Origin: Salinarchaeum sp. Harcht-Bsk1
GTDB taxonomy: Archaea > Halobacteriota > Halobacteria > Halobacteriales > Salinarchaeaceae
Assembly: GCF_000403645.1 (NCBI RefSeq)
Contig: NC_021313.1
Span: 1,217,014-1,281,013, forward strand
DNA length: 64,000 bases
Reading direction: 5' to 3'
Shown here: positions 1 to 64,000 of the stretch, piece after piece
Layout: every line of letters begins with the position of its first letter
How positions within the stretch are numbered: position 1 is the first letter of the stretch
Position numbers and translations under genes: made by a program
The notes under the pieces: generated by a model
The model's database searches: none
What the model was told of the DNA's origin: nothing
The model's input: the letters and a program-made list of their open reading frames with translations, nothing else

Positions 1-86
1 GTCCTGTTCCTGGAGCCGTTCGGGCCGAAATCCGTCACGTCGCCCTTTCGAGAGGTTCAAGTGTGCGCTCGCCCCAGCAACTCGGT

Positions 87-458
87 ATGGTCGAACACGG
101 ACGCTCTACCCGCAGCCGGACCGGCGGCCGACGCCGTCCCAAGCGCAAGCGGCGCAAGCACGAGATCGGAAACGAGCCGACCGAGACCGAGGTCGGCGAG
201 CAGAAACTGAAGGCCGTCGACGCCCGCGGCAACTCCGAGAAGGTCCGCGCGCTCGCGACCGACGTCGCGAGCGTCGCCGACGGCGACGAGACAGTCGCTG
301 CCACGATCGAGGACGTCGTCGAGAACGACGCCAACCCGAACTACGTGCGCCGGAACATCGTCACGAAGGGTGCGCTGATCGAGACCGACGCCGGCACCGC
401 CCGCGTCGTCTCCCGACCCGGCCAGGACGGGCAGGTCAACGCCGTCCTCGTCGAGTAA
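87..458 (+). CDS. rps8e: 30S ribosomal protein S8e
   Basis: Component of the archaeal small ribosomal subunit. The N-terminus has the family signature: a short lead with GRSTRSRTGGRRR and a basic KRKRRKHEIG segment that contacts rRNA. The central NPNYVRRNIVTKGALIETD block and the final RPGQDGQVNAVLVE are also typical of archaeal S8e. The 123-aa length matches the family. The reading frame opens earlier with a GTG at 63, but the ATG at 87 gives the usual haloarchaeal N-terminus and was chosen. It appears monocistronic here. The upstream 60 bases contain no identifiable gene. Confidence 0.95.
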   Translation: MVEHGRSTRSRTGGRRRPKRKRRKHEIGNEPTETEVGEQKLKAVDARGNSEKVRALATDVASVADGDETVAATIEDVVENDANPNYVRRNIVTKGALIETDAGTARVVSRPGQDGQVNAVLVE

Positions 459-656
459 CGCCGCCAGCAAGCCGGTCGGTTGCAATTCTCTCGCAGTACG
501 TCGCGATCGTGAGCCTCGGAGCTACGCGTGAGATCGACGACCAGACCCAGAGGTGCCTGGATCGCCGGTCGAGCCGTGCCGGTACCTAACTGATCATACG
601 AGATGGAACTCGTCCGGGACGATCCAACGGTACGGCGCAGCGAGCGAGAGTGAGCG

Positions 657-1112
657 TTACTCGGTCTCCAGTTCGAACTGCTCGTTCTCCGATGCCGCGT
701 TGAGCACGACGGAGGTGTTGGACTCCTTGATGTCTGGATCCGTGAGCAGCGTCTTGATCTGGGCGTTCATGTCGTCGGTGTCGGCGAACTTGCCGATCGC
801 GATGATGTCGTAGTTACCCGTGACCTCGTAGACGGAGACCATCTGCTTCTCGGCGTCGAGGCGGTCGGTGATCTCGGGGAGTGCGTCTCCCTCGACCTTG
901 AGCTGGAGGATCGCGGTGACGTCGAAGCCCATCTTCGAGTAGTCGATGATCGGCGTGTAGCCGCGCACGACACCGTCCTCCTCGAGGTCGCCGAGGTGGT
1001 TGGAGACCGTCGTGACCGACACGTCGAGTTCCTCCGCGAGACTCCGGAGACTCGCACGCCCGTCGCCGAGAAGTTCATTCACCAACTTGGCATCGAGATT
1101 TTCGTAGGTCAT
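657..1112 (-). CDS. lrp: Lrp/AsnC family transcriptional regulator, probable glnA regulator
   Basis: A 151-aa Lrp/AsnC protein. Residues about 1-55 form the winged helix-turn-helix (the [23 protein letters not shown] stretch, with recognition helix around TTVSNHL). The rest is the RAM/AsnC ligand-binding domain ([16 protein letters not shown], then the [13 protein letters not shown] strand). The ATG at 1112 was preferred over the upstream start at 1133 because it gives the standard MTYENLD N-terminus. It is divergent from glnA with about 125 bp between starts. In Halobacterium salinarum an Lrp homologue beside glnA controls glutamine synthetase expression, so the same role is inferred here. 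The ligand is unknown from sequence. Confidence 0.88.
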
Positions 1113-1236
1113 CAACCGGAACGACGAAAGCAACGTACAATAGCTTTACGAACATCCAGTTTAGTGGTCGTCAGGGAAGATATCGCGTATCAGCAGCCCT
1201 TTGGTACCGTGGGTCGTCGATCCGGGTGACTCATCG
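1113..1236. promoter_or_regulatory. Divergent lrp-glnA promoter region
   Basis: The 124-bp region between divergent lrp and glnA starts. On the plus strand AGCTTTACGAAC near 1142-1153 is a TATA-like element. An AT-rich stretch, GTACAATAGC, near 1135-1145 could serve lrp on the other strand. The segment TATCGCGTATCAGCAGCC near 1180-1197 resembles a segment about 250 bp upstream of the second glnA (near 2802-2821). It could be a shared regulator site or a leftover of the duplication. No operator is experimentally defined. Confidence 0.5.
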
Positions 1237-2589
1237 ATGACAACCGACACGCTCACTGCCGAGGAGGAAGCCGTCCTCGAGGAGATCGAGGAGGAGGGCA
1301 TCGACTTCCTTCGCCTGCAGTTCACCGACATCCTCGGAACGGTCAAGAACGTCTCCATCCCCGCCAGCCAGGCCGAGAAGGCCTTCGAAGAGGGCATCTA
1401 CTTCGACGGCTCCTCCATCGAGGGGTTCGTCCGCATCCAGGAATCGGACATGCGCCTCGATCCCGACCCCTCGACCTTCGCCATCCTCCCATGGCGAGAG
1501 TCCGAAGACGGCGCCGCCGGTCGCCTGATCTGTGACATCGTCGATACCTCCACCGGCGAGCCGTTCGTCGGCGACCCGCGGACGGTCCTCAAGAGCGCGC
1601 TCGACGACGCCGCCGAACTCGGCTACAGTCTGAACGTCGGTCCCGAACCCGAGTTCTTCGTCTTCGAGCAGGACGAGGACGGTCGCGCGACCACCACGAC
1701 CCACGACGCCGGCGGCTACTTCGACCTCGCACCCAAGGACCTCGCCTCGGACCTCCGCCGCGAGATGATCTACAACCTCGAGGAGATGGACTTCGACGTC
1801 GAAGCCTCCCATCACGAGGTTGCGGAGGGACAACACGAGATCGCCTTCAAGTACGACGACGGCCTCTCGACCGCGGACAACATCGCCACGTTCCGCGCGG
1901 TCGTCCGCGCCACGGCCCAGAAACACGGCGTCCACGCGACGTTCATGCCCAAGCCGATCGCGCACATCAACGGCTCCGGCATGCACTCGCACCTCTCCCT
2001 GTTCGAGGACGGCGAGAACGCCTTCCACGACGCCGACGACGAGTTCAACCTCTCCGAGACCGCGAAGCAGTTCGTCGCCGGTATTCTCGAGCACGCTCCC
2101 GCCATCACGGCGATCTGCAACCCGACGGTCAACTCCTACAAGCGCCTCGTCCCCGGCTACGAGGCACCGGTGTACGTCGCCTGGTCCGACGTCAACCGTT
2201 CGGCGCTCATCCGGAAGCCGGCCGCCCGGACGCCGGCCGCCAGCCGCATCGAACTGCGCTCGCCCGACCCGTCGTGTAACCCCTACCTCGCCCTCGCCGT
2301 CATGCTCCAGGCCGGCCTCGACGGCATCGAGCGCGACCTCGAAGCGCCCGACCCCGTCCGGGAGAACATCTACGAGTTCGACGAGGCCAAGCGCGAGGAC
2401 TACGGCATCGAGACCCTGCCCGCCAACCTCGGCCAGGCCGTCGACGCTCTCGAAGCCGACGACGTGATCACCGACGCCCTCGGCCCGCACGTCTCCGAGA
2501 AGTTCGTGCAGGCCAAGCGCGCGGAGTACGCCGAGTACGTCGCCGAGGTCACCGAGTGGGAGACCGACCGGTACCTCGAGACGTTCTAA
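1237..2589 (+). CDS. glnA: Glutamine synthetase type I (copy 1 of a tandem pair)
   Basis: Catalyses ATP-dependent amination of glutamate to glutamine, the main ammonium-assimilation step. The 450-aa protein has the beta-grasp N-domain ([36 protein letters not shown]) and the catalytic domain with [51 protein letters not shown] and [17 protein letters not shown], which carry the metal and substrate ligands. The ATG at 1237 was chosen over the in-frame TTG at 1201 because it matches the second copy. It lies divergent from lrp and 473 bp before a near-identical second gene. No GlnB/GlnK gene is next to it. Function is certain at family level. Confidence 0.96.
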
Positions 2590-2591
2590 CA

Positions 2592-2752
2592 AGGACCTTT
2601 TTTCGACCGGGGTTTCCTCACTCGCTCCCTGCGGTCGCTCGTTGCGGGAACCCCGGTCCAAGAAATCTCCGCCAAAAAAGGCCGCAGGCTCGGCAAGCCT
2701 CGCCTGCGGAGAACCGCTCGCTCCCTGCGGTCGCTCGCGGACGACTCAAACG
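2592..2752 (+). repeat. Palindrome-rich element downstream of glnA copy 1, terminator-like
   Basis: Starts with GGACCTTTTTTCG, a T-run right after the stop codon suited to archaeal termination. It continues with GGTTTCC ... GGGAACC arms enclosing a small GCGGTCGC-type palindrome, then ATCTCCGCCAAAAAA and a CCGCAGGC/GCCTGCGG hairpin. A similar arrangement follows the second glnA gene at 4418-4590, so the unit was either copied with the gene or is a dispersed repeat. No coding potential is supported. Confidence 0.6.
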
Positions 2753-3062
2753 ACGGGACAGCAGACAGGCACCGCAGTGGGGCCGAGCAGATCCCATCGT
2801 AGTATCTCGCGTATCGAGCAGCCATTCGGCAATAGTCGAACGACCACGAGAGTCCCGACGAGCGGCCGACCGACCGGCGCTCAGCACCCACCGAATGGAC
2901 GAACGGCCGCAATATCCCCGCCAGTTCGAGAGGCGTCGAAGAACTGAGCGCGCGTCGCCAGCCGTACGTGACGTTCGTCCACTGTTTCGTCGCAGTTCGG
3001 AAGAATTGCACACTCAGTCAGTAGCTTAATACCCTGACTCTATTGGTCACTCGTAGATCGCT
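2753..3062 (+). promoter_or_regulatory. Upstream region and promoter of glnA copy 2
   Basis: No gene is supported in this 310-bp stretch. CTTAATAC at 3026-3033 is a good TATA-box candidate about 33 bp before the ATG at 3063, which predicts a very short leader. A TATCTCGCGTATCGAGCAGCC segment near 2802-2821 resembles the glnA copy 1 promoter region. Confidence 0.5.
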
Positions 3063-4415
3063 ATGACAACCGGAAATCTCACCCCCGAAGAAGAAGCGGT
3101 TCTCGAGGAGATCGAGGAGGAGGGCATCGACTTCCTTCGCCTGCAGTTCACCGACATCCTCGGAACGGTCAAGAACGTCTCAATTCCCGCCAGCCAGGCC
3201 GAGAAGGCCTTCGAGGAGGGCATCTACTTCGACGGCTCCTCCATCGAGGGGTTCGTCCGCATCCAGGAATCGGACATGCGCCTCGAGCCCGACCCGGCGA
3301 CGTTCGCCGTTCTGCCGTGGCGGGACAGCGAGACCGGTGCCGCGGGCCGCCTGATCTGCGACGTCATCAACACCACGACCGGCGAGCCGTTCGTCGGCGA
3401 CCCGCGGACGGTCCTCAAGAGCGTCCTCGCAGAGGCCAAGGAGATGGGCTACTCGCTCAACGCGGGTCCCGAGCCCGAGTTCTTCGCCTTCGAGGAGGAC
3501 GAGGACGGCCGCGCGACGACGATCACGCACGACGCCGGTGGGTACTTCGACCTCGCCCCCAAGGACCTCGCCTCGGATCTCCGCCGCGAGATCATCTACA
3601 ACCTCGAGTCCATGGACTTCGAGGTCGAGGCCTCCCACCACGAGGTCGCCGAGGGCCAGCACGAGATCGACTTCAAGTACGACGACGGCCTGACCACCGC
3701 AGACAACATCGCGACCTTCCGCTCGGTCGTCCGCGCGACCGCCGCGCAGAACGACGTCCACGCGACGTTCATGCCCAAGCCGATCGCCCACATCAACGGC
3801 TCGGGGATGCACACGCACCTCTCCCTGTTCGAGGACGGCGAGAACGCCTTCCACGACGCCGACGACGAGTTCGACCTCTCCGACGAGGCCTACAGCTTCC
3901 TCGCGGGAATCCTCGAACACGCACCGGCGATCACCGCGATCTGCAACCCCACGGTCAACTCCTACAAGCGCCTCGTCCCCGGCTACGAGGCGCCGATCTA
4001 CGTCGCCTGGTCCGACGTCAACCGCTCGGCGCTGGTGCGCAAGCCCGCGGCGCGCGTCCCGGCAGCGAGCCGCATCGAACTGCGCTCGCCCGACCCGTCG
4101 TGTAACCCCTACCTCGCCCTCGCCGTCATGCTCCAGGCCGGCCTCGACGGCATCGAGCGCGACCTCGAAGCGCCCGACCCCGTCCGGGAGAACATCTACG
4201 AGTTCGACGAGGCCAAGCGCGAGGAGTACGGCATCGAGACCCTGCCCGCCAACCTCGGCCAGGCCGTCGAGGCTCTCGAGGAGGACGAGGTCGTCCAGAG
4301 CGCCCTCGGCCCGCACGTCTCCGAGAAGTTCATCGAGGCGAAGACGGCGGAGTACAACGAGTACATCGCCGAGGTCTCCGAGTGGGAGACCGACCGCTAC
4401 CTCGAGAAATTCTAA
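3063..4415 (+). CDS. glnA: Glutamine synthetase type I (copy 2 of a tandem pair)
   Basis: 450-aa paralogue of the upstream glutamine synthetase, the same length and colinear throughout. All catalytic motifs are intact: [51 protein letters not shown] and [14 protein letters not shown]. Differences from copy 1 are conservative and scattered. Two blocks, the first about 110 bp and about 200 bp around 4077-4275, are almost identical at the DNA level including third positions, which suggests recent gene conversion. It has its own TATA-box candidate (3026-3033) and its own downstream palindromic element, so it is probably transcribed independently. Whether both copies are active cannot be decided from sequence. 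Confidence 0.95.
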
Positions 4416-4417
4416 AA

Positions 4418-4590
4418 GGACCTTTTTCCGCTCGGGTTTCCTCGTCCGATCTTCGATCGGCCTGCGGGAACCGCTCGCGCAAAAAATCTCCGCCAAAAAA
4501 AGACCGCGGCTCGCTCGCTTCGCTCACTCGCCGCGGGTCGGATCGCTTGCCGGCTGGAGCCGCTCGCTCCCTACGGTCGCTCGCGGACGT
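4418..4590 (+). repeat. Palindrome-rich element downstream of glnA copy 2, terminator-like
   Basis: Same architecture as the element after glnA copy 1: GGACCTTTTTCCG immediately after the stop, GGTTTCC and GGGAACC arms around a CCGATCTTCGATCGG hairpin, then AAAAAATCTCCGCCAAAAAA followed by a CCGCGGC...GCCGCGG hairpin and a GCTCGCTCCCTACGG tail. The conserved parts are the end motifs and the A-rich block. The hairpin sequences differ between the two copies. Confidence 0.6.
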
Positions 4591-4644
4591 TTTTGCACAC
4601 TAGTTGGGACTGCTAGCAGGCAAACAGAATCGCGCAGCGCCGCA

Positions 4645-5976
4645 TCAACTACGCCACTCCCCGATCCGATCGCGCAGCCGACCCGGCAGCCCCAGCAAAC
4701 TGAGTCCCGCACCGACGAGCACCATCAGCACGTACAGTCCCAGCGTCGACAGCCAGACGACGAACATAGCGAGGATAGCCCAGCCGCTGGAGAGGTAGTA
4801 GAACGCACCGATCGTCATCGCGGTGCCGTAGAGGAGCACGAGGTAGGGGCCCCAGCCGCGAGCGTGGCCGCGGCGGACGCGTCGGCGTACGTAGCGTTTG
4901 AGGTCGCCCTCGACCTCGTCGCGGTCGACGGTGCGGCCCTCGACGTCGTCGCGGAAGTCGTCGAGTTCGGCGCGGAGTTCGGCGACCTCCTCGCGCAGGC
5001 GAGCCTCCTCGGGCGTCCGCTCGCCGGGGTCGAACTCGGCGGCCTCCGGGCCCACCGCCTCCTGGGTGGCATCGTCCTCGCCGTCGGCGCCGCCCGACTC
5101 GGGGCTGGCCTCCTCGTCTGCCGGCGTGTCGTCCTTGGAAGCTGGCATCGTCCGCGTTAATCCTGGGCCAGGACTGCTACCCTGTTGTAGCTGCCGGTCC
5201 GATCCGAGCGTGACGTTCACCACGGCGCCCACGACGACGATCAACGCGCCGAAGTAGAGGAAGGTGACGAGCAAGAAGACGCCTCCGAGGACGCCGTAGA
5301 CCGTGACGCCGGTGGCGACGTCGACGTAGACCGAGAAGCCGGCTGCCAGGAGCATCCAGCCGAGCGCCGCGGTGACGGCGCCGGGCGCGGCCTCGCCGAC
5401 GTCGATTGGACGGTCCGGGAAGACGTAGTACATCGGGAGGAAGAGCACGGTCAGCGTGAGCACGCCGAGCAACACCGCCACCAGCGGGGCGAAGGGGCCG
5501 AGCGGGAGCAGGCCGACGCCGAACACGATGCCGGTCATGGCGATGAGGCCCACGAAGATCGCGACCGTGACGGTCAACCCGTCCCGGACGGTGCTCAGGA
5601 ACGTCGCCTCCTCCGCCGAGCCGTAGATCTCCGAGAAGGCGATGTCGAGTCCGCGGAAGACCCTGAGAGCGCTCCAGGAGACGGCGACGGTACCGAAGGC
5701 GGTCGCTCCGATGCGCCCCTGCTGGTTCAGGAGGGCGTTGAAGAGGAGCTCCTGCGTCTGGTCGGTCAGGACGGTGTCCGTTCGGTCGAGGGCCTCCTGG
5801 ACGAGTGCCTCGCCACCGATCGCCGTCGAGAGCACGACTACGAGCGCGAGTAGCGGCACGATGGACACGAACGCGTAGTAGGCAATGGCTGCAGCCAGAA
5901 ACGTCAACTGTGCGTTCCTCGCCGTCTCGAACACAGCAGCTGCTGTGGCCCAGCCGCGACGCGCGACGTCGTTCAC
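4645..5976 (-). CDS. YihY/UPF0761 (RNase BN-like) family membrane protein
   Basis: 443-aa integral membrane protein. The first 280 residues have about six hydrophobic helices and the family motifs LAAAIAYYAFVSIVPLLAL and WSALRVFRGLDIAFSEIYG. Residues about 285-375 are a charged, acidic linker with a short predicted coiled coil (REEVAELRAELDDFRDDVEG). The C-terminus adds two more membrane helices (GPYLVLLYGTAMTIGAFYY and the following segment), a haloarchaeal extension of the usual family length. The old name RNase BN is a misassignment for this family. Its real role, perhaps envelope or transport related, is not known. It lies convergent to glnA copy 2. Confidence 0.8.
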   Translation of the reverse strand: MNDVARRGWATAAAVFETARNAQLTFLAAAIAYYAFVSIVPLLALVVVLSTAIGGEALVQEALDRTDTVLTDQTQELLFNALLNQQGRIGATAFGTVAVSWSALRVFRGLDIAFSEIYGSAEEATFLSTVRDGLTVTVAIFVGLIAMTGIVFGVGLLPLGPFAPLVAVLLGVLTLTVLFLPMYYVFPDRPIDVGEAAPGAVTAALGWMLLAAGFSVYVDVATGVTVYGVLGGVFLLVTFLYFGALIVVVGAVVNVTLGSDRQLQQGSSPGPGLTRTMPASKDDTPADEEASPESGGADGEDDATQEAVGPEAAEFDPGERTPEEARLREEVAELRAELDDFRDDVEGRTVDRDEVEGDLKRYVRRRVRRGHARGWGPYLVLLYGTAMTIGAFYYLSSGWAILAMFVVWLSTLGLYVLMVLVGAGLSLLGLPGRLRDRIGEWRS

Positions 5977-6078
5977 GCAGAATCGTTCGTGCTACCGGAC
6001 TGTAAGAAAGAGGGAACAAACGCGACTGGCAATCTACAGTTCCACGGGGCGCTCGCCTCCAGGGCCCGTCGGTGGCTC

Positions 6079-6197
6079 GCGAGACGTCGATCGCCGCGAG
6101 ACGTTGATCGCGGCGAGACGTCGACCGTGGAGATACCTCGGTCGAGGCAAGACGATGATCGTGGCGAGACGTTGGTCGTGGCTAGACCTCGGTCGCG
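6079..6197. repeat. Seven tandem copies of a 17-bp repeat
   Basis: Seven contiguous imperfect units of exactly 17 bp, consensus GCGAGACGTYGATCGYG, starting at 6079, 6096, 6113, 6130, 6147, 6164 and 6181. The last unit overlaps the final codons and stop of trm1 (stop complement at 6182-6184). Because 17 is not a multiple of three, the array is not a coding repeat. Unit 4 is the most diverged. Confidence 0.9.
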
Positions 6198-7288
6198 TCG
6201 CGGATCTGTTCCACTGTCGCGTCGGTCTTGAAGGCAGTGCCCGCGTAGTGAGCCCTCGTCGCGTCGAATCCGGCGTCGCGCAACCGGTCCAGGAACTCGT
6301 CCATTCCGCTTGCCGGCCGTCCCCACGCCTTGCAGAGGCGGTGCTGATCGTAGTGGGTCGGCTGGTCGAGCTCCCCCTCGATCTCTTCGAGGAGGTCGCG
6401 GGCTCGATCCGCCGTGCCCATGTTGGGGGTGATGGCCGCACGGGTCGCCGCGACGAACTCGGGATCTCGGAGCGACCCGAGCCAGATTGGCCCCGCGACG
6501 AGGACGCGCTCGCTACCACAGGCCGGGCAGGTCTCTGGGACGGTCGCGTGGAAACCCCGCTCCGCGACGCGGTGGAGACAGTCCTCGCAGTGCGCGACGT
6601 GGCCGAGTTCGTCGACGCAGTCGTCGGCGGTTCCCGCACCGCCCTCGAGTTCGAGGTAACAGCGGACGTAGTGGCGCGTGGCGTGGGCGAGGATCGGTCT
6701 CGCTGCGCGGTCGTACCGCGCTGCCGTCCGGACGAGCGCCGAGACGAGCACCCGTAGCCCCATCTCGCGGTGGTACTCGGTGTTCTGTGGAACCGTGCTG
6801 TACCGACGGATGCCGGCCCGGAAGTGCGCGCCACACAGCGGCGCGGTGTCGGTCGCGGTCACGCAGACGAGGTCGCGGGCGTTCGAGAGGGCGGCGTCGG
6901 CGAACGGAATGGGCGAGCCGTAGGGATCGACGTCGACCACGTCGTGGACGGACTCGTGGAGGGCGACGTTGGCGTCCCGCTGGCGAACGTCCGCGTCGAG
7001 GCCGTTCCGTTCGAAATTGCGTTCACAGAGGTCGATGGCGTCCGGATCCAGATCGCAGGCGGTGACGTCCCAGCCGTCGGCGGCCGCGCGGACGCCGCGG
7101 ATCCCACTCGCCGCCATCGCGTCGCAGTAGGTCGACGCGCGGGACTCGCGCTCGCGGTAGGCACGGAGCACCGCGATCGTGCAGTCGCGGTTGAGTTCCT
7201 GATTCGGATTGTAGAAGACGTCGTCGCCCACTTCCTCCTCGGAGGTGCTCGGCACCTCGATCCGAACGCCGCCTTCGATGACCTCCAT
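6182..7288 (-). CDS. trm1: tRNA (guanine(26)-N(2))-dimethyltransferase
   Basis: 368-aa SAM-dependent enzyme that methylates G26 of tRNA to m2G or m2,2G. Visible motifs: [11 protein letters not shown] near the N-terminus, the SAM-binding [14 protein letters not shown], the acidic [13 protein letters not shown] strand, the catalytic-site VDVDPYGSP, and a C-terminal zinc site made of CEDC and CPACG. The ATG at 7288 gives the canonical [13 protein letters not shown] start; the open frame extends to 7462 but that part is low in conservation signals. It is divergent from a small membrane-protein gene. Its last codons lie inside a 17-bp tandem repeat array. Confidence 0.93.
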
Positions 7289-7397
7289 GCTCGCGGAAAA
7301 TCGGGCGGCACCGAAAAGCGTTGCCGGTCGGGGCAGCAGAGTCGACGGAGACGTCCGACGCGGAAGCGTTTTGGCCGACGGGCACTCGGTTCGAGCC

Positions 7398-7613
7398 GTG
7401 TCGTACCCACTCGTCGCGGGCACGGTCGCCCTGATCGTCGCGTTCGTCTGGGGATCGATCACCTACGTCTATCGCGACGCGCCGCGCCGCGGGATGGACG
7501 GTGATCAGTGGGCTGGCGTGCTCGCGCTCACGCTCGGACTCGGCGTCTTTCTCTACCTCTACAGGCGGCCCGCCCTCGACGACGTCGAGGAGCCGGCGGT
7601 AGACGCCAGCTAG
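7398..7613 (+). CDS. Small two-helix membrane protein, unknown function
   Basis: 71-aa protein starting at a GTG (7398). It has two hydrophobic segments, about residues 4-22 ([17 protein letters not shown]) and 38-54 ([18 protein letters not shown]), joined by a short charged loop with [13 protein letters not shown]. The upstream part of the open frame overlaps the trm1 start and lacks membrane character, so the GTG is the likely start. It ends about 50 bp before the amidotransferase gene. I recognise no family. Confidence 0.6.
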
Positions 7614-7663
7614 ACTCGTCTCGAACGAAACGCCCATTCCCGGCGATCGCCTTGCTCACGCCG

Positions 7664-8383
7664 ATGACGCGACCGCGCCTCGTCGTCCTGGACGCCTCCC
7701 ACGGGAACGAGGACACCCGCCGAAACTTCCGGCGCGAACTCGACGCCGATCTCGTGGAGTACGACGTCACGGCCGGCGACGTCCCCGCGTCGGGAGCCGA
7801 GTTCCCCGACGTCGACGGCGTCGTCGTCACCGGCTCCCGCGCGTCGGTCTACTGGGACGAGCCCTGGATCCCGGACGTCAAGGACTGGGCTGCGGAGGCC
7901 GCCGATCGCGGGCTGGCGATCCTCGGGGTCTGCTGGGGCCACCAGCTGCTCGCGGACGTCCTCGGTGGCGAAGTCGCCGCCATGGACGCCTACGAACTCG
8001 GGTACGTCACGATCGTACGGACGACGGACGACTCCCGCCTCCTCGACGGCATCGACGAGTCGTTCACGGCCTTCGCGACCCACTCCGACGAGGTCGTCTC
8101 CCTTCCGCATGGCGCCGAATTACTCGCCGAGAACGACCGATCGATCCACGCATTCCGCTCGGGCGACGTCTTCGGCGTCCAGTTCCACCCCGAGTACGAT
8201 CGCGGCACGGCACGCCGGGTCACGGAGGGCAAACGCGACGGGGAGGCCAGCGACGAACGCGTCGATCAGGCCCTCGCATCCATCGACTCCGATGCATACG
8301 CAGCCGCTTGCGAGACGAAACGGCTCTTCGAGAACTTCCTCGCGATCGTCGACGACCGTCGCGTTTCGACCCCGACTGCCTGA
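7664..8383 (+). CDS. Class I glutamine amidotransferase domain protein (GMP synthase GATase-like)
   Basis: 239-aa stand-alone type 1 glutamine amidotransferase. The nucleophile elbow is GVCWGHQLLADVLGG (catalytic Cys in GVCWG). The His and Glu of the triad are in QFHPEYD near residue 174. An N-terminal flavodoxin-like strand (RPRLVVLDASHGNED) and the GVVVTGSRASVYWDE loop fit the GuaA N-domain subfamily. Haloarchaea carry several such free-standing proteins whose acceptor is unknown. Start at ATG 7664, preferred over the frame-extension at 7508 that overlaps the previous gene. Confidence 0.85.
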   Translation: MTRPRLVVLDASHGNEDTRRNFRRELDADLVEYDVTAGDVPASGAEFPDVDGVVVTGSRASVYWDEPWIPDVKDWAAEAADRGLAILGVCWGHQLLADVLGGEVAAMDAYELGYVTIVRTTDDSRLLDGIDESFTAFATHSDEVVSLPHGAELLAENDRSIHAFRSGDVFGVQFHPEYDRGTARRVTEGKRDGEASDERVDQALASIDSDAYAAACETKRLFENFLAIVDDRRVSTPTA

Positions 8384-8491
8384 GGACCACGTGAGAGAAT
8401 ACCTGGCCGCGCTCGCAATCAGCGGCGTGGGCCGCCCGCACCAATCGTTCCCTGCCCGCAGCCATATCCCTGCGCGGCACCTGTATCGACC

Positions 8492-9025
8492 GTGCAGCGC
8501 CTCGAAGTGGCGACGGACGTGTACGTCGAACCCGAACGCGTCTACGACCTGCTCGTCTCCTTCACCGAGTACGCACAGTACTCCGAGTACCTCGACGAGG
8601 TCACCCGCCACGGCGACGGAAGCCCCGGAACCGAGTACGAACTCTCCTTCAGTTGGTGGCGTCTCGCTCACACGACCCGCTCGCGAGTGACCGACGTCGA
8701 CCCCCCAAACGTGATCAACTGGCGCCTCGTGTCCCGGATCGCGGCCCAGGGACGCTGGGAAATCGAAGAAGCGGCCGAACCGATCCACGGCACTGCCTCC
8801 ACCGGGGATCCAGTGACGCGCGTCCGGTTCGTCGTGGAGTACGACCCCGAGAGTGCGGACGGCGACGTGCTCGGCCTCCCCGCGTTGCTGTCGTTCGATG
8901 GCCTCGTCGACCGCGTGACCCCGCTCATCGAAGACGAAGCCACCCGCGTGGTCGAACGGGTCGTGGCGGACCTCGAAGGCGAACCTCGCGACGTGGAGCT
9001 CGAGGTTCGCCACTCGACGGACTGA
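8492..9025 (+). CDS. SRPBCC (START-like) family protein
   Basis: 177-aa soluble protein with the layout of the SRPBCC/polyketide-cyclase fold. It opens with a first strand and helix (EVATDVYVEPERVYDLLVSF), has central strands (TEYELSFSWWRLAHTTRSRVTDVDPP, INWRLVSRIAAQGRWEIE) and ends with the long helix DEATRVVERVVADLEGE. These proteins bind hydrophobic ligands in a deep cavity, and the ligand cannot be predicted. Start is a GTG at 8492. It sits 108 bp after the amidotransferase and convergent to the halocyanin gene. Confidence 0.72.
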   Translation: MQRLEVATDVYVEPERVYDLLVSFTEYAQYSEYLDEVTRHGDGSPGTEYELSFSWWRLAHTTRSRVTDVDPPNVINWRLVSRIAAQGRWEIEEAAEPIHGTASTGDPVTRVRFVVEYDPESADGDVLGLPALLSFDGLVDRVTPLIEDEATRVVERVVADLEGEPRDVELEVRHSTD

Positions 9026-9053
9026 CCCGAACGCAACACTCCGGAAGTGACGG

Positions 9054-9596
9054 CTACTCCTCGTCGCTTCCGCCGTACTTGATGAAGTAAAAGACGAGTG
9101 CGACGACGGAAGCCATCGTACCCATGGCGCCGAGGGAGAGATTGAGCGCCGACGAGGACACCTTGGGCGGGCCGGAGCTACCCCCGCCACCTCCACCGCC
9201 GCCTGCCGCGACCTCGATCGTTCCCTCCATGCCGGCGCTGAGGTGCGGTTCGCAGTAGTACTCGTAGGTCCCCTCGACCTCGAACGTGTGCTGGTACTCG
9301 AAGCCGGTGTTCTCGACCGTGGTGTGACCTTCCCAGTTCGCGCCGTCGGGCTGACTGTCGACGACGATGTTGTGGCCGTCGGTCCCCCAGGACCAGGTCA
9401 CGGTCGTGCCCGGTTCGACCGTGACGGAGTCCGGCGAGAAGGCGAGCGGCGCGTCGCCCGTTCCGGCCATGATCTCCTGTGACTGTGCAGCTGCCGAGCC
9501 GGTGGCAGCGGCGCCACCGAGGGCGGCAGCCGTTCCCCCGGCACCGGCGCGCAACAGGCTGCGGCGGTCGAGCGTCGCGGCGTCCTGCTCACTCAT
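9054..9596 (-). CDS. Halocyanin-like blue copper protein, Tat-exported and membrane anchored
   Basis: 180-aa plastocyanin-fold electron carrier. Residues 11-16 (RRSLLR) start a twin-arginine signal followed by an Ala/Gly-rich hydrophobic segment. Copper ligands are H75 in DGHNIVV and C115, H118 and M123 in YYCEPHLSAGM. A poly-glycine linker (about residues 132-140) leads to a C-terminal membrane helix (ASVVALVFYFIKYG), so the protein is anchored by its C-terminus rather than by a lipid. It probably shuttles electrons at the outer face of the cytoplasmic membrane. Its partner is not visible here. Confidence 0.92.
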   Translation of the reverse strand: MSEQDAATLDRRSLLRAGAGGTAAALGGAAATGSAAAQSQEIMAGTGDAPLAFSPDSVTVEPGTTVTWSWGTDGHNIVVDSQPDGANWEGHTTVENTGFEYQHTFEVEGTYEYYCEPHLSAGMEGTIEVAAGGGGGGGGSSGPPKVSSSALNLSLGAMGTMASVVALVFYFIKYGGSDEE

Positions 9597-9710
9597 AACC
9601 GCCGCTTACCACCACCCGCTACTGAATATGTTGGTTTCGACGCGGGTGCCGTAGCTGGTCGAGGTTGCGTCCGAAAGAATGGAAGTCCCGCTGACAGCGG
9701 ATTCGTCCGC

Positions 9711-12023
9711 TTAGTTCTGACGGCGGAGCGCCAGCAGCGCAGCGCCGATCAGGGCGAAGAGAGCAACGACCAGCCCGAAGCCGGGCTGCCCGCCGCCGTC
9801 GCCGTCGGAGTCACCGTCGCCGTCGCCACCAGTGTCGTCGCCACCGGTGTCGCCGCCGGTGTCGTCGCCACCAGTGTCGTCGCCGCCGGTGTCGTCACCG
9901 CCGGTGTCGTCGCCACCGCTCTCGGCGACAGTGAGCGTACCGGACGCACTGTCGTGCTGGGTGGAGACGGACCACTCGACGTCACCAGCGGAGCTGGTGT
10001 CGAACTCGTAGACCATCGGCGAGGTGGACGAGCCAGCGCTCAGGTTCGCGGTGCCGGAGTCGACCTCCTCACCGTTGACCGTGACCGTGTACTCCACCGT
10101 ACCGTCAGCGTCGCCGTCGTTGGTGAACGAGTACCCGAGCTGGGCCTGCGCGCCCTGCTCGACTTCGGACGGCGCGTTTGCGGACACGCTGAAGGAAGCC
10201 GTCGCGTTGGTCGGGCCGTCACCGGACTCCGTGATCACGGAGCCGACGGTCTTGGAAAGACCGGTGCCAAGACTCACCCGCGTGTCGAACTGCGTGCCAG
10301 CCTCGAACTGCGAGAGGTTGACTGCCGAGGAGAACGTCCCGTCGTCGGCGATCTCACCGGAGGTCGTGACGAACTGGAACGGGAAGTTCATCCGGACGTT
10401 GACTGCCGTACCGGGTGCCACGTTGGACTCTGCAGTGACCTCCGCGCTGTCCGAGTTGGGCAGCTGGAGGGTACCGTCCGAGAAGTCACCCGTGATCTCG
10501 AGACTGCGCTCCTCGACGCTGAGGGACGCAGTGGACGAGATAGTGGAGTCGACGTACGGGTTGGACTCGTGGATCGAGAATGCGGCGTCCCAGCTGGAAC
10601 CAGCCGAGATGCTGCCAACCTGAGCCGTGTCGATCGCGACCAAGAACTGACCCTCGCCGGGCTGCTTGATCAGCGTCGAGTTACCAGAGATGTCCTGAAT
10701 GTTGACCGTAGCGCCGTCGCTGTACGGTCCGGTGTTGGTCTCGGTCAGCGTCAGGTTGAGACCACCGGTCGTGTTGAAGTTCGCCAGGTCGTCGGCCATG
10801 TAGCCGTAGACGCCGTTCGTCTCGACCTGCAGCACGAGGAGGTCGTCGTTCGCGATCGTGTTGTCCTGCGTGGACGCGCCGACCAGTTCGGACGCGTTCA
10901 GCGTACCGTAGTTCGTGCTCGAGGGAGCGGTCCAGACCGTGACCGGACCGTTCGAGCGCTCGTTGACGCGGACGGACGAGACGTCGCGGAATTCGCCGCT
11001 ACCCATCGGGTCGTCGACGAAGGACTCGAAGGTGTAGGTGCTGCTGCGGTTCAGCAGGTTGTCTGCCATGATGGCAGCGCCTTCGGCGTTCACGACGTTG
11101 ACGGTGGCGTCACCGTTAGTCTCAGTGAGGCCGAGCGTGCTGCCGTTCTGGCTCGCGTTGTGGGTGTTCCACGTGAGCGAGAGCGTGTTGTCGTCGTCGT
11201 AGTTCGTATTGTTCAGGAGGACGGTGGCCGTGTAGTAGCCCTCGTCGTCAGAGATGTTCAGCCAGACCTCGTCCGGCTGACCCATCGTCTCGAGGTCGAA
11301 GGACGTCGTGTCACCGACAACCGTCGAGTAGCTCTGAGAGTCGAACGTGGCGTCCTCGTCGGTGCCTTCCTCGACCGTAATGGTCGCCGTTGCGCTCGCG
11401 TCAGAGTCGTGAGCCTCGAACGTGAAGTTGTACGTGCCAGCAGCAAGGCCAGCAGTTGTGGCGTTGACAGTCGTCGACGTGCCAAGGCCACCCTTCACTT
11501 CAGTGATGTTCTGGTCACCGAACACCGTCGAGACGTCAGCGCCATCGGAGCTGGCGACGACGGTGAAGTTCTCTGCTCGGTTGGTGTCCAGAGTTACAGT
11601 GGTGTTCTGACCCGAGTTGATCGAACTGTCACCGAACGAGGCAGAGAGCGTCTGCGTCGTGAGGGTGAAGTTCGTCACGGTGGAACCGCTGGAGTCCTCA
11701 ACAGTGTACTCGCCCGTCGCGGGGAGAGTCGAGGAGTCCAGGGTGTGGTTCCCGCTGGCATCGGTGTCGAAGTCACCGAGGTCGGAACCATCCGGACCGG
11801 TTACGGTGTAAGTATCGTCAGTTGTGAAATTGAATCTGATCGTTTGGCCATCCCAGACGCGGGGGTTCTGGTTCTCCTGAACCTCCACGTCGTAGCTCGA
11901 TCCGGCGTGCGACGCCGCAACGCCCCCGGTGAGCGCTGCAGATGCCGCAACGACGGAAAGGACCATAATCGCTGCCAGGAACACTGCGCGTCCCTTTTGG
12001 CGATATGATGTATCGTTTGTCAT
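9711..12023 (-). CDS. S-layer-like surface glycoprotein with PGF-CTERM tail
   Basis: 770-aa exported protein. Residues 1-40 form a Sec-type signal (GRAVFLAAIMVLSVVAASAAL). The long ectodomain is made of Ig-like beta-rich segments with many Asn-X-Ser/Thr sequons (for example FNFTT, NASELVG, NLSQFEAG). It ends with an acidic TGGDD repeat, a short linker, the PGF motif (QPGFG), a hydrophobic helix (LVVALFALIGAALLAL) and a basic tail RRQN. That tripartite end is the archaeosortase A substrate signal, so the protein is probably processed and lipid-anchored. It may be the main cell-surface glycoprotein or a paralogue. No archaeosortase gene is present in the window. Confidence 0.88.
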   Translation of the reverse strand: MTNDTSYRQKGRAVFLAAIMVLSVVAASAALTGGVAASHAGSSYDVEVQENQNPRVWDGQTIRFNFTTDDTYTVTGPDGSDLGDFDTDASGNHTLDSSTLPATGEYTVEDSSGSTVTNFTLTTQTLSASFGDSSINSGQNTTVTLDTNRAENFTVVASSDGADVSTVFGDQNITEVKGGLGTSTTVNATTAGLAAGTYNFTFEAHDSDASATATITVEEGTDEDATFDSQSYSTVVGDTTSFDLETMGQPDEVWLNISDDEGYYTATVLLNNTNYDDDNTLSLTWNTHNASQNGSTLGLTETNGDATVNVVNAEGAAIMADNLLNRSSTYTFESFVDDPMGSGEFRDVSSVRVNERSNGPVTVWTAPSSTNYGTLNASELVGASTQDNTIANDDLLVLQVETNGVYGYMADDLANFNTTGGLNLTLTETNTGPYSDGATVNIQDISGNSTLIKQPGEGQFLVAIDTAQVGSISAGSSWDAAFSIHESNPYVDSTISSTASLSVEERSLEITGDFSDGTLQLPNSDSAEVTAESNVAPGTAVNVRMNFPFQFVTTSGEIADDGTFSSAVNLSQFEAGTQFDTRVSLGTGLSKTVGSVITESGDGPTNATASFSVSANAPSEVEQGAQAQLGYSFTNDGDADGTVEYTVTVNGEEVDSGTANLSAGSSTSPMVYEFDTSSAGDVEWSVSTQHDSASGTLTVAESGGDDTGGDDTGGDDTGGDDTGGDTGGDDTGGDGDGDSDGDGGGQPGFGLVVALFALIGAALLALRRQN

Positions 12024-12140
12024 AGTTGTGTTGTGTGTTCGGCACCACCAGCTTTCATCCGAGACGGAGGTACTCGCTGATGCTACCCTTTGGTAGGGGT
12101 ACAGAGAAGATGTATATGGGGTTACGTTAAATACTTTGTG
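12024..12140 (-). promoter_or_regulatory. Promoter and long structured leader of the surface glycoprotein gene
   Basis: On the minus strand a TATA-like TATTTAAC lies at 12126-12133, predicting a start near 12104 and a leader of about 80 nt. The leader contains a small stem-loop, CTACC/GGTAG with a 4-nt loop (12083-12096). This is unlike the leaderless pattern of most genes here. Known haloarchaeal S-layer genes also have long leaders. The rest of the gap to 12278 shows no gene. Confidence 0.5.
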
Positions 12141-12278
12141 TGATTGCGACAGTGCGTTTCGACGAAATTGATCGGAAAATTCTCCATTCCATCTTGCGAT
12201 TAGGAACCGATTAAAGACGGGTTCGGCAGTGGATATATCCCGACAGTATCTCGACGAAGCGCGGTCTCGAGTCGGCGT

Positions 12279-13289
12279 TCACTCGGGGCGGTGCAACGAC
12301 CCGTCGCGCTCTACGAGCAGGCCCTTCTCGATCGCCCCGTCGAGTGCTGCACTGCACTCCCCGTGGTCGAGTTCGTACGCGCTCGTGGCAAGCGCCTCGA
12401 AGTCGGCGCGGTCGACGGGGAACTCGCGATTCTGGAGGAGTCGGACTACACGGTTGTAGGTGCGCGGCGAGACGTCGGCGAGCGGATCCTCGGCCGCGGA
12501 CTCGTTCGTGCTTGCGGACTCGGTTGCAGTCTCCGTCTGCCCCGTGGCAATCGTGGTGCCAGTTCGCTCGTCAGTCGTCGGTGGTTCGTCGCCCGGGGAA
12601 CTGTCACTCGGCGACTCGTCAGCGTTCGTCGAATCGCGGGGCCCGGCTCCGCCGGTTTTGCCGGTATCCGCACCGTCGGCTTCAGGCTTTCCGGCGTCCG
12701 CCGGTGGTGCGGACTCGCGTGCACTGGCGGAAACGACGGGCTCCGGTGCCGAGTCGTCGGTGCCGTCTTCCTCGGCCGAGGCGTCGGTAAAGGGCTGGTC
12801 AGCCGCTTGCTCGTCGTCGGCATCCACAGGGAGGTCGTCGTCGAGCAGCGCACCCTCGTCGTCCGCGAAGATCGGTTCGCGATCGCCTGTCACTGGATCT
12901 GGATCGGACTCGTCAGCGGTCCCGTCGTCTCCAGCAGTCTGGTCGGCCGACTGAGTGTCGGTCGCAGTAAGATCCTCGCTCGCTGGCGTCAACGCTTCGG
13001 CGGCCCGATCCCGGCCCGCTTCGTCATTCGCACCGGGGTCGTCGACCGGATTCGTTCCCGGGGTATCGTCGGTATCGGTCGCGTCGCCAGCAGACTCCTC
13101 AGGAGCGTCCGCCGGGAGGTCGCCGTGCTGTGGTAACTCCTCGAGTAGTGCGGAAAGCTTGCCCTGACACTGCGCACAGAGCGTGAGCGAAACCTGCTCG
13201 TCGGTCGGCGCGTCGTCGGGAATCGCGTACTCCGCGAGCGAGGCACCGACGGCCTCGCCACAGAAGTAACACGAGGTGAGTGAGGGCAT
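12279..13289 (-). CDS. Zinc-finger protein with long acidic disordered region, unknown function
   Basis: 336-aa protein in three parts. Residues 1-50 hold a treble-clef-like zinc site with C7-C10 (CYFCGE) and C38-C41 (CAQCQGK). Residues about 60-260 are a very acidic, Ser/Thr/Ala/Asp-rich low-complexity linker. The last 70 residues look like a small helical or winged-helix domain (PRTYNRVVRLLQNREFPVDR, ending EKGLLVERDGSLHRP). The ATG at 13289 was chosen because the zinc site begins right after it. It is divergent from the DUF192 gene. A nucleic-acid-binding adaptor is a guess. Confidence 0.6.
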   Translation of the reverse strand: MPSLTSCYFCGEAVGASLAEYAIPDDAPTDEQVSLTLCAQCQGKLSALLEELPQHGDLPADAPEESAGDATDTDDTPGTNPVDDPGANDEAGRDRAAEALTPASEDLTATDTQSADQTAGDDGTADESDPDPVTGDREPIFADDEGALLDDDLPVDADDEQAADQPFTDASAEEDGTDDSAPEPVVSASARESAPPADAGKPEADGADTGKTGGAGPRDSTNADESPSDSSPGDEPPTTDERTGTTIATGQTETATESASTNESAAEDPLADVSPRTYNRVVRLLQNREFPVDRADFEALATSAYELDHGECSAALDGAIEKGLLVERDGSLHRPE

Positions 13290-13431
13290 TGTGCTGGTGT
13301 GTGATCCGGGCTCACGTAAACGTTCGCCCGACGGGTGTGGGAAATGAAATCGGTCGCTGGCCCCCGGATCGGTCCGGTGAGCGCGAATCCCGGGCACAAC
13401 CGTTTTGCGCTCGGTCGTCGTTGGCTGCGCC

Positions 13432-13782
13432 GTGCGCGTGGTACACGAGCCGGCGGATGGAAGCCCGCGGCCGCTGGCGACGGACGTCGACACGGCCGAC
13501 TGGCTGCTCCCGAAAGCGATCGGGCTGATGGGCCGATCCTCGATCCCCGAGGACTACGCGATGATCTTCGACTTCGGCACGCCGACGACCCGGAGCGTCC
13601 ACATGCTGTTCGTCCGGACGCCGATAGACGTGGTCTGGACGGAGAACGATCGGGTCGAGCGGGTGGAGACGCTCGCGCCCTGGACGGGGCACGCGCGTGC
13701 GCGAAGTGACCGATTTATCGAACTCGCACCAGGGGCAGCGAGCGACGTCGAACCCGGTGATCGGGTCGTGGTCGAGGAGTGA
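13432..13782 (+). CDS. DUF192 family protein
   Basis: 116-aa small beta-rich protein with the DUF192 hallmarks GLMGRSSIPEDYAMIFDFG, HMLFVRTPIDVVWTEND and a terminal LELAPG-like motif (IELAPGAASDVEPGDRVVVE). Family members are often exported, but no signal peptide is visible here. The GTG at 13432 is the likely start because upstream codons of the open frame do not fit the family. Function of the family is unknown. Confidence 0.82.
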   Translation: MRVVHEPADGSPRPLATDVDTADWLLPKAIGLMGRSSIPEDYAMIFDFGTPTTRSVHMLFVRTPIDVVWTENDRVERVETLAPWTGHARARSDRFIELAPGAASDVEPGDRVVVEE

Positions 13783-13901
13783 GGCGGCTGCCCGAGTTGC
13801 TACGTTGCGGGGAGGCCGGTCTGCGGACGCCGAACACGTCCGTCGGTGTGCGGAACTGCGCTTTCGTGAACTTTATCCGCGTGTGCTACCTCGGCGTGTC
13901 T

Positions 13902-13973
13902 ATGACGTACGAGGATAGAGGAAGTCGCCGCGAGGCGGCTGGACGCGAAATTCGCCGGCACTCAGCCAACTGA
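13902..13973 (+). CDS. Possible 23-aa leader peptide ORF before the LeuA/CimA-family gene
   Basis: ATG-initiated ORF of 23 codons (starts MTYEDRGSRREAAG, Arg-rich) ending 7 nt before the GTG start of the synthase gene. A TATA-like CTTTAT at 13871-13876 places the predicted transcription start close to this ATG. The mini-ORF rather than the synthase would then be the leaderless cistron. It contains no leucine and a single isoleucine, so classic attenuation by leucyl-tRNA is unlikely. Translational coupling is the simpler idea. Confidence 0.4.
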   Translation: MTYEDRGSRREAAGREIRRHSAN

Positions 13974-13980
13974 TTCTCCC

Positions 13981-15504
13981 GTGGGATTCTCCGATACGCC
14001 GATCGACGACCAGACCGAGGTATCGCTGCTGGACACGACGCTGCGCGACGGCGAGCAGGCGCCGGGCGTCTCCCTGACCCCCGAGGAAAAGGCCGAGATC
14101 GCGCAGGCGCTCGACCGGGCCCAGGTCGACGTCATCGAGGCCGGATCGGCCTGCACCGGCGAGGGCGAGCGACGGACGATCCGCAGAGTCGCGGACCTCG
14201 ACCTCGACGCCACGGTCACGAGCTTCTCTCGGGGGATCAAGCGCGACGTCGAACTGGCGCTCGACTGCGGCGTCGACGGGATCAACCTGGTCGTCCCCGC
14301 CAGCGACCGCCACGTCGAGACGAAGGTCGACTCGACGCGGGAGGACGTCATCGCGTCGACGGAGGAACTCGTCGAGTTCGCCGTCGACCAGGGGCTCTGG
14401 GTCGAGGTCATCGGCGAGGACGGCTCGCGAGCGGACCTGGAATTCCTCGAGGAGCTGATGGCCACCGCACTCGACGCCGGCGCCGATCGGGTCTGCTACG
14501 CGGACACGGTCGGCCACGCCGGCCCCGAGCGGGCCTACGAGGTAGTGTCCGCGCTGTCCGACCTGGGCCCCACGAGTGCGCACACGCACGACGACCTGGG
14601 ACTGGGCGTCACGAACGCCCTCGCCGCGATCGACGCCGGTGCCGACATGGTACACGCCACGGTCAACGGCGTCGGCGAGCGGGCAGGCAATGCTGCTCTC
14701 GAGGAGATCGTCATCGCGCTCGAGCACGTCTACGGCATCGAGACCGTCGAAACCGAACAGCTCTACGAACTCGGCCAGACCGTCGCGAACGCGACCGGCA
14801 TCGAACTGCCGCCGAACAAGGCCGTTCTCGGCGAGAACGCCTTCACCCACGAGTCCGGCATCCACACCGACGGCACGCTCAAGGACGACGCGATGTACGA
14901 GCCCTACGCGCCCGAGACCGTGGGTCGCGAGCGCCGGATCGTCGCCGGCAAACACACCGGCCGCGCTGGAGCGAAGGCGGCACTGGAAGAGCACGGGATC
15001 GACGTCGACGGCGAGGAACTGGACAAGATCGTCGAGCGCGTCAAGGCGATCGGTGATCGTGGGAAGCGCGTCACCGACGCCGACCTCATGACGATCGCCG
15101 AGGAGGTCACCGACGGCGAGCGCGAGCGCCTCGTCGAACTGGTGGACATGACTGCAGCAAGCGGCGGCGGAACGCCCACCGCGAGCGTCCGGCTCCTCGT
15201 CGACGGCGAGGAGCACCAGGCCGCGGCGACCGGGTCGGGGCCCGTCGACGCCGCGATCTCCGCGGTTCGAGCGGTCCTGGGTGAGAAGACCGCGAGCCTC
15301 GATTCCTACGAGGTCGACGCGATCACCGGCGGCCACGACGCCGTCGTGACCGTCGAGGTCGAGATGTCCCGTGGTGATCGGTCCGTGTCCGTTCGATCGT
15401 CGGACGCCGACATCACGACCGCGAGCGTCGAGGCGATGGTCGAGGCGCTCGATCGACTCCTCGCGAGCGACGAGGACACCGAGGCGCTGCTCGCGGACGA
15501 CTGA
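13981..15504 (+). CDS. 2-isopropylmalate synthase / (R)-citramalate synthase family protein
   Basis: 507-aa member of the LeuA/CimA family, which condenses acetyl-CoA with 2-oxoisovalerate (leucine route) or pyruvate (isoleucine route). The TIM-barrel domain holds LLDTTLRDGEQAPGVSLTPEEK, the metal-binding HTHDDLGLG and the NGVGERAGNAALEE signature. The HESGIHTDG stretch and the C-terminal 110 residues (ASVRLLVDGEEHQAAATG onward) form the LeuA allosteric dimer domain, so feedback control is expected. Substrate choice cannot be settled by eye. Start is a GTG at 13981, seven bases after a small upstream ORF. Confidence 0.9.
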   Translation: MGFSDTPIDDQTEVSLLDTTLRDGEQAPGVSLTPEEKAEIAQALDRAQVDVIEAGSACTGEGERRTIRRVADLDLDATVTSFSRGIKRDVELALDCGVDGINLVVPASDRHVETKVDSTREDVIASTEELVEFAVDQGLWVEVIGEDGSRADLEFLEELMATALDAGADRVCYADTVGHAGPERAYEVVSALSDLGPTSAHTHDDLGLGVTNALAAIDAGADMVHATVNGVGERAGNAALEEIVIALEHVYGIETVETEQLYELGQTVANATGIELPPNKAVLGENAFTHESGIHTDGTLKDDAMYEPYAPETVGRERRIVAGKHTGRAGAKAALEEHGIDVDGEELDKIVERVKAIGDRGKRVTDADLMTIAEEVTDGERERLVELVDMTAASGGGTPTASVRLLVDGEEHQAAATGSGPVDAAISAVRAVLGEKTASLDSYEVDAITGGHDAVVTVEVEMSRGDRSVSVRSSDADITTASVEAMVEALDRLLASDEDTEALLADD

Positions 15505-15570
15505 TTCCGCGGGGACGGCCTGCGCGGCGTCGGTCGGCGTTGGGTCGGCCCGTTTTTCGCCGATCCACCC

Positions 15571-15762
15571 TCAGGGATGGTAGCGTTCGAGGATATCCCA
15601 GGGATCGAACAGGTACAGGACCGCGAGCCACAGCGCCAGCGCCACCGCAAAGAGCCCGACGGCGGTCCGGAGCAGGGATTCCCCCGGATCAGCCGCAGCG
15701 AACGCGAGCACGGCCACGAACAGCCAGATTACACCGACGACGGTTCGGCGTCGATCCTCCAT
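15571..15762 (-). CDS. Small membrane protein, unknown function
   Basis: 63-aa protein starting MEDRRRTVVG at 15762, with two hydrophobic helices (VIWLFVAVLAFAAAD and LLRTAVGLFAVALALWLAVLYLF) and a C-terminal DPWDILERYHP. It is convergent to the LeuA/CimA-family gene. A second small membrane protein gene lies directly upstream on the same strand. No family recognised. Confidence 0.6.
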   Translation of the reverse strand: MEDRRRTVVGVIWLFVAVLAFAAADPGESLLRTAVGLFAVALALWLAVLYLFDPWDILERYHP

Positions 15763-15848
15763 GCCGGTCGGTCGGGCGGCGAGCGACAAACCGCTGGTGA
15801 TCGACTGGTGTCGACCGGAACCCGACTCCGAGCGGGCGCCATCGGGGA

Positions 15849-16094
15849 TCAGGGTTCGAGTCGCGTGCCGTCCCTCGGGCAGTACTCGAAGGAGTCGTCC
15901 GTCGTCCGGAAGCCACACTGCGGACACTCCGAGACCGGCGGTTCGGGTCCCGATCCAGCGGACCGGCGGAAGAGGAAGGGGACGAACGGCACGAACAGGA
16001 AGAAGACGAACGAGTCGAAGTAGTACCAGAGGGCAGCGCTGAGCAGGAGACTGACGACGACGCCGACCGCCGCGGTCGCGAGCCTGGAACCCAT
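15849..16094 (-). CDS. Small membrane protein with C-terminal zinc ribbon
   Basis: 81-aa protein with two membrane segments (ATAAVGVVVSLLLSAALWYYF and VFFLFVPFVPFLF) followed by a zinc-ribbon-like tail with CPQCG and YCPRDG. The ATG at 16094 was chosen because the first helix begins just after it. It could act with the adjacent 63-aa membrane protein, 86 bp downstream on the same strand. Function is unknown. Confidence 0.62.
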   Translation of the reverse strand: MGSRLATAAVGVVVSLLLSAALWYYFDSFVFFLFVPFVPFLFRRSAGSGPEPPVSECPQCGFRTTDDSFEYCPRDGTRLEP

Positions 16095-16193
16095 CGATCG
16101 GTGGTAGGGTTCGGGTGGTGAAAAGGGCGGTTCCCGAAGACGCCTCTCAGACACGTGCCGCTCGCTACGCTCGCGGTCAGAACGTCGGAGAAG

Positions 16194-16330
16194 CGCCGAG
16201 GGGGAGATTTGAACAACGGCCGGACGTGCTCGCTTCGCTGCGCGCGTCCGGTCTCGTTCAAATCACCGACGGCGTTCCTGCTGACGCAGACTCCTCGCTA
16301 CGCTCGTCGTCAGATACCAGCAGGAACGCC
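16194..16330. repeat. Duplicated tRNA-Ser 3' end and nested inverted repeats
   Basis: A 21-bp perfect copy of the tRNA-Ser 3' end region (complement of T-arm plus acceptor strand, CGCCGAGGGGGAGATTTGAA plus C) lies at 16194-16214, 133 bp from the real one at 16327-16347. Between them are two hairpins. One pairs GATTTGAAC (16206-16214) with GTTCAAATC (16256-16264). The other pairs GGCGTTCCTGCTG (16271-16283) with CAGCAGGAACGCC (16318-16330), and its second arm overlaps the tRNA 3' terminus. This looks like a remnant attachment site or an amplified palindromic element. Confidence 0.75.
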
Positions 16331-16411
16331 GAGGGGGAGATTTGAACTCCCGAGTCCTTGCGGACAGTTGCTCTCGAGGCAACCGCCTTGGCCGGGCTAG
16401 GCTACCTCGGC
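16328..16411 (-). tRNA. tRNA-Ser (CGA)
   Basis: 84-nt serine tRNA read on the minus strand. Acceptor GCCGAGG pairs with CCTCGGC. The D-arm is GCCT/AGGC, the anticodon stem GTTGC/GCAAC with loop CTCGAGA gives anticodon CGA. A long variable arm (GTCC-GCAA-GGAC) is diagnostic of class II serine tRNA. The T-arm is GGGAG-TTCAAAT-CTCCC. No CCA is encoded and no intron is seen. Confidence 0.96.
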
Positions 16412-16506
16412 TCGATTCGGGATACCTCGCTCGTGGGTGTAATCGTTTCGATTCAAACGCCCGAACGCGGAGAAAGAATCAACTCCCCCCAGCCCCCGAT
16501 GCGGGT

Positions 16507-17466
16507 ATGGACGTTTCTGCTGCCAGCGATCGGAGCAGTGCGGTCGTGGACGAGGTGCTCGAGGCGGTCATCGCCGATCGAGAGTTCGTGGAGACAGTGC
16601 TGACCGGCGTCCTCGCACGGGGGCACGTCCTGCTCGAAGACGTGCCCGGAACGGGGAAGACGCTCACCGCGAACTCCCTCGCGACGGCGCTCGGGCTGGA
16701 GTTCTCCCGGATCCAGTTCACGCCGGACCTCCTGCCCGCCGACGTCACCGGGACCCACGTGTTCAACGAAGCGGATCGTAGCTTCGAGTTTACCGAGGGT
16801 CCGATCTTCGCGAACGTCGTCCTCGCCGACGAGATCAACCGGGCGCCGCCGAAGACCCAGGCCGCCCTCCTCGAGGCGATGGAGGAAGAACAGGTCACCG
16901 TCGACGGCGACACCCACCAGCTACCCGATCCCTTCTTCGTCATCGCGACGCAGAACCCCGTCGAGCAGGAGGGAACCTTCGAGTTGCCGGAGGCCCAGGT
17001 CGACCGATTCCTCGTGAAGACGACGCTCGGCTACCCCGAGGAGGCCGGCGAACTCGAACTCCTCCGTCGCCGCGCGGGTCGGAGCGACCGCGCGCCGACC
17101 GTCGGCTCGGTGCTGGACGCCGACGCCGTCCGGGAGCTCCGTGAGGTCCCCGAGGGCGTCCACGTCGAACCGGACGTCCTCGAGTACATCGCCGCGGTCG
17201 GACGGGCAACCAGGATTCGCCCGCAGGTCCAGACCGGCGTCTCCCCGCGTGGAACCCAGCGCCTCTTCGAGGCTGCCCGGGCCCACGCGGTGATCGACGG
17301 GCGGGACTTCGTCACGCCGGACGACGTCCGCCGCGTCGCACTTCCCGTCCTCTCCCATCGGCTGGTCCTCACGCCCGAAGCTGCCGTCGAGGGCGTGGAC
17401 ACCGACGAGATCGTCGAGGACGTGCTCGACAGCGTCCCCGTGCCCACCGTCGAACCGACGGTCTGA
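16507..17466 (+). CDS. MoxR family AAA+ ATPase
   Basis: 319-aa chaperone-like ATPase. Walker A is GTGKT (about residues 48-52, in EDVPGTGKTLTANS), Walker B VVLADEINRAPPKTQAALLEAMEE, sensor 1 FFVIATQNPVEQEGTFELPEAQ and sensor 2 region SPRGTQRLFEAARAHA. Start ATG 16507; the frame extends upstream through the tRNA gene, so earlier starts are excluded. MoxR genes usually sit with DUF58 (von Willebrand-like) and transglutaminase genes. None is present, so this is an orphan copy. Confidence 0.93.
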   Translation: MDVSAASDRSSAVVDEVLEAVIADREFVETVLTGVLARGHVLLEDVPGTGKTLTANSLATALGLEFSRIQFTPDLLPADVTGTHVFNEADRSFEFTEGPIFANVVLADEINRAPPKTQAALLEAMEEEQVTVDGDTHQLPDPFFVIATQNPVEQEGTFELPEAQVDRFLVKTTLGYPEEAGELELLRRRAGRSDRAPTVGSVLDADAVRELREVPEGVHVEPDVLEYIAAVGRATRIRPQVQTGVSPRGTQRLFEAARAHAVIDGRDFVTPDDVRRVALPVLSHRLVLTPEAAVEGVDTDEIVEDVLDSVPVPTVEPTV

Positions 17467-17631
17467 TAGGGGGTCGAGAGACCCGGGCCGACCCGCCAGC
17501 TGCGAACGCCGAACGCGTTCTCGTTCGCATCCGACGGCAGTTCCGGTGAGATGCGTTCGCACAGGTGTCGAGCCACTGCGACCGCTACACCGACAGCTAC
17601 CGAACAGTAGCGAGCGAAGAGAAGGGTCGAC

Positions 17632-18756
17632 TCAGTCGTCGGCCTCGGAGTAGAGGCCGCTGGTTTCGTCCGAGTCGTCGGTGATCTGCGGACTCGACCA
17701 GTACTCGTGTGAGTCGTCCTCTCGGAAACACTTCGTCTCGTGGAGCTCCTCGGTGGAGTACTCCGGCGGCGTCTGCTCCATGCAGACCTGCCGCGCTTCC
17801 GGACAGCGCGTGTGGAACCGACAGCCCGGCGGCGGGTTCTGCGGGTCCGGGATGTCGATCTTGCGCACCGGCGGTTTCTCGCTGCCCTGGCTGCCGGGCG
17901 CGAGGTCCGGCGTCGCCCAGCGCAACACCTTGGTGTAGGGATGCTGGGGGTTGTTGATGATCTTCTCGGCGGGACCGATCTCGACGAGCTCGCCGAGGTA
18001 CATCACGCCGATGCGGCCGCCGCTGTGGGCCGCGAAGTAGCGCGCGTTCGACAGGTCGTGCGAGACGAACACGAACGACGTGTCGAACTTGTCCTGCAGA
18101 TCCAGCATGAGGTCCATCATCTCGACCCGAAGCGACACGTCGAGTGCGCTGACGGCCTCGTCGGCCAGGATCAGGTCCGGGTCCATCAGCAGGGCGCGAA
18201 CCAGCGCGACGCGCTGCTTCTCGCCGCCCGAGAGCTGGTGGGGATACCGACCGGCGTAGTCGTCCGGCGGCGTCATCCCGACCTCCTCGAGCATGGCGAG
18301 CACCTGCCCGCGGCGGTCGCCCGCGCTCATCTGGCTCTGCCAGCGCTTGAGCGGAGCTTCGAGAATCTTCATGACCCGGCGGTTCGGGTTCAGCGACGAA
18401 CCGGGGTCCTGGTGGATAATCTGCAGGGAACGCCGGATGTCCTTGTAGGGAATCTCGACGTCGCCCTTGCCGTCCTTGGCGTCCCAGATGTCCTGGCCGC
18501 GGTACTTGACGCTGCCACCCGTCGGGCGTTGTAGCCCGATGCAGGTCTTGCCGAGCGTCGTCTTCCCACAGCCGGACTCGCCGACCAGTGCGACGACGTC
18601 CTCCTCGAAGATATCGAGACTGACACCGTCGACTGCGCGAACGACGTCCGGATCGCTGAAGTCGAAGATACCCTGACTCTCCTCGAAGTGGACTTCGACG
18701 TCTTCCAGCGAGATGAGAGCCTCGTCACCGGTCTGTCGGGTGTTCTCTACGCTCAT
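17632..18756 (-). CDS. dppF: Peptide ABC transporter ATP-binding protein (DppF/OppF type)
   Basis: 374-aa nucleotide-binding subunit of the peptide transporter. Walker A is GESGCGKTT, the ABC signature LSGGEKQRVALVRALL, Walker B DLILADEAVSALD, and the switch region FVFVSHDLSNARYFA. The C-terminus has the oligopeptide/dipeptide extension with CRFHTRCPEA and C-rich spacing that may bind an iron-sulfur cluster, common in this subfamily. The start overlaps the stop of the upstream ATPase gene by 4 bp, so the two are translationally coupled. Confidence 0.93.
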   Translation of the reverse strand: MSVENTRQTGDEALISLEDVEVHFEESQGIFDFSDPDVVRAVDGVSLDIFEEDVVALVGESGCGKTTLGKTCIGLQRPTGGSVKYRGQDIWDAKDGKGDVEIPYKDIRRSLQIIHQDPGSSLNPNRRVMKILEAPLKRWQSQMSAGDRRGQVLAMLEEVGMTPPDDYAGRYPHQLSGGEKQRVALVRALLMDPDLILADEAVSALDVSLRVEMMDLMLDLQDKFDTSFVFVSHDLSNARYFAAHSGGRIGVMYLGELVEIGPAEKIINNPQHPYTKVLRWATPDLAPGSQGSEKPPVRKIDIPDPQNPPPGCRFHTRCPEARQVCMEQTPPEYSTEELHETKCFREDDSHEYWSSPQITDDSDETSGLYSEADD

Positions 18757-19835
18757 TGTGCTTCCTCCTCAGGGGTCGCTTGCTGTTGGTCGATGTTGAA
18801 CGGAATCGCCTCCGACGCGTCCTCCCAGTGGAAGCACTCCACTCTGTGGGTGTCGCTGACCTCGTGGAAGTCCGGAGCCTCCGCCGTGCACTGCTCGTCG
18901 GCGAGCGGGCACCGCGGGTGGTAGGAACAGCCCTCCGGCACGTTCACCGGGTCCGGCGCGGAACCGTCGATCGAACGCATCTCTGAGAGCGGCGCGTCGA
19001 GGTTCGGCGTTGAGTTCAGCAGTGCCCGCGTGTACGGGTGGGCCGCGTTTCGAAGGATCTCCTCCGTCGATCCCTTCTCGACGAGTTCGAAGGCGTACAT
19101 CACCGACATCCGATCCGCCAGCTCGGCGACGAGCGGCAGGTCGTGGGTGATGAACACCATCGTCAGGTCGTACTTGTCCTTGAGTCCCTGCAGCAGGGAG
19201 AGGATCGAACGCTGCATCAGCAGGTCGAGCGCGGCCGTCGGCTCGTCCATGACGAGCACGTCGGGCTCGAGCACGACCGACAGTGCGATGAGCGCCCGCT
19301 GTCGCATCCCGCCACTCAGCTCGTGGGGGTACGACTTGAGTACGCGTTCGGGGTCGAGGTAGAGGTCGGCCAGGAGCTGTCTGGCCCGGTCCATCCCCTC
19401 CTCTCGGTCGTAGTCGTGGGCCTCGAGCGTCTCGACGAAGTGGCCCTTGATCGACATCGTCGGGTTGAACGAACTCATCGCTCCCTGGAAGACCATCGAG
19501 ATGTCCTCCCAGCGAAGCTTTCGGAGCTCCTCGTCGCTCAGCCCCAGGACGTTCACCGGATCCCTGTCGTCGGGATAGTAGGTGATCTGGCCCGAGAGCA
19601 CGCCGGGATCGACGACCGCATCGAGCATCGCGGAGGCGAGCATGGACTTTCCGGAGCCACTCTCGCCGACGATGCCGAGGATCTCCCCGCGCTGGATGTC
19701 CAGGTCGACGTTGTCGAGCACGCGGGAGACCCCGCGACTCATCTCGAAGACGACCTCGGTGTTCCGGAGCTCGAGGATCGGATCCGACGTGTTGTGCATT
19801 GTCGTGTCCTCGGTGGATGTGTTGTGCGTGCTCAT
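18753..19835 (-). CDS. dppD: Peptide ABC transporter ATP-binding protein (DppD/OppD type)
   Basis: 360-aa ATPase partner of DppF. Walker A is GESGSGKSM, the signature LSGGMRQRALIALSVVL, Walker B DVLVMDEPTAALDLL, and the H-loop VFITHDLPLVAELA. The C-terminal CSYHPRCPLADEQC extension is typical of oligopeptide transporter ATPases. It begins one base after the permease stop at 19837 and overlaps dppF by 4 bp. Starts at 19835 (MSTHNTSTED); an internal ATG at M13 (MHNTSDPIL) is the alternative. Confidence 0.92.
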   Translation of the reverse strand: MSTHNTSTEDTTMHNTSDPILELRNTEVVFEMSRGVSRVLDNVDLDIQRGEILGIVGESGSGKSMLASAMLDAVVDPGVLSGQITYYPDDRDPVNVLGLSDEELRKLRWEDISMVFQGAMSSFNPTMSIKGHFVETLEAHDYDREEGMDRARQLLADLYLDPERVLKSYPHELSGGMRQRALIALSVVLEPDVLVMDEPTAALDLLMQRSILSLLQGLKDKYDLTMVFITHDLPLVAELADRMSVMYAFELVEKGSTEEILRNAAHPYTRALLNSTPNLDAPLSEMRSIDGSAPDPVNVPEGCSYHPRCPLADEQCTAEAPDFHEVSDTHRVECFHWEDASEAIPFNIDQQQATPEEEAQ

Positions 19836-19836
19836 C

Positions 19837-20931
19837 TTACATCATGGCGGGCTGGATCTCTTCGTCCTCGCCCTCCTCCTCCACGGTTTCACCTTCGTGT
19901 CGCGTGCGAACGCGCGGGTTGAAGAGTCGATCGGTTCCCTGCGAGAGCAGGATCAGACCGAACGACAGGACGACGATCGGTACCATCGGGACGAGGATCT
20001 GGTAGCGGGCTTCCGGAACGGTCAACGCGTTGCCGTTCGCACGGGCCCACTGCATCATCAGCCCCCAGTTCGCGATAGTCTCGAACGTCAGGAAGCCCAG
20101 GAAGAACAGCGCGACGCTGTCGTAGATCACTCGCCGTGCCGCGTAGACGAAGTTGACCATGATGTACGGCATCAGATTCGGCAAGATATCCTTCTGGATG
20201 ATCCTGGGCGTACTGACGCCCATCGTCCTGGACGCTTCGACGTAGGACTGTTCGCGAACCGAGAGCACCTGTGATTGGATCGTTCGGGCGAGCCCCGCCC
20301 AGACGTTGATCACGATCAGCGTGCCGATCACGTACGGCGACTGCGGGTCGATGACCGCGATCAGGACGATCACCAGCGGAAGGCCGGGGATCGACATCCC
20401 GATGTCGGTCAGGGTCATCAGCACCGTGTTCGTGGTGCCACCCTTGTAGCCCGCGACCGTGCCGACGATCGTCGCCATCGCGATCGAGAACACGCCGCCT
20501 GCGACGATCATCTTGAGCATGCGCGGCGTGCTCCAGATGACCGCGGATAGCAGGTCACGTCCACTGCCGTCGGTGCCGAGTGGCGTGTCCCAGTACGTGA
20601 ACGGCTGCCGCGAGTTGGGATAGCCGACCGCACACTCGCCACCCTTGCCCCCACTGCAGCCGTAGGAACTCGTCGGTTCGGCGAGCTCCCACGGTGAGAC
20701 GGGGCCGATGAGGGTGTTCAGGATGTCGATCCCGTTCCGGTGCGACATCACCAGCAGCGCGATGACCACGAAACTCCCGAGGATCACGATCCCGGTCTTC
20801 GTCCGCCAGTCCGACCAGGCGATCTTCGCGGGAGCGACCACGCCCTCGTAGAGGACTTCCTTGAACTGCTGGGCCGGGCCGACGTCGGTGGCCTCGGCGT
20901 CCTCGAACATGGCGTTGCCGCCGTCCGTCAT
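19837..20931 (-). CDS. dppC: Peptide ABC transporter permease (DppC/OppC type)
   Basis: Inner-membrane permease with a cytoplasmic N-terminus, a first helix (IVILGSFVVIALLVM), a periplasmic-side loop containing TYWDTPLGTDGSGRDLLSAVI, and the EAA loop (EASRTMGVSTPRIIQKDILPNL) that docks on the ATPases. The ATG at 20931 follows a GAGGT Shine-Dalgarno-like motif and lies after the dppB stop. An alternative ATG at 20964 would overlap dppB by 20 bp. The C-terminus is charged and acidic. Confidence 0.88.
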   Translation of the reverse strand: MTDGGNAMFEDAEATDVGPAQQFKEVLYEGVVAPAKIAWSDWRTKTGIVILGSFVVIALLVMSHRNGIDILNTLIGPVSPWELAEPTSSYGCSGGKGGECAVGYPNSRQPFTYWDTPLGTDGSGRDLLSAVIWSTPRMLKMIVAGGVFSIAMATIVGTVAGYKGGTTNTVLMTLTDIGMSIPGLPLVIVLIAVIDPQSPYVIGTLIVINVWAGLARTIQSQVLSVREQSYVEASRTMGVSTPRIIQKDILPNLMPYIMVNFVYAARRVIYDSVALFFLGFLTFETIANWGLMMQWARANGNALTVPEARYQILVPMVPIVVLSFGLILLSQGTDRLFNPRVRTRHEGETVEEEGEDEEIQPAMM

Positions 20932-20944
20932 GACCTCGTCTCGT

Positions 20945-21967
20945 TCAGTAGGCTTCACCTTCATCACCCGATTTGATCCGCGGATCCAGCCACCCGTAAC
21001 TCAGGTCGGCGAAGAACGTCGCGATAACGACGGTGATCGTAATCAGCAGGAACACCGACATCATCAGTGGGATGTCCCTGTTCTCGATGCCCCGGAACAT
21101 CCAGAAGCCGACCCCCTGATACTGGAAGATCTGCTCGAGAATGACCGACGCCCCGAGCATGAACCCGATCGAGATCAGGAGGCTGGTGTATAGCGGCAGG
21201 ACGGCGTTCCGACCGACGTACCGCAGTGCGATCCGACGGGACGGGAGTCCACGGAGCTCCGCGACCCGAACGTAGTCTTCACCCAGCGTCTGAATGCTGT
21301 TGCCTCGCATCGACAGCGCGAGGAGTCCGTACGCTGTGAGGATGTAGGACAGTGCAGGCAGTATTGCGTGCTGGAATGCCCCGACGACGAACGCGAGCGT
21401 GAATCCCGGATCCACGTCGGCCGGCAGCCGGTTCCGTACGGGGAACCAGTCGAGGATGAGGCCGTCTCCGTACCCGACGTAGATGATCAGGAGGATCCCT
21501 GCAACGTAGTAGGGAACGGAAGTCGTCACGATGCCGAGGACGGTGTTCGAGAGGTCGAAGATCGATCCCTCCTTGTATGCCATGATGGCACCGAGCATGA
21601 GAGAGAATCCGAACAGCCCGAACGTCGCGATGGACATCACGAACAGCGTCCACGGGACGGCGTCGGCCATCACCGAGTTCAGATTCTCACCGGCTTCGAT
21701 GGAGTACCCCAGGTTCTGTTCGATGATGAGGTTCTCCATGTACGTCAGGTACGACTCCCACAGCGGTGCGTCCGGATCGTACACCAGCTGGTTCTCGATG
21801 CTCTGTCGAACCTGCTCGGGGTTCGCGTTGGGACGGTTCCTCAGAACCTGGTCGACGTATCGCTGGACCATGTTCCCCGGCATCTGCTGCACGAGGATGA
21901 ACGCCAGCGTCACGACTGACCAGAGCGTAAACAGCGCCTGCCCGGTCCGTTTTACGTACCAGTTCAT
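20945..21967 (-). CDS. dppB: Peptide ABC transporter permease (DppB/OppB type)
   Basis: 340-aa permease with an N-terminal helix (GQALFTLWSVVTLAFILVQ), the MPGNMVQRYV loop usual for DppB, five to six helices in all, and the EAA motif region VRVAELRGLPSRRIALRYVGRNAVLP. It pairs with DppC to form the translocation pore. It lies 25 bp downstream of the binding-protein gene and upstream of dppC in a five-gene operon. Confidence 0.92.
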   Translation of the reverse strand: MNWYVKRTGQALFTLWSVVTLAFILVQQMPGNMVQRYVDQVLRNRPNANPEQVRQSIENQLVYDPDAPLWESYLTYMENLIIEQNLGYSIEAGENLNSVMADAVPWTLFVMSIATFGLFGFSLMLGAIMAYKEGSIFDLSNTVLGIVTTSVPYYVAGILLIIYVGYGDGLILDWFPVRNRLPADVDPGFTLAFVVGAFQHAILPALSYILTAYGLLALSMRGNSIQTLGEDYVRVAELRGLPSRRIALRYVGRNAVLPLYTSLLISIGFMLGASVILEQIFQYQGVGFWMFRGIENRDIPLMMSVFLLITITVVIATFFADLSYGWLDPRIKSGDEGEAY

Positions 21968-21992
21968 AAAGAATGAAAACGCTCTGCGGCGG

Positions 21993-23861
21993 TTATTCCG
22001 GCTTTGCCTTCAGCAGGCCGGGGGTGTCCTCTTCCGTGGCGTCCTCGAGCTTCTCGTCCAGCTTCGGCAGCCACCAGAGCGGCCAGAAGGCGTTGAAGTG
22101 CTTCGAGGACTCCGGAATCGAGAACTTCCGGGTGTTGATGAAGGACTGCTCGTACTTCTCCATCATGTAGAAGACGGGCACGTCCTTGTTGACGACGAGT
22201 GCGAGCTGCCGGATCAGCTCTTCCTGCTCCGCCTCGTCGGTTGCAGTCGACAGGGCGTCGAGGGTGTCGTCGATGTTGACGGTGCCGACCTCGGGGAGCT
22301 CGACCTCGTCCTTCGTGTACCCTGCGAAGTGACCCTCGGGGTCACGCAGCACGTTCCGGAGGATGTACCGGAACCCGAAGTACGGCAGGTTCTGACGGGG
22401 CTGCCCACCGGGGGTGTGCTGGTCGACGCCGAGCGGGAACTCCTCGCCCAGCTGGTTGATGTAGCCACCGGGACCGCCCGAACGGGCGTCACTGGAGGCG
22501 TTCCAGCCGGCGTTGTTGAGCTGGTCGATGGCGGACTGCGCCGCGACGGCCCAGTCGGACCAGCCGGACGGGAACGCGATGGTAGCGTCGATGTCACCGA
22601 AGGAGTAGCCTGCCTCGCTCAGCAGGGACTCGGCCTGGTCGAGGTCGAGGTCGTAGACGTTGAAGCCCTCGGGCTCCTTGTCGCCGAGGTAGGAGTCCAC
22701 GGACGCCCACGTGAGCCCAGTCGGGGCCGGGTGGTGGCTGACCTTCGTGGTCTCACCGACGTTCTGGATGATCGAACCGCGGTCCAGCGAGTAGTAGAAG
22801 GCCTGCCGGACGTTGCGCTCGCTGAACGGACCGTCACCGTGCCACGGCCAGATCGCCATCCCGAAGTTGCCGGGGATCTGGAACTGGCTCCAGGTGTCCG
22901 GGAAGTTCTCGAGCGTCCCGGGCTTCACGAACATGCTGTGAATCCCGTCGACCTCGTTGGCGATCATGGACTGGTGGGCTGCGTTGTTGGAGGACCGGTA
23001 CTCCATCTTGTAGCCATTCCAGTTGTAGTGATCCGCGAGGAAGTGGTCCTCGTAGTCGTCGAGGCCGTCGCGAGGTCGCGTCCGGTTGTAGTTGGACGTC
23101 GCCTCGGTGAGCGCAATCGGTCCGGACGGGTCGGGCGTGTTGACTTCGACTTCGGCCGGCGACTCGTTGTCCTCCTCCCCCGACCAGATGGACGGGGCGT
23201 AGGCCGCAACCTTGGGCAGGACCGAGTAGGTGACGAAGGACGGGCGGGTACCCTCGGCGTACTCGATGCGGAGCTCCGTGTCGCTCGCGGCGTTGACGCC
23301 ACCGTCGACGATGAAGTCCCAGGCAGCGTCGTTGGCATTCTTCTGGATTTCGAGCTGGAGCTTGAGGTCCTCGGCAGTGACGGTCTCACCACTGGTGCCC
23401 CAGGTGAACTGGTCGGAGACGGTGAGCACGAACTCGTTCCCGTCGTGCTCCCAGTCCGTGACGAGGTGGGGCACCCACTCGTCGAGGCCGTTCAGGTACT
23501 TGACCCACGGCGCGAACAGGCCGAACTGGTCGTGCGGGATGAACCAGCCGACGAGGGGGTTGTACTGGAACTGGTCCGGAGTGAACGACCCCGAGAACGT
23601 GACGAACCAGCGGTTCGTGTCGGGGTAGGTCGGTCCACTGCTGGAACCGTCGGAGTCGTCACCGCCGGTGTCGTCGCCACCGGTGTCGGATCCGGAGTCG
23701 CCACCGTCGGACGAACCAGAGTCACTGTCACTGTCATCACCGTCTCCGTCGCCACCGATACAGCCGGCGACGGCTGCCGCTCCTGTGGTGCCAGCGAGCG
23801 ATACGAATTTCCGTCGGGAGACCACGTCGCTATAGTCCCCACTTGAATGGCTATCTGCCAT
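21993..23861 (-). CDS. dppA: Peptide ABC transporter substrate-binding lipoprotein (DppA/OppA type, SBP_bac_5)
   Basis: 622-aa binding protein that starts the operon. A twin-arginine motif (RRKFVS, R16-R17) and lipobox AGC with Cys34 show Tat export and lipid anchoring. A low-complexity DSDSGSSDGGDSG/TGGDD linker of about 40 residues follows. The mature domain has SBP_bac_5 features: DQFTWGTSGETVTAEDLKLQ, then the FSERNVRQAFYYSLDRGSI segment. A TATA-like TTTATGTATG near 23889-23899 predicts a nearly leaderless mRNA. Substrate may be peptides, but other oligomers are possible for this family. Confidence 0.92.
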   Translation of the reverse strand: MADSHSSGDYSDVVSRRKFVSLAGTTGAAAVAGCIGGDGDGDDSDSDSGSSDGGDSGSDTGGDDTGGDDSDGSSSGPTYPDTNRWFVTFSGSFTPDQFQYNPLVGWFIPHDQFGLFAPWVKYLNGLDEWVPHLVTDWEHDGNEFVLTVSDQFTWGTSGETVTAEDLKLQLEIQKNANDAAWDFIVDGGVNAASDTELRIEYAEGTRPSFVTYSVLPKVAAYAPSIWSGEEDNESPAEVEVNTPDPSGPIALTEATSNYNRTRPRDGLDDYEDHFLADHYNWNGYKMEYRSSNNAAHQSMIANEVDGIHSMFVKPGTLENFPDTWSQFQIPGNFGMAIWPWHGDGPFSERNVRQAFYYSLDRGSIIQNVGETTKVSHHPAPTGLTWASVDSYLGDKEPEGFNVYDLDLDQAESLLSEAGYSFGDIDATIAFPSGWSDWAVAAQSAIDQLNNAGWNASSDARSGGPGGYINQLGEEFPLGVDQHTPGGQPRQNLPYFGFRYILRNVLRDPEGHFAGYTKDEVELPEVGTVNIDDTLDALSTATDEAEQEELIRQLALVVNKDVPVFYMMEKYEQSFINTRKFSIPESSKHFNAFWPLWWLPKLDEKLEDATEEDTPGLLKAKPE

Positions 23862-24231
23862 ACGGTCACTCAGTCATGGTTACACATACATAAATGTTTC
23901 ATATGTCGGGATGCGGTCGCATGCGACCGGGAAAGTGACGGGATACCGCTGCTCGGATCGTCGGCCAGAACGAGGGGCTACCGTCGAAGCGGCCCGGGAA
24001 AAATCGACGGATGGCAGCGGGGTAAATGCGACATTCGAGCGATCGATGGGCGATTCGTCGGGGCGTCGCATCCCCGTTGGATATAAAATCGCTCGTGAGC
24101 GAGTAAATCTGGCAGCGTTCAAATTTATCGACGCCGTAGCAGTCGATCGTCCGAACGCGAGTCCGTCGACTGTTCGTAAACGATACGACGACGACCTCCA
24201 ATCGGCGAAAAACCACTCGCGAACGATCGCG
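23862..24231. other. Intergenic region between HEAT-protein and peptide-transporter genes
   Basis: 370 bp. The first 40 bp hold the transporter promoter (AT-rich, read on the minus strand). The rest is moderately AT-rich with no supported ORF, tRNA or repeat. Confidence 0.5.
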
Positions 24232-25182
24232 CTAGTCCTGCGCTTCGAGGAAGTCGGCCGTCTCGGCCGCGAGGTCCTGCAGTTCCTCGGTCAGTTCCGG
24301 ATCGTCCGATGCTGCAAGCTCCCGGAGGGGATCGGCCGCTTCGGTGGCCCCCGCGTGCCCGAGGGCCTGGATTGCGTGCGCACGAATGGAATTGACTTGC
24401 GTCTGGGTGACCTCGATCAGATCGTCGACGACCGGATCGACGGCGTCCGGATCGTGCTGGGCGATGTTCGCGATCGTGTCTATCGTCGCTGCCTGTGCGA
24501 TCGGCGGGTCGGTGAAGAGGGCCGGTGTAAGGTCCTCGATGCGAGGTGCAACGGCCTCGGGGGCACGTTCACTTACTTCGACGAGGGAGTTCGCCGCGAT
24601 CTCCCTGATACCGAAGCTCCTGGCGACGTCGGCGCGGGCCTGCTGGGCGCGTGACTGGAGCCGGTCCTCCGTCTTCGCACGCTCCTCGTTGTCCATGCGC
24701 TCGTAGTCCTCTTCGGTCGGCACGGACGCGTCCTGTGGATCGTTGACCACGTCGATCAGCTGATCGGCCTCGGAGACGAAGTCCTCCGGGAACTCGGCGA
24801 GGAGTGGAGCGAGCGTCCGGCCGGCGCGATACCCCGTCAGCGGCGGAATCTGATCGAGCATCTCGATCAGCCGTGGAATGGCGGGACGAACCTCCTCGGG
24901 GTACTCGTTGGCGATGCGAGAGAGGACCTGGGCCGCGGAGCTTTCCGCGACCGGGAAGCCGTCGTTCAGCGACTCGATGAACTCGTCGGTGTACTCGACG
25001 ACCATGTCGGCGTCGTAATCGGCGACGCGGCCGAGGGCCATGAGCGCCTCGTTGCGTGCCTGGCCCTCGTCGGCGTCGAGAACCTCGACGAGTGCTTCCA
25101 CGTCGACCTGCCCCGGTCGCTCCCGGGCTGTGGTGAGAATCTGTTCGTCCTCGGGGGGTTCGGGGGGCGATTGTTCGGTCAT
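24232..25182 (-). CDS. HEAT-repeat protein, unknown function
   Basis: 316-aa acidic all-alpha protein with repeated paired helices of about 35-40 residues. Examples are DEGQARNEALMALGRVADYD, then AESSAAQVLSRIANEYPEEV, a RIEDLTPALFTDPPIAQAA segment and VNSIRAHAIQALGHAGATEA. This is the HEAT/PBS-lyase-like solenoid pattern, usually a protein-binding scaffold. No signal peptide is present, so it is cytoplasmic. It is the only gene of its transcription unit. Confidence 0.7.
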   Translation of the reverse strand: MTEQSPPEPPEDEQILTTARERPGQVDVEALVEVLDADEGQARNEALMALGRVADYDADMVVEYTDEFIESLNDGFPVAESSAAQVLSRIANEYPEEVRPAIPRLIEMLDQIPPLTGYRAGRTLAPLLAEFPEDFVSEADQLIDVVNDPQDASVPTEEDYERMDNEERAKTEDRLQSRAQQARADVARSFGIREIAANSLVEVSERAPEAVAPRIEDLTPALFTDPPIAQAATIDTIANIAQHDPDAVDPVVDDLIEVTQTQVNSIRAHAIQALGHAGATEAADPLRELAASDDPELTEELQDLAAETADFLEAQD

Positions 25183-25398
25183 GGATAGTGTGGAACGTGC
25201 ACACGCTGAAGTACCTCACGGTTCCGTAGCTCCGGCCTATATCAGCCGGTGTCGACGGTTTCGAGCATCGGACGGCCGAAACGTGATGGCCTCGGTCCCC
25301 ACGTGCGTATCGACCCGCGATAGGCCACTGTCGCGTCGCCCGTTACGGCCCCTGCTGGCGTCCGACACACTTATTCACGGGAGGAAGATTGATGAGGT

Positions 25399-27078
25399 AT
25401 GCGCGTCGGGACCGGGGTCGCAGTGCTCTTCCTCGTCGTACTCACGGCCGGCTGTATCGTGAGCGTCGCGCCGGCGACCGACTCGCCGCCGCCCAGCGAG
25501 ACCGAGCTCGCATTCACCGAAGTCTCCGAGGAAGTAGGACTGTCCTACGCCTCAGTCGAAGGCGGCGCCGGGAACGGAAACGACGGGATCTACGTGGGCA
25601 ATCTCGACGGCGACCTCCGACAGGACGTCTTCGTGATCGGTGGGGAGCAACCTGCGCTCTACCGGAACACCGAGGACGGTCTCGAACGGTCGGACGCCCT
25701 GCCCAACGTGACGCGACTGACCGAGGACGGGGCCGGACGAATCCAGAGCGCCCTCTGGCTGGAGGACGACGGCGACGGCTACGACGAACTGCTGCTCTTC
25801 CCCCGGAACGGGACGGCGGTCTACCTCGACAACGAGGAGGGGCAGCTGGTGCACGAGAACGCTGGTTTCGAAACGCGGTACACGAATCCCGTCGGTGCCT
25901 CGACCGCCGACTACGACGGTGACGGCTGTCTCGACGTGTTCGTCGCCCAGTACGGGCTCTGGTACGATGGCAGTCCGGCAGGCTGGCACGGCGAAGACTG
26001 GCAGGAAGACAACGGGAACCCCAACGTCCTCTACCGGGGGAGCTGTGGCGACGGCTTCGAGCGTGCGACCGACGCGGGAATCGGCCCCGACGGCCGCGGC
26101 CCGCACTGGACGCTGGCGACTAGCTTCGTCGACCTCACCGGTGACGGCCATCCGGACATCCACGCCGCGAACGACTACTTCAACGACACGCTGTACGTGA
26201 ACGATGGCGACGGCACCTTCACCAAGCGAACGATGGCCGGCGTCACGGATCGCAACGGGATGTCCTCGGAGATCGCGGACCTGCAGGGCGACGGCCGACC
26301 GGAGATCTTCGTCACGAACATCTTCTTCCCCGAAGAGCGGATCGTGGAACTGCCAGCCATGGAGCGACGGCTGTTCAGCAACTTCCTCAACAACAGGCTC
26401 GGGAAGCGCCTCCAGGGCAACAACATTCTCGTCGCCAACGGATCGAGCTACGACGGCGTCGGCCGCGAGGTCGGCATCGCCGAAGGCGGCTGGGGCTGGG
26501 GTACCGTGGTCGCGGACCTCGACAGCGACGGCGAGCAGGACGCCTTCCACAGCACCCAGACCGTCGTCACCTTCGACGACGACGAACCGGTCTACCCGCT
26601 GCCCGGCGTCTGGGTGCAGCAGGACGGCCAGTTCTACCGACAGGACGCCGACGAAATCGGCCTCGAGGTTGCCAACGGTCGCGGCGTCGGACAGATCGAC
26701 TACGACGTGGACGGCGACGTCGACGTCGGCGTCGCGACGTACGACGAGTCCTACCGCCTCTATCGAAACGACGGCGAGCAGGGGGCCTCACTGCAGGTCC
26801 TGGTCGGCGCGGGGGAGGAGCGAACGGCCGTCGGGGCAACCGTGTACGCGACCGTCGACGGCGACACCCAGCACTACTTCGCCAACGGTCGCACGGACTT
26901 CCAGTCACAGGACAGCCCCGTGATCCACGTCGGGACCGGCAGCGATTCCGTCGTCGAGGAACTCCGGATCGTCTGGCCAGACGGGACCGAACGGACGTTC
27001 GAAGACGTCGAGACGGGACAGCGGATCCGCGTCACGCCCGCCGGGATCCAGGAGCGACTCGCCTACGACGACGAGTAA
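25399..27078 (+). CDS. CRTAC1-like lipoprotein with FG-GAP/VCBS repeats and UnbV domain
   Basis: 559-aa surface lipoprotein. Signal residues 1-18 end in lipobox TAGC (Cys19). The body is a beta-propeller of FG-GAP repeats with calcium-binding loops DYDGDGCLDVF, DLTGDGHPDIH, DLQGDGRPEIF, DLDSDGEQDAF and DYDVDGDVDVG. The last 100 residues match the ASPIC/UnbV domain (VGATVYATVDGDTQHYFANG, then RIVWPDGTERTFEDV). Such proteins are exported, calcium-dependent adhesion or scaffold proteins. It is convergent to a Tat-exported peroxidase-like gene. Confidence 0.88.
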   Translation: MRVGTGVAVLFLVVLTAGCIVSVAPATDSPPPSETELAFTEVSEEVGLSYASVEGGAGNGNDGIYVGNLDGDLRQDVFVIGGEQPALYRNTEDGLERSDALPNVTRLTEDGAGRIQSALWLEDDGDGYDELLLFPRNGTAVYLDNEEGQLVHENAGFETRYTNPVGASTADYDGDGCLDVFVAQYGLWYDGSPAGWHGEDWQEDNGNPNVLYRGSCGDGFERATDAGIGPDGRGPHWTLATSFVDLTGDGHPDIHAANDYFNDTLYVNDGDGTFTKRTMAGVTDRNGMSSEIADLQGDGRPEIFVTNIFFPEERIVELPAMERRLFSNFLNNRLGKRLQGNNILVANGSSYDGVGREVGIAEGGWGWGTVVADLDSDGEQDAFHSTQTVVTFDDDEPVYPLPGVWVQQDGQFYRQDADEIGLEVANGRGVGQIDYDVDGDVDVGVATYDESYRLYRNDGEQGASLQVLVGAGEERTAVGATVYATVDGDTQHYFANGRTDFQSQDSPVIHVGTGSDSVVEELRIVWPDGTERTFEDVETGQRIRVTPAGIQERLAYDDE

Positions 27079-27205
27079 GCCGGGGCAACGCTCTCCGCTG
27101 TCCGGCGCGAGAAACGGTGCCTTCCGGCCAGGCGAACCGTGCAGTCTGCTATGCAACTCGCGCTCCCCAGCAGCACGATCGGCGGCTCCTCGAGTGCCGC
27201 GACGA

Positions 27206-28516
27206 TCAGTCGTCGGGGCGCGGCGACGGGAGCGCCCGCTTCGAGCGGGGCGGCACGAGGTAGGTGCCCCGCCGAACGACGGTGAGGAAGTCGACGATCC
27301 CGCTGTGGTGGGCGTCGATGTCGTCGCTCCCGAGGTCGTTCATCGCCTCGCGGACCTCGACGAAGTTCGCGAGGTCGCGCTGGACGGAGGTGAAGTTCAT
27401 CCCGGCGTCGAACTCGGGGTCGGAGACGTTGCCTTCCGACCGCCGGAGGATCTTCGTCTGGAACGAATCGTCTCGCGCACGAGCCGTCTTCTGTGAGTGG
27501 CCGAGCCGTCCGTGTTCGGCAGCCTTCTCCTCGAGGTTTTCGGTGTCGTCAGGGGTGATGCGGCTGTGGCCGCCGAGGTTCTCGCCAGTGTCCCCGACGT
27601 CCTCCGTGTCGTAGCTGGTACCGAACATCTGGGTGACCCGTTCCTCTTCGCTCATGTCGTACCAGCCGTCGAGGTCGATCCCCATCCGGCTGACCAACTG
27701 GGTGGTGCCCTGATCGAACGGGCCGTCCTCGATCGTGACCGCGTCCTCGGGCGGGTTCGAGTCGTCGAAGCCGGATTTGTACCCCATCGAGAGCGGTGAC
27801 TCCTCCTCGATCTCGGGGTGGTCGAGTTCCTCGGCGGGGTTCCCGCGGCCGACGACGGCGGGGCGACGGCCGATCTGCTCGAAGACCGAGGAGAAGTCGC
27901 CGCCGACGTCGATGCCGTTGATCCGATCGACCTCGCCGGCGAGCGCCTCCTCGACGGCCAGCGGGATCGAGCCGAAGTCGCTGTTGAGCAAGATTGCGAC
28001 GTCGGCCTCCTCGGGCGTGGCGTCCTCGTCGAGCTGGTCGATCACGTCCTCGGGTCGCTGGAGGCCGACGTCCTCGGGCAGCGACTCGTCGAAGCGATCG
28101 AAGTACGAGGGAGAATAGCCGAGCATGAAGAGGAGTCCACGGGAGAACGTGGCGCTCGTGTCGCCGCCCGTCCCGCGCTGGTAGGCCCGCTCGATCGATC
28201 GGAGCGTCTCCTCGACGGCGGTCCGCTCGTCCTCCGCCGGCGGCACCGAACCGGTGTACCGGTAGAACAGAACGAGCTGCTGTTCGGGCAAGTTCGTGTT
28301 CCCGCTCGGCGATCGTCGGAGATAGGCGTTCCAGGCGTGCTGGCGCTCGGGGAGCATCGAGAGGTCCTCGGGACCCTGTGGGAACTGCGGTTCGCCGGGA
28401 TCGTCGCTGTTCGATTCTGCTTCCAGACAGGCGGCGAGCGCGCTGGCACCGCCGATGGCGACCGCGCTCCGGACGAACTCACGTCGGGGGATCGCCCGTG
28501 AGGGATCTGGTGACAT
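27206..28516 (-). CDS. DyP-type peroxidase-like protein, Tat-exported lipoprotein
   Basis: 436-aa protein with a twin-arginine motif (RREF, R11-R12) and lipobox LAAC (Cys30). The C-terminal half follows the dye-decolorizing peroxidase plan: a GFDDSN segment where the family has GxxDG, then FDQGTTQLVSRMGIDLDGWY, the HSR region (GGHSRITPDD), ILRRSEG and GMNFTSVQRDLANFVEV. The changed GxxDG motif raises the question of whether it still binds heme and reacts with peroxide. The ATG at 28516 was preferred over the GTG at 28522. Confidence 0.72.
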   Translation of the reverse strand: MSPDPSRAIPRREFVRSAVAIGGASALAACLEAESNSDDPGEPQFPQGPEDLSMLPERQHAWNAYLRRSPSGNTNLPEQQLVLFYRYTGSVPPAEDERTAVEETLRSIERAYQRGTGGDTSATFSRGLLFMLGYSPSYFDRFDESLPEDVGLQRPEDVIDQLDEDATPEEADVAILLNSDFGSIPLAVEEALAGEVDRINGIDVGGDFSSVFEQIGRRPAVVGRGNPAEELDHPEIEEESPLSMGYKSGFDDSNPPEDAVTIEDGPFDQGTTQLVSRMGIDLDGWYDMSEEERVTQMFGTSYDTEDVGDTGENLGGHSRITPDDTENLEEKAAEHGRLGHSQKTARARDDSFQTKILRRSEGNVSDPEFDAGMNFTSVQRDLANFVEVREAMNDLGSDDIDAHHSGIVDFLTVVRRGTYLVPPRSKRALPSPRPDD

Positions 28517-28638
28517 GCCCACAGGCTAGTATGCGACGAATAAATGCGTGTCGTGCCAGTATTCCCCCGACGCGTGAGGGGAGCGACCCCGGAGGCAGCG
28601 GCTCGAACGCATGGGCCAGCGGTTCGAGCAGCGGCGCG

Positions 28639-28965
28639 TCACTCCTCCTGCGACCGATCGGTGGGCTCCACGCCTTCAAGCTTCTCCCGGTCGGGGCCGC
28701 GCAGCTGCTTGCACTGCCAGAGGACGAATCCGACGGCGAGCGCCGTGAGGCCGAGGATCACGAACACCATGGTCGCGATCACGAAGGAGGCCGTCGACTG
28801 CTCGGCGAGGAGCATCGCCACGGCGTTGAGCACGGCCATGATCGTCACGGCGATCAGGAGCATGAAGTAGTACTCCGAGTACGAGCAGACGTTGAACCAG
28901 AATCGCGGCCAGAACTCGTCTGGCTGTGAAGGGCCAGGCGTCGCCTGCGACCGATCGCTCGACAT
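28639..28965 (-). CDS. Two-helix membrane protein, unknown function
   Basis: 108-aa protein starting MSSDRSQATPG at 28965, with two strong membrane helices (YYFMLLIAVTIMAVLNAVAMLL and SFVIATMVFVILGLTALAVGF) and acidic or polar ends. It is divergent from the first transducer gene with a 414-bp gap. No family recognised; a role tied to the transducer is only suggested by position. Confidence 0.6.
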   Translation of the reverse strand: MSSDRSQATPGPSQPDEFWPRFWFNVCSYSEYYFMLLIAVTIMAVLNAVAMLLAEQSTASFVIATMVFVILGLTALAVGFVLWQCKQLRGPDREKLEGVEPTDRSQEE

Positions 28966-29317
28966 GCCACCACGTGATCGACGGCGCGTAATAAAGGCGC
29001 GGACAGGCCGTCGCGACGAGGCACCGATCACCAGGGAGCGATTCGCGCCGTGGGCGAGCGTCGTTCGGAGCCACCCAGGTGCCAGGGAGGGTGAAACGGC
29101 GTGGGCTCCACACCCTTCGGCGGCCGGCGCGATTTGCTTTCGATTCGAAAACGTACCCTCGTTCGAGGTGACACTAGGCCCGTCATACCAGCAGTCCTGG
29201 CAGCAATCTATAAGAAGAAGGAACTATCTTCCATATGAAATGCCGTCCGGAGAACTGAGTCCAGAGGGCGTGAGCGTCCACGGACGTCCGGTTCCGTAGA
29301 TTTAGCGAGCCAACACC

Positions 29318-29372
29318 TTTAATATCCGGAGGAGGGTTCGTCTACCACATGCCATACGCGGGAGGGTCGTAA
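29318..29372 (+). promoter_or_regulatory. Promoter and mini-ORF leader of the first transducer gene
   Basis: TATA box TTTAATAT at 29318-29325 in the context CCAACACCTTTAATATCC. About 25 bp further, exactly at the predicted transcription start, is ATG 29349, opening a 7-codon ORF (MPYAGGS) that stops at 29372, 7 nt before the transducer ATG. A GGAGGG inside it could act as Shine-Dalgarno sequence. The second transducer has the same layout. The rest of the gap from 28966 shows no gene. Confidence 0.55.
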
Positions 29373-29379
29373 CACAAAA

Positions 29380-32358
29380 ATGACACCAAACATCTCTTCC
29401 TACCTGGTCCCGTCGTTCATCCAGCGCCGGTACACCGCGAAGTTCGTCGTCTCGATTCTCTTCGTCTTGGTGGCGATCGGGATCGTGGGGTACGTCGGGT
29501 ACGCACAGGTTTCGACCATCGAGAATAGCATCGAGGGACAGATCGGGGAGGAAACCGAGAACAACCTCCGCGAAACGTCCGAACTCCAGGCCGGTTCTCT
29601 GAACGAGTGGACCACCAGGATGGAGTACCAGGCACGGCTCGTCGGACAACTCCCCGACGTGTCCGACGGGTCGCCACAGAACGCCAGGGGACGGTTGAGC
29701 GCGTACGCGTCGACGCTCGACGGGTTCTCGTCGATCCACCTCGTCCACCTCGAGGATCAGGAAGTCCTGACGTCCACGGCGGGGACGAGCGAACTCGACT
29801 CGGGGACCAGTTTCAGCGAAATCGACGAGCCCTGGGCGACTGACGGGCTCGCCCGGAACATCTCCGGTGGCCAGGTCTGGGTCTCCGACGGTGCCTACCC
29901 CTCCGTCTCGGTGCCGGGCCGACGCGTGATCGCCTTCGCCGCGCCGACACAGAACCCCGATCGCGCGGTCGTGCTGACGGCGTCCATCGACATCCGGCTC
30001 GAGCAGCTCTCGAGAGAGGGCTCGGCACGCACCACACAGATCGTCAACGAAGAGGGAGCATTCGTGCTCCAGGATAACGCCAGTGGGGCGGTCCACCTCC
30101 ACGAGGAAGAGCTCTCCCAGGTCGAGCAGGCTCTCGCCGACGATACGGTGGCGTTCAGCGACCACGGCGATTCGCTGCAGGCGTACGCGCCGGTCGACGG
30201 GCCGTCCCAGGCCACCGACTGGGTCGCCGTCACCAGCGTCCCCAAAGAGGAGGCGTACGCGGTCCGTGACACGGTCGGACAGGAGGTCCGCGAGTCCGTC
30301 GGACAGCTCCTCCTCGCCATCGTCGCCGTGGCCTTCCTCTCGCTGGGCATTATGGGCTTCATCCTCGGTCGTCAGACCGTGACGCCGCTCCGACGGCTCC
30401 AGTCGAAGGCCCAGTCCATGGAGGAAGGGAACCTCGACGTCGACCTCGAGACCGGCCGCAAGGACGAGATCGGCCAGCTCTACCGCGCCTTCGACAGCAT
30501 GCGTCTCTCCCTCCGCGAGCAGATCCAGGAGGCCCAGTCCGCACGCGAAGAGGCCGAGGCCGAGCGCGAGCGCATCCAGCGCATCAACAAGCAACTGGAG
30601 GCGACCGCCGACGACTACAGCGACGTCATGCAACGCGCCGCCGAGGGCGACCTCACCGCGCGGATGGCGACCACGACGGAGAACGAGGCGATGGCAGCGA
30701 TCGCCGACGAGTACAACGAGATGCTCGCCGAGATCGAACAGACCATCGAGGAACTCAACGCCTTCGCCGCCGAGGTCGCGACGGCCTCCGAGCAGGTCAC
30801 CGCTTCCAGCGAGGAGGTCCGCTCCGCCAGCGAGCAGATCAGCGACTCCGTCCAGGAGATTTCGGCTGGCGCCGAGCGACAGAACGACTCGCTGCAATCC
30901 GTCAATCAGGAGATGTCCGACCTCTCGACGACCACCGAGGAGATCGCCGCCTCCTCCAACGAGGTCGCCGACATCGCAGAGCGGACCGCCGAGACCGGGA
31001 AGGCAGGTCGCGACGCCGCACAGGCAGCGATCGCCTCCATGCGCGAGATCGAGGACGAGTCCAGCCGGGCAGTCGAGGAGATCAACCAGCTCGAGACGGA
31101 AGTCGGCCAGATCGACGAACTGATCGAGCGCATTCAGGAGATCTCCGACCAGACCAACATGCTCGCGCTCAACGCCAACATCGAAGCCTCTCGTTCCACC
31201 AGCGGCGAGGGCGACGGCGGCTTCGGCGTCGTCGCACAGGAGGTCAAGGAGCTCTCCCAGGACGCCAAGGACGCTGCCGAGGAGATCGAGGACAGGCTCG
31301 AGTCGATCCGGCACCAGACCCAGCGCTCCGCGGAGGAGGTCGAACAGACCAGCGAGGACGTCGACGAGGCCAGCACGCAGGTGGCCAACGCCGTCGAGGC
31401 ACTCGAAGAGATCGCCGAGTACGCAGGCGAGACCAACACCGGCGTCCAGGAGATTTCCGCAGCCACCGAGGAGCAGGCCGCCTCCACCCAGGAGGTCGTC
31501 GCCATGGTCGACGAGGCCGCGACGATCAGCGAAGAGACCACCGCGGAGTCCGAGTCCGTCGCCGCGGCCGCCGAGCAGCAGACGACCGCACTGACGGAAG
31601 TGTCGAACTCCGCGAGCGACCTCTCCGAGCAGGCAGCACGCCTCTCCGAAGCCCTGGATCGCTTCGACACCGACGCAGAGCTAGAGGGCGCCGAGACTCG
31701 CATGCTCGAAGGCGAGCAAATCGACGAGGAGTCACCAGCGGGCGGTCTGGGCGACGAAGAGCTGCCCGACGGCGACCTCACCGAGGAGGAGCTACCCGAG
31801 GGCGACGAACTCGACGACGGCACCCCCGCTGAATCCGCCGACGACGTCGACGAGGACATCGACGCCTTCCAGCCTGGCGTCGAGGCCGACGAGTTCGGTG
31901 CCGACACCGCTGCTGGCCCGGAAGGCGGTGCGGACGAGCCCGCAGCGTCGCCGGCAGCGGAGCCCGACGACGCCGAGCCCGTGGAGCCGATGGATACTGA
32001 CGATGCCGAGGGCGTCGACGACGCAGAACCGGACGCCGACACCGCCGCGGAGGAGACCGACCAGACCGGCGAGGACGTCTTCGACTTCGGCCAGTCCGAG
32101 GGCAGCGAGGTCGTCGGCGACCTCGACGACGAGTCCGCGGGCGCCGGTGACGACGCAGCCGAAGCAGCCGGCGACGTCGCCGACCTCGCGCTGACCGACG
32201 TCTCCGGCGTCGGCGACGCCAAGGCCGAGGCGCTCCGCGCCGCCGGCTACGAGACCGTCGCCGACCTCCGGGCGGCCAGCCAGGCCCAGCTCGCACAGGT
32301 CGAGGGCATCGGCGACGCTCTCGCCGTCGAGATCAAGGACGACGTCGGCCACGAGTAA
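29380..32358 (+). CDS. Methyl-accepting chemotaxis transducer with C-terminal helix-hairpin-helix domain (copy 1)
   Basis: 992-aa haloarchaeal transducer. TM1 is about residues 21-41 (KFVVSILFVLVAIGIVGYVG), an extracytoplasmic sensor runs to about 305, TM2 is 308-330 (LLLAIVAVAFLSLGIMGFIL), and HAMP follows (TVTPLRRLQSKAQSMEEG, E..GRKDEIGQLYRAF). The signalling hairpin tip is near residue 590 (EISDQTNMLALNANIEA). After the methylation helices comes an acidic tail of about 230 residues, a TDQTGEDVFDFGQ motif near 895-905, and a C-terminal HhH_5-like domain (TDVSGVGDAKAEALRAAGYE, then QVEGIGDALAVEIK). The acidic tail and HhH domain are not part of a normal transducer. Ligand unknown. Confidence 0.92.
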   Translation: MTPNISSYLVPSFIQRRYTAKFVVSILFVLVAIGIVGYVGYAQVSTIENSIEGQIGEETENNLRETSELQAGSLNEWTTRMEYQARLVGQLPDVSDGSPQNARGRLSAYASTLDGFSSIHLVHLEDQEVLTSTAGTSELDSGTSFSEIDEPWATDGLARNISGGQVWVSDGAYPSVSVPGRRVIAFAAPTQNPDRAVVLTASIDIRLEQLSREGSARTTQIVNEEGAFVLQDNASGAVHLHEEELSQVEQALADDTVAFSDHGDSLQAYAPVDGPSQATDWVAVTSVPKEEAYAVRDTVGQEVRESVGQLLLAIVAVAFLSLGIMGFILGRQTVTPLRRLQSKAQSMEEGNLDVDLETGRKDEIGQLYRAFDSMRLSLREQIQEAQSAREEAEAERERIQRINKQLEATADDYSDVMQRAAEGDLTARMATTTENEAMAAIADEYNEMLAEIEQTIEELNAFAAEVATASEQVTASSEEVRSASEQISDSVQEISAGAERQNDSLQSVNQEMSDLSTTTEEIAASSNEVADIAERTAETGKAGRDAAQAAIASMREIEDESSRAVEEINQLETEVGQIDELIERIQEISDQTNMLALNANIEASRSTSGEGDGGFGVVAQEVKELSQDAKDAAEEIEDRLESIRHQTQRSAEEVEQTSEDVDEASTQVANAVEALEEIAEYAGETNTGVQEISAATEEQAASTQEVVAMVDEAATISEETTAESESVAAAAEQQTTALTEVSNSASDLSEQAARLSEALDRFDTDAELEGAETRMLEGEQIDEESPAGGLGDEELPDGDLTEEELPEGDELDDGTPAESADDVDEDIDAFQPGVEADEFGADTAAGPEGGADEPAASPAAEPDDAEPVEPMDTDDAEGVDDAEPDADTAAEETDQTGEDVFDFGQSEGSEVVGDLDDESAGAGDDAAEAAGDVADLALTDVSGVGDAKAEALRAAGYETVADLRAASQAQLAQVEGIGDALAVEIKDDVGHE

Positions 32359-32727
32359 GCGTCGGCGGGCGCGACCGTTCGAGCTGTTTCTCCTCGCGGC
32401 GGACGACGTGACGTGGCGTCGTACTGCCGGCACCGATGGATCGCCGCCCACACCGAAGGCCCGATCCGGGGCGAACGAGAACATATAACGATCCCGTCAT
32501 CGGGACAGTTCGATCGGTCGAACCGGGCCTCCCCGCCATCGAGAAACCAGCGAGTGGAACAATCGCACGCAAGAGCGTGTGAGGCGGCTGTAGACCATCC
32601 TTCATCGACGATGAACATGGTTGTGATAAATTGGTAGAAACTCCCCATCAGTTCAGCAATCCAACAATTTTAATAGAGGAGGGTAGGAGGGCTTACCTAT
32701 GTCAGTAGTAGGGGGTCGAACGAGCGT
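32359..32727 (+). promoter_or_regulatory. Intergenic region with promoter of the second transducer
   Basis: 369 bp without a supported gene until the promoter: TATA box TTTAATA at 32669-32675 in CCAACAATTTTAATAGAGG, matching the first transducer promoter. The predicted start is near 32697, next to the mini-ORF ATG at 32699. Confidence 0.6.
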
Positions 32728-32731
32728 ATGA
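32699..32731 (+). CDS. Possible 10-aa leader ORF overlapping the second transducer start
   Basis: ATG at 32699 opens a 10-codon ORF (MSVVGGRTSV) whose TGA overlaps the transducer ATG (ATGA at 32728-32731). The TATA box lies about 27 bp upstream of this ATG, so the mini-ORF would be the leaderless first cistron with translational coupling to the transducer. The layout parallels that before copy 1. Confidence 0.4.
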   Translation: MSVVGGRTSV

Positions 32732-35532
32732 CACCGAAACTCACGTCGTATCTGCTTCCGTCATTTATACAGCGTCGGTACACCGCGAAGTTCGTCGTCT
32801 CGATTCTGTTCGTCGTCCTGGCAATCGGGATCGTGGGATACGTGGGGTACGCACAGGTCAACACGACGATCGAGGACAGCAGACAGGATACACTCAGATC
32901 CAGCGCCGAGATGCAGGCCGACTCGCTCGACGAGTGGTCCCAGTTGATGGAACAGCAGTCCCGCGCGATCGGGAACCTCGAGAACGTCGCCAACGGTGAC
33001 GGCGAAGCGATCACCTCCTACGAGGCGCACCTCGACGACTACGTCGCGATACACGTGATCGACTTCTCGAACGACACCGTCGTATTCTCGACGGTCGACA
33101 CCATCGAGGGGAACGATTTCGAATCCGTCGACGATCCCTGGGCGTCGGAATCGCTTCAGGAGGAGTTCTTCGGTGGCACCATGTGGATGTCCGAGGGGAG
33201 CTACGAGTCCAACGCGCTCTCGGGAACGCAGGCGATCGCGTTCGCGACGCCCACCTCGACGAACTCCGAGCGGGTCGTCGTGATCGACGCGGCGATCCAG
33301 ACGCGAATCGACCAGCTTACCCAGCAGCACTCGACGCAGTCGACAGACATCGTCAACGCCGACTACCAGTACGTACTCAGCCAAAATTCCGAGACGGCCG
33401 ACGGCACGATCGACGACCAGAACCAGCGGGAGGCGATCGACGCCGCCCTCGAGACCAGGAACGTTCAGTTCACCTCCAACGGGGGCGAACTGCGCGCCTA
33501 CGCACCAGTCAACGGTCCGGGGACGGCCGACGACTGGGTCGCCGTGACGAGCATCCCCAAGAGCGACGCGTACGTAGTCCGGGACACCGTCGGGCAGAGC
33601 GTCCTGATGATCCTCGCCGTCGCCTTCCTCTCGCTGGGCATCATGGGCTTCGTCCTCGGTCGTCAGACCGTGACGCCGCTCCGACGGCTCCAGTCGAAGG
33701 CCCAGTCCATGGAGGAGGGCAAACTCGACGTGGACCTCGAGACCGGCCGCAAGGACGAGATCGGGCAGCTCTACAGCGCCTTCGACGACATGCGACGGTC
33801 GCTGCGCGAGCAGATCCAGGAGGCCCAGTCCGCACGCGAAGAGGCCGAGGCCGAGCGCGAGCGCATCCAGCGGATCAACATGGAGCTCGAATCGACGGCG
33901 GACGACTACTCCACGGTGATGCAGCAGGCCGCCGACGGCGACCTCACCGCACGGATGGAGACCTCGACGGACAACGACGCGATGGCGGCCATCGCGGAGG
34001 AGTACAACGAGATGCTCGCCGAGATTGAAGAGACGGTGGAGGGCCTGAACGCGTTCGCCGCGGAAGTCGCGACCGCCTCCGAGCAGGTCACCGCCTCCAG
34101 CGAGGAGGTCCGCTCTGCCAGCGAGCAGATCAGCGACTCCGTCCAGGAGATCTCCGCCGGCGCCGAACGCCAGAACGACTCCCTCCAGACCGTCAACCAG
34201 GAGATGTCCGACCTCTCGACGACCACCGAGGAGATCGCCGCCTCGTCGAACGAGGTCGCCGACATCGCGGAACAGACGGCCGAGACCGGCAGGGCTGGTC
34301 GCGACGCCGCACAGGCCGCGATCGCCTCCATGCGCGAGATCGAGGACGAGTCCAGCCGGGCGGTCGAGGAGATCGCGCAGCTCGAACAGGAGGTCTCCCA
34401 GATCGACGAACTGATCGAGCGGATTCAGGAGATCTCAGACCAGACCAACATGCTCGCGCTCAACGCCAACATCGAGGCCTCTCGCACCACCGGCGGCGAA
34501 GAGGATGGCGGCTTCGGCGTCGTGGCCCAGGAGGTCAAGGAGCTCTCCCAGGACGCCAAGGACGCTGCCGAGGAGATCGAACACCGCCTCGAGTCGATTC
34601 GCGAGCAGACCCAGCGCTCCGCGGAGGAGGTCGAACAGACCAGCGAGGACGTCGACGAGGCCAGCACGCAGGTGGCCAACGCCGTCGAGGCACTCGAAGA
34701 GATCGCCGAGTACGCAGGCGAGACCAACACCGGCGTCCAGGAAATTTCGGCTGCGACGGAGGAGCAGGCTGCCACGACCGAGGAGGTCGTCGCCATGGTC
34801 GACGAGGCCGCGACGATCAGCGAAGAGACCACCGCGGAGTCCGAGTCCGTCGCTGCGGCCGCCGAAGAGCAGACCACGGCGCTCACCGAAGTGTCGAGTT
34901 CCGCCAGCGACCTCTCCGAGCAGGCGGCCCGCCTGTCGGAGGCGCTCGATCGCTTCGACACCGACGCGGAGGTCGAGGGCGCCGAGACCCGCATGCTCGA
35001 AGGTGAGGCGCTCGAGGGCACCGGGGAAGGCGAGGAGCCGGCTGGGGAGGCCGACGACGACGGCGTCGACGACGACGTCGACGCCTTCGATCACGACGTT
35101 GCTGTCGAGGACTTCGGGGCCGACGCCGCTACGGAGCCGGAAGGCGGTGCCGACGAGCCGGCTGCCTCGCCAGCGGCGGAGCCAGCGGACGAGGCACGGG
35201 GCGACGAGGACGTCGGCACTGCGACCGACCAGACCGACGAGGCGACCGACCAGACCGGTGAGGACGTCTTCGACTTCGGCCAGGCCGAACGAAGCGACGC
35301 CGGCAGCGATCCCGGCGAGGACGACGGCGCGGGCGACGACAGTGCTGACGTCGCCGAAGGCGCGCTGACCGACGTCTCCGGCGTCGGCGACGCCAAGGCC
35401 GAGGCGCTCCGCGCCGCCGGCTACGAGACCGTCGCCGACCTCCGGGCGGCCACTCAGGCCCAGCTCGCACAGGTCGAGGGCATCGGCGACGCCCTCGCCG
35501 TCGAGATCAAGGAAGCCGTCGGCCACGAGTAA
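32728..35532 (+). CDS. Methyl-accepting chemotaxis transducer with C-terminal helix-hairpin-helix domain (copy 2)
   Basis: 934-aa paralogue of the upstream transducer. The membrane, HAMP and signalling parts are nearly identical to copy 1 (SFIQRRYTAKFVVSILFV, VTPLRRLQSKAQSMEEGKLD, ISDQTNMLALNANIEASR). The extracytoplasmic sensor (about residues 45-288) is clearly diverged, so the two probably sense different signals or partners. The acidic linker is shorter but keeps TDQTGEDVFDFGQ near residue 845, and the C-terminal HhH domain (about 879-931) is almost identical. It was produced by tandem duplication, and parts of the signalling region look recently homogenised. Confidence 0.92.
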   Translation: MTPKLTSYLLPSFIQRRYTAKFVVSILFVVLAIGIVGYVGYAQVNTTIEDSRQDTLRSSAEMQADSLDEWSQLMEQQSRAIGNLENVANGDGEAITSYEAHLDDYVAIHVIDFSNDTVVFSTVDTIEGNDFESVDDPWASESLQEEFFGGTMWMSEGSYESNALSGTQAIAFATPTSTNSERVVVIDAAIQTRIDQLTQQHSTQSTDIVNADYQYVLSQNSETADGTIDDQNQREAIDAALETRNVQFTSNGGELRAYAPVNGPGTADDWVAVTSIPKSDAYVVRDTVGQSVLMILAVAFLSLGIMGFVLGRQTVTPLRRLQSKAQSMEEGKLDVDLETGRKDEIGQLYSAFDDMRRSLREQIQEAQSAREEAEAERERIQRINMELESTADDYSTVMQQAADGDLTARMETSTDNDAMAAIAEEYNEMLAEIEETVEGLNAFAAEVATASEQVTASSEEVRSASEQISDSVQEISAGAERQNDSLQTVNQEMSDLSTTTEEIAASSNEVADIAEQTAETGRAGRDAAQAAIASMREIEDESSRAVEEIAQLEQEVSQIDELIERIQEISDQTNMLALNANIEASRTTGGEEDGGFGVVAQEVKELSQDAKDAAEEIEHRLESIREQTQRSAEEVEQTSEDVDEASTQVANAVEALEEIAEYAGETNTGVQEISAATEEQAATTEEVVAMVDEAATISEETTAESESVAAAAEEQTTALTEVSSSASDLSEQAARLSEALDRFDTDAEVEGAETRMLEGEALEGTGEGEEPAGEADDDGVDDDVDAFDHDVAVEDFGADAATEPEGGADEPAASPAAEPADEARGDEDVGTATDQTDEATDQTGEDVFDFGQAERSDAGSDPGEDDGAGDDSADVAEGALTDVSGVGDAKAEALRAAGYETVADLRAATQAQLAQVEGIGDALAVEIKEAVGHE

Positions 35533-35650
35533 GCGCGGGCCCCGACCCGCTCGGCCGTCGAACCGCAGCGAACCGTCGAACGAACGCGGTTTCCGTTGCC
35601 AGTTCATCGCCGTCGAAAGCCATTTGCTCGCCACCAACGGATCCCCGGGT

Positions 35651-36508
35651 ATGCACCTCGATCCAGCCACCAGCCTCGCGGCACGGCCCGCCCCGAAGAT
35701 CCGGGCCGTCGCCGCCGAGCCGGGATCGATCCTCGTCGTTCCCGTCGGGAGCGTCGAGCAACACGGCGAGCACCTCCCGGTCGCAACCGACAGCCTGCTG
35801 GCGGAAGCCATCGCCCACGGCGGCGTCGCTGAGGCGAACGGTGGCGTCGCTGAGGCGACCGGCGCCGATGGTGATGCGGACGGCGCCGGTGAGGAGGCCA
35901 CCGTCCCGGCACTCGTCGCGCCGGCGGTCTGGACCGGCTACTCGCCTCACCACCTGCCGTTCGGCGGCACGCTGACGCTCGGCTTCCAGCGGCTCCTCGG
36001 CGTCCTCGAGGACCTCGCGGAGAGTGGGCTCGGTGCCGGAGACGACGAGGGGTTCGACGCGATCCTCCTCGTCAACGGTCACGGCGGCAACGCTTCGCTC
36101 GTCGACGGCGCGGTGAGCACCATCGGCGTCGCCAACCCGGACGCGGAGGTCGTGGGCGTGACGTACTTCGAGCTGGCGGCAGGCCTCCTCGAGGACGTCC
36201 GAGAGAGCGATCCGGGCGGGATGGCCCACGGCGGGGAGTTCGAGACCTCCCTCATGCTGCACCTCCACCCGGACCTCGTCGGCGAGGACCAGCCCGCGGA
36301 ACCGCTGGAAACGCCCTACGAGCGTGGCGGAACGGACCTGCTGGAGGGTGGACCCGTCTCGACGTACCGATCGTTCGACGCCTTCTCCGAGAGCGGCGCG
36401 ATCGGCGAGCCCGAGTACGCGAGCGCCAAAGCCGGTGGGGCGATCTTCGAGTTGCTGACGGAGGAACTGGCGTCGCTGCTCGGCGAGATACACGACATCG
36501 CTCGGTAA
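35651..36508 (+). CDS. Creatininase family protein (amidohydrolase-like)
   Basis: 285-aa metal-dependent hydrolase of the creatininase/MftE/ArfB group. Metal-site motifs are GSVEQHGEHLPVATDS, LLVNGHGGN and AHGGEFETS, all intact. The substrate is unknown; family members act on creatinine, mycofactocin peptides or a formamide of flavin biosynthesis. Between the first motif and the TGYSPHHLPFGGT block is an insertion containing two 21-bp direct repeats (35819-35839 and 35840-35860) plus an acidic tail. The ATG at 35651 gives the usual short N-terminus. The frame also has an earlier start at 35624. Confidence 0.87.
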   Translation: MHLDPATSLAARPAPKIRAVAAEPGSILVVPVGSVEQHGEHLPVATDSLLAEAIAHGGVAEANGGVAEATGADGDADGAGEEATVPALVAPAVWTGYSPHHLPFGGTLTLGFQRLLGVLEDLAESGLGAGDDEGFDAILLVNGHGGNASLVDGAVSTIGVANPDAEVVGVTYFELAAGLLEDVRESDPGGMAHGGEFETSLMLHLHPDLVGEDQPAEPLETPYERGGTDLLEGGPVSTYRSFDAFSESGAIGEPEYASAKAGGAIFELLTEELASLLGEIHDIAR

Positions 36509-36716
36509 CCGCCGGAGCGCGGTGCTCGATCGGTGCGACGGTGCTCGCGACCCTGCGACGGCTATCGCGACGGGTCGGCAGTGCTCGCGTAGGGGTTCTC
36601 GGGACGACGCTGTGGTCGACCGGGCGGCGAACGGACGGGCCCAACAGGTATAACATCGAACCCCATCGTTAGGTGACAGTAATGCGCCGCGTGAGGGCCG
36701 CTGGAGGGGTCCGGCA

Positions 36717-37880
36717 GTGACGGCCCGCGAGTGGGCCGGGAGGATCGCCTCCGCGGTCCTGATCGTCGTGATCCTCTCGCTGGTCGTCGGCCACCTGCTC
36801 GGCACGCCGATTCTCTTGGGCTACGTTAGCTCCAACAGCATGGAGCCGACGATCGACCAGGGCGACGGGTTCGTCTCGATCCCACAGCCCCTCGCCGGCG
36901 ACGTCGAGGAAGGGGACGTCGTCGTCTATCGCGCACGCGAACTCGACGGCGGCGGGCTGACCACCCACCGCGTGGTCGAGGTGACCGACGAGGGATACGT
37001 CACCAAAGGCGACAACAATCCGTTCACCGACCAGGACGGGCCCGAACCCATCGTCAGGGACGAGCAGGTCGAGGCGGAGGCCCTCCGGATCGGCGGTACC
37101 GTCGTAACCATCCCCCACCTCGGCACCGTGGTCGGTGGTATCGGCTCGGTCGCAGGCGGCGTCCGTAGCGGGCTCGCGAACACCCTCGGCCTCGGGGCGG
37201 CGACGAGCCCGCGCGGTTTCGGCCTCCTACTCGTCGGCCTCGGGCTCGCGCTGGTGGCGCTGGCCTCCGGCGGGGGCGGCCGCGGCGTCCGGGTGACCGA
37301 CCGCCGGACCGACCGCGAGCACGTCATCAAACTCTGGTCGGCCGTCGGCGCGGTCGCGATCGTCGTCGTGTTGCTCGCGACCGCGGCGATGGTGATTCCG
37401 GGTGGCGTGCAGGAGTTCGGCGTCGCCAGCCAGGGGGACCCGTCCAGCGATCCGCTCTCCGTGGAGCCGGGTGGGACCGCCGAGATCGAGTATCCGGTCA
37501 ACAACGCCGGCCTCGTTCCGACCGTCGCGATCGTGGAGCCCCACTCCAGCGACGTCGACGTCCAGCCCGACCGCGTGACCGTCGGCGGTCGCTCGACGGA
37601 GACCGCGACCGCGACGATCCAGGCCGCCGAACAGGAGGGGATCCACTACCGGCACGTCTCCGAGCACCGCTACATCATGGTGCTCCCGCCCGGGATGATC
37701 GAGGCCGCCCACGACGTCCATCCGGTGTTCGCCATCGTGCTGATCGATCTCGTGGTCGGCGGGCTGGTGGTGCTCGCGGGGGTCGCGTTGCTGGGGACCG
37801 ACGACATCCGGGTGCGGCCCGGTGGGAGCGGGCGGCCGCTGACCGAGCAGGTGCGGCGGGCCGTCTTTCGCTGGTTCTGA
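36717..37880 (+). CDS. Archaeal signal peptidase I with C-terminal membrane/Ig-like extension
   Basis: 387-aa ER-type (S26B) signal peptidase that cleaves Sec signal peptides outside the membrane. One N-terminal helix (VLIVVILSLVVGHLLG) is followed by the catalytic Ser in SSNSMEPTI, the His replacing bacterial Lys in TTHRVVEVTD, and the Asp motif TKGDNNPFTDQD. Unlike minimal archaeal enzymes it continues with two more helices, a beta-rich extracellular segment of about 100 residues (SLDPLSVEPGGT-like region to QAAEQEGIHY) and a final helix (VFAIVLIDLVVGGLVVL). Start is a GTG at 36717 that overlaps the stop of a 12-codon ORF. Confidence 0.87.
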   Translation: MTAREWAGRIASAVLIVVILSLVVGHLLGTPILLGYVSSNSMEPTIDQGDGFVSIPQPLAGDVEEGDVVVYRARELDGGGLTTHRVVEVTDEGYVTKGDNNPFTDQDGPEPIVRDEQVEAEALRIGGTVVTIPHLGTVVGGIGSVAGGVRSGLANTLGLGAATSPRGFGLLLVGLGLALVALASGGGGRGVRVTDRRTDREHVIKLWSAVGAVAIVVVLLATAAMVIPGGVQEFGVASQGDPSSDPLSVEPGGTAEIEYPVNNAGLVPTVAIVEPHSSDVDVQPDRVTVGGRSTETATATIQAAEQEGIHYRHVSEHRYIMVLPPGMIEAAHDVHPVFAIVLIDLVVGGLVVLAGVALLGTDDIRVRPGGSGRPLTEQVRRAVFRWF

Positions 37881-37956
37881 CGGTCGAATTCGAATGCTTC
37901 TCTTGGGAGACCAGGATTCAGCGACGTCGGTGGCACAGGTCGCACGCTAAACGTAT

Positions 37957-38143
37957 CCGAAAGCCCCCGATCGCTCCAGTTCCGTCGGAGCAAGCTCCGA
38001 CGACGTCACGCTCGCTTCGCTCGCGTGACTCGCGGGGCTCGCGGGGCTCGCTGTGCGCTTCCTTCACTCACATTCGTTCGTTCAGTCCAGTGCTTACTTC
38101 GCCCGGCTTCCCGGAGCGATCGGCCCCCTTCGATGTCCACCCA
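37957..38143 (-). repeat. Dispersed structured element, copy E
   Basis: Read on the minus strand it begins with GGGTGGACATCGAAGGGGGC and ends with GGAGCGATCGGGGGCTTTC. The stems GATCGCTCC and GGAGCGATC pair with each other, and AAGTAAGCACTGGA marks the core. It is the most diverged of five copies in the window. It lies between the signal peptidase and thermosome genes. Confidence 0.65.
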
Positions 38144-38536
38144 GACAGCCTCATTCCTCCCCAGCCTTCTGCGCTCCTCGGCTTCGCTTCGCTCGCCTCC
38201 GGTGCTCGGCCCTCGCACGGTGTCGGCGATTGGCTGCTCGCCCGCTTCGGGGCTCGCAGCCATCGCAAAGCGCGCGCCGACGTGGTCCACAGGAGTGGCG
38301 TGCACGTAGGAAATCAGCAGGGCGGGACTGAGCGGAATCCGTGATTCCGCGACGGTCGGGAGGCGAGCGGAGCGAGTCCCTCGGGACCGGAACGGGCCGA
38401 CCGCTCGGAGGCTTCCGAGGCGGTCGACGTTAATCCAGATTCAAAGCGATTTCTGATATTTAAACCCAGTCCGTCACGGTGTAACACACCAGGCGATAGT
38501 GGTACCGTCCGGCGATCGGCGGGACCCGTGCAAAAG
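38144..38536. other. Intergenic palindrome-rich region before the thermosome gene
   Basis: About 390 bp with no supported gene. It contains CGCTTCGCTTCGCTCGCC-type palindromes, a CGGAATCCGTGATTCCG hairpin near 38333-38350, and CCGACCGCTCGGAGGCTTCC near 38397-38416, which may be a decayed further copy of the dispersed element. Open frames here are short and repeat-derived. Confidence 0.45.
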
Positions 38537-38537
38537 G

Positions 38538-38545
38538 TTTATATA
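38538..38545 (+). promoter_or_regulatory. TATA box of the thermosome gene
   Basis: TTTATATA about 30 bp before the ATG at 38573, preceded by a purine-rich CAAAAGG suited to a TFB recognition element. Predicted transcription start is within a few bases of the start codon, so the mRNA is effectively leaderless. Confidence 0.7.
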
Positions 38546-38572
38546 GAATCACAATCAATCAACGCGATACCT

Positions 38573-40264
38573 ATGTCACAGCAGATGGGCAACCAGCCGC
38601 TGATCGTACTCTCCGACGACAGCCAGCGCACGTCGGGGAAGGACGCTCAGTCGATGAACATCACGGCCGGCAAGGCCGTCTCCGAGTCCGTTCGGACCAC
38701 ACTCGGTCCGAAAGGGATGGACAAGATGCTCGTCGACTCCACGGGGAACGTCGTCGTCACGAACGACGGCGTCACGATCCTCAAGGAGATGGAGATCGAG
38801 CACCCCGCGGCCAACATGATCGTCGAGGTCGCGGAAACCCAGGAGAGCGAGGTCGGCGACGGGACGACCACGGCCGTGGTCGTCGCCGGTGAGCTCCTCA
38901 AGAAGGCCGAGGACCAGCTCGACCAGGAGATCCACGCCACCACGCTCGCGCAGGGCTACCGCCAGGCCGCCGAGGAGGCCAAGGACGCCCTCGAGGGCAT
39001 CGCGATCGACGTCGAGGAGTCCGACACGGAGATCCTCGAGAACATCGCCGCGACGGCGATGACCGGCAAGGGCGCGGAGAACGCCCGCGACCACCTCGCC
39101 TCCCTCGTCGTGCAGGCTGTCCGCTCCGTCGCCGACGAGGAGGGCATCGACACTGAGAACATCAAGGTCGAGGACGTCGTCGGCGGCGCCATCGAGGAGT
39201 CCGAGCTCGTCGAGGGCGTGCTGATCTCGAAGGAGCGCGTCCACGACGACATGCCCTACGCCGTCGAGGACGCCAACGTCGCCGTGCTCGACGACGCGCT
39301 GGAGGTTCGCGAGACCGAGATCGACGCCGAGGTCAACGTCACCGACCCCGACCAGCTCCAGGAGTTCCTCGACCAGGAGGAAGAGCAGCTCAAGGAGATG
39401 GTCGACCAGCTCGCCGAGGCCGGCGCCGACGCCGTCTTCGCACAGGACGGCATCGACGACATGGCCCAGCACTTCCTCGCACAGGAGGGCATCCTCGCGG
39501 TCCGCCGCACGAAGTCCAGTGACGCTTCGAAGCTCGCCCGCGCGACGGGCGCCAACGTCGTCTCGAACGTCTCCGACGTCGAGGCCGACGACCTCGGCTT
39601 CGCGGGCTCGATCGCCCAGAAGGACGTCGGCGGCGACCAGCAGATCTTCGTCGAGGACGTCGAGGAGGCCAAGTCCGTCACGCTGATCCTGCGGGGCGGC
39701 ACCGAGCACGTCGTCGACGAGGTCGAGCGCGCCATCGAGGACGCGCTCGGCGTCGTCCGCACCACGCTCGAGGACGGCAAGGTCGTCCCCGGCGGCGGTG
39801 CACCCGAGATCGCGGTCGGCCTCGCACTGCAGGACTTCGCCGACTCCGTCGGCGGCCGCGAGCAGATCGCCGTCGAAGCCTTCGCCGAGGCGCTGGACGT
39901 CATCCCGCGCACCCTCGCCGAGAACGCCGGTCTCGACCCGATCGACTCCATCGTCGAGCTCCGTAGCGAGCACGCCGACGGCGACTCCAACGCGGGCCTC
40001 GACGCCTACACCGGCGATGTCGCCGACCTCTCCGAGGACGGCGTCGTCGAGCCGCTGCGAGTCAAGACCCAGGCCATCGAGTCCGCCACCGAGGCGGCCG
40101 TGATGATCCTGCGCATCGACGACGTGATCGCCGCTGGCGACCTGAAGGGCGGCCAGACCGGCGACGATGACGACGACGCGGCAGGCGGTCCCGGCGGCCC
40201 CGGCGGTATGGGCGGCGGCATGGGCGGCATGGGTGGTATGGGCGGCATGGGCGGCGCGATGTGA
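38573..40264 (+). CDS. Thermosome subunit (group II chaperonin)
   Basis: 563-aa subunit of the archaeal chaperonin that folds proteins in an ATP-driven cage. Motifs: [35 protein letters not shown], the ATPase [15 protein letters not shown], then the [10 protein letters not shown] segment. The C-terminal tail is Gly/Met-rich (repeats of GGM) and projects into the cavity. Start at ATG 38573 follows the TATA box by about 30 bp. The earlier GTG at 38528 lies upstream of the TATA box and is rejected. Which paralogue it is cannot be told from one copy. Confidence 0.96.
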
Positions 40265-40390
40265 AGTCGGTCACTGCCCACGCCTCACCACCTCGACGCC
40301 ACCCGCCACGCACCGCACACTAACTGCAGCCGCGCCGAGCGTCTCCCCACTGCGCGTCGGCGCGGATCACACCCGATACGAATTTCCGTC

Positions 40391-40411
40391 GGCCGACCAC
40401 GCTGGTCGGCC
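40391..40411. terminator. Perfect hairpin between convergent genes
   Basis: GGCCGACCA (40391-40399) and TGGTCGGCC (40403-40411) form a perfect 9-bp stem with a 3-nt loop, followed by CATTTTCC. It lies between the thermosome gene and the convergent GNAT gene, so it can terminate or stabilise transcripts from either side. TTTCCGTCG flanks it on both sides as a direct repeat. Confidence 0.55.
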
Positions 40412-40558
40412 ATTTTCCGTCGAACCGAACGAGGAGCCGCTGCCACAGCCGACCCCGGGCAGTTCCACCGTCGCTTCGACCCAATCCATGTTGGGAAGCG
40501 CCGGTGCCGGGCTCCGACCGGTCGCCGACCGCGACGGAGACCCCGAGCGAGAAGCGGG

Positions 40559-41137
40559 TTACAGGGACTTCCTGTACAGCAGCACCTCGTACTCGCGCCA
40601 CTGCACCGTGTCCTCGTGCTCGAACCCGAAGCCCTCGTAGAGGCGCTGGGCGCCTTCCTGCCGTGCGGTCGTGTCGAGCACGAGCGTCGCGTAGCCGAGT
40701 TCGCGAGCGCGCTCCTCCAGGCGGTCGACGAGTCGGGTGGCGATACCGCGGCGCTGGAACTCGGGATCGACGCGCATTCGGGTGATCTCGCCCGCGGGCT
40801 CGTCCCCCGGGCGGACGATCGCGTCGGCCTGGAACGTCGCGTCGCCGACCGGCTCGAGCGCGCCCATCCCGACGATCGAGGGAGCGTCCGCCTCCGCCTG
40901 GCTGTCGCCGTCGATCTCCGCGACGAGGAAGTCGCCGCCGACGGCGACGTAGTTCGCCTCGACGTCCTCGAGGTCCTCGTCCATGCCCTCCTCGACGGCG
41001 TCCTCCGCGTAGGCGTCGACCTGCCGGAGGGCGACCTCGTTCAGTTCGCGAATCCGCGGAGCGTCGGCGGGTTCGGCACGTCGGATGACGATCTCGTCGT
41101 TGGGAGCGTCGTCCTCGGACACGGGCTCAGGGCGCAC
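40559..41137 (-). CDS. GNAT family N-acetyltransferase
   Basis: 192-aa acetyltransferase. Acetyl-CoA-binding motif A is RMRVDPEFQRRGIATRLVDRL-like (V-D-P-x-x-Q-R-R-G-I-A). The following strand and helix ELGYATLVLDTTARQEGAQRLYEGFGF are typical. The substrate is unknown. Start at the GTG 41137 overlaps the upstream cupin gene by 11 bp. A GTG at 41122 just after the cupin stop is an equally good start. The two genes form an operon. Confidence 0.85.
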   Translation of the reverse strand: MRPEPVSEDDAPNDEIVIRRAEPADAPRIRELNEVALRQVDAYAEDAVEEGMDEDLEDVEANYVAVGGDFLVAEIDGDSQAEADAPSIVGMGALEPVGDATFQADAIVRPGDEPAGEITRMRVDPEFQRRGIATRLVDRLEERARELGYATLVLDTTARQEGAQRLYEGFGFEHEDTVQWREYEVLLYRKSL

Positions 41138-41444
41138 CCACGAGGACGAACTGGCTCTCTTCCTCGACGTCGATCGATCGCGTCGCCTCGGGATCGATCC
41201 GGAGGACGTCCCCCGCCTCCATCGACACGGCTTCGCCCTCGACCGTGACGGTGGCCGATCCCTCGACGAGCACGTAGACCTCTTCTTGCCCGTCCTCGGC
41301 GTGGTCGTGCTCCAGACCGCTCCAGCCCTCGTCGGCGTCGAGCACCGTGACCCCGACCTGCTCGGCGTCGAGCGCGTCCCGGAGGAAGTGCATCCCCGGT
41401 GCTGCGGGCTCGACGTCTTCGTAGTTGACGCTGTCGTAGCTCAT
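41127..41444 (-). CDS. Cupin domain protein
   Basis: 105-aa single-domain cupin. Motif 1 is represented by HDHAEDGQEEVYVLVEGSAT and motif 2 by AGDVLRIDPEATRSID. The usual metal-binding histidines are present in motif 1 (LEHDHAE) but the motif 2 His is replaced, so metal binding is uncertain. It lies directly upstream of, and overlapping, the GNAT gene. Confidence 0.8.
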   Translation of the reverse strand: MSYDSVNYEDVEPAAPGMHFLRDALDAEQVGVTVLDADEGWSGLEHDHAEDGQEEVYVLVEGSATVTVEGEAVSMEAGDVLRIDPEATRSIDVEEESQFVLVGAP

Positions 41445-41530
41445 ACGGGTGCTACTCGCGCCCGATCGACCAAAGAAACTCGTGTCGCGGCGCAGCGCTG
41501 CGGGGCGGGGCGGCCCGTCGCCGCCCGGGT

Positions 41531-41869
41531 TCAGGCGCTCGCGGCCGTCGAGTTCACGCCGGACTGGATCAGGAACCAGGAGATCGGCGCGAAGACGATG
41601 AACAGGACGAACAGCAGGGGACCGCTCTGGTCAGTGACGGCCTCGGCGTCGTTGCAGAACTGCCAGCTCCAGTAGAGCCCCAGGAACGGGAGCAGCGAGA
41701 GGAGCGTTCGCGCCACCGGGCTGAACTCCGCGTCGGTCCCCGCCGCGAGCTGGGCGTTCGTGGAGTAGTACCAGTAGAGCCCGTAGATGCCGAAGGTGAC
41801 GATGAAGAGGACGATCTGGAGGCCGAGCGATCCTTCCTCGAACGCCGAGGGATCGGTGACAGTTGGCAT
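41531..41869 (-). CDS. DUF4234-like membrane protein
   Basis: 112-aa protein with three hydrophobic helices (IVLFIVTFGIYGLYWYYST, LLSLLPFLGLYWSWQF, LLFVLFIVFAPISWFLI). The F-G-I-Y-x-L-Y-W-Y-Y stretch is characteristic of the DUF4234 family. The ATG at 41869 gives MPTVTDPSAF, a fitting cytoplasmic start. Function is unknown. Confidence 0.7.
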   Translation of the reverse strand: MPTVTDPSAFEEGSLGLQIVLFIVTFGIYGLYWYYSTNAQLAAGTDAEFSPVARTLLSLLPFLGLYWSWQFCNDAEAVTDQSGPLLFVLFIVFAPISWFLIQSGVNSTAASA

Positions 41870-42039
41870 ACAGGGGCACTGTTTGATTCTCGACTCATTA
41901 ATCATTCGGCAGAACTTACCGACAGCTGTCGAGAACGAAGGCAGTTCCTACCGGCGAGAAAGCTGGACGGTTCGCTGCGGAACCGTGCTGGGGGAACGGC
42001 GAGCGCCCGGTACCTGGCCAAGTCGGCCTGGCGTCGGCG

Positions 42040-43623
42040 TCAGTCGTCCGCCGGTGCAGGCGACGGCTCGCCAGTCAGGTCGGCGTCGCGCCACGTGCCC
42101 CGGGTGAACCACGCGTAGGCGAGCGCCGCGGCGGCGACGTTCGAGACCGCGAACGCCAGCCAGATGCCGGTCTCGCTCATCGAACCGGCGAGCAGGTCGG
42201 CGATCGCCGTGCCCGCGAGGACGTCGGCGCTCAGGCGGCCGAAGCCGGGGACGTCGACGCCGATCGTCGAGACGTCGATCGAGCGCGAGGCGACCCACGC
42301 CAGCGGGACGCGGATGACGCCGAGCATGATGATCGCGAGCGCGGCAGCGGTGAGCGTCTTCCCCGCACCGCGGAACCCGCCGGAGTAGGCGCGCACGATC
42401 CCGATGAAGCCGAAGGTCGGCGCGACCCAGCGCAGGAAATCCGAGCCGACGCGAACGACCTCCGGATCGCTGTCGAAGACCGCGACGATCTGCGGCGCGA
42501 AGACGAACACCACGACGCCGACGCCCGCCAGGATCAGGAAGGAGATCCTCGCGGCGACGTGGTTGGCGACCGCAGCGCGGTCGGGCTTGCCGGCGCCGAT
42601 GTTCTGCCCGGTCATCGTCTCCACGCCGCGGTCCAGCGCGATCGCCGGCATGAAGATCAGCGAGAAGACCCGGACGCCGACCCCGAAGGCCGCGACGATC
42701 GGCGTCGAGAACGTCCCGACGACGAACAGCATCATGTTCACCGAGATCGAGCGGCCGGTCCCCTCGACGGTCGCCGGGCCGCCGATCCTGACCAGTCGGC
42801 GGGCGTAGGTCGGATCGGGCACCATCTCGCCGAGCCGGATCTGGATGCCGTGGTAGCCCCGGAACATGATCGCGACGCCGACGCCCATCGCGACGACGCG
42901 GGAGAAGACGGTCGCGATCGCCGCGCCCTGGACGCCGAGTTCGGGGAAGGGCCCGACGCCGAAGATCAGGAACGGGTCCAGCACGACGTTGAGGAACACC
43001 GTCCCGAACATCACGAGCATCGGCGTGACCGTGTCGCCGGCCCCGCGCATGAGGTCGATGAACACGATGAAGCCGAACATCGCGAACAGCCCCAGCGACA
43101 TGACCTCGAGGTAGTTCGCGGCCTGCGGTGCGACGTCCGGCCCCGCGCCGAGCGCGCGGACGAAGTCGCCGACGAAGAAGTAGCCGATCGACCCGAGGAC
43201 GACCGAGAAGAGGACGGCGTAGGTCACGGTCTGGGAGGCCGCGAACTCCGCCTGCTCGTACTCCTCCGCGCCGGTGTGCTGGGCGACGAGGACGCTCCCC
43301 GCGACGGCGACGCCCATCCCCAGCGAGATGAGGAAGAAGACCAGCGGGAACCCGAAGGTGACCGCGGCGAGCGCTTCCGTGCTGTACTGGCCGAGCCAGA
43401 AGGTGTCCGCGAGGTTGTAGGCGACCTGCAGGAGGTTCGTGACGATGATCGGCGCCGAGAGGTAGAGCAGTGGCTTCCCGATCGGGCCATCGGTCAGTTC
43501 GAGGTTCTCCTGATCGCCGAACATCGCGCCGAGTTTGCCCAGGAGCGAGTCGGGCTCATCGCTGGCAGGCTCTGGAGGCCCGGATCCGCCGCTCTCGGGC
43601 GAGTCGTCGTCCGGACCGCTCAC
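42040..43623 (-). CDS. MATE family multidrug/cation efflux transporter
   Basis: 527-aa transporter with about twelve helices in two homologous halves (IGKPLLYLSAPIIVTNLLQ and VRIGGPATVEGTGRSIS begin each half). MATE proteins export drugs or metabolites using Na+ or H+ gradients. It overlaps the upstream TetR gene by 4 bp (ATGA), so it is co-transcribed and probably controlled by that repressor. An acidic N-terminal 30-residue segment precedes the first helix. Confidence 0.92.
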   Translation of the reverse strand: MSGPDDDSPESGGSGPPEPASDEPDSLLGKLGAMFGDQENLELTDGPIGKPLLYLSAPIIVTNLLQVAYNLADTFWLGQYSTEALAAVTFGFPLVFFLISLGMGVAVAGSVLVAQHTGAEEYEQAEFAASQTVTYAVLFSVVLGSIGYFFVGDFVRALGAGPDVAPQAANYLEVMSLGLFAMFGFIVFIDLMRGAGDTVTPMLVMFGTVFLNVVLDPFLIFGVGPFPELGVQGAAIATVFSRVVAMGVGVAIMFRGYHGIQIRLGEMVPDPTYARRLVRIGGPATVEGTGRSISVNMMLFVVGTFSTPIVAAFGVGVRVFSLIFMPAIALDRGVETMTGQNIGAGKPDRAAVANHVAARISFLILAGVGVVVFVFAPQIVAVFDSDPEVVRVGSDFLRWVAPTFGFIGIVRAYSGGFRGAGKTLTAAALAIIMLGVIRVPLAWVASRSIDVSTIGVDVPGFGRLSADVLAGTAIADLLAGSMSETGIWLAFAVSNVAAAALAYAWFTRGTWRDADLTGEPSPAPADD

Positions 43624-44318
43624 TCCTCACCCGCCTCCGATCGTCCGCCGTCGGTGAGTTGCTCGCTCGTCGGTGCCTCGGAGCCGCTCTCCGTCCGGTC
43701 GGCCCCGTCGTCGACCAGGTAGCCGTCGAGGTAGTCCTCGAGCGAGGCGAGCGCACAGTCGACCGGCGCGTCTGCGATCACGTGTCGCGCGTCCGCCCCG
43801 TCGTGAGTCACGAGGACGAACTGCGCGACGTGGGCGGGATCGGCCGAGTCTCGGTAGATCCCGGCCTCCTGGCCCGCCTCGACCAGTTCCGTGACGGTCT
43901 CCGTGACGAACGCGTCGAAGCGTGCGATCCGTTCCCGGAAGGCGTCGCTGTAGGGCGCCTGAGCCTTGATCTCCAGCATCGCCGTCCGGAACTCGCGGAC
44001 GTCGTCGCTGTCCTTCGGTGGGTGGAGCACGGCCGAGAGGAAGGCGCGGAGCCGCTCGTCCGGATCGCTGGCGTCCACGTCGTCCGGTAGCGCCGCGTCG
44101 CCGTCGACGCCGTAGCCGCCGACGCGGTCGGTGAACCGGTCGTACATGTGGTCGAGGAAGGCCACGAGCAGCCCCTCCTTGTCGTCGTAGTGGTAGTGGA
44201 GGGCGGCCTTGCTCCGGTCGGACTCCTCGGCGATGTCCCGCATCGTCAGCTCCGCATACCCGTGATCGCAGAGGGCGCGAAAGGTCGCGCCCATGATGTC
44301 TGCTGCCGGATCGTCCAT
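43620..44318 (-). CDS. TetR/AcrR family transcriptional regulator
   Basis: 232-aa regulator. Residues about 10-55 are the TetR helix-turn-helix domain (ATFRALCDHGYAELTMRDIA, then SKAALHYHYDDKEGLLVAFL). The remainder is the ligand domain, with an acidic Ser/Thr tail. It forms an operon with the MATE exporter. A palindromic operator candidate lies directly upstream (44328-44343), so autoregulation and control of efflux are likely. ATG 44318 was preferred over GTG 44321. Confidence 0.9.
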   Translation of the reverse strand: MDDPAADIMGATFRALCDHGYAELTMRDIAEESDRSKAALHYHYDDKEGLLVAFLDHMYDRFTDRVGGYGVDGDAALPDDVDASDPDERLRAFLSAVLHPPKDSDDVREFRTAMLEIKAQAPYSDAFRERIARFDAFVTETVTELVEAGQEAGIYRDSADPAHVAQFVLVTHDGADARHVIADAPVDCALASLEDYLDGYLVDDGADRTESGSEAPTSEQLTDGGRSEAGEE

Positions 44319-44327
44319 CACGATAAC

Positions 44328-44343
44328 CTGACCAACCGGTCAG
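44328..44343. promoter_or_regulatory. Candidate TetR operator
   Basis: CTGACCAACCGGTCAG is an inverted repeat with 6-bp arms (CTGACC/GGTCAG) and a 4-bp centre, 10 bp upstream of the TetR start. The form is close to known TetR-family operators with TGACC half sites. It is also about 140 bp upstream of the divergent thioesterase gene. Confidence 0.65.
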
Positions 44344-44481
44344 TCAAAAGGGTTCGGAAACCGATCCGTGCGTGCCGGTTGCTCTCTTTCTCTCCGACGA
44401 GTATTGGATCCAGTCGCTGGCGGCGGTCGGATCGCCAGCCGACCCCAAACCCTCATCACGCGACCGAGCGACAGTGCTCAC

Positions 44482-44922
44482 ATGCCAACGCTCCTGGACA
44501 GCTACATCGAGAACCGCCACCGCGTCCAGCCCAACCACGCCAACACCGTCGGGACGGCCCACGGTGGCGACGTGATGAAGTGGCTCGACGAGGTCAGCGC
44601 AATGTCGGCGATGCGTTTCGCTGGCGAGACCTGCGTCACCGCGCGCATGGACCCCATCGAGTTCCACCGGCCGATCGGCGTCGGCGACATCGCCGTCATC
44701 GAGTCCTACGTCTACGATACCGGGAACACGAGCGTCCGCGTCCGCCTGACCGCCGACCGCGAGAATCCCCGCACCGGCGAGCGCGAGCGGACCACCACCT
44801 CCCACGCCGTCTTCGTCGCCGTCGACGAGAACATGAAACCCACCAAAGTACCCGACCTCATGGTCGAGACCGAGCGCGGGGAGAACCTCCGCGCCGCGGC
44901 GCTGGAGTCCCGGGAACCCTAG
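44482..44922 (+). CDS. Hotdog-fold acyl-CoA thioesterase
   Basis: 146-aa single hotdog domain protein of the acyl-CoA hydrolase (YciA/BACH-like) group. The NHANTVGTAHGGDVMKWLDE stretch holds the conserved N-x-x-G-x-x-H-G-G-x-x-M-x-x-x-D active-site helix. The strands ARMDPIEFHRPIGVGDI and TTTSHAVFVAVDE follow. It hydrolyses fatty or short acyl-CoA esters. ATG 44482 was chosen because the hotdog domain begins 20 residues later; the frame opens at 44368. Confidence 0.9.
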   Translation: MPTLLDSYIENRHRVQPNHANTVGTAHGGDVMKWLDEVSAMSAMRFAGETCVTARMDPIEFHRPIGVGDIAVIESYVYDTGNTSVRVRLTADRENPRTGERERTTTSHAVFVAVDENMKPTKVPDLMVETERGENLRAAALESREP

Positions 44923-45020
44923 TTGGCGCGCCGGCCGCCGTCGAAGACGCGACAGAGTTCCGTCCACCAGAGTTTCGGGCAACCGAACCCTCCACCGGGT
45001 GTTCGCGATCCCTGAACGCT

Positions 45021-45140
45021 ACCATCGGGTGGGATTGGAAGGGGCCGGCCGCTCGACCGGTTAGACGAAGTAAGCACCGCAGCGACCGAAGGGAGCGAGG
45101 AGCACAGCGAGTGTAACCGGTCGAGCGGTCGGGGGCTTCC
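45021..45140 (+). repeat. Dispersed structured element, copy A (shortest)
   Basis: 120 bp. Starts ACCATCGGGTGGGATTGG followed by AAGGGGCC and ends GCGGTCGGGGGCTTCC. CCGCTCGACCGGTTA near the 5' end is the exact complement of TAACCGGTCGAGCGG near the 3' end, a 15-bp stem. The core contains GAAGTAAGCACCGCAG. Lacks the internal hairpin insertions of the longer copies. Confidence 0.8.
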
Positions 45141-45238
45141 TAGAAGCTTCCCGCGGGGTCGTTCCGGAGAGTAGTCTTGCCACCAGCGATCGACCGCGAA
45201 TCAGCAGGCACTTTCGATCCCGCCACGTACGGCCGACC

Positions 45239-45682
45239 ATGTTCGAGGCGCCGGATCGAAACGGCCTCGCCCTCGCGGCCGGCGACCACCTCGCGGTGAT
45301 CGCGATCGTCGGCTGGGGGATCGTCGACCACCACGGACTCGAGGGCCTCACCGACCTCCAGGAGGTCGTCGAGACGATCGGCCCGTTCCTGGTGGGGATC
45401 GCCGTCGCCACGGTGCTCGTGGGGACCTACGAACCAGCGCACACCGCCACCGCAGCCGCGCAGCTCCGGTCGGTCGCCGCGGCGGCGATCGGCGCGGTCG
45501 GCGTCGGCCTCGTGATCCGAACGTCGCCCGCGATCGAGGGCGGCGCCGCGTGGCCGTTCGGACTCGTGATGCTCGGCACGATCACGCTGGGACTCCTGTT
45601 CTGGCGATCCGCCGCGATCACCGTCACCCGCTACCGCTCAGGCGCGGCCGAGTCGGCCGGTCGCGAGCCCGCCGGCGAGTAG
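45239..45682 (+). CDS. Membrane protein, probable DUF3054 family
   Basis: 147-aa protein with four hydrophobic helices: LAAGDHLAVIAIVGWGIVDH, then IGPFLVGIAVATVLVGTY, the AAAAIGAVGVGLVI stretch and FGLVMLGTITLGLLFW. The D-H-L-A start of helix one and the following HH fit DUF3054 membrane proteins of haloarchaea. Its last 45 bp overlap the convergent MFS gene. Function is unknown. Confidence 0.55.
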   Translation: MFEAPDRNGLALAAGDHLAVIAIVGWGIVDHHGLEGLTDLQEVVETIGPFLVGIAVATVLVGTYEPAHTATAAAQLRSVAAAAIGAVGVGLVIRTSPAIEGGAAWPFGLVMLGTITLGLLFWRSAAITVTRYRSGAAESAGREPAGE

Positions 45683-46966
45683 GGCCGCGACAGCCGCGAT
45701 GCCGGCGAGCCCGAGGAAGAGTGCTTCTGCAGTCGCGATCGTGAGCAGTCCACCAGCGAGCGCGCCGCCGAGCGCACCGATGCCGAACACGCAGAGGTAG
45801 GTGAGGCCGTAGGACGCGCCGCGGGCTGCCTCGGGCGTGAACTCGGCGACGGCTGCCTGGTAGAGCGGCTGGACGACGAACAGCGCGCCGCCGAGGAGCG
45901 CGGCGACGACGAGCAACGGCGCCGCCCCAGCGGCCGCAGCGATCGGGAAGACGACCGCGAGCGCCGTGAGGCCCAGGAAGGCAGCGGCGATCCCGCGGGC
46001 CGGTTCGAGCGTGTCGGAGAGTCGGCCGCCGATCAGCTGGCCGACGACGCCGACGGCGAGCACGCCGACGTAGACGAGTCGGGATGCGGGGAGCTCCCTA
46101 CTCCCGAGGTCGATCGGCCCGAGCCACTCGAGGTCCGCGAGGATCTCGGGGAGGAAGGTGAGCGCGCCGCGGTAGTACAGGCCGGAAGCGATCACGATCG
46201 CAAGGACGACGAGGAAGGGGCCGCCGAGCACGGAGCGGATGGTCGAGAGCTCGTCGCGGAGGGAGGGGGAGTCGGTCGCCCCGTCGCCGGCCGACTCATC
46301 CCTGCTTTCGCCGCCGTCGGGGGTCGCCTCTGCGTCGGGGTCGTCAACTGGCGAGTCGCCAGCGGCGTCGACAGTCGTATCGACGTCGAGGATAGTCGCC
46401 GTCGCCCCGACGACGATCCCGCCGATCCCGAGGACGAGCGCGACGGTCTGCCAGGCGAGCACCTCGAGCAGGAGGATCGTCACGAGCGGGCCCGTTGCGA
46501 TGCCGAGGTTACCGGCCGCACCGTGGAGGGCGAACCCGCGGCCCCGCTGCTCGACGGCGGTGCTCAGGAGGGTGAGCCCCGAGGGATGGTAGGCGCTCGC
46601 GGCGACGCCCCAGAGCGCGAGGGCCAGCGCGATCGCCCAGATCGGACCCGGCACGCCGAGCGGCGCCACGTCGTCGATCGGGAGCCAGCCCGCACCGCCG
46701 ACGAGGAGGAAGGCGCCGCCGGCACCGAGCAGGCTCGCGCCGATCAATCTGCTCGCGCCGACTCGATCCGCGAGGACCCCGGCGGGAAGCGCCCCCGCGC
46801 CGAAGAAACCGTACGCGACCGTCGCGACGACGCCAAGCAGCGCCGGCGTGACGGAGTACTCCGCGAGCCAGACCGAGATGAGAATCGGGATCGACAGTTC
46901 GTGAGCGTGGACGAGCGCGTGGGCTGACGCGGCCGTCCCCACCACCCGTCGATCCTCCGAATTCAC
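45638..46966 (-). CDS. Major facilitator superfamily transporter
   Basis: 442-aa, twelve-helix transporter. The N-half has the loop GVLADRVGASRLIGASLL (motif A form G-x-x-x-D-R-x-G), and SAYHPSGLTLLSTAVEQRGR resembles the sugar/drug exporter group with HPSG. A long acidic cytoplasmic loop (about residues 205-235) separates the halves. The second half repeats the motif as GGRLSDTLEPARGIAAAFL. Substrate unknown. Confidence 0.85.
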   Translation of the reverse strand: MNSEDRRVVGTAASAHALVHAHELSIPILISVWLAEYSVTPALLGVVATVAYGFFGAGALPAGVLADRVGASRLIGASLLGAGGAFLLVGGAGWLPIDDVAPLGVPGPIWAIALALALWGVAASAYHPSGLTLLSTAVEQRGRGFALHGAAGNLGIATGPLVTILLLEVLAWQTVALVLGIGGIVVGATATILDVDTTVDAAGDSPVDDPDAEATPDGGESRDESAGDGATDSPSLRDELSTIRSVLGGPFLVVLAIVIASGLYYRGALTFLPEILADLEWLGPIDLGSRELPASRLVYVGVLAVGVVGQLIGGRLSDTLEPARGIAAAFLGLTALAVVFPIAAAAGAAPLLVVAALLGGALFVVQPLYQAAVAEFTPEAARGASYGLTYLCVFGIGALGGALAGGLLTIATAEALFLGLAGIAAVAALLAGGLATGRLGRA

Positions 46967-47061
46967 GGTTGCTCGGGGGTAAGACCGGTGGTCGTTTGAA
47001 TGCGTTGGGAGCGGAATTTCAGACGGATATCCTGTCGTACGGCAGAGGCAGCGGGCCGCTC

Positions 47062-47245
47062 GGAAGCCCCTCCTGCTCGCCGATCCTGACTCGCTGTCGT
47101 CCGAGAGATCGAAGATCTCTCGTGATCACGAAAGAGCTCCGCTCTTTCGAACGACGCTCCTCACTCGGTCGCTTCGCTCCCTCGTCGCGGTGCTTGCTTC
47201 GTCAGATACCGGCGAGCGGTCGGCCCCTTCCAGTCCCACCCTGTG
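47062..47245 (-). repeat. Dispersed structured element, copy B
   Basis: On the minus strand it starts AGGGTGGGACTGGAAGGGGC and ends GGAGGGGCTTCC. Stems CTCGCC near the 5' end and GGCGAG near the 3' end pair. The core has GAAGCAAGCACCGCGACGAG and GGAGCGAAGCGACCGAG. Two inserted palindromes (GAAAGAGCGGAGCTCTTTC and GAGAGATCTTCGATCTCTC) lengthen it to about 184 bp. Confidence 0.8.
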
Positions 47246-47354
47246 ATTGAGCAGACCACCTGAGCGCGTGGAAGGACGCGGCTGCGGTACCGAGGGATCC
47301 CGGTGGAGCGCCGCCGTCGGGACCCGGGACCGCCGAGAAAAACCGCGCGCTGGA

Positions 47355-48371
47355 TCAGGGCACGGAGAGCGCGGTCTCGATGTCCTCGCCCGCGATCAGC
47401 GAGCGGACGCGATCCTCCGGCGACCCGGTCTCGACGACGTTCTCCATCAGGACCGTCTCGCTGGGGAACAGCTTCGAGCCGAGTTCGAGGCCGTGCTCGC
47501 GCGCGGTCGAACCGGTGACGGTGAGGTAGACGCCGAGGCCGGCGTCGGCGATGGCGGCCTCCTCATCGCGGCCGTTCTCTGGGTGGACGAACTCGACGCC
47601 CTCGATGGCGTCCGTGCCGAGGACGGCGGCGACGAGGCGCTCGTAGCGCGGCGAGACGCAGAGCGGGCCCTCGTAGTCCGCGACGAACGATCTGTCGAGT
47701 TCGTCCGGGGGACCGTCGCCCGCGGTCCGGAGTTCCGGGGTGCCGAGGAGGGTGTGGTGCACGGTGTCGCCGAGGCCGGTGGCGACCCGAACGTCGGTGT
47801 CCTGGGGATCGATCCGGGCGTTGACGTCGTCGATGGAGGTGAGCGGCTCGGGGCGGAGTTCGACGACCTCCTCGAGGACGAGGTCCGCGCTGTCGAACGC
47901 CAGCGGCACTTCGTGGGTCCGGACGGCGCGGAACGGCTCCTCGCGGCCGACGAGCCGGATCGGCGTGCCGTCGATCCACAGCGTCAGGGCGTCGAAGACG
48001 ATCCGGCGTGGACGCCCCGCGCGGTCGTCCCGCAGCAGCGTGTACTCGGGGCGGTAGGGCGCTTCGAGGTCGCTGTACTCGGCGAGCCGGTCGTAGACGG
48101 TGGCGTCGGGATCGTCCTCGGCGGCGTCCTTGGTGACGGCTTTCTCGTAGCGCAGCGTCGAGATGACGTCGTCCGCGACCTCGGCGACGGTCGGGGCGTC
48201 GGACGGCGTCCCACCAGCGCTGGGAGTCCCGTCCTCGCCGGTGCTCGCGACGTCGCGATGGTGGCCGGTCGGGGCAGCACTCGCGTCTCCCGCTCGATCC
48301 GCGAGACGTCCGAGAACGGCCTCCAGGGGGCGTCCCTTGCGAGGCACTGCGACGTCGACCGGCTCGGTCAT
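47355..48371 (-). CDS. HisG-like protein (divergent ATP phosphoribosyltransferase relative)
   Basis: 338-aa protein. The N-terminus VAVPRKGRPLEAVLGRLADRAG resembles the HisG opening, and the C-terminal third (VADYEGPLCVSPRYERLVAA, then IADAGLGVYLTVTGSTAREHGLELGS and ETVLMENVV) resembles the HisG phosphoribosyl-binding lobe, where the family has a V-x-T-G-x-T-x-x-x-N/H-G-L loop. Between them are about 180 residues with no clear HisG match. No histidine genes are nearby, and haloarchaea have an ordinary HisG elsewhere. The function is therefore probably different. This is an inference from motif similarity only. Confidence 0.5.
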   Translation of the reverse strand: MTEPVDVAVPRKGRPLEAVLGRLADRAGDASAAPTGHHRDVASTGEDGTPSAGGTPSDAPTVAEVADDVISTLRYEKAVTKDAAEDDPDATVYDRLAEYSDLEAPYRPEYTLLRDDRAGRPRRIVFDALTLWIDGTPIRLVGREEPFRAVRTHEVPLAFDSADLVLEEVVELRPEPLTSIDDVNARIDPQDTDVRVATGLGDTVHHTLLGTPELRTAGDGPPDELDRSFVADYEGPLCVSPRYERLVAAVLGTDAIEGVEFVHPENGRDEEAAIADAGLGVYLTVTGSTAREHGLELGSKLFPSETVLMENVVETGSPEDRVRSLIAGEDIETALSVP

Positions 48372-48476
48372 GACAGGAATCGGGCCGCGGCCGAGGTTAT
48401 TCGTTGCGTTTCGGCGCTGCCGCTGGGGAGCCGTCGAGCAGACGAGAAAATCGAGAACGACCGACGATCCGGACGC

Positions 48477-51107
48477 TCAGTCGGTGAACATCTCGCCGAG
48501 CTGGCTGCGCCACTGCTTGATGTCCTCGACGTCGGCTGCGAGGTCCTCGACCTCGTCCTCGACTGACGAGAGTTCGTCGAGGCGGCTGCGCAGGTCCTCG
48601 ACGTCGTCCTGGAGGTCCGCCTCCACGTCGTCGACGGCTGCCTCGACCTCGTCGAGCGTCGCCTGGAGCTCGTCGACGTCGGTCTCCATCGAGTCGACGT
48701 CCGTCTCCACGGCGTCCACGTCGCTCTCGACGGCGTCGACGGCCGCGTCGGTCGACTCGAGGTCGTCCTCGATCGTCGCGACCTCCTCCTCGACGGTCGC
48801 CACATCGTCGGCGACGTTGTCGACCTCCGCGAAGACCTCCGAAACGTCGTCGTCGAGGTCGCCGACCCAGTCGGTGAGGTCGTCGAGGTCGGTCGCGGCG
48901 TCGTCGACCTCGGCCTCAACCGCGTCGACGTCCGCCTCGACATCGTCCACGTCGGCCTCGATCGCGTCGATCTGCTCGGCGAAGCCGCTCACCTCCGCGT
49001 CCAGCGCCTCGACCTCCTCGCGGAACTCCTCGATGAGCTGCTGGCCGGTACCCTCCTCGTCGAGGAACGCCTCCATCGCGTCGGCGTAGGCCGCCACGTC
49101 GTCCACGCGACCCTGGAGGTGGTTCAGCTTGGCCTCGAAGGCGCCGCCCGCTGCAGCGCCGCCTGCGCCACCAGCGTCCTCGGCTTCGACATCGAGGGCG
49201 TCCTCGAGGGCCTCGCGGTCTTCCTCGGGCACGTCGCCGGATTCGAGCTCCGCGGCGAGGGCGCCCGCCAGCGAGTCGTGTTCGTCGAGCGCCTCGACGG
49301 CGGGCCCGGTCGCGACTGGCTCCGGGGCGGGTTCCTCCTCGGCCGCTTCCGCGTCGTCAGCTTCCTCGGCAGCTACATCCGCTGCGTCTACACCGTCGGC
49401 GTCTGCAGCCTCGGCCACTTCGTCGTCCTCGACGACGGCTTCCTCGGCATCTGCTTTCGCACCGGCCGCCTCCTCGGTTTCGGCTGCTTCCTCCGCTTCG
49501 GCGTCCGCCTCGGCATCGGCTTCCTCGTCGGCGTCGGGTTCGTCCGCTGCGGAAGCGGCGGGCTCGGCAGCCTCCGCGCCGGCGACGGCCTCGTCGACGG
49601 CGGCCTCGATGCCGCTCTCGGGGGCGGACTCGTCCGTTTCGTCCTCGACGTCGTCGGCCGATGCAGGTTCGTCGGCCGTTTCCTCGTCGTCCTCGGGCCC
49701 AGCTTCCTCGGCAGTCTCCTCGGCCTCGTCGTCCGCTTCCTCGTCGGCCGGTGCGTCGTCGCTCTCGGCTGCGGCTACCTCGGTGGCGTCGACGTCGTCG
49801 GCTGGTTCCTCGACGGCGATGGCGTCCGCGTCGTCGGCCGCATCCTCGTCGGCCGCACCCTCGTCTGCCTCCCCTTCGTCAGCGTCGGGCTCCTCGGCGG
49901 CAGCGTCCTCGGCGTCGGCGAGGTCGAGAATCGGCTCGTCGTCCACGGGGCCGGACTCGTCGTCGGCATCGGCTGCCTCGGCCGCCGCTTCGTCCGGTTC
50001 GTCGGCCGCCGGCTCGTCCGCCTCGCCTTCCGCATCCTCCCCGGTACCCTCGACTTTCTCCTCGGCGGCGTCCACGTCGATTTCGATCTCCGGCGCGTCG
50101 GCAGCGGACTCGTCGTCCGCCTCGGCGTCGTCCGATTCGGCTGTCGTTTCGTCGGGGTCGTCGGCCGCCCCCTCCGGTTCAGCTGCCTCCTCGCCCGGTT
50201 CAACTGCTTCGGCCGCAGCCTCGTCCGTCACGTCCGCGTCCTCTCCCTCGACTGCATCCGTTTCGGCAGGCGCCTCCTCGTCGATCGCGCCGAGATCGTC
50301 GTCATCCAGCCCGAGGTCGAGATCGCTCGCGTCGGCGTCGGCGGCGTCACCCTCCGCCGGATCGGCCTCGTCGAAGCCGAGATCGATGTCGGGGACATCG
50401 TCCGTCGGATCGTCGTCGGCGTCGGCGGCCAGGTCCTCGGGCTCCGTGTCGACGTCCCCGAGGTCGAGATCGAGATCCTCGCCGGCGTCGTCCCCTGCCA
50501 GCGGGTCCGTTGCGTCGTCCGCCAGCGGGTCCGTTGCGTCGTCCGCCAGCGGGTCCGCTGCGGCGTCGTCCCCCTCGGGGGAGTCCGCAGTGGCGTCCGC
50601 CGCCGCGTCCGCACCGTCTTCGGCCTCGCCGGCGATCATGTCCTTGACCGCCTCGTCGTCCTCGGCGGGCGCGATGTCGTCGATGGTCGTGCCGTCGATG
50701 GACTCGCCGGCGCCGGGCTCGAGCGAGACGGCGTCGCCGGCAGGGCTGACCTCCGCGATCTCGGGCGGAGTCAGGAACGGATCGGCTTCGGAGGGGTCGT
50801 CGATCCGGATCGCGTACACCGTCTCGATCTCCTCGTCGGGGTCGAGTTCGCGCTCGTACTCGACGTGGTGGTCCTGGAACGCAGCCCAGTTGTCGCTCTC
50901 GTAGTCGGGGTGGAAGCCGACGCCGTCCATCGGAAACTCCTCCGGAATGGACTCGGAGAGACGGACGGAGACCGTCTCGGATCGCTCGGAGCGAATCAGA
51001 AATCGGATGGCCGGCACCGGGAAGTCGTCGGCGCTGAACTCCTTTTCCACCGTGATTCCGTTGTCGGAGACGGTGATCTCGTCGTCGGGGGCGCCCTCGG
51101 TACTCAT
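48477..51107 (-). CDS. Very acidic protein with disordered centre and C-terminal coiled coil
   Basis: 876-aa protein in three parts. Residues 1-110 look like a folded beta-rich domain (ITVSDNGITVEKEFSADDFP, then VPAIRFLIRSERSE and a FHPDYESDNWAAFQDHHVEY stretch). Residues about 115-600 are almost wholly Asp/Glu/Ala low complexity with several short tandem repeats. Residues about 630-876 are a long coiled coil of repeated units such as DVDAVETDVDSMETDVDELQ. No signal peptide or membrane helix is present, so it is probably cytoplasmic. Structural, cytoskeletal or tethering roles are possible. A TATA-like TTTATAGG (51129-51138) precedes ATG 51107, giving a nearly leaderless mRNA. Confidence 0.7.
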   Translation of the reverse strand: MSTEGAPDDEITVSDNGITVEKEFSADDFPVPAIRFLIRSERSETVSVRLSESIPEEFPMDGVGFHPDYESDNWAAFQDHHVEYERELDPDEEIETVYAIRIDDPSEADPFLTPPEIAEVSPAGDAVSLEPGAGESIDGTTIDDIAPAEDDEAVKDMIAGEAEDGADAAADATADSPEGDDAAADPLADDATDPLADDATDPLAGDDAGEDLDLDLGDVDTEPEDLAADADDDPTDDVPDIDLGFDEADPAEGDAADADASDLDLGLDDDDLGAIDEEAPAETDAVEGEDADVTDEAAAEAVEPGEEAAEPEGAADDPDETTAESDDAEADDESAADAPEIEIDVDAAEEKVEGTGEDAEGEADEPAADEPDEAAAEAADADDESGPVDDEPILDLADAEDAAAEEPDADEGEADEGAADEDAADDADAIAVEEPADDVDATEVAAAESDDAPADEEADDEAEETAEEAGPEDDEETADEPASADDVEDETDESAPESGIEAAVDEAVAGAEAAEPAASAADEPDADEEADAEADAEAEEAAETEEAAGAKADAEEAVVEDDEVAEAADADGVDAADVAAEEADDAEAAEEEPAPEPVATGPAVEALDEHDSLAGALAAELESGDVPEEDREALEDALDVEAEDAGGAGGAAAGGAFEAKLNHLQGRVDDVAAYADAMEAFLDEEGTGQQLIEEFREEVEALDAEVSGFAEQIDAIEADVDDVEADVDAVEAEVDDAATDLDDLTDWVGDLDDDVSEVFAEVDNVADDVATVEEEVATIEDDLESTDAAVDAVESDVDAVETDVDSMETDVDELQATLDEVEAAVDDVEADLQDDVEDLRSRLDELSSVEDEVEDLAADVEDIKQWRSQLGEMFTD
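50497..50568 (-). repeat. Three 24-bp tandem repeats inside the acidic protein gene
   Basis: Units at 50497-50520 and 50521-50544 are identical and 50545-50568 differs at a few bases (GCCAGCGGGTCCGYTGCGKC core). Each encodes eight residues of the pattern DPLADDAT. Slippage here would change protein length in frame. Confidence 0.85.
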
Positions 51108-51424
51108 GGACACCCATTCCCCGAGCACGCCTATAAATGAAACGACGGGTGAAACGGAGTACCACGCTAGTTCTCGGTCGCTATCTGGGATAATCGAAGA
51201 GGGACGTGGATACTATACTATTGCGAACTGGTGGCGTGCTATGGACCAACGGTCAGTCATCGGACCTGCAACGGGCAGAGAGAAGCCAAAGCGGGGTTGC
51301 GCGGGTGGTTCGTCCCGGGCGAGGGCGTCCGCCACGCGCCATCGTCGCGCCGGACGCAGGTCGGTGCTGCTTGACTGTTACGGCCGAAGCCTTATACCCC
51401 ATCCCGCTGCTACATCAATTCCGA

Positions 51425-52051
51425 ATGCCTGCTCGGCTCGAAACGGGGATCGATGTCCTCGACAGGAAGCTCGCTGGCGGGATCCCCGCCGGGAGCCTGG
51501 TGGCCGTCAGTGCCGACCCCGCGAGCCAGTCCGAGCTGTTACTCTACCAGTTGACGAACACCCGCGGGACGCTCTACATCACGACCAAGCGCTCCGATCA
51601 GGCCGTCCGCGACGCCATCGACTCGACGGAGGCCCCGGTCGGCAGCCCGACGGTGCGGGACATCGCCGGCAGCGAACCCCTCGATCAGGCCAACCGCCTG
51701 ATCCGGGCGCTCCCGGAGGGCGCGAACCTGATCATCGACCCCGTGGACGTGCTCGAACACCGCGAGGACGCCCGCTATACGAACTTCCTCAACGAGCTCC
51801 AGACCCACATGGTCAACACCGGTTCGATCGCCTTCCTCCACTGTCTCGACGGCCAGAACCCACCCGACAACCGCGACACCACCGAGCACATGGCGGATGT
51901 CGTGTTCGACCTCGATACCACGACCCGAGGCTCCGACCTCGTCAACTTCCTCGCCGTGCCGAAGTTCCGCGGCGGACAGCCGCTCACCGAGACCATCAAG
52001 CTACAGTTGACTGGCGAGGTCGACATCGACACGAGCCGCGACATCGCGTGA
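51425..52051 (+). CDS. RecA/KaiC-like domain protein with degenerate P-loop (HTR-like)
   Basis: 208-aa protein with the KaiC/RadA-type opening RLETGIDVLDRKLAGGIPAGSLVAV, but the following P-loop is SADPASQSELL instead of GxxGxGKS/T, so ATP binding is doubtful. A Walker-B-like strand (EGANLIIDPVDVL) and the core fold pattern are kept. Haloarchaea contain many such KaiC-like proteins, often called HTR-like, with regulatory roles presumed. TATA box CTTATACC at 51391-51398 precedes ATG 51425 by about 30 bp. The upstream 300 bp shows nothing else. Confidence 0.65.
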   Translation: MPARLETGIDVLDRKLAGGIPAGSLVAVSADPASQSELLLYQLTNTRGTLYITTKRSDQAVRDAIDSTEAPVGSPTVRDIAGSEPLDQANRLIRALPEGANLIIDPVDVLEHREDARYTNFLNELQTHMVNTGSIAFLHCLDGQNPPDNRDTTEHMADVVFDLDTTTRGSDLVNFLAVPKFRGGQPLTETIKLQLTGEVDIDTSRDIA

Positions 52052-52249
52052 CGTCGGCTGGCGGTGCTGCCGGTTGCAGCGTCGACCCCAGACCGCTCGC
52101 TGTCGCTTTCTAGCGCCCTCGACGCCAGCCCGCCCAGTTGCCCGACGGTCGGAGCGATCCAGGTGTCCAGACCGGTCTGCGCTCCAGGTCCAGCGGTCGC
52201 TCCGCGAAACGAGACCGGAAAAGCCGCGAAGCCGCCAAATTCGACCGCG

Positions 52250-53245
52250 TTACGCGTCGTCTTCGAGTTCTTCGACGAGTTCGTCCGCGTCGACGTCGGC
52301 GTCCTCGAGGGCGTCCTCGATGTCGCCCTCGCCACCGCCACCCATGCCGCCCATCATGCCGCCCATCGGGCCCGCGCCCATGCCGTCGATGGTTTCCTGC
52401 ACGACGACGCGGTCGATGCCGAGGCGGTCGATGAGCTGCTGGGCGATCTGCTGCTTGCCCATCATCCACTGCTGGTTCATCGTGAGCTGCGGGGTCGCCT
52501 CGATGTAGAGGGACTCCTTCTCGACGAGTTCGGTCTCGAAGTGGCCCTCGACGTCTTCGTCCTCGTCGCCCTCAGTGTCCTCGTCTTCGCCCTCTTCCTC
52601 GCTCGGGCTGACGTAGGTCTCCTCCTCGACCTCGTCGGTCTCGAACCACATCTCGAGGTCGATGTCGAGGAAGGCGTTGACGAGGCCCTGGGCGCGTTCC
52701 AGGCGGTCGTCGACGACGTCGAGGATCTCGTACTCGTACTCGATGTCACGGCCCGCGAGTGCGTGGTTGAAGTCGACGCGTGCGCGGCCGCCGATGATCG
52801 CCTCGACGTGGCCGTGCTCGCCGTCGATCTGGACGTGCGCGCCGGGGTAGCGCTCGTCCTCGGGGACCTTGTCGGCCGCGACGGTGCGGACCTGCTCGGG
52901 GTCCTTCTCGCCGAAGGCCTCCTCGGCGGGAACGGTGACGGTGCCGGAGTCACCCTCCTCCTGCCCCTTGATCGCCTCCTCGACTGGCTCGAAGAGGTGG
53001 CCCTCGCCCAGCACGATGATGCGGGGCTCGAACGTCTGGTCCTCGTCCGCGACGCCCTCCTCCTCGGCGACCTCCTGGGAGGTCGTGTCGACGAGGCCGC
53101 CGTCCTGGGTCTCGCGAGCGGTGTAGGACAGGCGGACGAAGTCGCCCTCCTGTAGTCCCGACTCCTCGTCGCCGTTGTCTTCGGCCTCAGCCTCTGCGGC
53201 CTCCTCGGCTGCGTCCTCTGCAGCCTCGGCGTCGTCCTCGGTCAT
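52250..53245 (-). CDS. FKBP-type peptidyl-prolyl cis-trans isomerase (SlyD-like)
   Basis: 331-aa isomerase and chaperone. After an acidic N-terminal 35 residues comes the FKBP domain (GDFVRLSYTARETQDGGLVDTT, the KGQEEGDSGTVTVPAEEAFGEKD flap) with an inserted-in-flap domain (AHVQIDGEHGHVEAIIGGRARVDFNHALAGRD). The C-terminal 150 residues form a haloarchaeal extension with an acidic stretch, a MGGMMGGMGGGG run and an Asp/Glu-rich end. TATA box (53268-53276, CTTATATGG on the minus strand) gives a leaderless mRNA from ATG 53245. Confidence 0.9.
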   Translation of the reverse strand: MTEDDAEAAEDAAEEAAEAEAEDNGDEESGLQEGDFVRLSYTARETQDGGLVDTTSQEVAEEEGVADEDQTFEPRIIVLGEGHLFEPVEEAIKGQEEGDSGTVTVPAEEAFGEKDPEQVRTVAADKVPEDERYPGAHVQIDGEHGHVEAIIGGRARVDFNHALAGRDIEYEYEILDVVDDRLERAQGLVNAFLDIDLEMWFETDEVEEETYVSPSEEEGEDEDTEGDEDEDVEGHFETELVEKESLYIEATPQLTMNQQWMMGKQQIAQQLIDRLGIDRVVVQETIDGMGAGPMGGMMGGMGGGGEGDIEDALEDADVDADELVEELEDDA

Positions 53246-53350
53246 ACGGATACCGACTGCCGTTCGCCATATAAGGGCCACGTTTCGGGGGCGAGGGGCG
53301 CGTCGGCGTAGCTGGCCGGCTGCAGCGTGTGGAGCGACGAAGCGGAGCGC

Positions 53351-54712
53351 TCAGACCTCGAACTCGTCCTCGTGGAGCTGCACGTACCCGCCGTCGCGGA
53401 ATTTTCGCTTCGTCCACCAGTACTGCGCGAAGAGTTTGAGGCCAGAGAACCCCGCTCGCGGGGAGAACCCAATCAGCGAGCCCTCCCGCTGCATGAGTTT
53501 CCGAGCGGTGCTGAACGCGCGGTCCCAGTCCGCGGGCTCGTAGTCGGCGACGATGTCCGCGAAGGAGACGTTCCGGAGGATCTCGTCCCCGATGGCCTCT
53601 TTCCAGGCCTCGTTGTAGGCTTCGAGCCGGCGGGTGGCGGCGAGTTCGCCCGCGATGGCGCCCGAGCGCACGGCGACGTGATACCCGCCCTCGTGGAAGG
53701 CGGAGGTCGTGCCCATCGCACCGCCCGCGATGGCGATTCCCGCGCCCGTCGGCGAGTCGATCGGGCGCGTCGAGGAGATGGCGTAGGTCTCGGTGCCGTC
53801 GCGCTTCCCGCGGTCCTCCACGAGCGGGAAGTCCTCGAGATCGTACTCGGGGTAAGCGCGTTCGAGCAGGCGCTCGATGTACTCCGAGCCCGACGGAATC
53901 GAGTCGTCATCGGCGTCGAGCAGGAGGTACTCCTCCTGGTTCGGAAAGTCGTCGATGTCGAGCCCGATCGGCATCGTCAGCCCGACGCGGGCGACGGTGC
54001 CGTCGTTGGGAAAGACCCACGGGTACGCCGTCTCGCCGGGCATCGCGCCCCACCAGAACCGCAACATGTCTTTCTCGATCGCGTCCTCGGGGAACTCGCG
54101 GTGCTCCTGGTAGGCGATGTGGTTCGCTTTCGTGGTGCCGACGTAGTCCGTAATGTCCTGCCCGTCGGGGAGGAGCGGATCGAGTACGCGATTCGTGACC
54201 TGGCGCTGCGGGCCGTCGGAGAGGACGAGGCGGTCAGCCTGGATCTCCTCGCCGTTACGCAACGAGACGGTGTGCTCGGGATCGCCCGTCAGATCGGAGT
54301 CCACGCCGGTCACGCTCGCCTCGACGCGGTACTCCGCGCCAGCGTCCTCCGCGCGCTCGATGAGCCAGTCGTCCATCCGGGCACGCTGGAAGGTGTACCC
54401 GAAGTGCGGGTAGTCGGCCTCCATGCCGGTGCGTTCGAGGCGGAGCGATTCGGTGGGCCCCTCGAACTCCGTGCCCGAGAGCTCCTGCAAGATGACGTCG
54501 TCGGGGAGCTCGTCGGGGTCGATGCCCATGATCTCGATCCAGTAGTCGAGCATGCCCGCGGCGTCCGTCGAGTCCGGCCCCAGCCCATCGCGGTCGGCGC
54601 GCGGAACGCCCTTCTCCAGGACGACCGCTTCGGCGCCCCGGCTGGCGGCCTCGTAGGCTGCTGCGGCGCCCGCCGGTCCCCCACCGACGATCGCCACGTC
54701 GTACCGGTCCAT
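53351..54712 (-). CDS. Geranylgeranyl reductase family FAD-dependent enzyme
   Basis: 453-aa flavoprotein that saturates isoprenoid chains, here probably of membrane lipids or quinones. The N-terminal dinucleotide-binding motif is VAIVGGGPAGAAAAYEAASRG. The geranylgeranyl reductase signature FWWGAMPGETAYPWVFPN is present, and the second FAD motif is GIAIAGGAMGTTSAFHEGG. ATG 54712 starts directly at the FAD motif; the upstream extension to 54751 was rejected because the TATA box TATTAAAGG lies there (54731-54740). Confidence 0.88.
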   Translation of the reverse strand: MDRYDVAIVGGGPAGAAAAYEAASRGAEAVVLEKGVPRADRDGLGPDSTDAAGMLDYWIEIMGIDPDELPDDVILQELSGTEFEGPTESLRLERTGMEADYPHFGYTFQRARMDDWLIERAEDAGAEYRVEASVTGVDSDLTGDPEHTVSLRNGEEIQADRLVLSDGPQRQVTNRVLDPLLPDGQDITDYVGTTKANHIAYQEHREFPEDAIEKDMLRFWWGAMPGETAYPWVFPNDGTVARVGLTMPIGLDIDDFPNQEEYLLLDADDDSIPSGSEYIERLLERAYPEYDLEDFPLVEDRGKRDGTETYAISSTRPIDSPTGAGIAIAGGAMGTTSAFHEGGYHVAVRSGAIAGELAATRRLEAYNEAWKEAIGDEILRNVSFADIVADYEPADWDRAFSTARKLMQREGSLIGFSPRAGFSGLKLFAQYWWTKRKFRDGGYVQLHEDEFEV

Positions 54713-54869
54713 ACTGGCTACGCCCGCCCCCGACGCCTTTAATACACCCATTTCGCACCACCTGATTCACATTTTGCCACACCGGCACCGAGGACAGCAG
54801 CGGCACCAGCCGCCGCCGGCTACCGCGAGCCTTCGCAAACCACCGGGGTTTCGCGGGATTTCACCGACC

Positions 54870-55057
54870 ACCATCGGGTGGGACTGGAAGGGGCCGACTG
54901 CTCGCGTTCGCTCACGAAGGTGAGCCGAGCGGAGCGAGGCGAACGTCGAAAGACGAGCGAAGCGAAGTCTTTCGGAATAAGCACCGCAGACGAAGGAGCG
55001 GAGCGACTGAGTCGAGGAGCGCAACGAGTGAGCGGGCGCGAGCGGTCGGGGGCTTCC
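54870..55057 (+). repeat. Dispersed structured element, copy C
   Basis: 188 bp. Starts ACCATCGGGTGGGACTGG then AAGGGGCCGAC and ends GAGCGGTCGGGGGCTTCC. GCTCGCGTTCGCTCAC near the 5' end pairs with GTGAGCGGGCGCGAGC near the 3' end through 14 Watson-Crick and 2 G-U pairs. The core contains GGAATAAGCACCGCAGACGA and GGAGCGGAGCGACTGAG. It lies upstream of the original prf1 promoter. Confidence 0.8.
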
Positions 55058-55203
55058 AAGCGGTTTGTTGCCCTGCGAACGGCCGTCTCGATTCCTCGAC
55101 CAACCCTACCACCACGCCGACGATTCACACGCGAAACCACACCACAGCCCGTCGAGTCGACCTTCAACAGGTACTTACACCGCGCGGGACCTCTTTTCCC
55201 ACA

Positions 55204-55266
55204 ATGAGCGAGCAGGAGGCCGAACAGAGCGATCGACAAAAGTACGAGTTAATTCCTCCACAGTAA
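55204..55266 (+). pseudogene. prf1: Orphaned 5' end of prf1 (aRF1), cut by element insertion
   Basis: ATG 55204 opens a frame whose first codons, MSEQEAEQSDRQKYE, are the expected N-terminus of haloarchaeal aRF1. The frame is interrupted after the 11-bp core AAGTACGAGTT (55240-55250), continues with four element codons and stops at 55266. A TATA-like GTACTTACACC near 55168-55178 is the probable original promoter. The remainder of the gene resumes at 60341 in the same codon register. If still transcribed, it makes only a 20-residue peptide. Confidence 0.88.
55240..55250 (+). other. Attachment-site core, left (attL)
   Basis: AAGTACGAGTT, lying in the orphan 5' fragment of prf1. It is preceded by GATCGACAA, encoding the same DRQ residues as the right junction with different codons. 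The exact identity with the right copy stops at these 11 bp. Confidence 0.8.
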
Positions 55267-55362
55267 TATTTTGTATTTCGAGTTGGCAAAATTTGCTTGA
55301 GAGTGGCGAGTGCTGGCAGCACGGCTCAAAACGCGGAAATATCTGCCGATAGTTCCGCAAAA

Positions 55363-55599
55363 TCAGAAATCCGCGTCGGAGAGCGCTGCAACCCCCGTCG
55401 GAATCGAAACTGAGACCATCAGCAACAGCATGGCTACGATGTACGGTTGAATCTCTGAGACACTCCCTCCGCTCAGTGCGACGGGGTACCCCTGCATGAA
55501 GATCGCGAGCAGGGATAGGGCTGCACCGATGTAACTCACTACTCCGATCAGAGCAAGGATGCTGCCGTAGTTTCCCGAGCCGGCTCTCGATCGTCTCAT
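55363..55599 (-). CDS. Small membrane protein of the integrated element
   Basis: 78-aa protein starting MRRSRAGSGNYG at 55599. It has two hydrophobic helices (ILALIGVVSYIGAALSLLAIF and PYIVAMLLLMVSVSIPTGVA). It is the leftmost element gene, ending about 110 bp inside the left junction. No family recognised. Confidence 0.6.
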   Translation of the reverse strand: MRRSRAGSGNYGSILALIGVVSYIGAALSLLAIFMQGYPVALSGGSVSEIQPYIVAMLLLMVSVSIPTGVAALSDADF

Positions 55600-55681
55600 G
55601 CTTCCTGTAGTGGCTGAAGCGTACAAATATGTTGCCCCGGTGGCGACGGTTAATCGAAGAAGGACTTGGTATTGAAGTACA

Positions 55682-55711
55682 TTTGTCCGAACTAAACTGT
55701 AGGTATGCAGC
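55682..55711. repeat. 30-bp direct repeat in the element, copy 1
   Basis: TTTGTCCGAACTAAACTGTA followed by GGTATGCAGC. 28 of 30 bases match 57065-57094, which lies in the 5' part of the Rep-like gene. In the Rep frame this copy would read AAYLQFSSDK, so it may be a remnant of a second Rep gene or a functional site. Confidence 0.8.
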
Positions 55712-55813
55712 TAGTCACGCCCTTGCCGCTCTATCGGATTACCCTTCTTCGAAAATGATTGCCACTGCTAACGGCGAAAATCTTTATCAATCTAGCGAAG
55801 TGTTCTCTGGATC

Positions 55814-56254
55814 ATGTCTGAGTTGATCATGAAAGCAAGAGGGGGTAAAGTGAGAATCTCAGGGAATACAAACGAACGCACTTTTTGCGGCAAGATCAAG
55901 ATATTCGATGATCGAATGGAAATCCAGCAAAGAGGAAATGTTTTCTCGAAGGGATGGATCACTATCCCATATTCGGAAATCAAGAGCATATCCCAATCGA
56001 CCCTTGGGAAGCTAACTGTTGTAACTGAATCTAACGATTATAAAGTCAGCGGGTTCTCTGGAAAAAATACTAGAAAGGATCCTGTAAAAGAAATTAAAAA
56101 ACAAATGGGTAGGGGCAGTGACTCGAAGTCTGCGAACCAAGAATTGGATTCTCCCCAAAGTGTTGCAGACGAGATCGAGAAACTTGCTGATCTGAATGAA
56201 AGAGGTGCACTAACTGACGAAGAATTCCAAGAGAAAAAAGAAGAGTTGCTTTGA
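55814..56254 (+). CDS. SHOCT-domain protein with N-terminal PH-like domain
   Basis: 146-aa basic protein of clearly lower GC than the host genes. Residues 1-80 are beta-rich with a FCGKIKIFDDRMEIQQRGN strand pair, like small bacterial/archaeal PH-type domains. Residues about 116-146 (IEKLADLNERGALTDEEFQE) are a SHOCT motif, a short helical C-terminal oligomerisation module. TATA-like TCTTTATCAA near 55780-55790 gives a leaderless start at ATG 55814. Role in the element is unknown. Confidence 0.75.
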   Translation: MSELIMKARGGKVRISGNTNERTFCGKIKIFDDRMEIQQRGNVFSKGWITIPYSEIKSISQSTLGKLTVVTESNDYKVSGFSGKNTRKDPVKEIKKQMGRGSDSKSANQELDSPQSVADEIEKLADLNERGALTDEEFQEKKEELL

Positions 56255-56287
56255 TTGGCTGTTTGGGTTGGCTACTAGTCTTGAAAC

Positions 56288-57151
56288 CTATCTTCTGTCC
56301 ATTCTCTCTCTTGAGGCGTACTCATCCAAGCGAGAGCCACCGTATCCGCCCAAGGGTTGCCACGCTCGCTTGTCCGTTGCCCAGAGGAGCGAGGCCCAGA
56401 GTCGAACGTGGCACGGCGCTTGCTGTAGATCGTTGTCCACCTGCATGGCTGGCAGATTGCTCGCAATCTCTCGCGGCAAGGCGGTGGTCCTTCCCCTCTG
56501 CGCTTCAGTCTCCGAGTCCGCTCCCTCTGGCAAGTGGGAGAGATCGTTACCGGTTACCCGATTCACCCTGATTGCTTTCTCCGGTGAATTGTCCGATTCC
56601 CGCGCAGTCGGGTGATTCCTGACGAATGAGTTTATAAAGGCCTGGAAGTCATCTTGCGCAACGGTGCCGTCAATCCAGAGAGCCACGTGGCGGTGCGTGT
56701 AGCCGGTCTGACGGGGCGAGTGGAGGGAGACGCCCACGTAGTCATCTGACGGGATGCATCGCCTTAGCGCCTTGCTCACTGCCCCTGATTGGAAACCATC
56801 GTAGTGGTCGAGAGGGTCGTACCAGAGGCCAGTATCTGCCTTGGCTCGTGCATTCAGCGAGAGCCATACGGTGTGGAGATCGTCATACTCTCGGATGCAG
56901 TAACGCTCGCAGTCAGCTACCTTGGCGAATCGGTATCGGGCCTTCGAGTGAGTGAATCGAGCAGTGTACTGGCCCTTGTTCTGGTGAGGCCCTTCCTGCT
57001 GGAGCCAATCGCAGAAGTTGGCGCTCTGTTGCGCCCACGTTTGTCCAGATAATTTGCAAAGGTGTTTGTCCGAACTAAGCTGCAGGTATGCAGCAGATTG
57101 GTTCGGTTCAGTTGCTGTACTGTCAGTATTGTATATCTCGCTTTCTTGCAT
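56288..57151 (-). CDS. Rep-like HUH endonuclease protein, possibly degenerate
   Basis: 287-aa protein. GYTHRHVALWIDGTVAQDDF contains an H-R-H (H153, H155) HUH metal-binding motif with the context found in replication initiators of haloarchaeal plasmids and pleolipovirus-like elements. The RYRFAKVADCERYC and LWATDKRAWQPLGGYGG segments also look Rep-like. I do not see an obvious catalytic Tyr motif after the HUH; the expected Y-I-A-S-N-L-P-like segment reads REIASNLP. It may therefore be inactive or truncated. Start ATG 57151 with TATA-like CACTTAAATC near 57202-57211. Confidence 0.6.
   Translation of the reverse strand: MQESEIYNTDSTATEPNQSAAYLQLSSDKHLCKLSGQTWAQQSANFCDWLQQEGPHQNKGQYTARFTHSKARYRFAKVADCERYCIREYDDLHTVWLSLNARAKADTGLWYDPLDHYDGFQSGAVSKALRRCIPSDDYVGVSLHSPRQTGYTHRHVALWIDGTVAQDDFQAFINSFVRNHPTARESDNSPEKAIRVNRVTGNDLSHLPEGADSETEAQRGRTTALPREIASNLPAMQVDNDLQQAPCHVRLWASLLWATDKRAWQPLGGYGGSRLDEYASRERMDRR
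57065..57094. repeat. 30-bp direct repeat in the element, copy 2
   Basis: TTTGTCCGAACTAAGCTGCA followed by GGTATGCAGC. It matches 55682-55711 at 28 of 30 positions and lies within the Rep-like coding sequence (AAYLQLSSDK). Confidence 0.8.
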
Positions 57152-57626
57152 CGCATATCAAGGAGAAGACGGATGCAAGCAAGGGCAGAGCTATCGGAAG
57201 ATTTAAGTGTTTCCAGCCCGTACTAAAGAGTGAGAGGCTTTGGTAAGGTCCTTCTCCCTTGCTTTCATGCTCTTAGATCGCATAGACGCTAGTCCGTAAT
57301 ATCAATCTCCTTACTACTAATTGTAGCTCCAGCTACTTAAAAGTTCTGAAAGTTCACTCTATTCGATGTAACAGCTTGTATAGATATTCTCTTCAATTGT
57401 ACTACATGTCAACTTTGTTTTTAAATATAACGATTCTGCATGCCCATTTAAATGCTGCCCGGTCGGTCGCAAAGATTGGGCGTGAAATTGTGCAGGCATA
57501 TGGCGATTTTCGTTATCGGTTGAAAGTGTCCTACCAAGAAAATTTTTGTGGGTGCGCACTGTTCGAGTCATATTGCAAATGTTATATCAATTCTTTTAAG
57601 TTGTCCGGCGCATATACTATATAAAT
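57152..57626. other. AT-rich noncoding region of the element
   Basis: 475 bp, the lowest-GC stretch in the window, especially 57290-57625 with runs such as TTTTTAAATATAACG. It holds the Rep promoter at its left and, at its right end, a strong TATA box TATACTATATAAAT (57613-57626). Open frames are short and have no supporting features. The base composition beside a rep gene suggests a replication origin. Confidence 0.5.
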
Positions 57627-57846
57627 GGAGGTAGCAGGGTTTTCGGACCCTCCGATCTTTGCCCCTGCTGCCTCCGATAAACCTACTGTCCAACGTTTCC
57701 CCTGACGGGGTACGTCTTTGCTCGTAGTGTGTCCGCAGGCTCACTGCTAGCGTGCTCATGGATCGCGGTAAGTTGTAGGGAGCGTGGTGCAACTCCCTTC
57801 GAACGACGGCACCTTGCGGGCTTTGCGAGGAAGCCCTGATTTCCTC
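57627..57846 (+). other. Hairpin-rich region before the small RHH gene cluster
   Basis: Hairpins: GGAGGTAGCAGGG (57627-57639) with CCCTGCTGCCTCC (57663-57675), enclosing CGGA-CCC-TCCG; CCCC-TGAC-GGGG (57699-57710); GGGAG...CTCCC (57776-57797); and two mutually exclusive stems near the end, GGGCTT (57818-57823) with AAGCCC (57831-57836), or GAGGAA (57827-57832) with TTCCTC (57841-57846). The first hairpin spans the predicted transcription start and could be an operator or replication origin. The last two sit just before the ATG at 57859. Confidence 0.55.
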
Positions 57847-57858
57847 GTTAGCTAAACT

Positions 57859-58017
57859 ATGTCTACTACTGATAACTATACAATGCTGCGACTGACTGAG
57901 GAAGAGCTTGATACTCTTGCCGAAGCGTCTAACGAGCGATTCGGTGAGGGAAGACAGGTGCCACGAGGCGTGTTCGTGCGTCTCCTGGCCGAAGAATATC
58001 TCGATGGTGACGGCTAA
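57859..58017 (+). CDS. 52-aa ribbon-helix-helix-like protein of the element
   Basis: Starts MSTTDNYTMLRLTEEELD. One N-terminal strand (YTMLRLT) and two helices (EEELDTLAEASNERF and PRGVFVRLLAEEYL) give the MetJ/Arc fold pattern. Its TAA overlaps the next ATG (TAATG at 58015-58019), so the three small genes form a coupled operon. Likely a DNA-binding copy-control or repressor protein. Confidence 0.65.
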   Translation: MSTTDNYTMLRLTEEELDTLAEASNERFGEGRQVPRGVFVRLLAEEYLDGDG

Positions 58018-58424
58018 TGTCTGCTACTTTCGAGAATCCCAGAGCTACCAATACTTATACAGCTGTTGTGAATCTGCCTGCTCGCGAGACTGCAATCTTG
58101 CGCGAGGCTTACGAAAGCGTCGGGGAACCGGAACCGCAAGAGGGCGTTACGCTCTCGCACAATGCTGCCGTGGTGGATTGGCTTCGGTCCGTGCTGCGTG
58201 GTGAGGTTTCACCTGACGACGTGCAGGCCAGCGAGCCGGAAGCGATCGATAGTGATGCGTACTGGCCAGTGGAGATGACGGTTACCCGCGATGAATTCGC
58301 AGCACTACGCAAGGCCAACATCTCCACTCAATCGCCAGCAAAGTCCTTCCGCCGCAATGGTGAGACCGCGCAGCGAATCAGACTCTTGCTCCGTAACTGG
58401 TGCAATGGAGTGGTCGGTGAATGA
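58017..58424 (+). CDS. 135-aa protein with two RHH-like units, element operon
   Basis: Contains two similar strand-helix-helix segments: TAVVNLPARETAILREAYES with AAVVDWLRSVLRG, and PVEMTVTRDEFAALRKANIS with AQRIRLLLRNWCNG. This suggests a fused tandem RHH-type DNA-binding protein. Start overlaps the previous stop; the end overlaps the next start by 4 bp. No exact family recognised. Confidence 0.6.
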   Translation: MSATFENPRATNTYTAVVNLPARETAILREAYESVGEPEPQEGVTLSHNAAVVDWLRSVLRGEVSPDDVQASEPEAIDSDAYWPVEMTVTRDEFAALRKANISTQSPAKSFRRNGETAQRIRLLLRNWCNGVVGE

Positions 58425-58633
58425 ACGACGTCGAGCATCTATCGGAGAACACCGTTCAACTCGCCAAGCACGTGGCCCGTCGTCACCCAGAGCTGTCGGA
58501 GGGTGCATCCCTGGAGGAGATCATTCGAACGCTTGCGGAAGAGCACCTTTCCAGCGAGTCCGTCGATTCACTGGAGACGGAGGAAGCGATTGCGCAGAAG
58601 CAAGAGGAACTGATGGAAATTCGCCGGGGATGA
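58421..58633 (+). CDS. 70-aa helical protein, element operon
   Basis: Starts MNDVEHLSENTVQLAKHVAR. Predicted all-helical with a short RHH-like ASLEEIIRTLAEEHL helix and a charged C-terminal helix (EEAIAQKQEELMEIRRG). It overlaps the preceding gene by 4 bp (ATGA). Convergent with the integrase gene, 117 bp away. Function unknown. Confidence 0.6.
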   Translation: MNDVEHLSENTVQLAKHVARRHPELSEGASLEEIIRTLAEEHLSSESVDSLETEEAIAQKQEELMEIRRG

Positions 58634-58750
58634 CTCGAATAATATCACATTCCCTATATATCTGAAACACCCCTTGTATGGGTCTTAGGGTGCCGATATC
58701 AGCCGATTCAGCCCGTCTAATGGGCATTCGGACCCCATGCAGGCAAAGAG

Positions 58751-59743
58751 TCAGTTGGAAGGCCCACGTAGCTGGTACGCCTCCCTAACCTGCTCCTCGT
58801 CATCGTGGAGATAGGTGGACGTAGTGATCTCGGTTGAGGCGTGCCCGAGTGCTTGGGAGAGAGTGTACACGTCCCACCCGTTATCGAGAGCCGCCATAGC
58901 GAACGAGTGGCGCAGAACGTGAGGAGTAACAGAGTGTCGTTCGACACCATCTGTGGTCGTGCCGTATACCTCTTGAATCCCGGCTTGCTCAGCCACTTCT
59001 CTGACCATCTCGGTTACAGCGGCCCGAGTGATACATTCGGAGTGAGACGTCGGGAAAAGATACTCACTCTCTTCGGCGTAGAAGACCGCTGGCCGTCTAT
59101 CGGTCAACCAGATGTGCATGGGAAGTGCAAGAGAGGGCTGATAGAACACAGTACGGTTCTTCCGACCCTTCCCCCTGACTGCGATAGAACGGGATTCCTC
59201 GTCAAGATCAGAAAGACGGATATCAGTTAGCTCAGAAACTCTAAGGCCAGTTTGGAACAAAAGGCGAATTATCAGTCCATCTCGGAGCTTGTCCGTCTCT
59301 TCGACCATCTGATCTACCTCGTCGGGCTTCAAGTAATGCAGGTCTTGCTTCAACTCCCGGCTCTTGATGGTAGATGTATCGTTAGGGGTGTAGTCGGCGC
59401 GGTCGGCAGGGGTATCCCGAGGCCACGGCTCACCGTCGATTCTCCCCGATGTTATGAGCTTGTTTAGTTCATCGAAGGCAGCGACCAACGCTGCATCGGC
59501 CTTCCCCACACTGGAGGCGTTGCTGTACTTCTCATCCTGCTCTCCAAGCCAATCCTCTACGTCGATCACGTCAGCCTCCTCAAAGGGCTTCTGCTCACGC
59601 AATACGTTTCCCTCGTCATCTTTCTCTCCCTCTGTAAGCCACGTTCGGAACTCGCGGATCTTGGGAACATACTGGTTAGCAGTCGCCTCAGTCTTGCTAT
59701 TTTTTACCCTCTTGATAACACGATTAAATTCGGCGTCGTTCAT
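58751..59743 (-). CDS. Tyrosine recombinase/integrase of the element
   Basis: 330-aa site-specific recombinase. The N-terminal SAM-like core-binding domain covers about residues 1-110. The catalytic domain has Arg168 (TGLRVSEL), a Lys in the GKGRKNR beta-hairpin (about 192-195), H275-x-x-R278 (PHVLRHSF), His301 (LGHAS) and nucleophile Tyr311 (TSTYLH), all intact. It presumably inserts the element at the AAGTACGAGTT core in prf1. The start overlaps the upstream RHH-like gene by 4 bp, so the two are coupled. An integrase with small accessory proteins is known from the haloarchaeal virus SNJ2; relatedness is not tested here. Confidence 0.92.
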   Translation of the reverse strand: MNDAEFNRVIKRVKNSKTEATANQYVPKIREFRTWLTEGEKDDEGNVLREQKPFEEADVIDVEDWLGEQDEKYSNASSVGKADAALVAAFDELNKLITSGRIDGEPWPRDTPADRADYTPNDTSTIKSRELKQDLHYLKPDEVDQMVEETDKLRDGLIIRLLFQTGLRVSELTDIRLSDLDEESRSIAVRGKGRKNRTVFYQPSLALPMHIWLTDRRPAVFYAEESEYLFPTSHSECITRAAVTEMVREVAEQAGIQEVYGTTTDGVERHSVTPHVLRHSFAMAALDNGWDVYTLSQALGHASTEITTSTYLHDDEEQVREAYQLRGPSN

Positions 59744-60282
59744 TGCCCAGCCCCTCGCTTCCAGTAGTAACGCCCGTCGTGATTCACGTCGCTACGCTGA
59801 ACTTCTGCCGTGGCCTCCACCATGCCATCAATGGTCCCCTCAACTTCGGGGTAGTCGGCACCAAGCAGTTGGGCGATTTCCCGTGCAGTGATAGGGTCAG
59901 CCTCCTCCACGTTCTCAGGGCCAGGTATCTCGTCATCGATCACGCAATCAGGATCTTCTGGCAGAACTGCGTAGATCGCCTTCTGGAGATCGTAGCTGGC
60001 CTCTGCCTTCTCTACTTCTTCGAGGGCAGACATGCGCTCCTCCAGATCACTGACAGCCGTCTGAATTCCCTGCACGGCGGTGAGGATTTCCCCCGAGGAA
60101 GTGTCTTCCGTGGGGTCGGCGACAGGTTGTGCGCTGGGCCGGTCGTTGTCGATCTCCCGTTGCACTGCGAGCCGGATGAGGTGGCTGATGGAATCCACTT
60201 CCGGGTTCTCCTGCACGTACTCGTCCCACTTCTCGGCCCGTGAATCGGGGACCTTTACCGTCTTGGTCGTTGTTTCTGGCAT
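59740..60282 (-). CDS. RHH-like DNA-binding protein coupled to the integrase
   Basis: 180-aa protein starting MPETTTKTVKVPDSRAEKWD at 60282. Residues 1-45 resemble a ribbon-helix-helix domain (TKTVKVPDSRAEKWDEYVQE, then SISHLIRLAVQREI). A coiled coil follows (ILTAVQGIQTAVSDLEERMS). The C-terminal part looks winged-helix-like (PITAREIAQLLGADYPEVEG, YYWKRGAG end). It is co-transcribed with the integrase and divergent from the rebuilt prf1 with only 10 bp between start codons. It may act as an excision or integration cofactor and as regulator of its own promoter. Confidence 0.75.
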   Translation of the reverse strand: MPETTTKTVKVPDSRAEKWDEYVQENPEVDSISHLIRLAVQREIDNDRPSAQPVADPTEDTSSGEILTAVQGIQTAVSDLEERMSALEEVEKAEASYDLQKAIYAVLPEDPDCVIDDEIPGPENVEEADPITAREIAQLLGADYPEVEGTIDGMVEATAEVQRSDVNHDGRYYWKRGAGQ

Positions 60283-60292
60283 AAGAGCCACC

Positions 60293-61561
60293 ATGGGGTC
60301 CACCGAGAAAAGTAATACGGAAGATTACGGAGACAGGCAGAAGTACGAGTTCAAGAAGGTCATCGAGGAGCTCGAGGAGTACGAGGGCTCCGGGACCCAG
60401 CTCGTCTCGATCTACATCCCGGGCGGCACCCGCATCAGCGAGGTGCAGGCCCACGTCACCCAGGAGCACAGCGAGGCCTCCAACATCAAGTCCAAGCAGA
60501 CGCGGACGAACGTCCAGGACGCGCTGTCCTCGATCAAGTCGCGGCTGCAGTACTACGAGGAGGCGCCGGAGAACGGGATGGTCCTCTTCTCGGGGGCCAT
60601 CGACGCCGGCGGTGGCCAGACCGACATGGTCACGAAGGTGCTCGAGAGCCCGCCGGATCCCATCGAGTCCTTCCGCTATCACTGCGACTCGAACTTCCTC
60701 ACCGGACCCCTCGAGTACATGCTCGCGGACAAGGGCCTCTACGGCCTGATCGTCCTCGACCGCCGCGAGGCAAACGTCGGCTGGCTCAAGGGTAAGCGGG
60801 TCGAGCCCGTCAAGAGCGCCTCGTCGTTGGTCCCGGGCAAGCAGCGCAAAGGTGGCCAGTCCGCCCAGCGATTCGCCCGGCTGCGCCTCGAGGCCATCGA
60901 CAACTTCTATCAGGAGGTCGCTGGGATGGCCAACGAACTGTTCGTCCCCGACCGCCACGAGATGGACGGCATCCTGGTGGGTGGCCCATCGCCCACGAAG
61001 GACGAGTTCCTCGACGGCGACTACCTCCACCACGAACTGCAGGACCTCGTCCTCGGCAAGTTCGACGTCTCCTACACCGACGAGTCCGGGCTCCACGACC
61101 TCGTCGACAACGCGTCTGAGGCCCTGGCCGACGCGGAGATCATGCAAGACAAGGAGCACATGGAGACCTTCTTCAAGCAGCTCCACGAGGGCGAGGAGGC
61201 CACCTACGGGTTCGACGCGACACGCCAGAACCTGATGATGGGCTCCGTCGAGACGCTTCTGCTCTCGGAGGATCTCCGCCAGGACGTCGTCGTCGCGGAC
61301 TGCGACGCCTGCGGCAACACGACCTACGAACTCGTCGATCGCCGCCACGCGACGCCGGGGTCGGTCGACTGCGAGGACTGCGGCGAGACGGTCGAGGTGA
61401 GCGAGGAGGACCGCGAGGACGTCATCGAACACCTGATGGCCATCGCCGAGCAGCGCGGCACGGAGACGGCCTTCATCTCCACGGACTTCGAGAAGGGCGA
61501 ACAGCTGATGGACGCCTTCGGCGGCATCGCCGGGCTGTTGCGGTATTCGACGGGCGTCTGA
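60293..61561 (+). CDS. prf1: Peptide chain release factor aRF1, N-terminus supplied by the integrated element
   Basis: 422-aa archaeal class I release factor that reads all three stop codons and triggers peptide release. Motifs: SNIKSKQTR (NIKS) and YHCDSNF (YxCxxxF) for stop-codon recognition, and KGGQSAQRFARLR with the catalytic GGQ. The C-terminal domain has a zinc-ribbon-like CDACGN...CEDCGE. From the core AAGTACGAGTT (60341) on, the gene is the host sequence. The first 16 residues, MGSTEKSNTEDYGDRQ, come from the element and rebuild the DRQKYEF junction with synonymous codons. Its promoter must lie inside the divergent RHH-like gene; ACCTTTACC near 60251-60259 is the best TATA candidate. 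Confidence 0.94.
   Translation: MGSTEKSNTEDYGDRQKYEFKKVIEELEEYEGSGTQLVSIYIPGGTRISEVQAHVTQEHSEASNIKSKQTRTNVQDALSSIKSRLQYYEEAPENGMVLFSGAIDAGGGQTDMVTKVLESPPDPIESFRYHCDSNFLTGPLEYMLADKGLYGLIVLDRREANVGWLKGKRVEPVKSASSLVPGKQRKGGQSAQRFARLRLEAIDNFYQEVAGMANELFVPDRHEMDGILVGGPSPTKDEFLDGDYLHHELQDLVLGKFDVSYTDESGLHDLVDNASEALADAEIMQDKEHMETFFKQLHEGEEATYGFDATRQNLMMGSVETLLLSEDLRQDVVVADCDACGNTTYELVDRRHATPGSVDCEDCGETVEVSEEDREDVIEHLMAIAEQRGTETAFISTDFEKGEQLMDAFGGIAGLLRYSTGV
60341..60351 (+). other. Attachment-site core, right (attR)
   Basis: AAGTACGAGTT followed by CAAGAAGGT of the intact prf1 body. It is preceded by GACAGGCAG, which encodes DRQ as in the left fragment (GATCGACAA) but with different codons. Confidence 0.8.
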
Positions 61562-61649
61562 TCGGGGGACGTAGCGGTTGGTTTTTCGGATCCTCGCTGG
61601 ATCGATCGGCGAGTACTGCAGACAGGAACAGCGAAACAGCAAACCACCA

Positions 61650-61837
61650 GGAAGCCCCCTCCCGCTCGCGGCGTCTATCTCGCTGTCGTCCGAGAGATCT
61701 TCGATCTCTCGTGATCACGAAAGGTGCGCAGCGCCTTTCGAACGACGCGCTTCGCTCAGTCGCTTTCGCTCCTTCCCTGCAGTGCTTACATCGGTAGACG
61801 CCGCGACCGGTCGGCCCCTTCCAGTCCCACCCCGTGG
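61650..61837 (-). repeat. Dispersed structured element, copy D
   Basis: On the minus strand it starts CGGGGTGGGACTGGAAGGGG and ends GGAGGGGGCTTCC. GCGGCGTCTA near the 5' end pairs exactly with TAGACGCCGC near the 3' end. The core has TGTAAGCACTGCAGGGA and GGAGCGAAAGCGACTGAG. The inserted hairpins GAAAGGCGCTGCGCACCTTTC and GAGAGATCGAAGATCTCTC resemble those of copy B. Confidence 0.8.
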
Positions 61838-61920
61838 AAATTGTCGGGGAGTGCTGACACCGGCGGATTGCCGAAGGCCGTGGCGTGATCCGAGACGAAT
61901 CGCGAAGAGAAACCGGCCGC

Positions 61921-64000
61921 TCAGTACGTCTCGCGGAGGTGCGTCACCGAGAGCGCCTCGGCGACCGATCCGTCCTCGCCCTCCTGGCGGTCGAACGTTA
62001 CCGTCCGCTCCTCGCCGGCAGCGAGGTGGAAGAAGTTGTCCGTGAAGTGCCCGGCGAGCGCGCCGGGGTCCAGCCGGACGTAGAGCGCGGCGCCGTCGGC
62101 CGCGACCGTCACCTCGTCGCCGTCGACGCTGACGTCGAGGTCGACCTCGGGGAGTTCGAGCTGTTTGTAGACGTTCAGGACCTCGATTGCGACGTACGAG
62201 TCCTCCTCGCCGGTGTACTCCGCTCGGACCAGGAGATCGGACAGGTCGGCGTCGAGACCCTCCGCGCCGAGCGCGTCGGGATCGAGCGTCGCCACGACCG
62301 CGCTCTCCTGGGCGTCGAGGTCCGCCGCCACCGTCTCCTCGTGGAGGATCTCGCCGTCGAACGTCTCGGCAGTGATCTCCACGTCGCCGTCCAGGGCGTG
62401 AGGTTCGTCGCTCGTGACCCAGACCTGCGCCGCGCCGGGGTCCTCGTCGCGCCCGATCGGATCGCCGTCCTCGTCGACGGGCGTGATCGAGACCAGCACC
62501 GGCGCGTAGAACCGCCGCGCCATGTGCTGGAGCGCCTTCCAGCGGCCGCCGTACTCGATCGACGACCAGGAGGCGACCTGCCACATGTCGTTGAGCTGCC
62601 AGTAGATGGTGCCGCCGCAGTGGGGCTTCAGGCGACGCCAGTGCTCGATGGCGGTCTCGATGGCGAGGCCCTGCTGGACCTGGCTGAGGTAGACGAAGTC
62701 CTCCATCGAGAAGGGGACGCGGAAGTGGTCGACCATCCGCTGGAGGATCCGGCCGTTGCCGCCGGGGTTGCGCTGGTGGTGCTCCATCAACGGAGCGGTC
62801 GGGTTCATGTCCGCGGGTTCGAGGACGTCCGAGAGGGTTTCGATCGAGGGGAAGGACTGGTAACCGAACTCGGAGGCGAAGCGTGGCTCGGCGTCGAGGT
62901 ACGCCGAGAAGGGCTTGCCGGAGTGCCAGACGTCCCAGAAGTGGACGTCGCCCTCGCTGTTGTCGTTGGGAAGCACGTCGGGGGAGGTGCTGTGCGGTGA
63001 GGCCGGCCAGTACGCGCGGCCGTCGGGGTCGACGGACTCGACGATCGGTTCGAGCGTGTCGAGGTAGAGCGAGTCGTAGTCGTCGGCGTAGGTGTCGTAG
63101 TCGTCGGCGCCCTCGCCGATCCACTCCCGGAGCATCTCCTCGTTCTCGTTGTTCCCACACCACAGCGCGATCGAGGGATGGGAGGACAGCCGGCGGACCT
63201 GGTACTCGGCCTCGGCAGCGACGGAGTCGAGGAACTCGTCGTCGCTGGGGTAGAGCGCGCAGGCGAACATGAAGTCCTGCCAGACGAGGAGGCCCTGCTC
63301 GTCGCAGGCCTCGTAGAAGGCGTCGCGCTCGTAGATGCCGCCGCCCCAGATCCGGATGGTGTTCATGTTGGCGTCGACGGCGTCGGACAGGAGGCGCTCG
63401 TAGTCCGCGTCGTCGACGCGCGTCGGGATGCCGTCGGTCGGGATCCAGTTCGCGCCCTTCGAGTAGACGGGCTGGCCGTTGACCTCGAAGCCGAAGGACT
63501 CGCCCGCCTGGTCGGGTTCGCGGACGAGTTCGATCTCGCGGAAGCCGATCCGCTCGGAGGCCGCATCGGCGACCGTCTCGCCGCTCGCGTCGGGCGCGAT
63601 CTCGACGTGGAGATCGTAGAGCGGCTGATCGCCGTGACCAGCGGGCCACCAGAGGTCTGGGTCGTCGACGGACACCGAGACGGTGGCCTCGTCGACGCCT
63701 GAGCCGAGGGCGACGGACTCGGTCGCTGCGGCGTCGATATCGTCGTCCTCGAAGGCGAGGGTGACGTCGTAATCACCTGCATCGGGAGATTCGACGCGGA
63801 GGTCCACGTCGAGATCCACCGCTCCGTTCTCGCCGTGCTCCTGGCCCACCGCGACGTCTGTGATCCGCGGCGCGGAAAAGGACACGAGGAATGCGTCCCG
63901 CCAGATACCCACCGTCGGGAGGCAGGTGCCCCAGTCCCAGCCGAAGTGACACTGCGCCTTGCGGATGAAGTTCCGGTGGGGCTGCTCGACGGGGAACTCG
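61921..64000 (-). CDS. Beta-mannosidase-type glycoside hydrolase family 2 protein (5' end outside window)
   Basis: At least 692 residues, open at the right edge. The visible start of the fragment, HRNFIRKAQCHFGWDWGTC, is the internal jelly-roll motif of GH2 beta-mannosidases, so the true start lies beyond 64000; the GTG at 63912 is internal. The Ig-like domain is followed by the TIM barrel with NMNTIRIWGGGIYERDAFYE, acid/base Glu in ALWCGNNENEEM and nucleophile Glu in FASEFGYQSFPS. C-terminal beta domains follow. It removes terminal mannose from oligosaccharides; no signal peptide can be assessed. Confidence 0.92.
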   Translation of the reverse strand, partial: EFPVEQPHRNFIRKAQCHFGWDWGTCLPTVGIWRDAFLVSFSAPRITDVAVGQEHGENGAVDLDVDLRVESPDAGDYDVTLAFEDDDIDAAATESVALGSGVDEATVSVSVDDPDLWWPAGHGDQPLYDLHVEIAPDASGETVADAASERIGFREIELVREPDQAGESFGFEVNGQPVYSKGANWIPTDGIPTRVDDADYERLLSDAVDANMNTIRIWGGGIYERDAFYEACDEQGLLVWQDFMFACALYPSDDEFLDSVAAEAEYQVRRLSSHPSIALWCGNNENEEMLREWIGEGADDYDTYADDYDSLYLDTLEPIVESVDPDGRAYWPASPHSTSPDVLPNDNSEGDVHFWDVWHSGKPFSAYLDAEPRFASEFGYQSFPSIETLSDVLEPADMNPTAPLMEHHQRNPGGNGRILQRMVDHFRVPFSMEDFVYLSQVQQGLAIETAIEHWRRLKPHCGGTIYWQLNDMWQVASWSSIEYGGRWKALQHMARRFYAPVLVSITPVDEDGDPIGRDEDPGAAQVWVTSDEPHALDGDVEITAETFDGEILHEETVAADLDAQESAVVATLDPDALGAEGLDADLSDLLVRAEYTGEEDSYVAIEVLNVYKQLELPEVDLDVSVDGDEVTVAADGAALYVRLDPGALAGHFTDNFFHLAAGEERTVTFDRQEGEDGSVAEALSVTHLRETY

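What the first reader, a model, noticed from the sequence alone, without database searches (positions are those of the whole stretch)
55204..60351. Integrative element that splits and rebuilds the archaeal release factor gene prf1
The aRF1 gene body (from 60341) is complete except for its native start. The native first 15 codons with a plausible promoter sit 5.1 kb upstream at 55204-55250. Both pieces contain the 11-bp core AAGTACGAGTT in the same codon register (K-Y-E-F). The element supplies a new ATG and 16 codons at the right end, including DRQ in different codons from the left copy, so the gene is repaired at the protein level. A tyrosine recombinase and an RHH-like gene lie next to the right junction. 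Haloarchaeal elements mostly use tRNA genes. Use of an essential protein-coding gene with replacement of its N-terminus resembles SXT/R391 elements in bacterial prfC, also a release factor gene, which would be a striking convergence.
Basis: partly seen in the sequence, partly recalled or inferred. Interest (0 to 1): 0.95.

Follow-up and report, generated by a model that had tools for sequence, protein, structure and literature searches.

The report
Element that re-heads archaeal release factor
In at least five salt-loving archaea a small, likely mobile DNA element sits inside the start of the gene for the protein that ends translation, separating the gene from its own beginning and supplying a different beginning instead, which likely keeps this single-copy gene working while the element stays in place.

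Summary
The finding holds and extends. A 5,101-bp tyrosine-integrase element sits in the 5' end of prf1 (aRF1). The native promoter box and first codons lie at 55172-55250. The gene body resumes at core AAGTACGAGTT (60341), preceded by an in-frame ATG and 15 further codons from the element. Empty sites in a same-genus genome and in congeners of four other hosts break at the core (within 9 bp). Five elements (window; Haloarcula marina; Haloferax sulfurifontis; Salinibaculum rarum; one unnamed) share the integrase, its operon partner and the attachment region; other cargo differs or is weakly related. Their integrases group with 100/100 support. Each leaves a native stub that stops five codons past KYE, and each supplies its own 16-17 codon head. 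Related integrases lie in other protein genes, where the matching 50-100 bp mostly lacks an in-frame ATG and holds a stop. In the prf1 group it is open and carries GTAWTAC boxes resembling the left end, so attachment-site DNA, probable integrase promoter and aRF1 codons would overlap. Head replacement is known in bacteria (SXT in prfC, IMEs in dusA); I found no archaeal report in an open-access library. Expression, excision and aRF1 function are untested.

The parts
55172..55178 (+). TACTTAC promoter box of native prf1, centre 29 bp before the native ATG, now stranded left of the element
   Evidence: a TACTTA[CG]/TTCTTAC box is present in 37 of 39 intact congener loci inspected and in 0 of 3 element-fused ones
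55204..55266 (+). Displaced native prf1 5' stub: MSEQEAEQSDRQKYE plus LIPPQ and stop from the element
   Evidence: identical native head in G001 and P0097
55240..55250 (+). Left attachment core AAGTACGAGTT (attL); 8-bp TACGAGTT at 55243-55250 is shared by both junctions of all five copies
55261..55280 (+). Left arm-like boxes (CAGTAAT ... TGTATTTC) resembling the right end; its TAA is the stop of the stub
55363..55602 (-). Small ORF of unknown function (no Pfam, NCBIfam or PHROG match)
55814..56254 (+). Cargo ORF with SHOCT C-terminus
   Evidence: Pfam SHOCT 1e-6
56288..57151 (-). Rep-like protein, DUF1424; contains THRHVALW, reminiscent of an HUH motif (recalled)
   Evidence: Pfam 3e-11; relatives in two other prf1 elements, one of them below the cut-off
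57859..58017 (+). 52-aa ORF, weakly similar to small ORFs in G279 and G444 elements
58017..58424 (+). 135-aa ORF of unknown function
58421..58633 (+). 70-aa ORF of unknown function
58751..59743 (-). Tyrosine recombinase (integrase), intact 330 aa; R168, H275, R278, H301 and Y311 are invariant in the alignment of four (catalytic roles recalled)
   Evidence: Pfam Phage_integrase 2e-32; XerA/XerD structures by profile; alignment
59740..60282 (-). Operon partner of the integrase, RHH-like N-terminus by eye, predicted long helix and C-terminal winged helix; stop overlaps integrase start
   Evidence: partner gene found beside 39 of 42 related integrases; model pLDDT 66, weak MarR-type hits, none at E <= 0.001
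60254..60258 (+). TTTAC, TATA-like, candidate promoter of the re-headed prf1, inside the partner gene (predicted)
   Evidence: TTTAC or TTAAC centred at -34 to -37 in 5 of 5 elements
60293..60340 (+). Element-supplied ATG plus 15 codons (MGSTEKSNTEDYGDRQ) replacing the native aRF1 head
60312..60329 (.). Right arm-like boxes (GTAATACG and ATTAC) inside the new codons; on the - strand TATTAC is centred 32 bp before the partner start (possible TATA)
   Evidence: pattern GTAWTACG-N21-AARTACGARTT in 4 of 392 genomes, all element-bearing
60341..60351 (+). Right attachment core AAGTACGAGTT (attR), codons K-Y-E-F
60293..61561 (+). Re-headed prf1 (aRF1), 422 aa, only full-length copy found in the genome

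Best explanation
Window 55240-60351 is a 5.1-kb tyrosine-integrase element lying in the 5' end of the single prf1 (aRF1) gene, separating the native promoter box and first codons from the gene body and putting its own in-frame ATG plus 15 codons before the conserved KYEF, most likely through site-specific recombination by its own integrase at the short core. Shown: junctions, empty sites, chimeric ORF, and the same arrangement in five hosts. Inferred: the integrase recombines attP (right end + core + left end) with the core in prf1. The core lies where the conserved aRF1 sequence begins, so the variable N-terminal tail can be exchanged. The new head is predicted to be transcribed from a promoter inside the 5' end of the partner gene, and the partner-integrase operon from a promoter inside the new prf1 codons, since the two start codons are 7-10 bp apart and divergent. 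Excision would rejoin the native head. In related elements that split other genes the corresponding stretch mostly has no in-frame ATG and a stop, so the prf1 group likely turned attachment-site and promoter DNA into codons.
For: Empty site in same-genus G001 with breakpoints at the core; P0097, 98% identical aRF1 with the native head. Empty sites for the four other hosts: Haloferax G313 at 95.9 and 98.1% DNA identity over the two main blocks, and congeners of G444, G279 and G246. Of 42 congener loci parsed, 39 have a contiguous native head and the other 3 are element hosts. Five of five elements have stub + core + new head. Joining flanks at the core restores prf1 in 5 of 5. The five share partner and integrase; beyond that only weakly similar Rep-like and small ORFs in some. 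prf1 integrases are one side of a branch among 43, support 100/100, 0 of 500 label shuffles as low; prf1 lies within 1.5 kb of 4 of 42 related integrases, exactly those. Integrase-blind right-end pattern: 4 of 392 genomes, the same hosts, reversed control 0. Leader open with in-frame ATG in 5 of 5; among 11 related elements whose target anchor was found, 10 hold a stop and 10 lack an in-frame ATG. Odd codons: AAT in 4 of 5 leaders and AGT in 5 of 5, against AAT in 0 of 47 Asn and AGT in 3 of 119 Ser codons of the five gene bodies.
Against: No transcript, excision or attP junction seen; no free form in viral contigs, and plasmid and phage records give only integrases under 60% identity, best listed 33.6%. 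TATA-like TTTAC/TTAAC overlaps codons that may be conserved for the partner protein's own sake. The likeness of left and right arms is weak in the window copy alone (447 of 5000 shuffles as good) and in G279 (230 of 5000), clearer in the others (46, 19, 21 of 5000). One related element (L115) also has an open leader with ATG; in L066 the stop is at the far edge, leaving 16 open codons with only TTG; in L067, L068, L071 and L054 a TTG stands near the anchor; the anchor of L058 itself begins with ATG. RHH identity of the partner is by eye; the model is low-confidence.
Confidence: 0.92

Rival explanations
1. An old, immobile insertion: the element arrived once in an ancestor and is now fixed; the new head is simply how these lineages make aRF1.
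For: No free form or excised junction found.
Against: Inspected congeners of each host have intact native prf1 and each stub resembles its own host's native head; hosts lie in three families; integrase and partner ORFs are intact; cargo differs between copies.
Confidence: 0.06
2. prf1 is expressed from the stranded native promoter by read-through or trans-splicing, or from a start further downstream; the element head is fortuitous.
For: The native promoter box and ATG are intact on the left.
Against: Stub stops 5 codons past KYE; 5.1 kb with partly oppositely oriented genes follows; an in-frame ATG head is kept in 5 of 5 elements at 7-10 bp from the partner start.
Confidence: 0.03
3. Assembly or annotation artefact joining an unrelated plasmid segment to prf1.
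For: None found.
Against: Same architecture in five genomes from three families with host-like stubs; a named record, Haloferax sulfurifontis NZ_AOLM01000018.1, shows it.
Confidence: 0.01

Closest known systems
SXT/R391 ICEs in bacterial prfC (RF3)
   Same: Integration in the 5' end of a release-factor gene with new promoter and N-terminus (stated in PMC8409611, passages; 5' end of prfC in PMC4344509, passages).
   Different: RF3 and aRF1 are different proteins (recalled); SXT is about 100 kb and conjugative (PMC2654960, start of abstract in listing); here about 4-6 kb, and no conjugation gene recognised in the window copy; archaeal host and promoters.
IMEs and islands in dusA (IMEVchUSA3)
   Same: Element gives a new promoter and new N-terminus, measured by lacZ fusion (PMC8409611 section 13, passages).
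   Different: Bacterial, dusA; length kept and 61% identity over 35 residues there, whereas here head length changes (12 native, 16 new residues before K in the window) and little but the DRQ-type end is alike.
pTN3-like archaeal integrases (5' half of tRNA gene)
   Same: Archaeal integrase whose target's 5' part is replaced and expressed from the integrase promoter (PMC8371274 section 18).
   Different: tRNA gene with sequence restored, not a protein gene with a new head.
SNJ2-type integrase operons of haloarchaea
   Same: Operon of a tyrosine integrase with accessory proteins, one with a coiled coil and one with a MarR-like domain (PMC8371274 section 13); the partner here is predicted to hold a long helix and a winged helix in one protein.
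   Different: SNJ2 uses a tRNA gene; here a protein gene. Sequence relation to SNJ2 integrase not tested.
Thaumarchaeal elements in protein genes
   Same: Archaeal elements with short att sites in protein-coding genes (PMC6563490, passages).
   Different: The 14 reported there use 3'-distal regions.

Membership tests
Tyrosine-recombinase integrative element | Intact tyrosine recombinase beside one end | tested here: met
Tyrosine-recombinase integrative element | Direct-repeat core at both ends and empty site in relatives | tested here: met
Tyrosine-recombinase integrative element | Excision to a circle / attP | not testable with these tools
   no reads or PCR; no free form
5'-head-replacing elements (SXT-prfC, dusA IMEs) | Element supplies in-frame start and N-terminal codons | tested here: met
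5'-head-replacing elements (SXT-prfC, dusA IMEs) | Element supplies a working promoter | not testable with these tools
   only TATA-like spacing
SXT/R391 ICE | Conjugation genes, prfC target | tested here: not met
   Eight ORFs of the window element (52-330 aa) scanned against Pfam and NCBIfam gave no conjugation family; target is prf1
SNJ2-type element | Integrase of the SNJ2 family by sequence | not tested
   SNJ2 integrase sequence was not fetched
SNJ2-type element | tRNA target | tested here: not met
   The only tRNA in the window is at 16327; none within 1.5 kb of 42 related integrases
Suicidal (SSV/pT26-2) archaeal integrases | att site inside the integrase gene, gene split on integration (definition recalled) | tested here: not met
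   Integrase 58751-59743 intact, att outside it

The most novel reading that the evidence does not exclude
Attachment-site DNA has become protein-coding sequence of an essential translation factor: one ~60-bp stretch serves at once as integrase arm sites, promoter of the integrase operon and first 16 codons of aRF1. Because the prf1 and integrase-operon promoters would overlap and face away from each other, the element could set aRF1 supply against integrase expression, coupling excision to translation termination and making the host depend on element DNA while it is integrated.
Probability: 0.35. Interest if true: 0.87.

Novelty: new variant of a known kind. Interest (0 to 1): 0.74.

Why it matters
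It shows an archaeal solution to a general problem: how a mobile element can use an essential protein gene as its address. The core sits where conserved aRF1 sequence starts, so only a variable tail has to be supplied. Relatives that interrupt other genes without repair give a comparison for how attachment-site DNA can become coding. Haloferax sulfurifontis carries one copy and a near-identical congener has the empty site, so promoter use, excision and any effect on stop-codon read-through could be measured in culturable hosts.

Tried and rejected
Rejected: chance repeat (empty sites break at it); artefact (five genomes); tRNA targeting.

Led nowhere: genome-contig scan with the integrase profile gave 12 loci: Haloferax sulfurifontis at prf1, a partial integrase in Halostagnicola sp. 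A56 without prf1 or partner, and ten distant bacterial loci. Solved-structure search with the partner profile: best E 0.25. Structure model of the partner: low confidence, top fold hit E 7e-3. One search parsed the prf1 start wrongly for L003, L016 and L024; L003 is the window itself. One search's one-mismatch promoter search gave hits in two element loci too, so the stricter count is used.

Dropped rows: of 16 non-prf1 loci of 14 kb searched for att repeats, 10 were joined; five had no repeat of 11 bp or more, and the 11-bp repeat of L076 was not tested. For L069 the 11-bp repeat was taken over a 12-bp one because its context restored the gene. In one search the frame was chosen by eye among several open ones, since GC-rich DNA has long spurious ORFs; L117's gene was not recognised. 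In one search, 12 related elements were tried and the anchor was not found in one (L118). In one search, loci cover 12 of 15 Haloferax, 2 of 2 (G444's genus), 8 of 8 (G279's) and 20 of 31 matched Haloarcula-genus genomes. The integrase tree used 43 of 44 rows prepared; L060 gave no listed match and was left out. The search for homologous proteins scored only the candidates sharing most words.

Papers: PMC8371274 (sections 13, 18, 19 and passages), PMC8409611, PMC4344509, PMC6563490, PMC4158269 (passages only), PMC2654960 (start of abstract in the listing). Hochhut and Waldor 1999 seen only as cited.
Full report
What is there. The aRF1 ORF runs 60293-61561 and matches TIGR03676 with 546 bits, the match starting at residue 16, one residue before the K of the core. 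Left of the element, ATG 55204 opens MSEQEAEQSDRQKYE, and after the core the frame reads LIPPQ and stops at 55264. The core AAGTACGAGTT stands at 55240 and 60341, 5,101 bp apart. Between them lie an integrase (58751-59743, minus strand), its operon partner (59740-60282, minus), a DUF1424 Rep-like gene (56288-57151), a SHOCT protein and small ORFs. GC falls from 64-69% in bins wholly outside to 47-57% in bins mostly inside.

Empty sites. In same-genus G001 the head MSEQEAEQSDRQKYEFKK is contiguous; blastn blocks cover window 55104-55250 and 60338-61559. P0097, an aRF1 98% identical to the window's, has the native head. For the other four hosts, congeners give the same result. Haloferax G313 aligns to the G277 locus at 95.9% and 98.1%. 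G443, G208 and G130 do so for G444, G279 and G246. In the four comparisons the left blocks end at the last core base or one past it; the right blocks begin 0, 9, 6 and 9 bp before the core (G277, G444, G279, G246). Of 42 congener loci parsed, 3 are the element-fused ones and 39 have an intact native head; a TACTTAC-type box is found in 37 of the 39 and in none of the 3.

More copies. The integrase was searched in 392 genomes of the order: 53, the window's included, match at E <= 1e-30. G246, G277 and G279 carry partner and integrase directly at prf1. A profile search of 146 genomes of G246's family added G444; 170 genomes of G277's family gave no further close member, and the loci it returned have no prf1 nearby apart from G277 (repeats of earlier loci were not rescanned). 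Names follow from equal contig lengths: G246 Haloarcula marina, G444 Salinibaculum rarum, and G277 Haloferax sulfurifontis. Units are 5,101 (window), 5,620 (G246), 4,135 (G277), 5,483 (G279) and 4,740 bp (G444). An integrase-blind pattern of the right end found 4 of 392 genomes, the four element hosts in that sample, with no hit of the reversed control; G444 was not in the sample.

What the copies share. All-against-all comparison of ORFs shows partner and integrase common to all five; window and G277 also share a Rep-like protein (34%), weakly related in G444, and a small ORF is weakly alike in window, G279 and G444. Other cargo includes an FkbM methyltransferase and an ERCC4-domain protein. 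So a recombination module with varied cargo reuses one address. In all five the stub stops five codons past KYE.

Wider family. In a tree of 43 integrases the prf1 five are one side of a branch with support 100/100 (midpoint root). Among 42 related integrases prf1 lies within 1.5 kb of four, the partner gene beside 39, and a tRNA beside none. Of 16 related loci checked, 10 had an att-like repeat that I joined; each gives an ORF of more than 200 aa through the joint, the frame chosen by eye. From motifs I recognise (recalled, not from a call) a TspO-like protein, a TctA-like permease three times, a secretion-type ATPase twice, an AlkA-like glycosylase and an ABC permease; one case (L073) is at a gene's 3' end and one (L117) is unidentified. 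The others split the gene, with no repair seen.

From site to codons. In the five prf1 elements the stretch from partner start to KYEF is 58-60 bp, open, with an in-frame ATG 7-10 bp past the partner start. In 11 related elements with an identified target frame the stretch is 51-98 bp; 10 hold a stop and 10 have no in-frame ATG before the anchor. L115 is open with an ATG; in L066 the stop is at the far edge, leaving 16 open codons with only TTG; some others have a TTG close to the anchor. Both ends of the prf1 elements carry GTAWT and GTAWTAC-like boxes at matching distances from the core. The ungapped left-right comparison is best at offset 0 in 5 of 5, but shuffles reach it 447, 46, 19, 230 and 21 times in 5000, so the likeness is not secure in the window alone. 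The right-hand box falls on the codons for S-N-T (S-I-T in G279). These codons are foreign to the gene: AAT makes up 0 of 47 Asn codons and AGT 3 of 119 Ser codons in the five gene bodies. I read this as DNA-site constraint on coding sequence; it is an inference, and general foreign base composition could contribute. On the minus strand the box lies 31-33 bp before the partner start, about where an archaeal TATA box would sit for a leaderless or short-leader message (distance recalled); TTTAC or TTAAC lies 34-37 bp before the new prf1 ATG. Both promoters are predictions.

Partner. By eye its N-terminus looks like a ribbon-helix-helix (KTVKVP followed by two helices). Pfam gives nothing above cut-off, profile search of solved structures nothing significant. 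The model shows two N-terminal helices, a long helix and a C-terminal winged-helix-like part, mean pLDDT 66, with weak matches to MarR-type and other winged-helix proteins. SNJ2 integrase is transcribed with a coiled-coil and a MarR-like helper that raise its activity (PMC8371274 section 13), so an accessory or directionality role is plausible and untested.

Known and new. [quoted passage not shown] In archaea, the 5' half of tRNA genes with expression from the integrase promoter is known for pTN3-like integrases (PMC8371274 section 18); protein-gene insertions named there are in HMG-CoA reductase, a cation efflux gene and an AsnC gene (section 19), and 14 thaumarchaeal ones are 3'-distal (PMC6563490, passages). 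My searches of the open-access library listed no paper that I recognised as reporting prf1 as a target; most subscription papers are missing from it, and listed papers were mostly seen as titles and abstracts only. I therefore call it a new variant of a known kind: head-replacing integration in an archaeal protein gene, with attachment-site DNA that is also coding.

Limits. No transcripts, no excised form, no free copy. aRF1 essentiality rests on general knowledge and on the single full-length copy found in the window's genome and the single match in the other four. The resemblance to prfC is one of strategy, not descent.

Noticed in passing
L069 2310/7745, L115 1971/8600, L070 1306/7701 (loci oriented as): Three related elements use the same motif (NT/S-I/V-FALFAL) of a TctA-like permease, one of them in the opposite orientation.
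   Followed up: partly
L072 4449/8082 and L116 3519/8266 (loci oriented as): Two related elements split a secretion-type ATPase gene at NYLNPDV(E/K)VIAEINTPE, again a conserved motif.
   Followed up: partly
L067, L068, L071 beside the partner gene: Three related elements abut an Old Yellow Enzyme-like gene cut just before CQYSC; no left repeat of 11 bp or more found within 14 kb.
   Followed up: partly
P0125, P0217, P0218: aRF1 proteins with element-like heads (QSSTQDYGDRKK, DRSSTEEYSDKH, MASDDTSDTEQYQDKQ; the last from Halovenus marina): possible further or decayed prf1 elements; their contigs were not reached.
   Followed up: partly
G000:C1:1287345-1287899, 6.3 kb right of the window (L002): A second, distantly related tyrosine recombinase-like ORF (30% identity) in the same region of the chromosome.
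   Followed up: no
L078 10001-10405 (Halostagnicola sp. A56): Partial integrase, 65% identical over residues 79-207, with no prf1 or partner gene in the 20 kb fetched: probably a broken relative.
   Followed up: no
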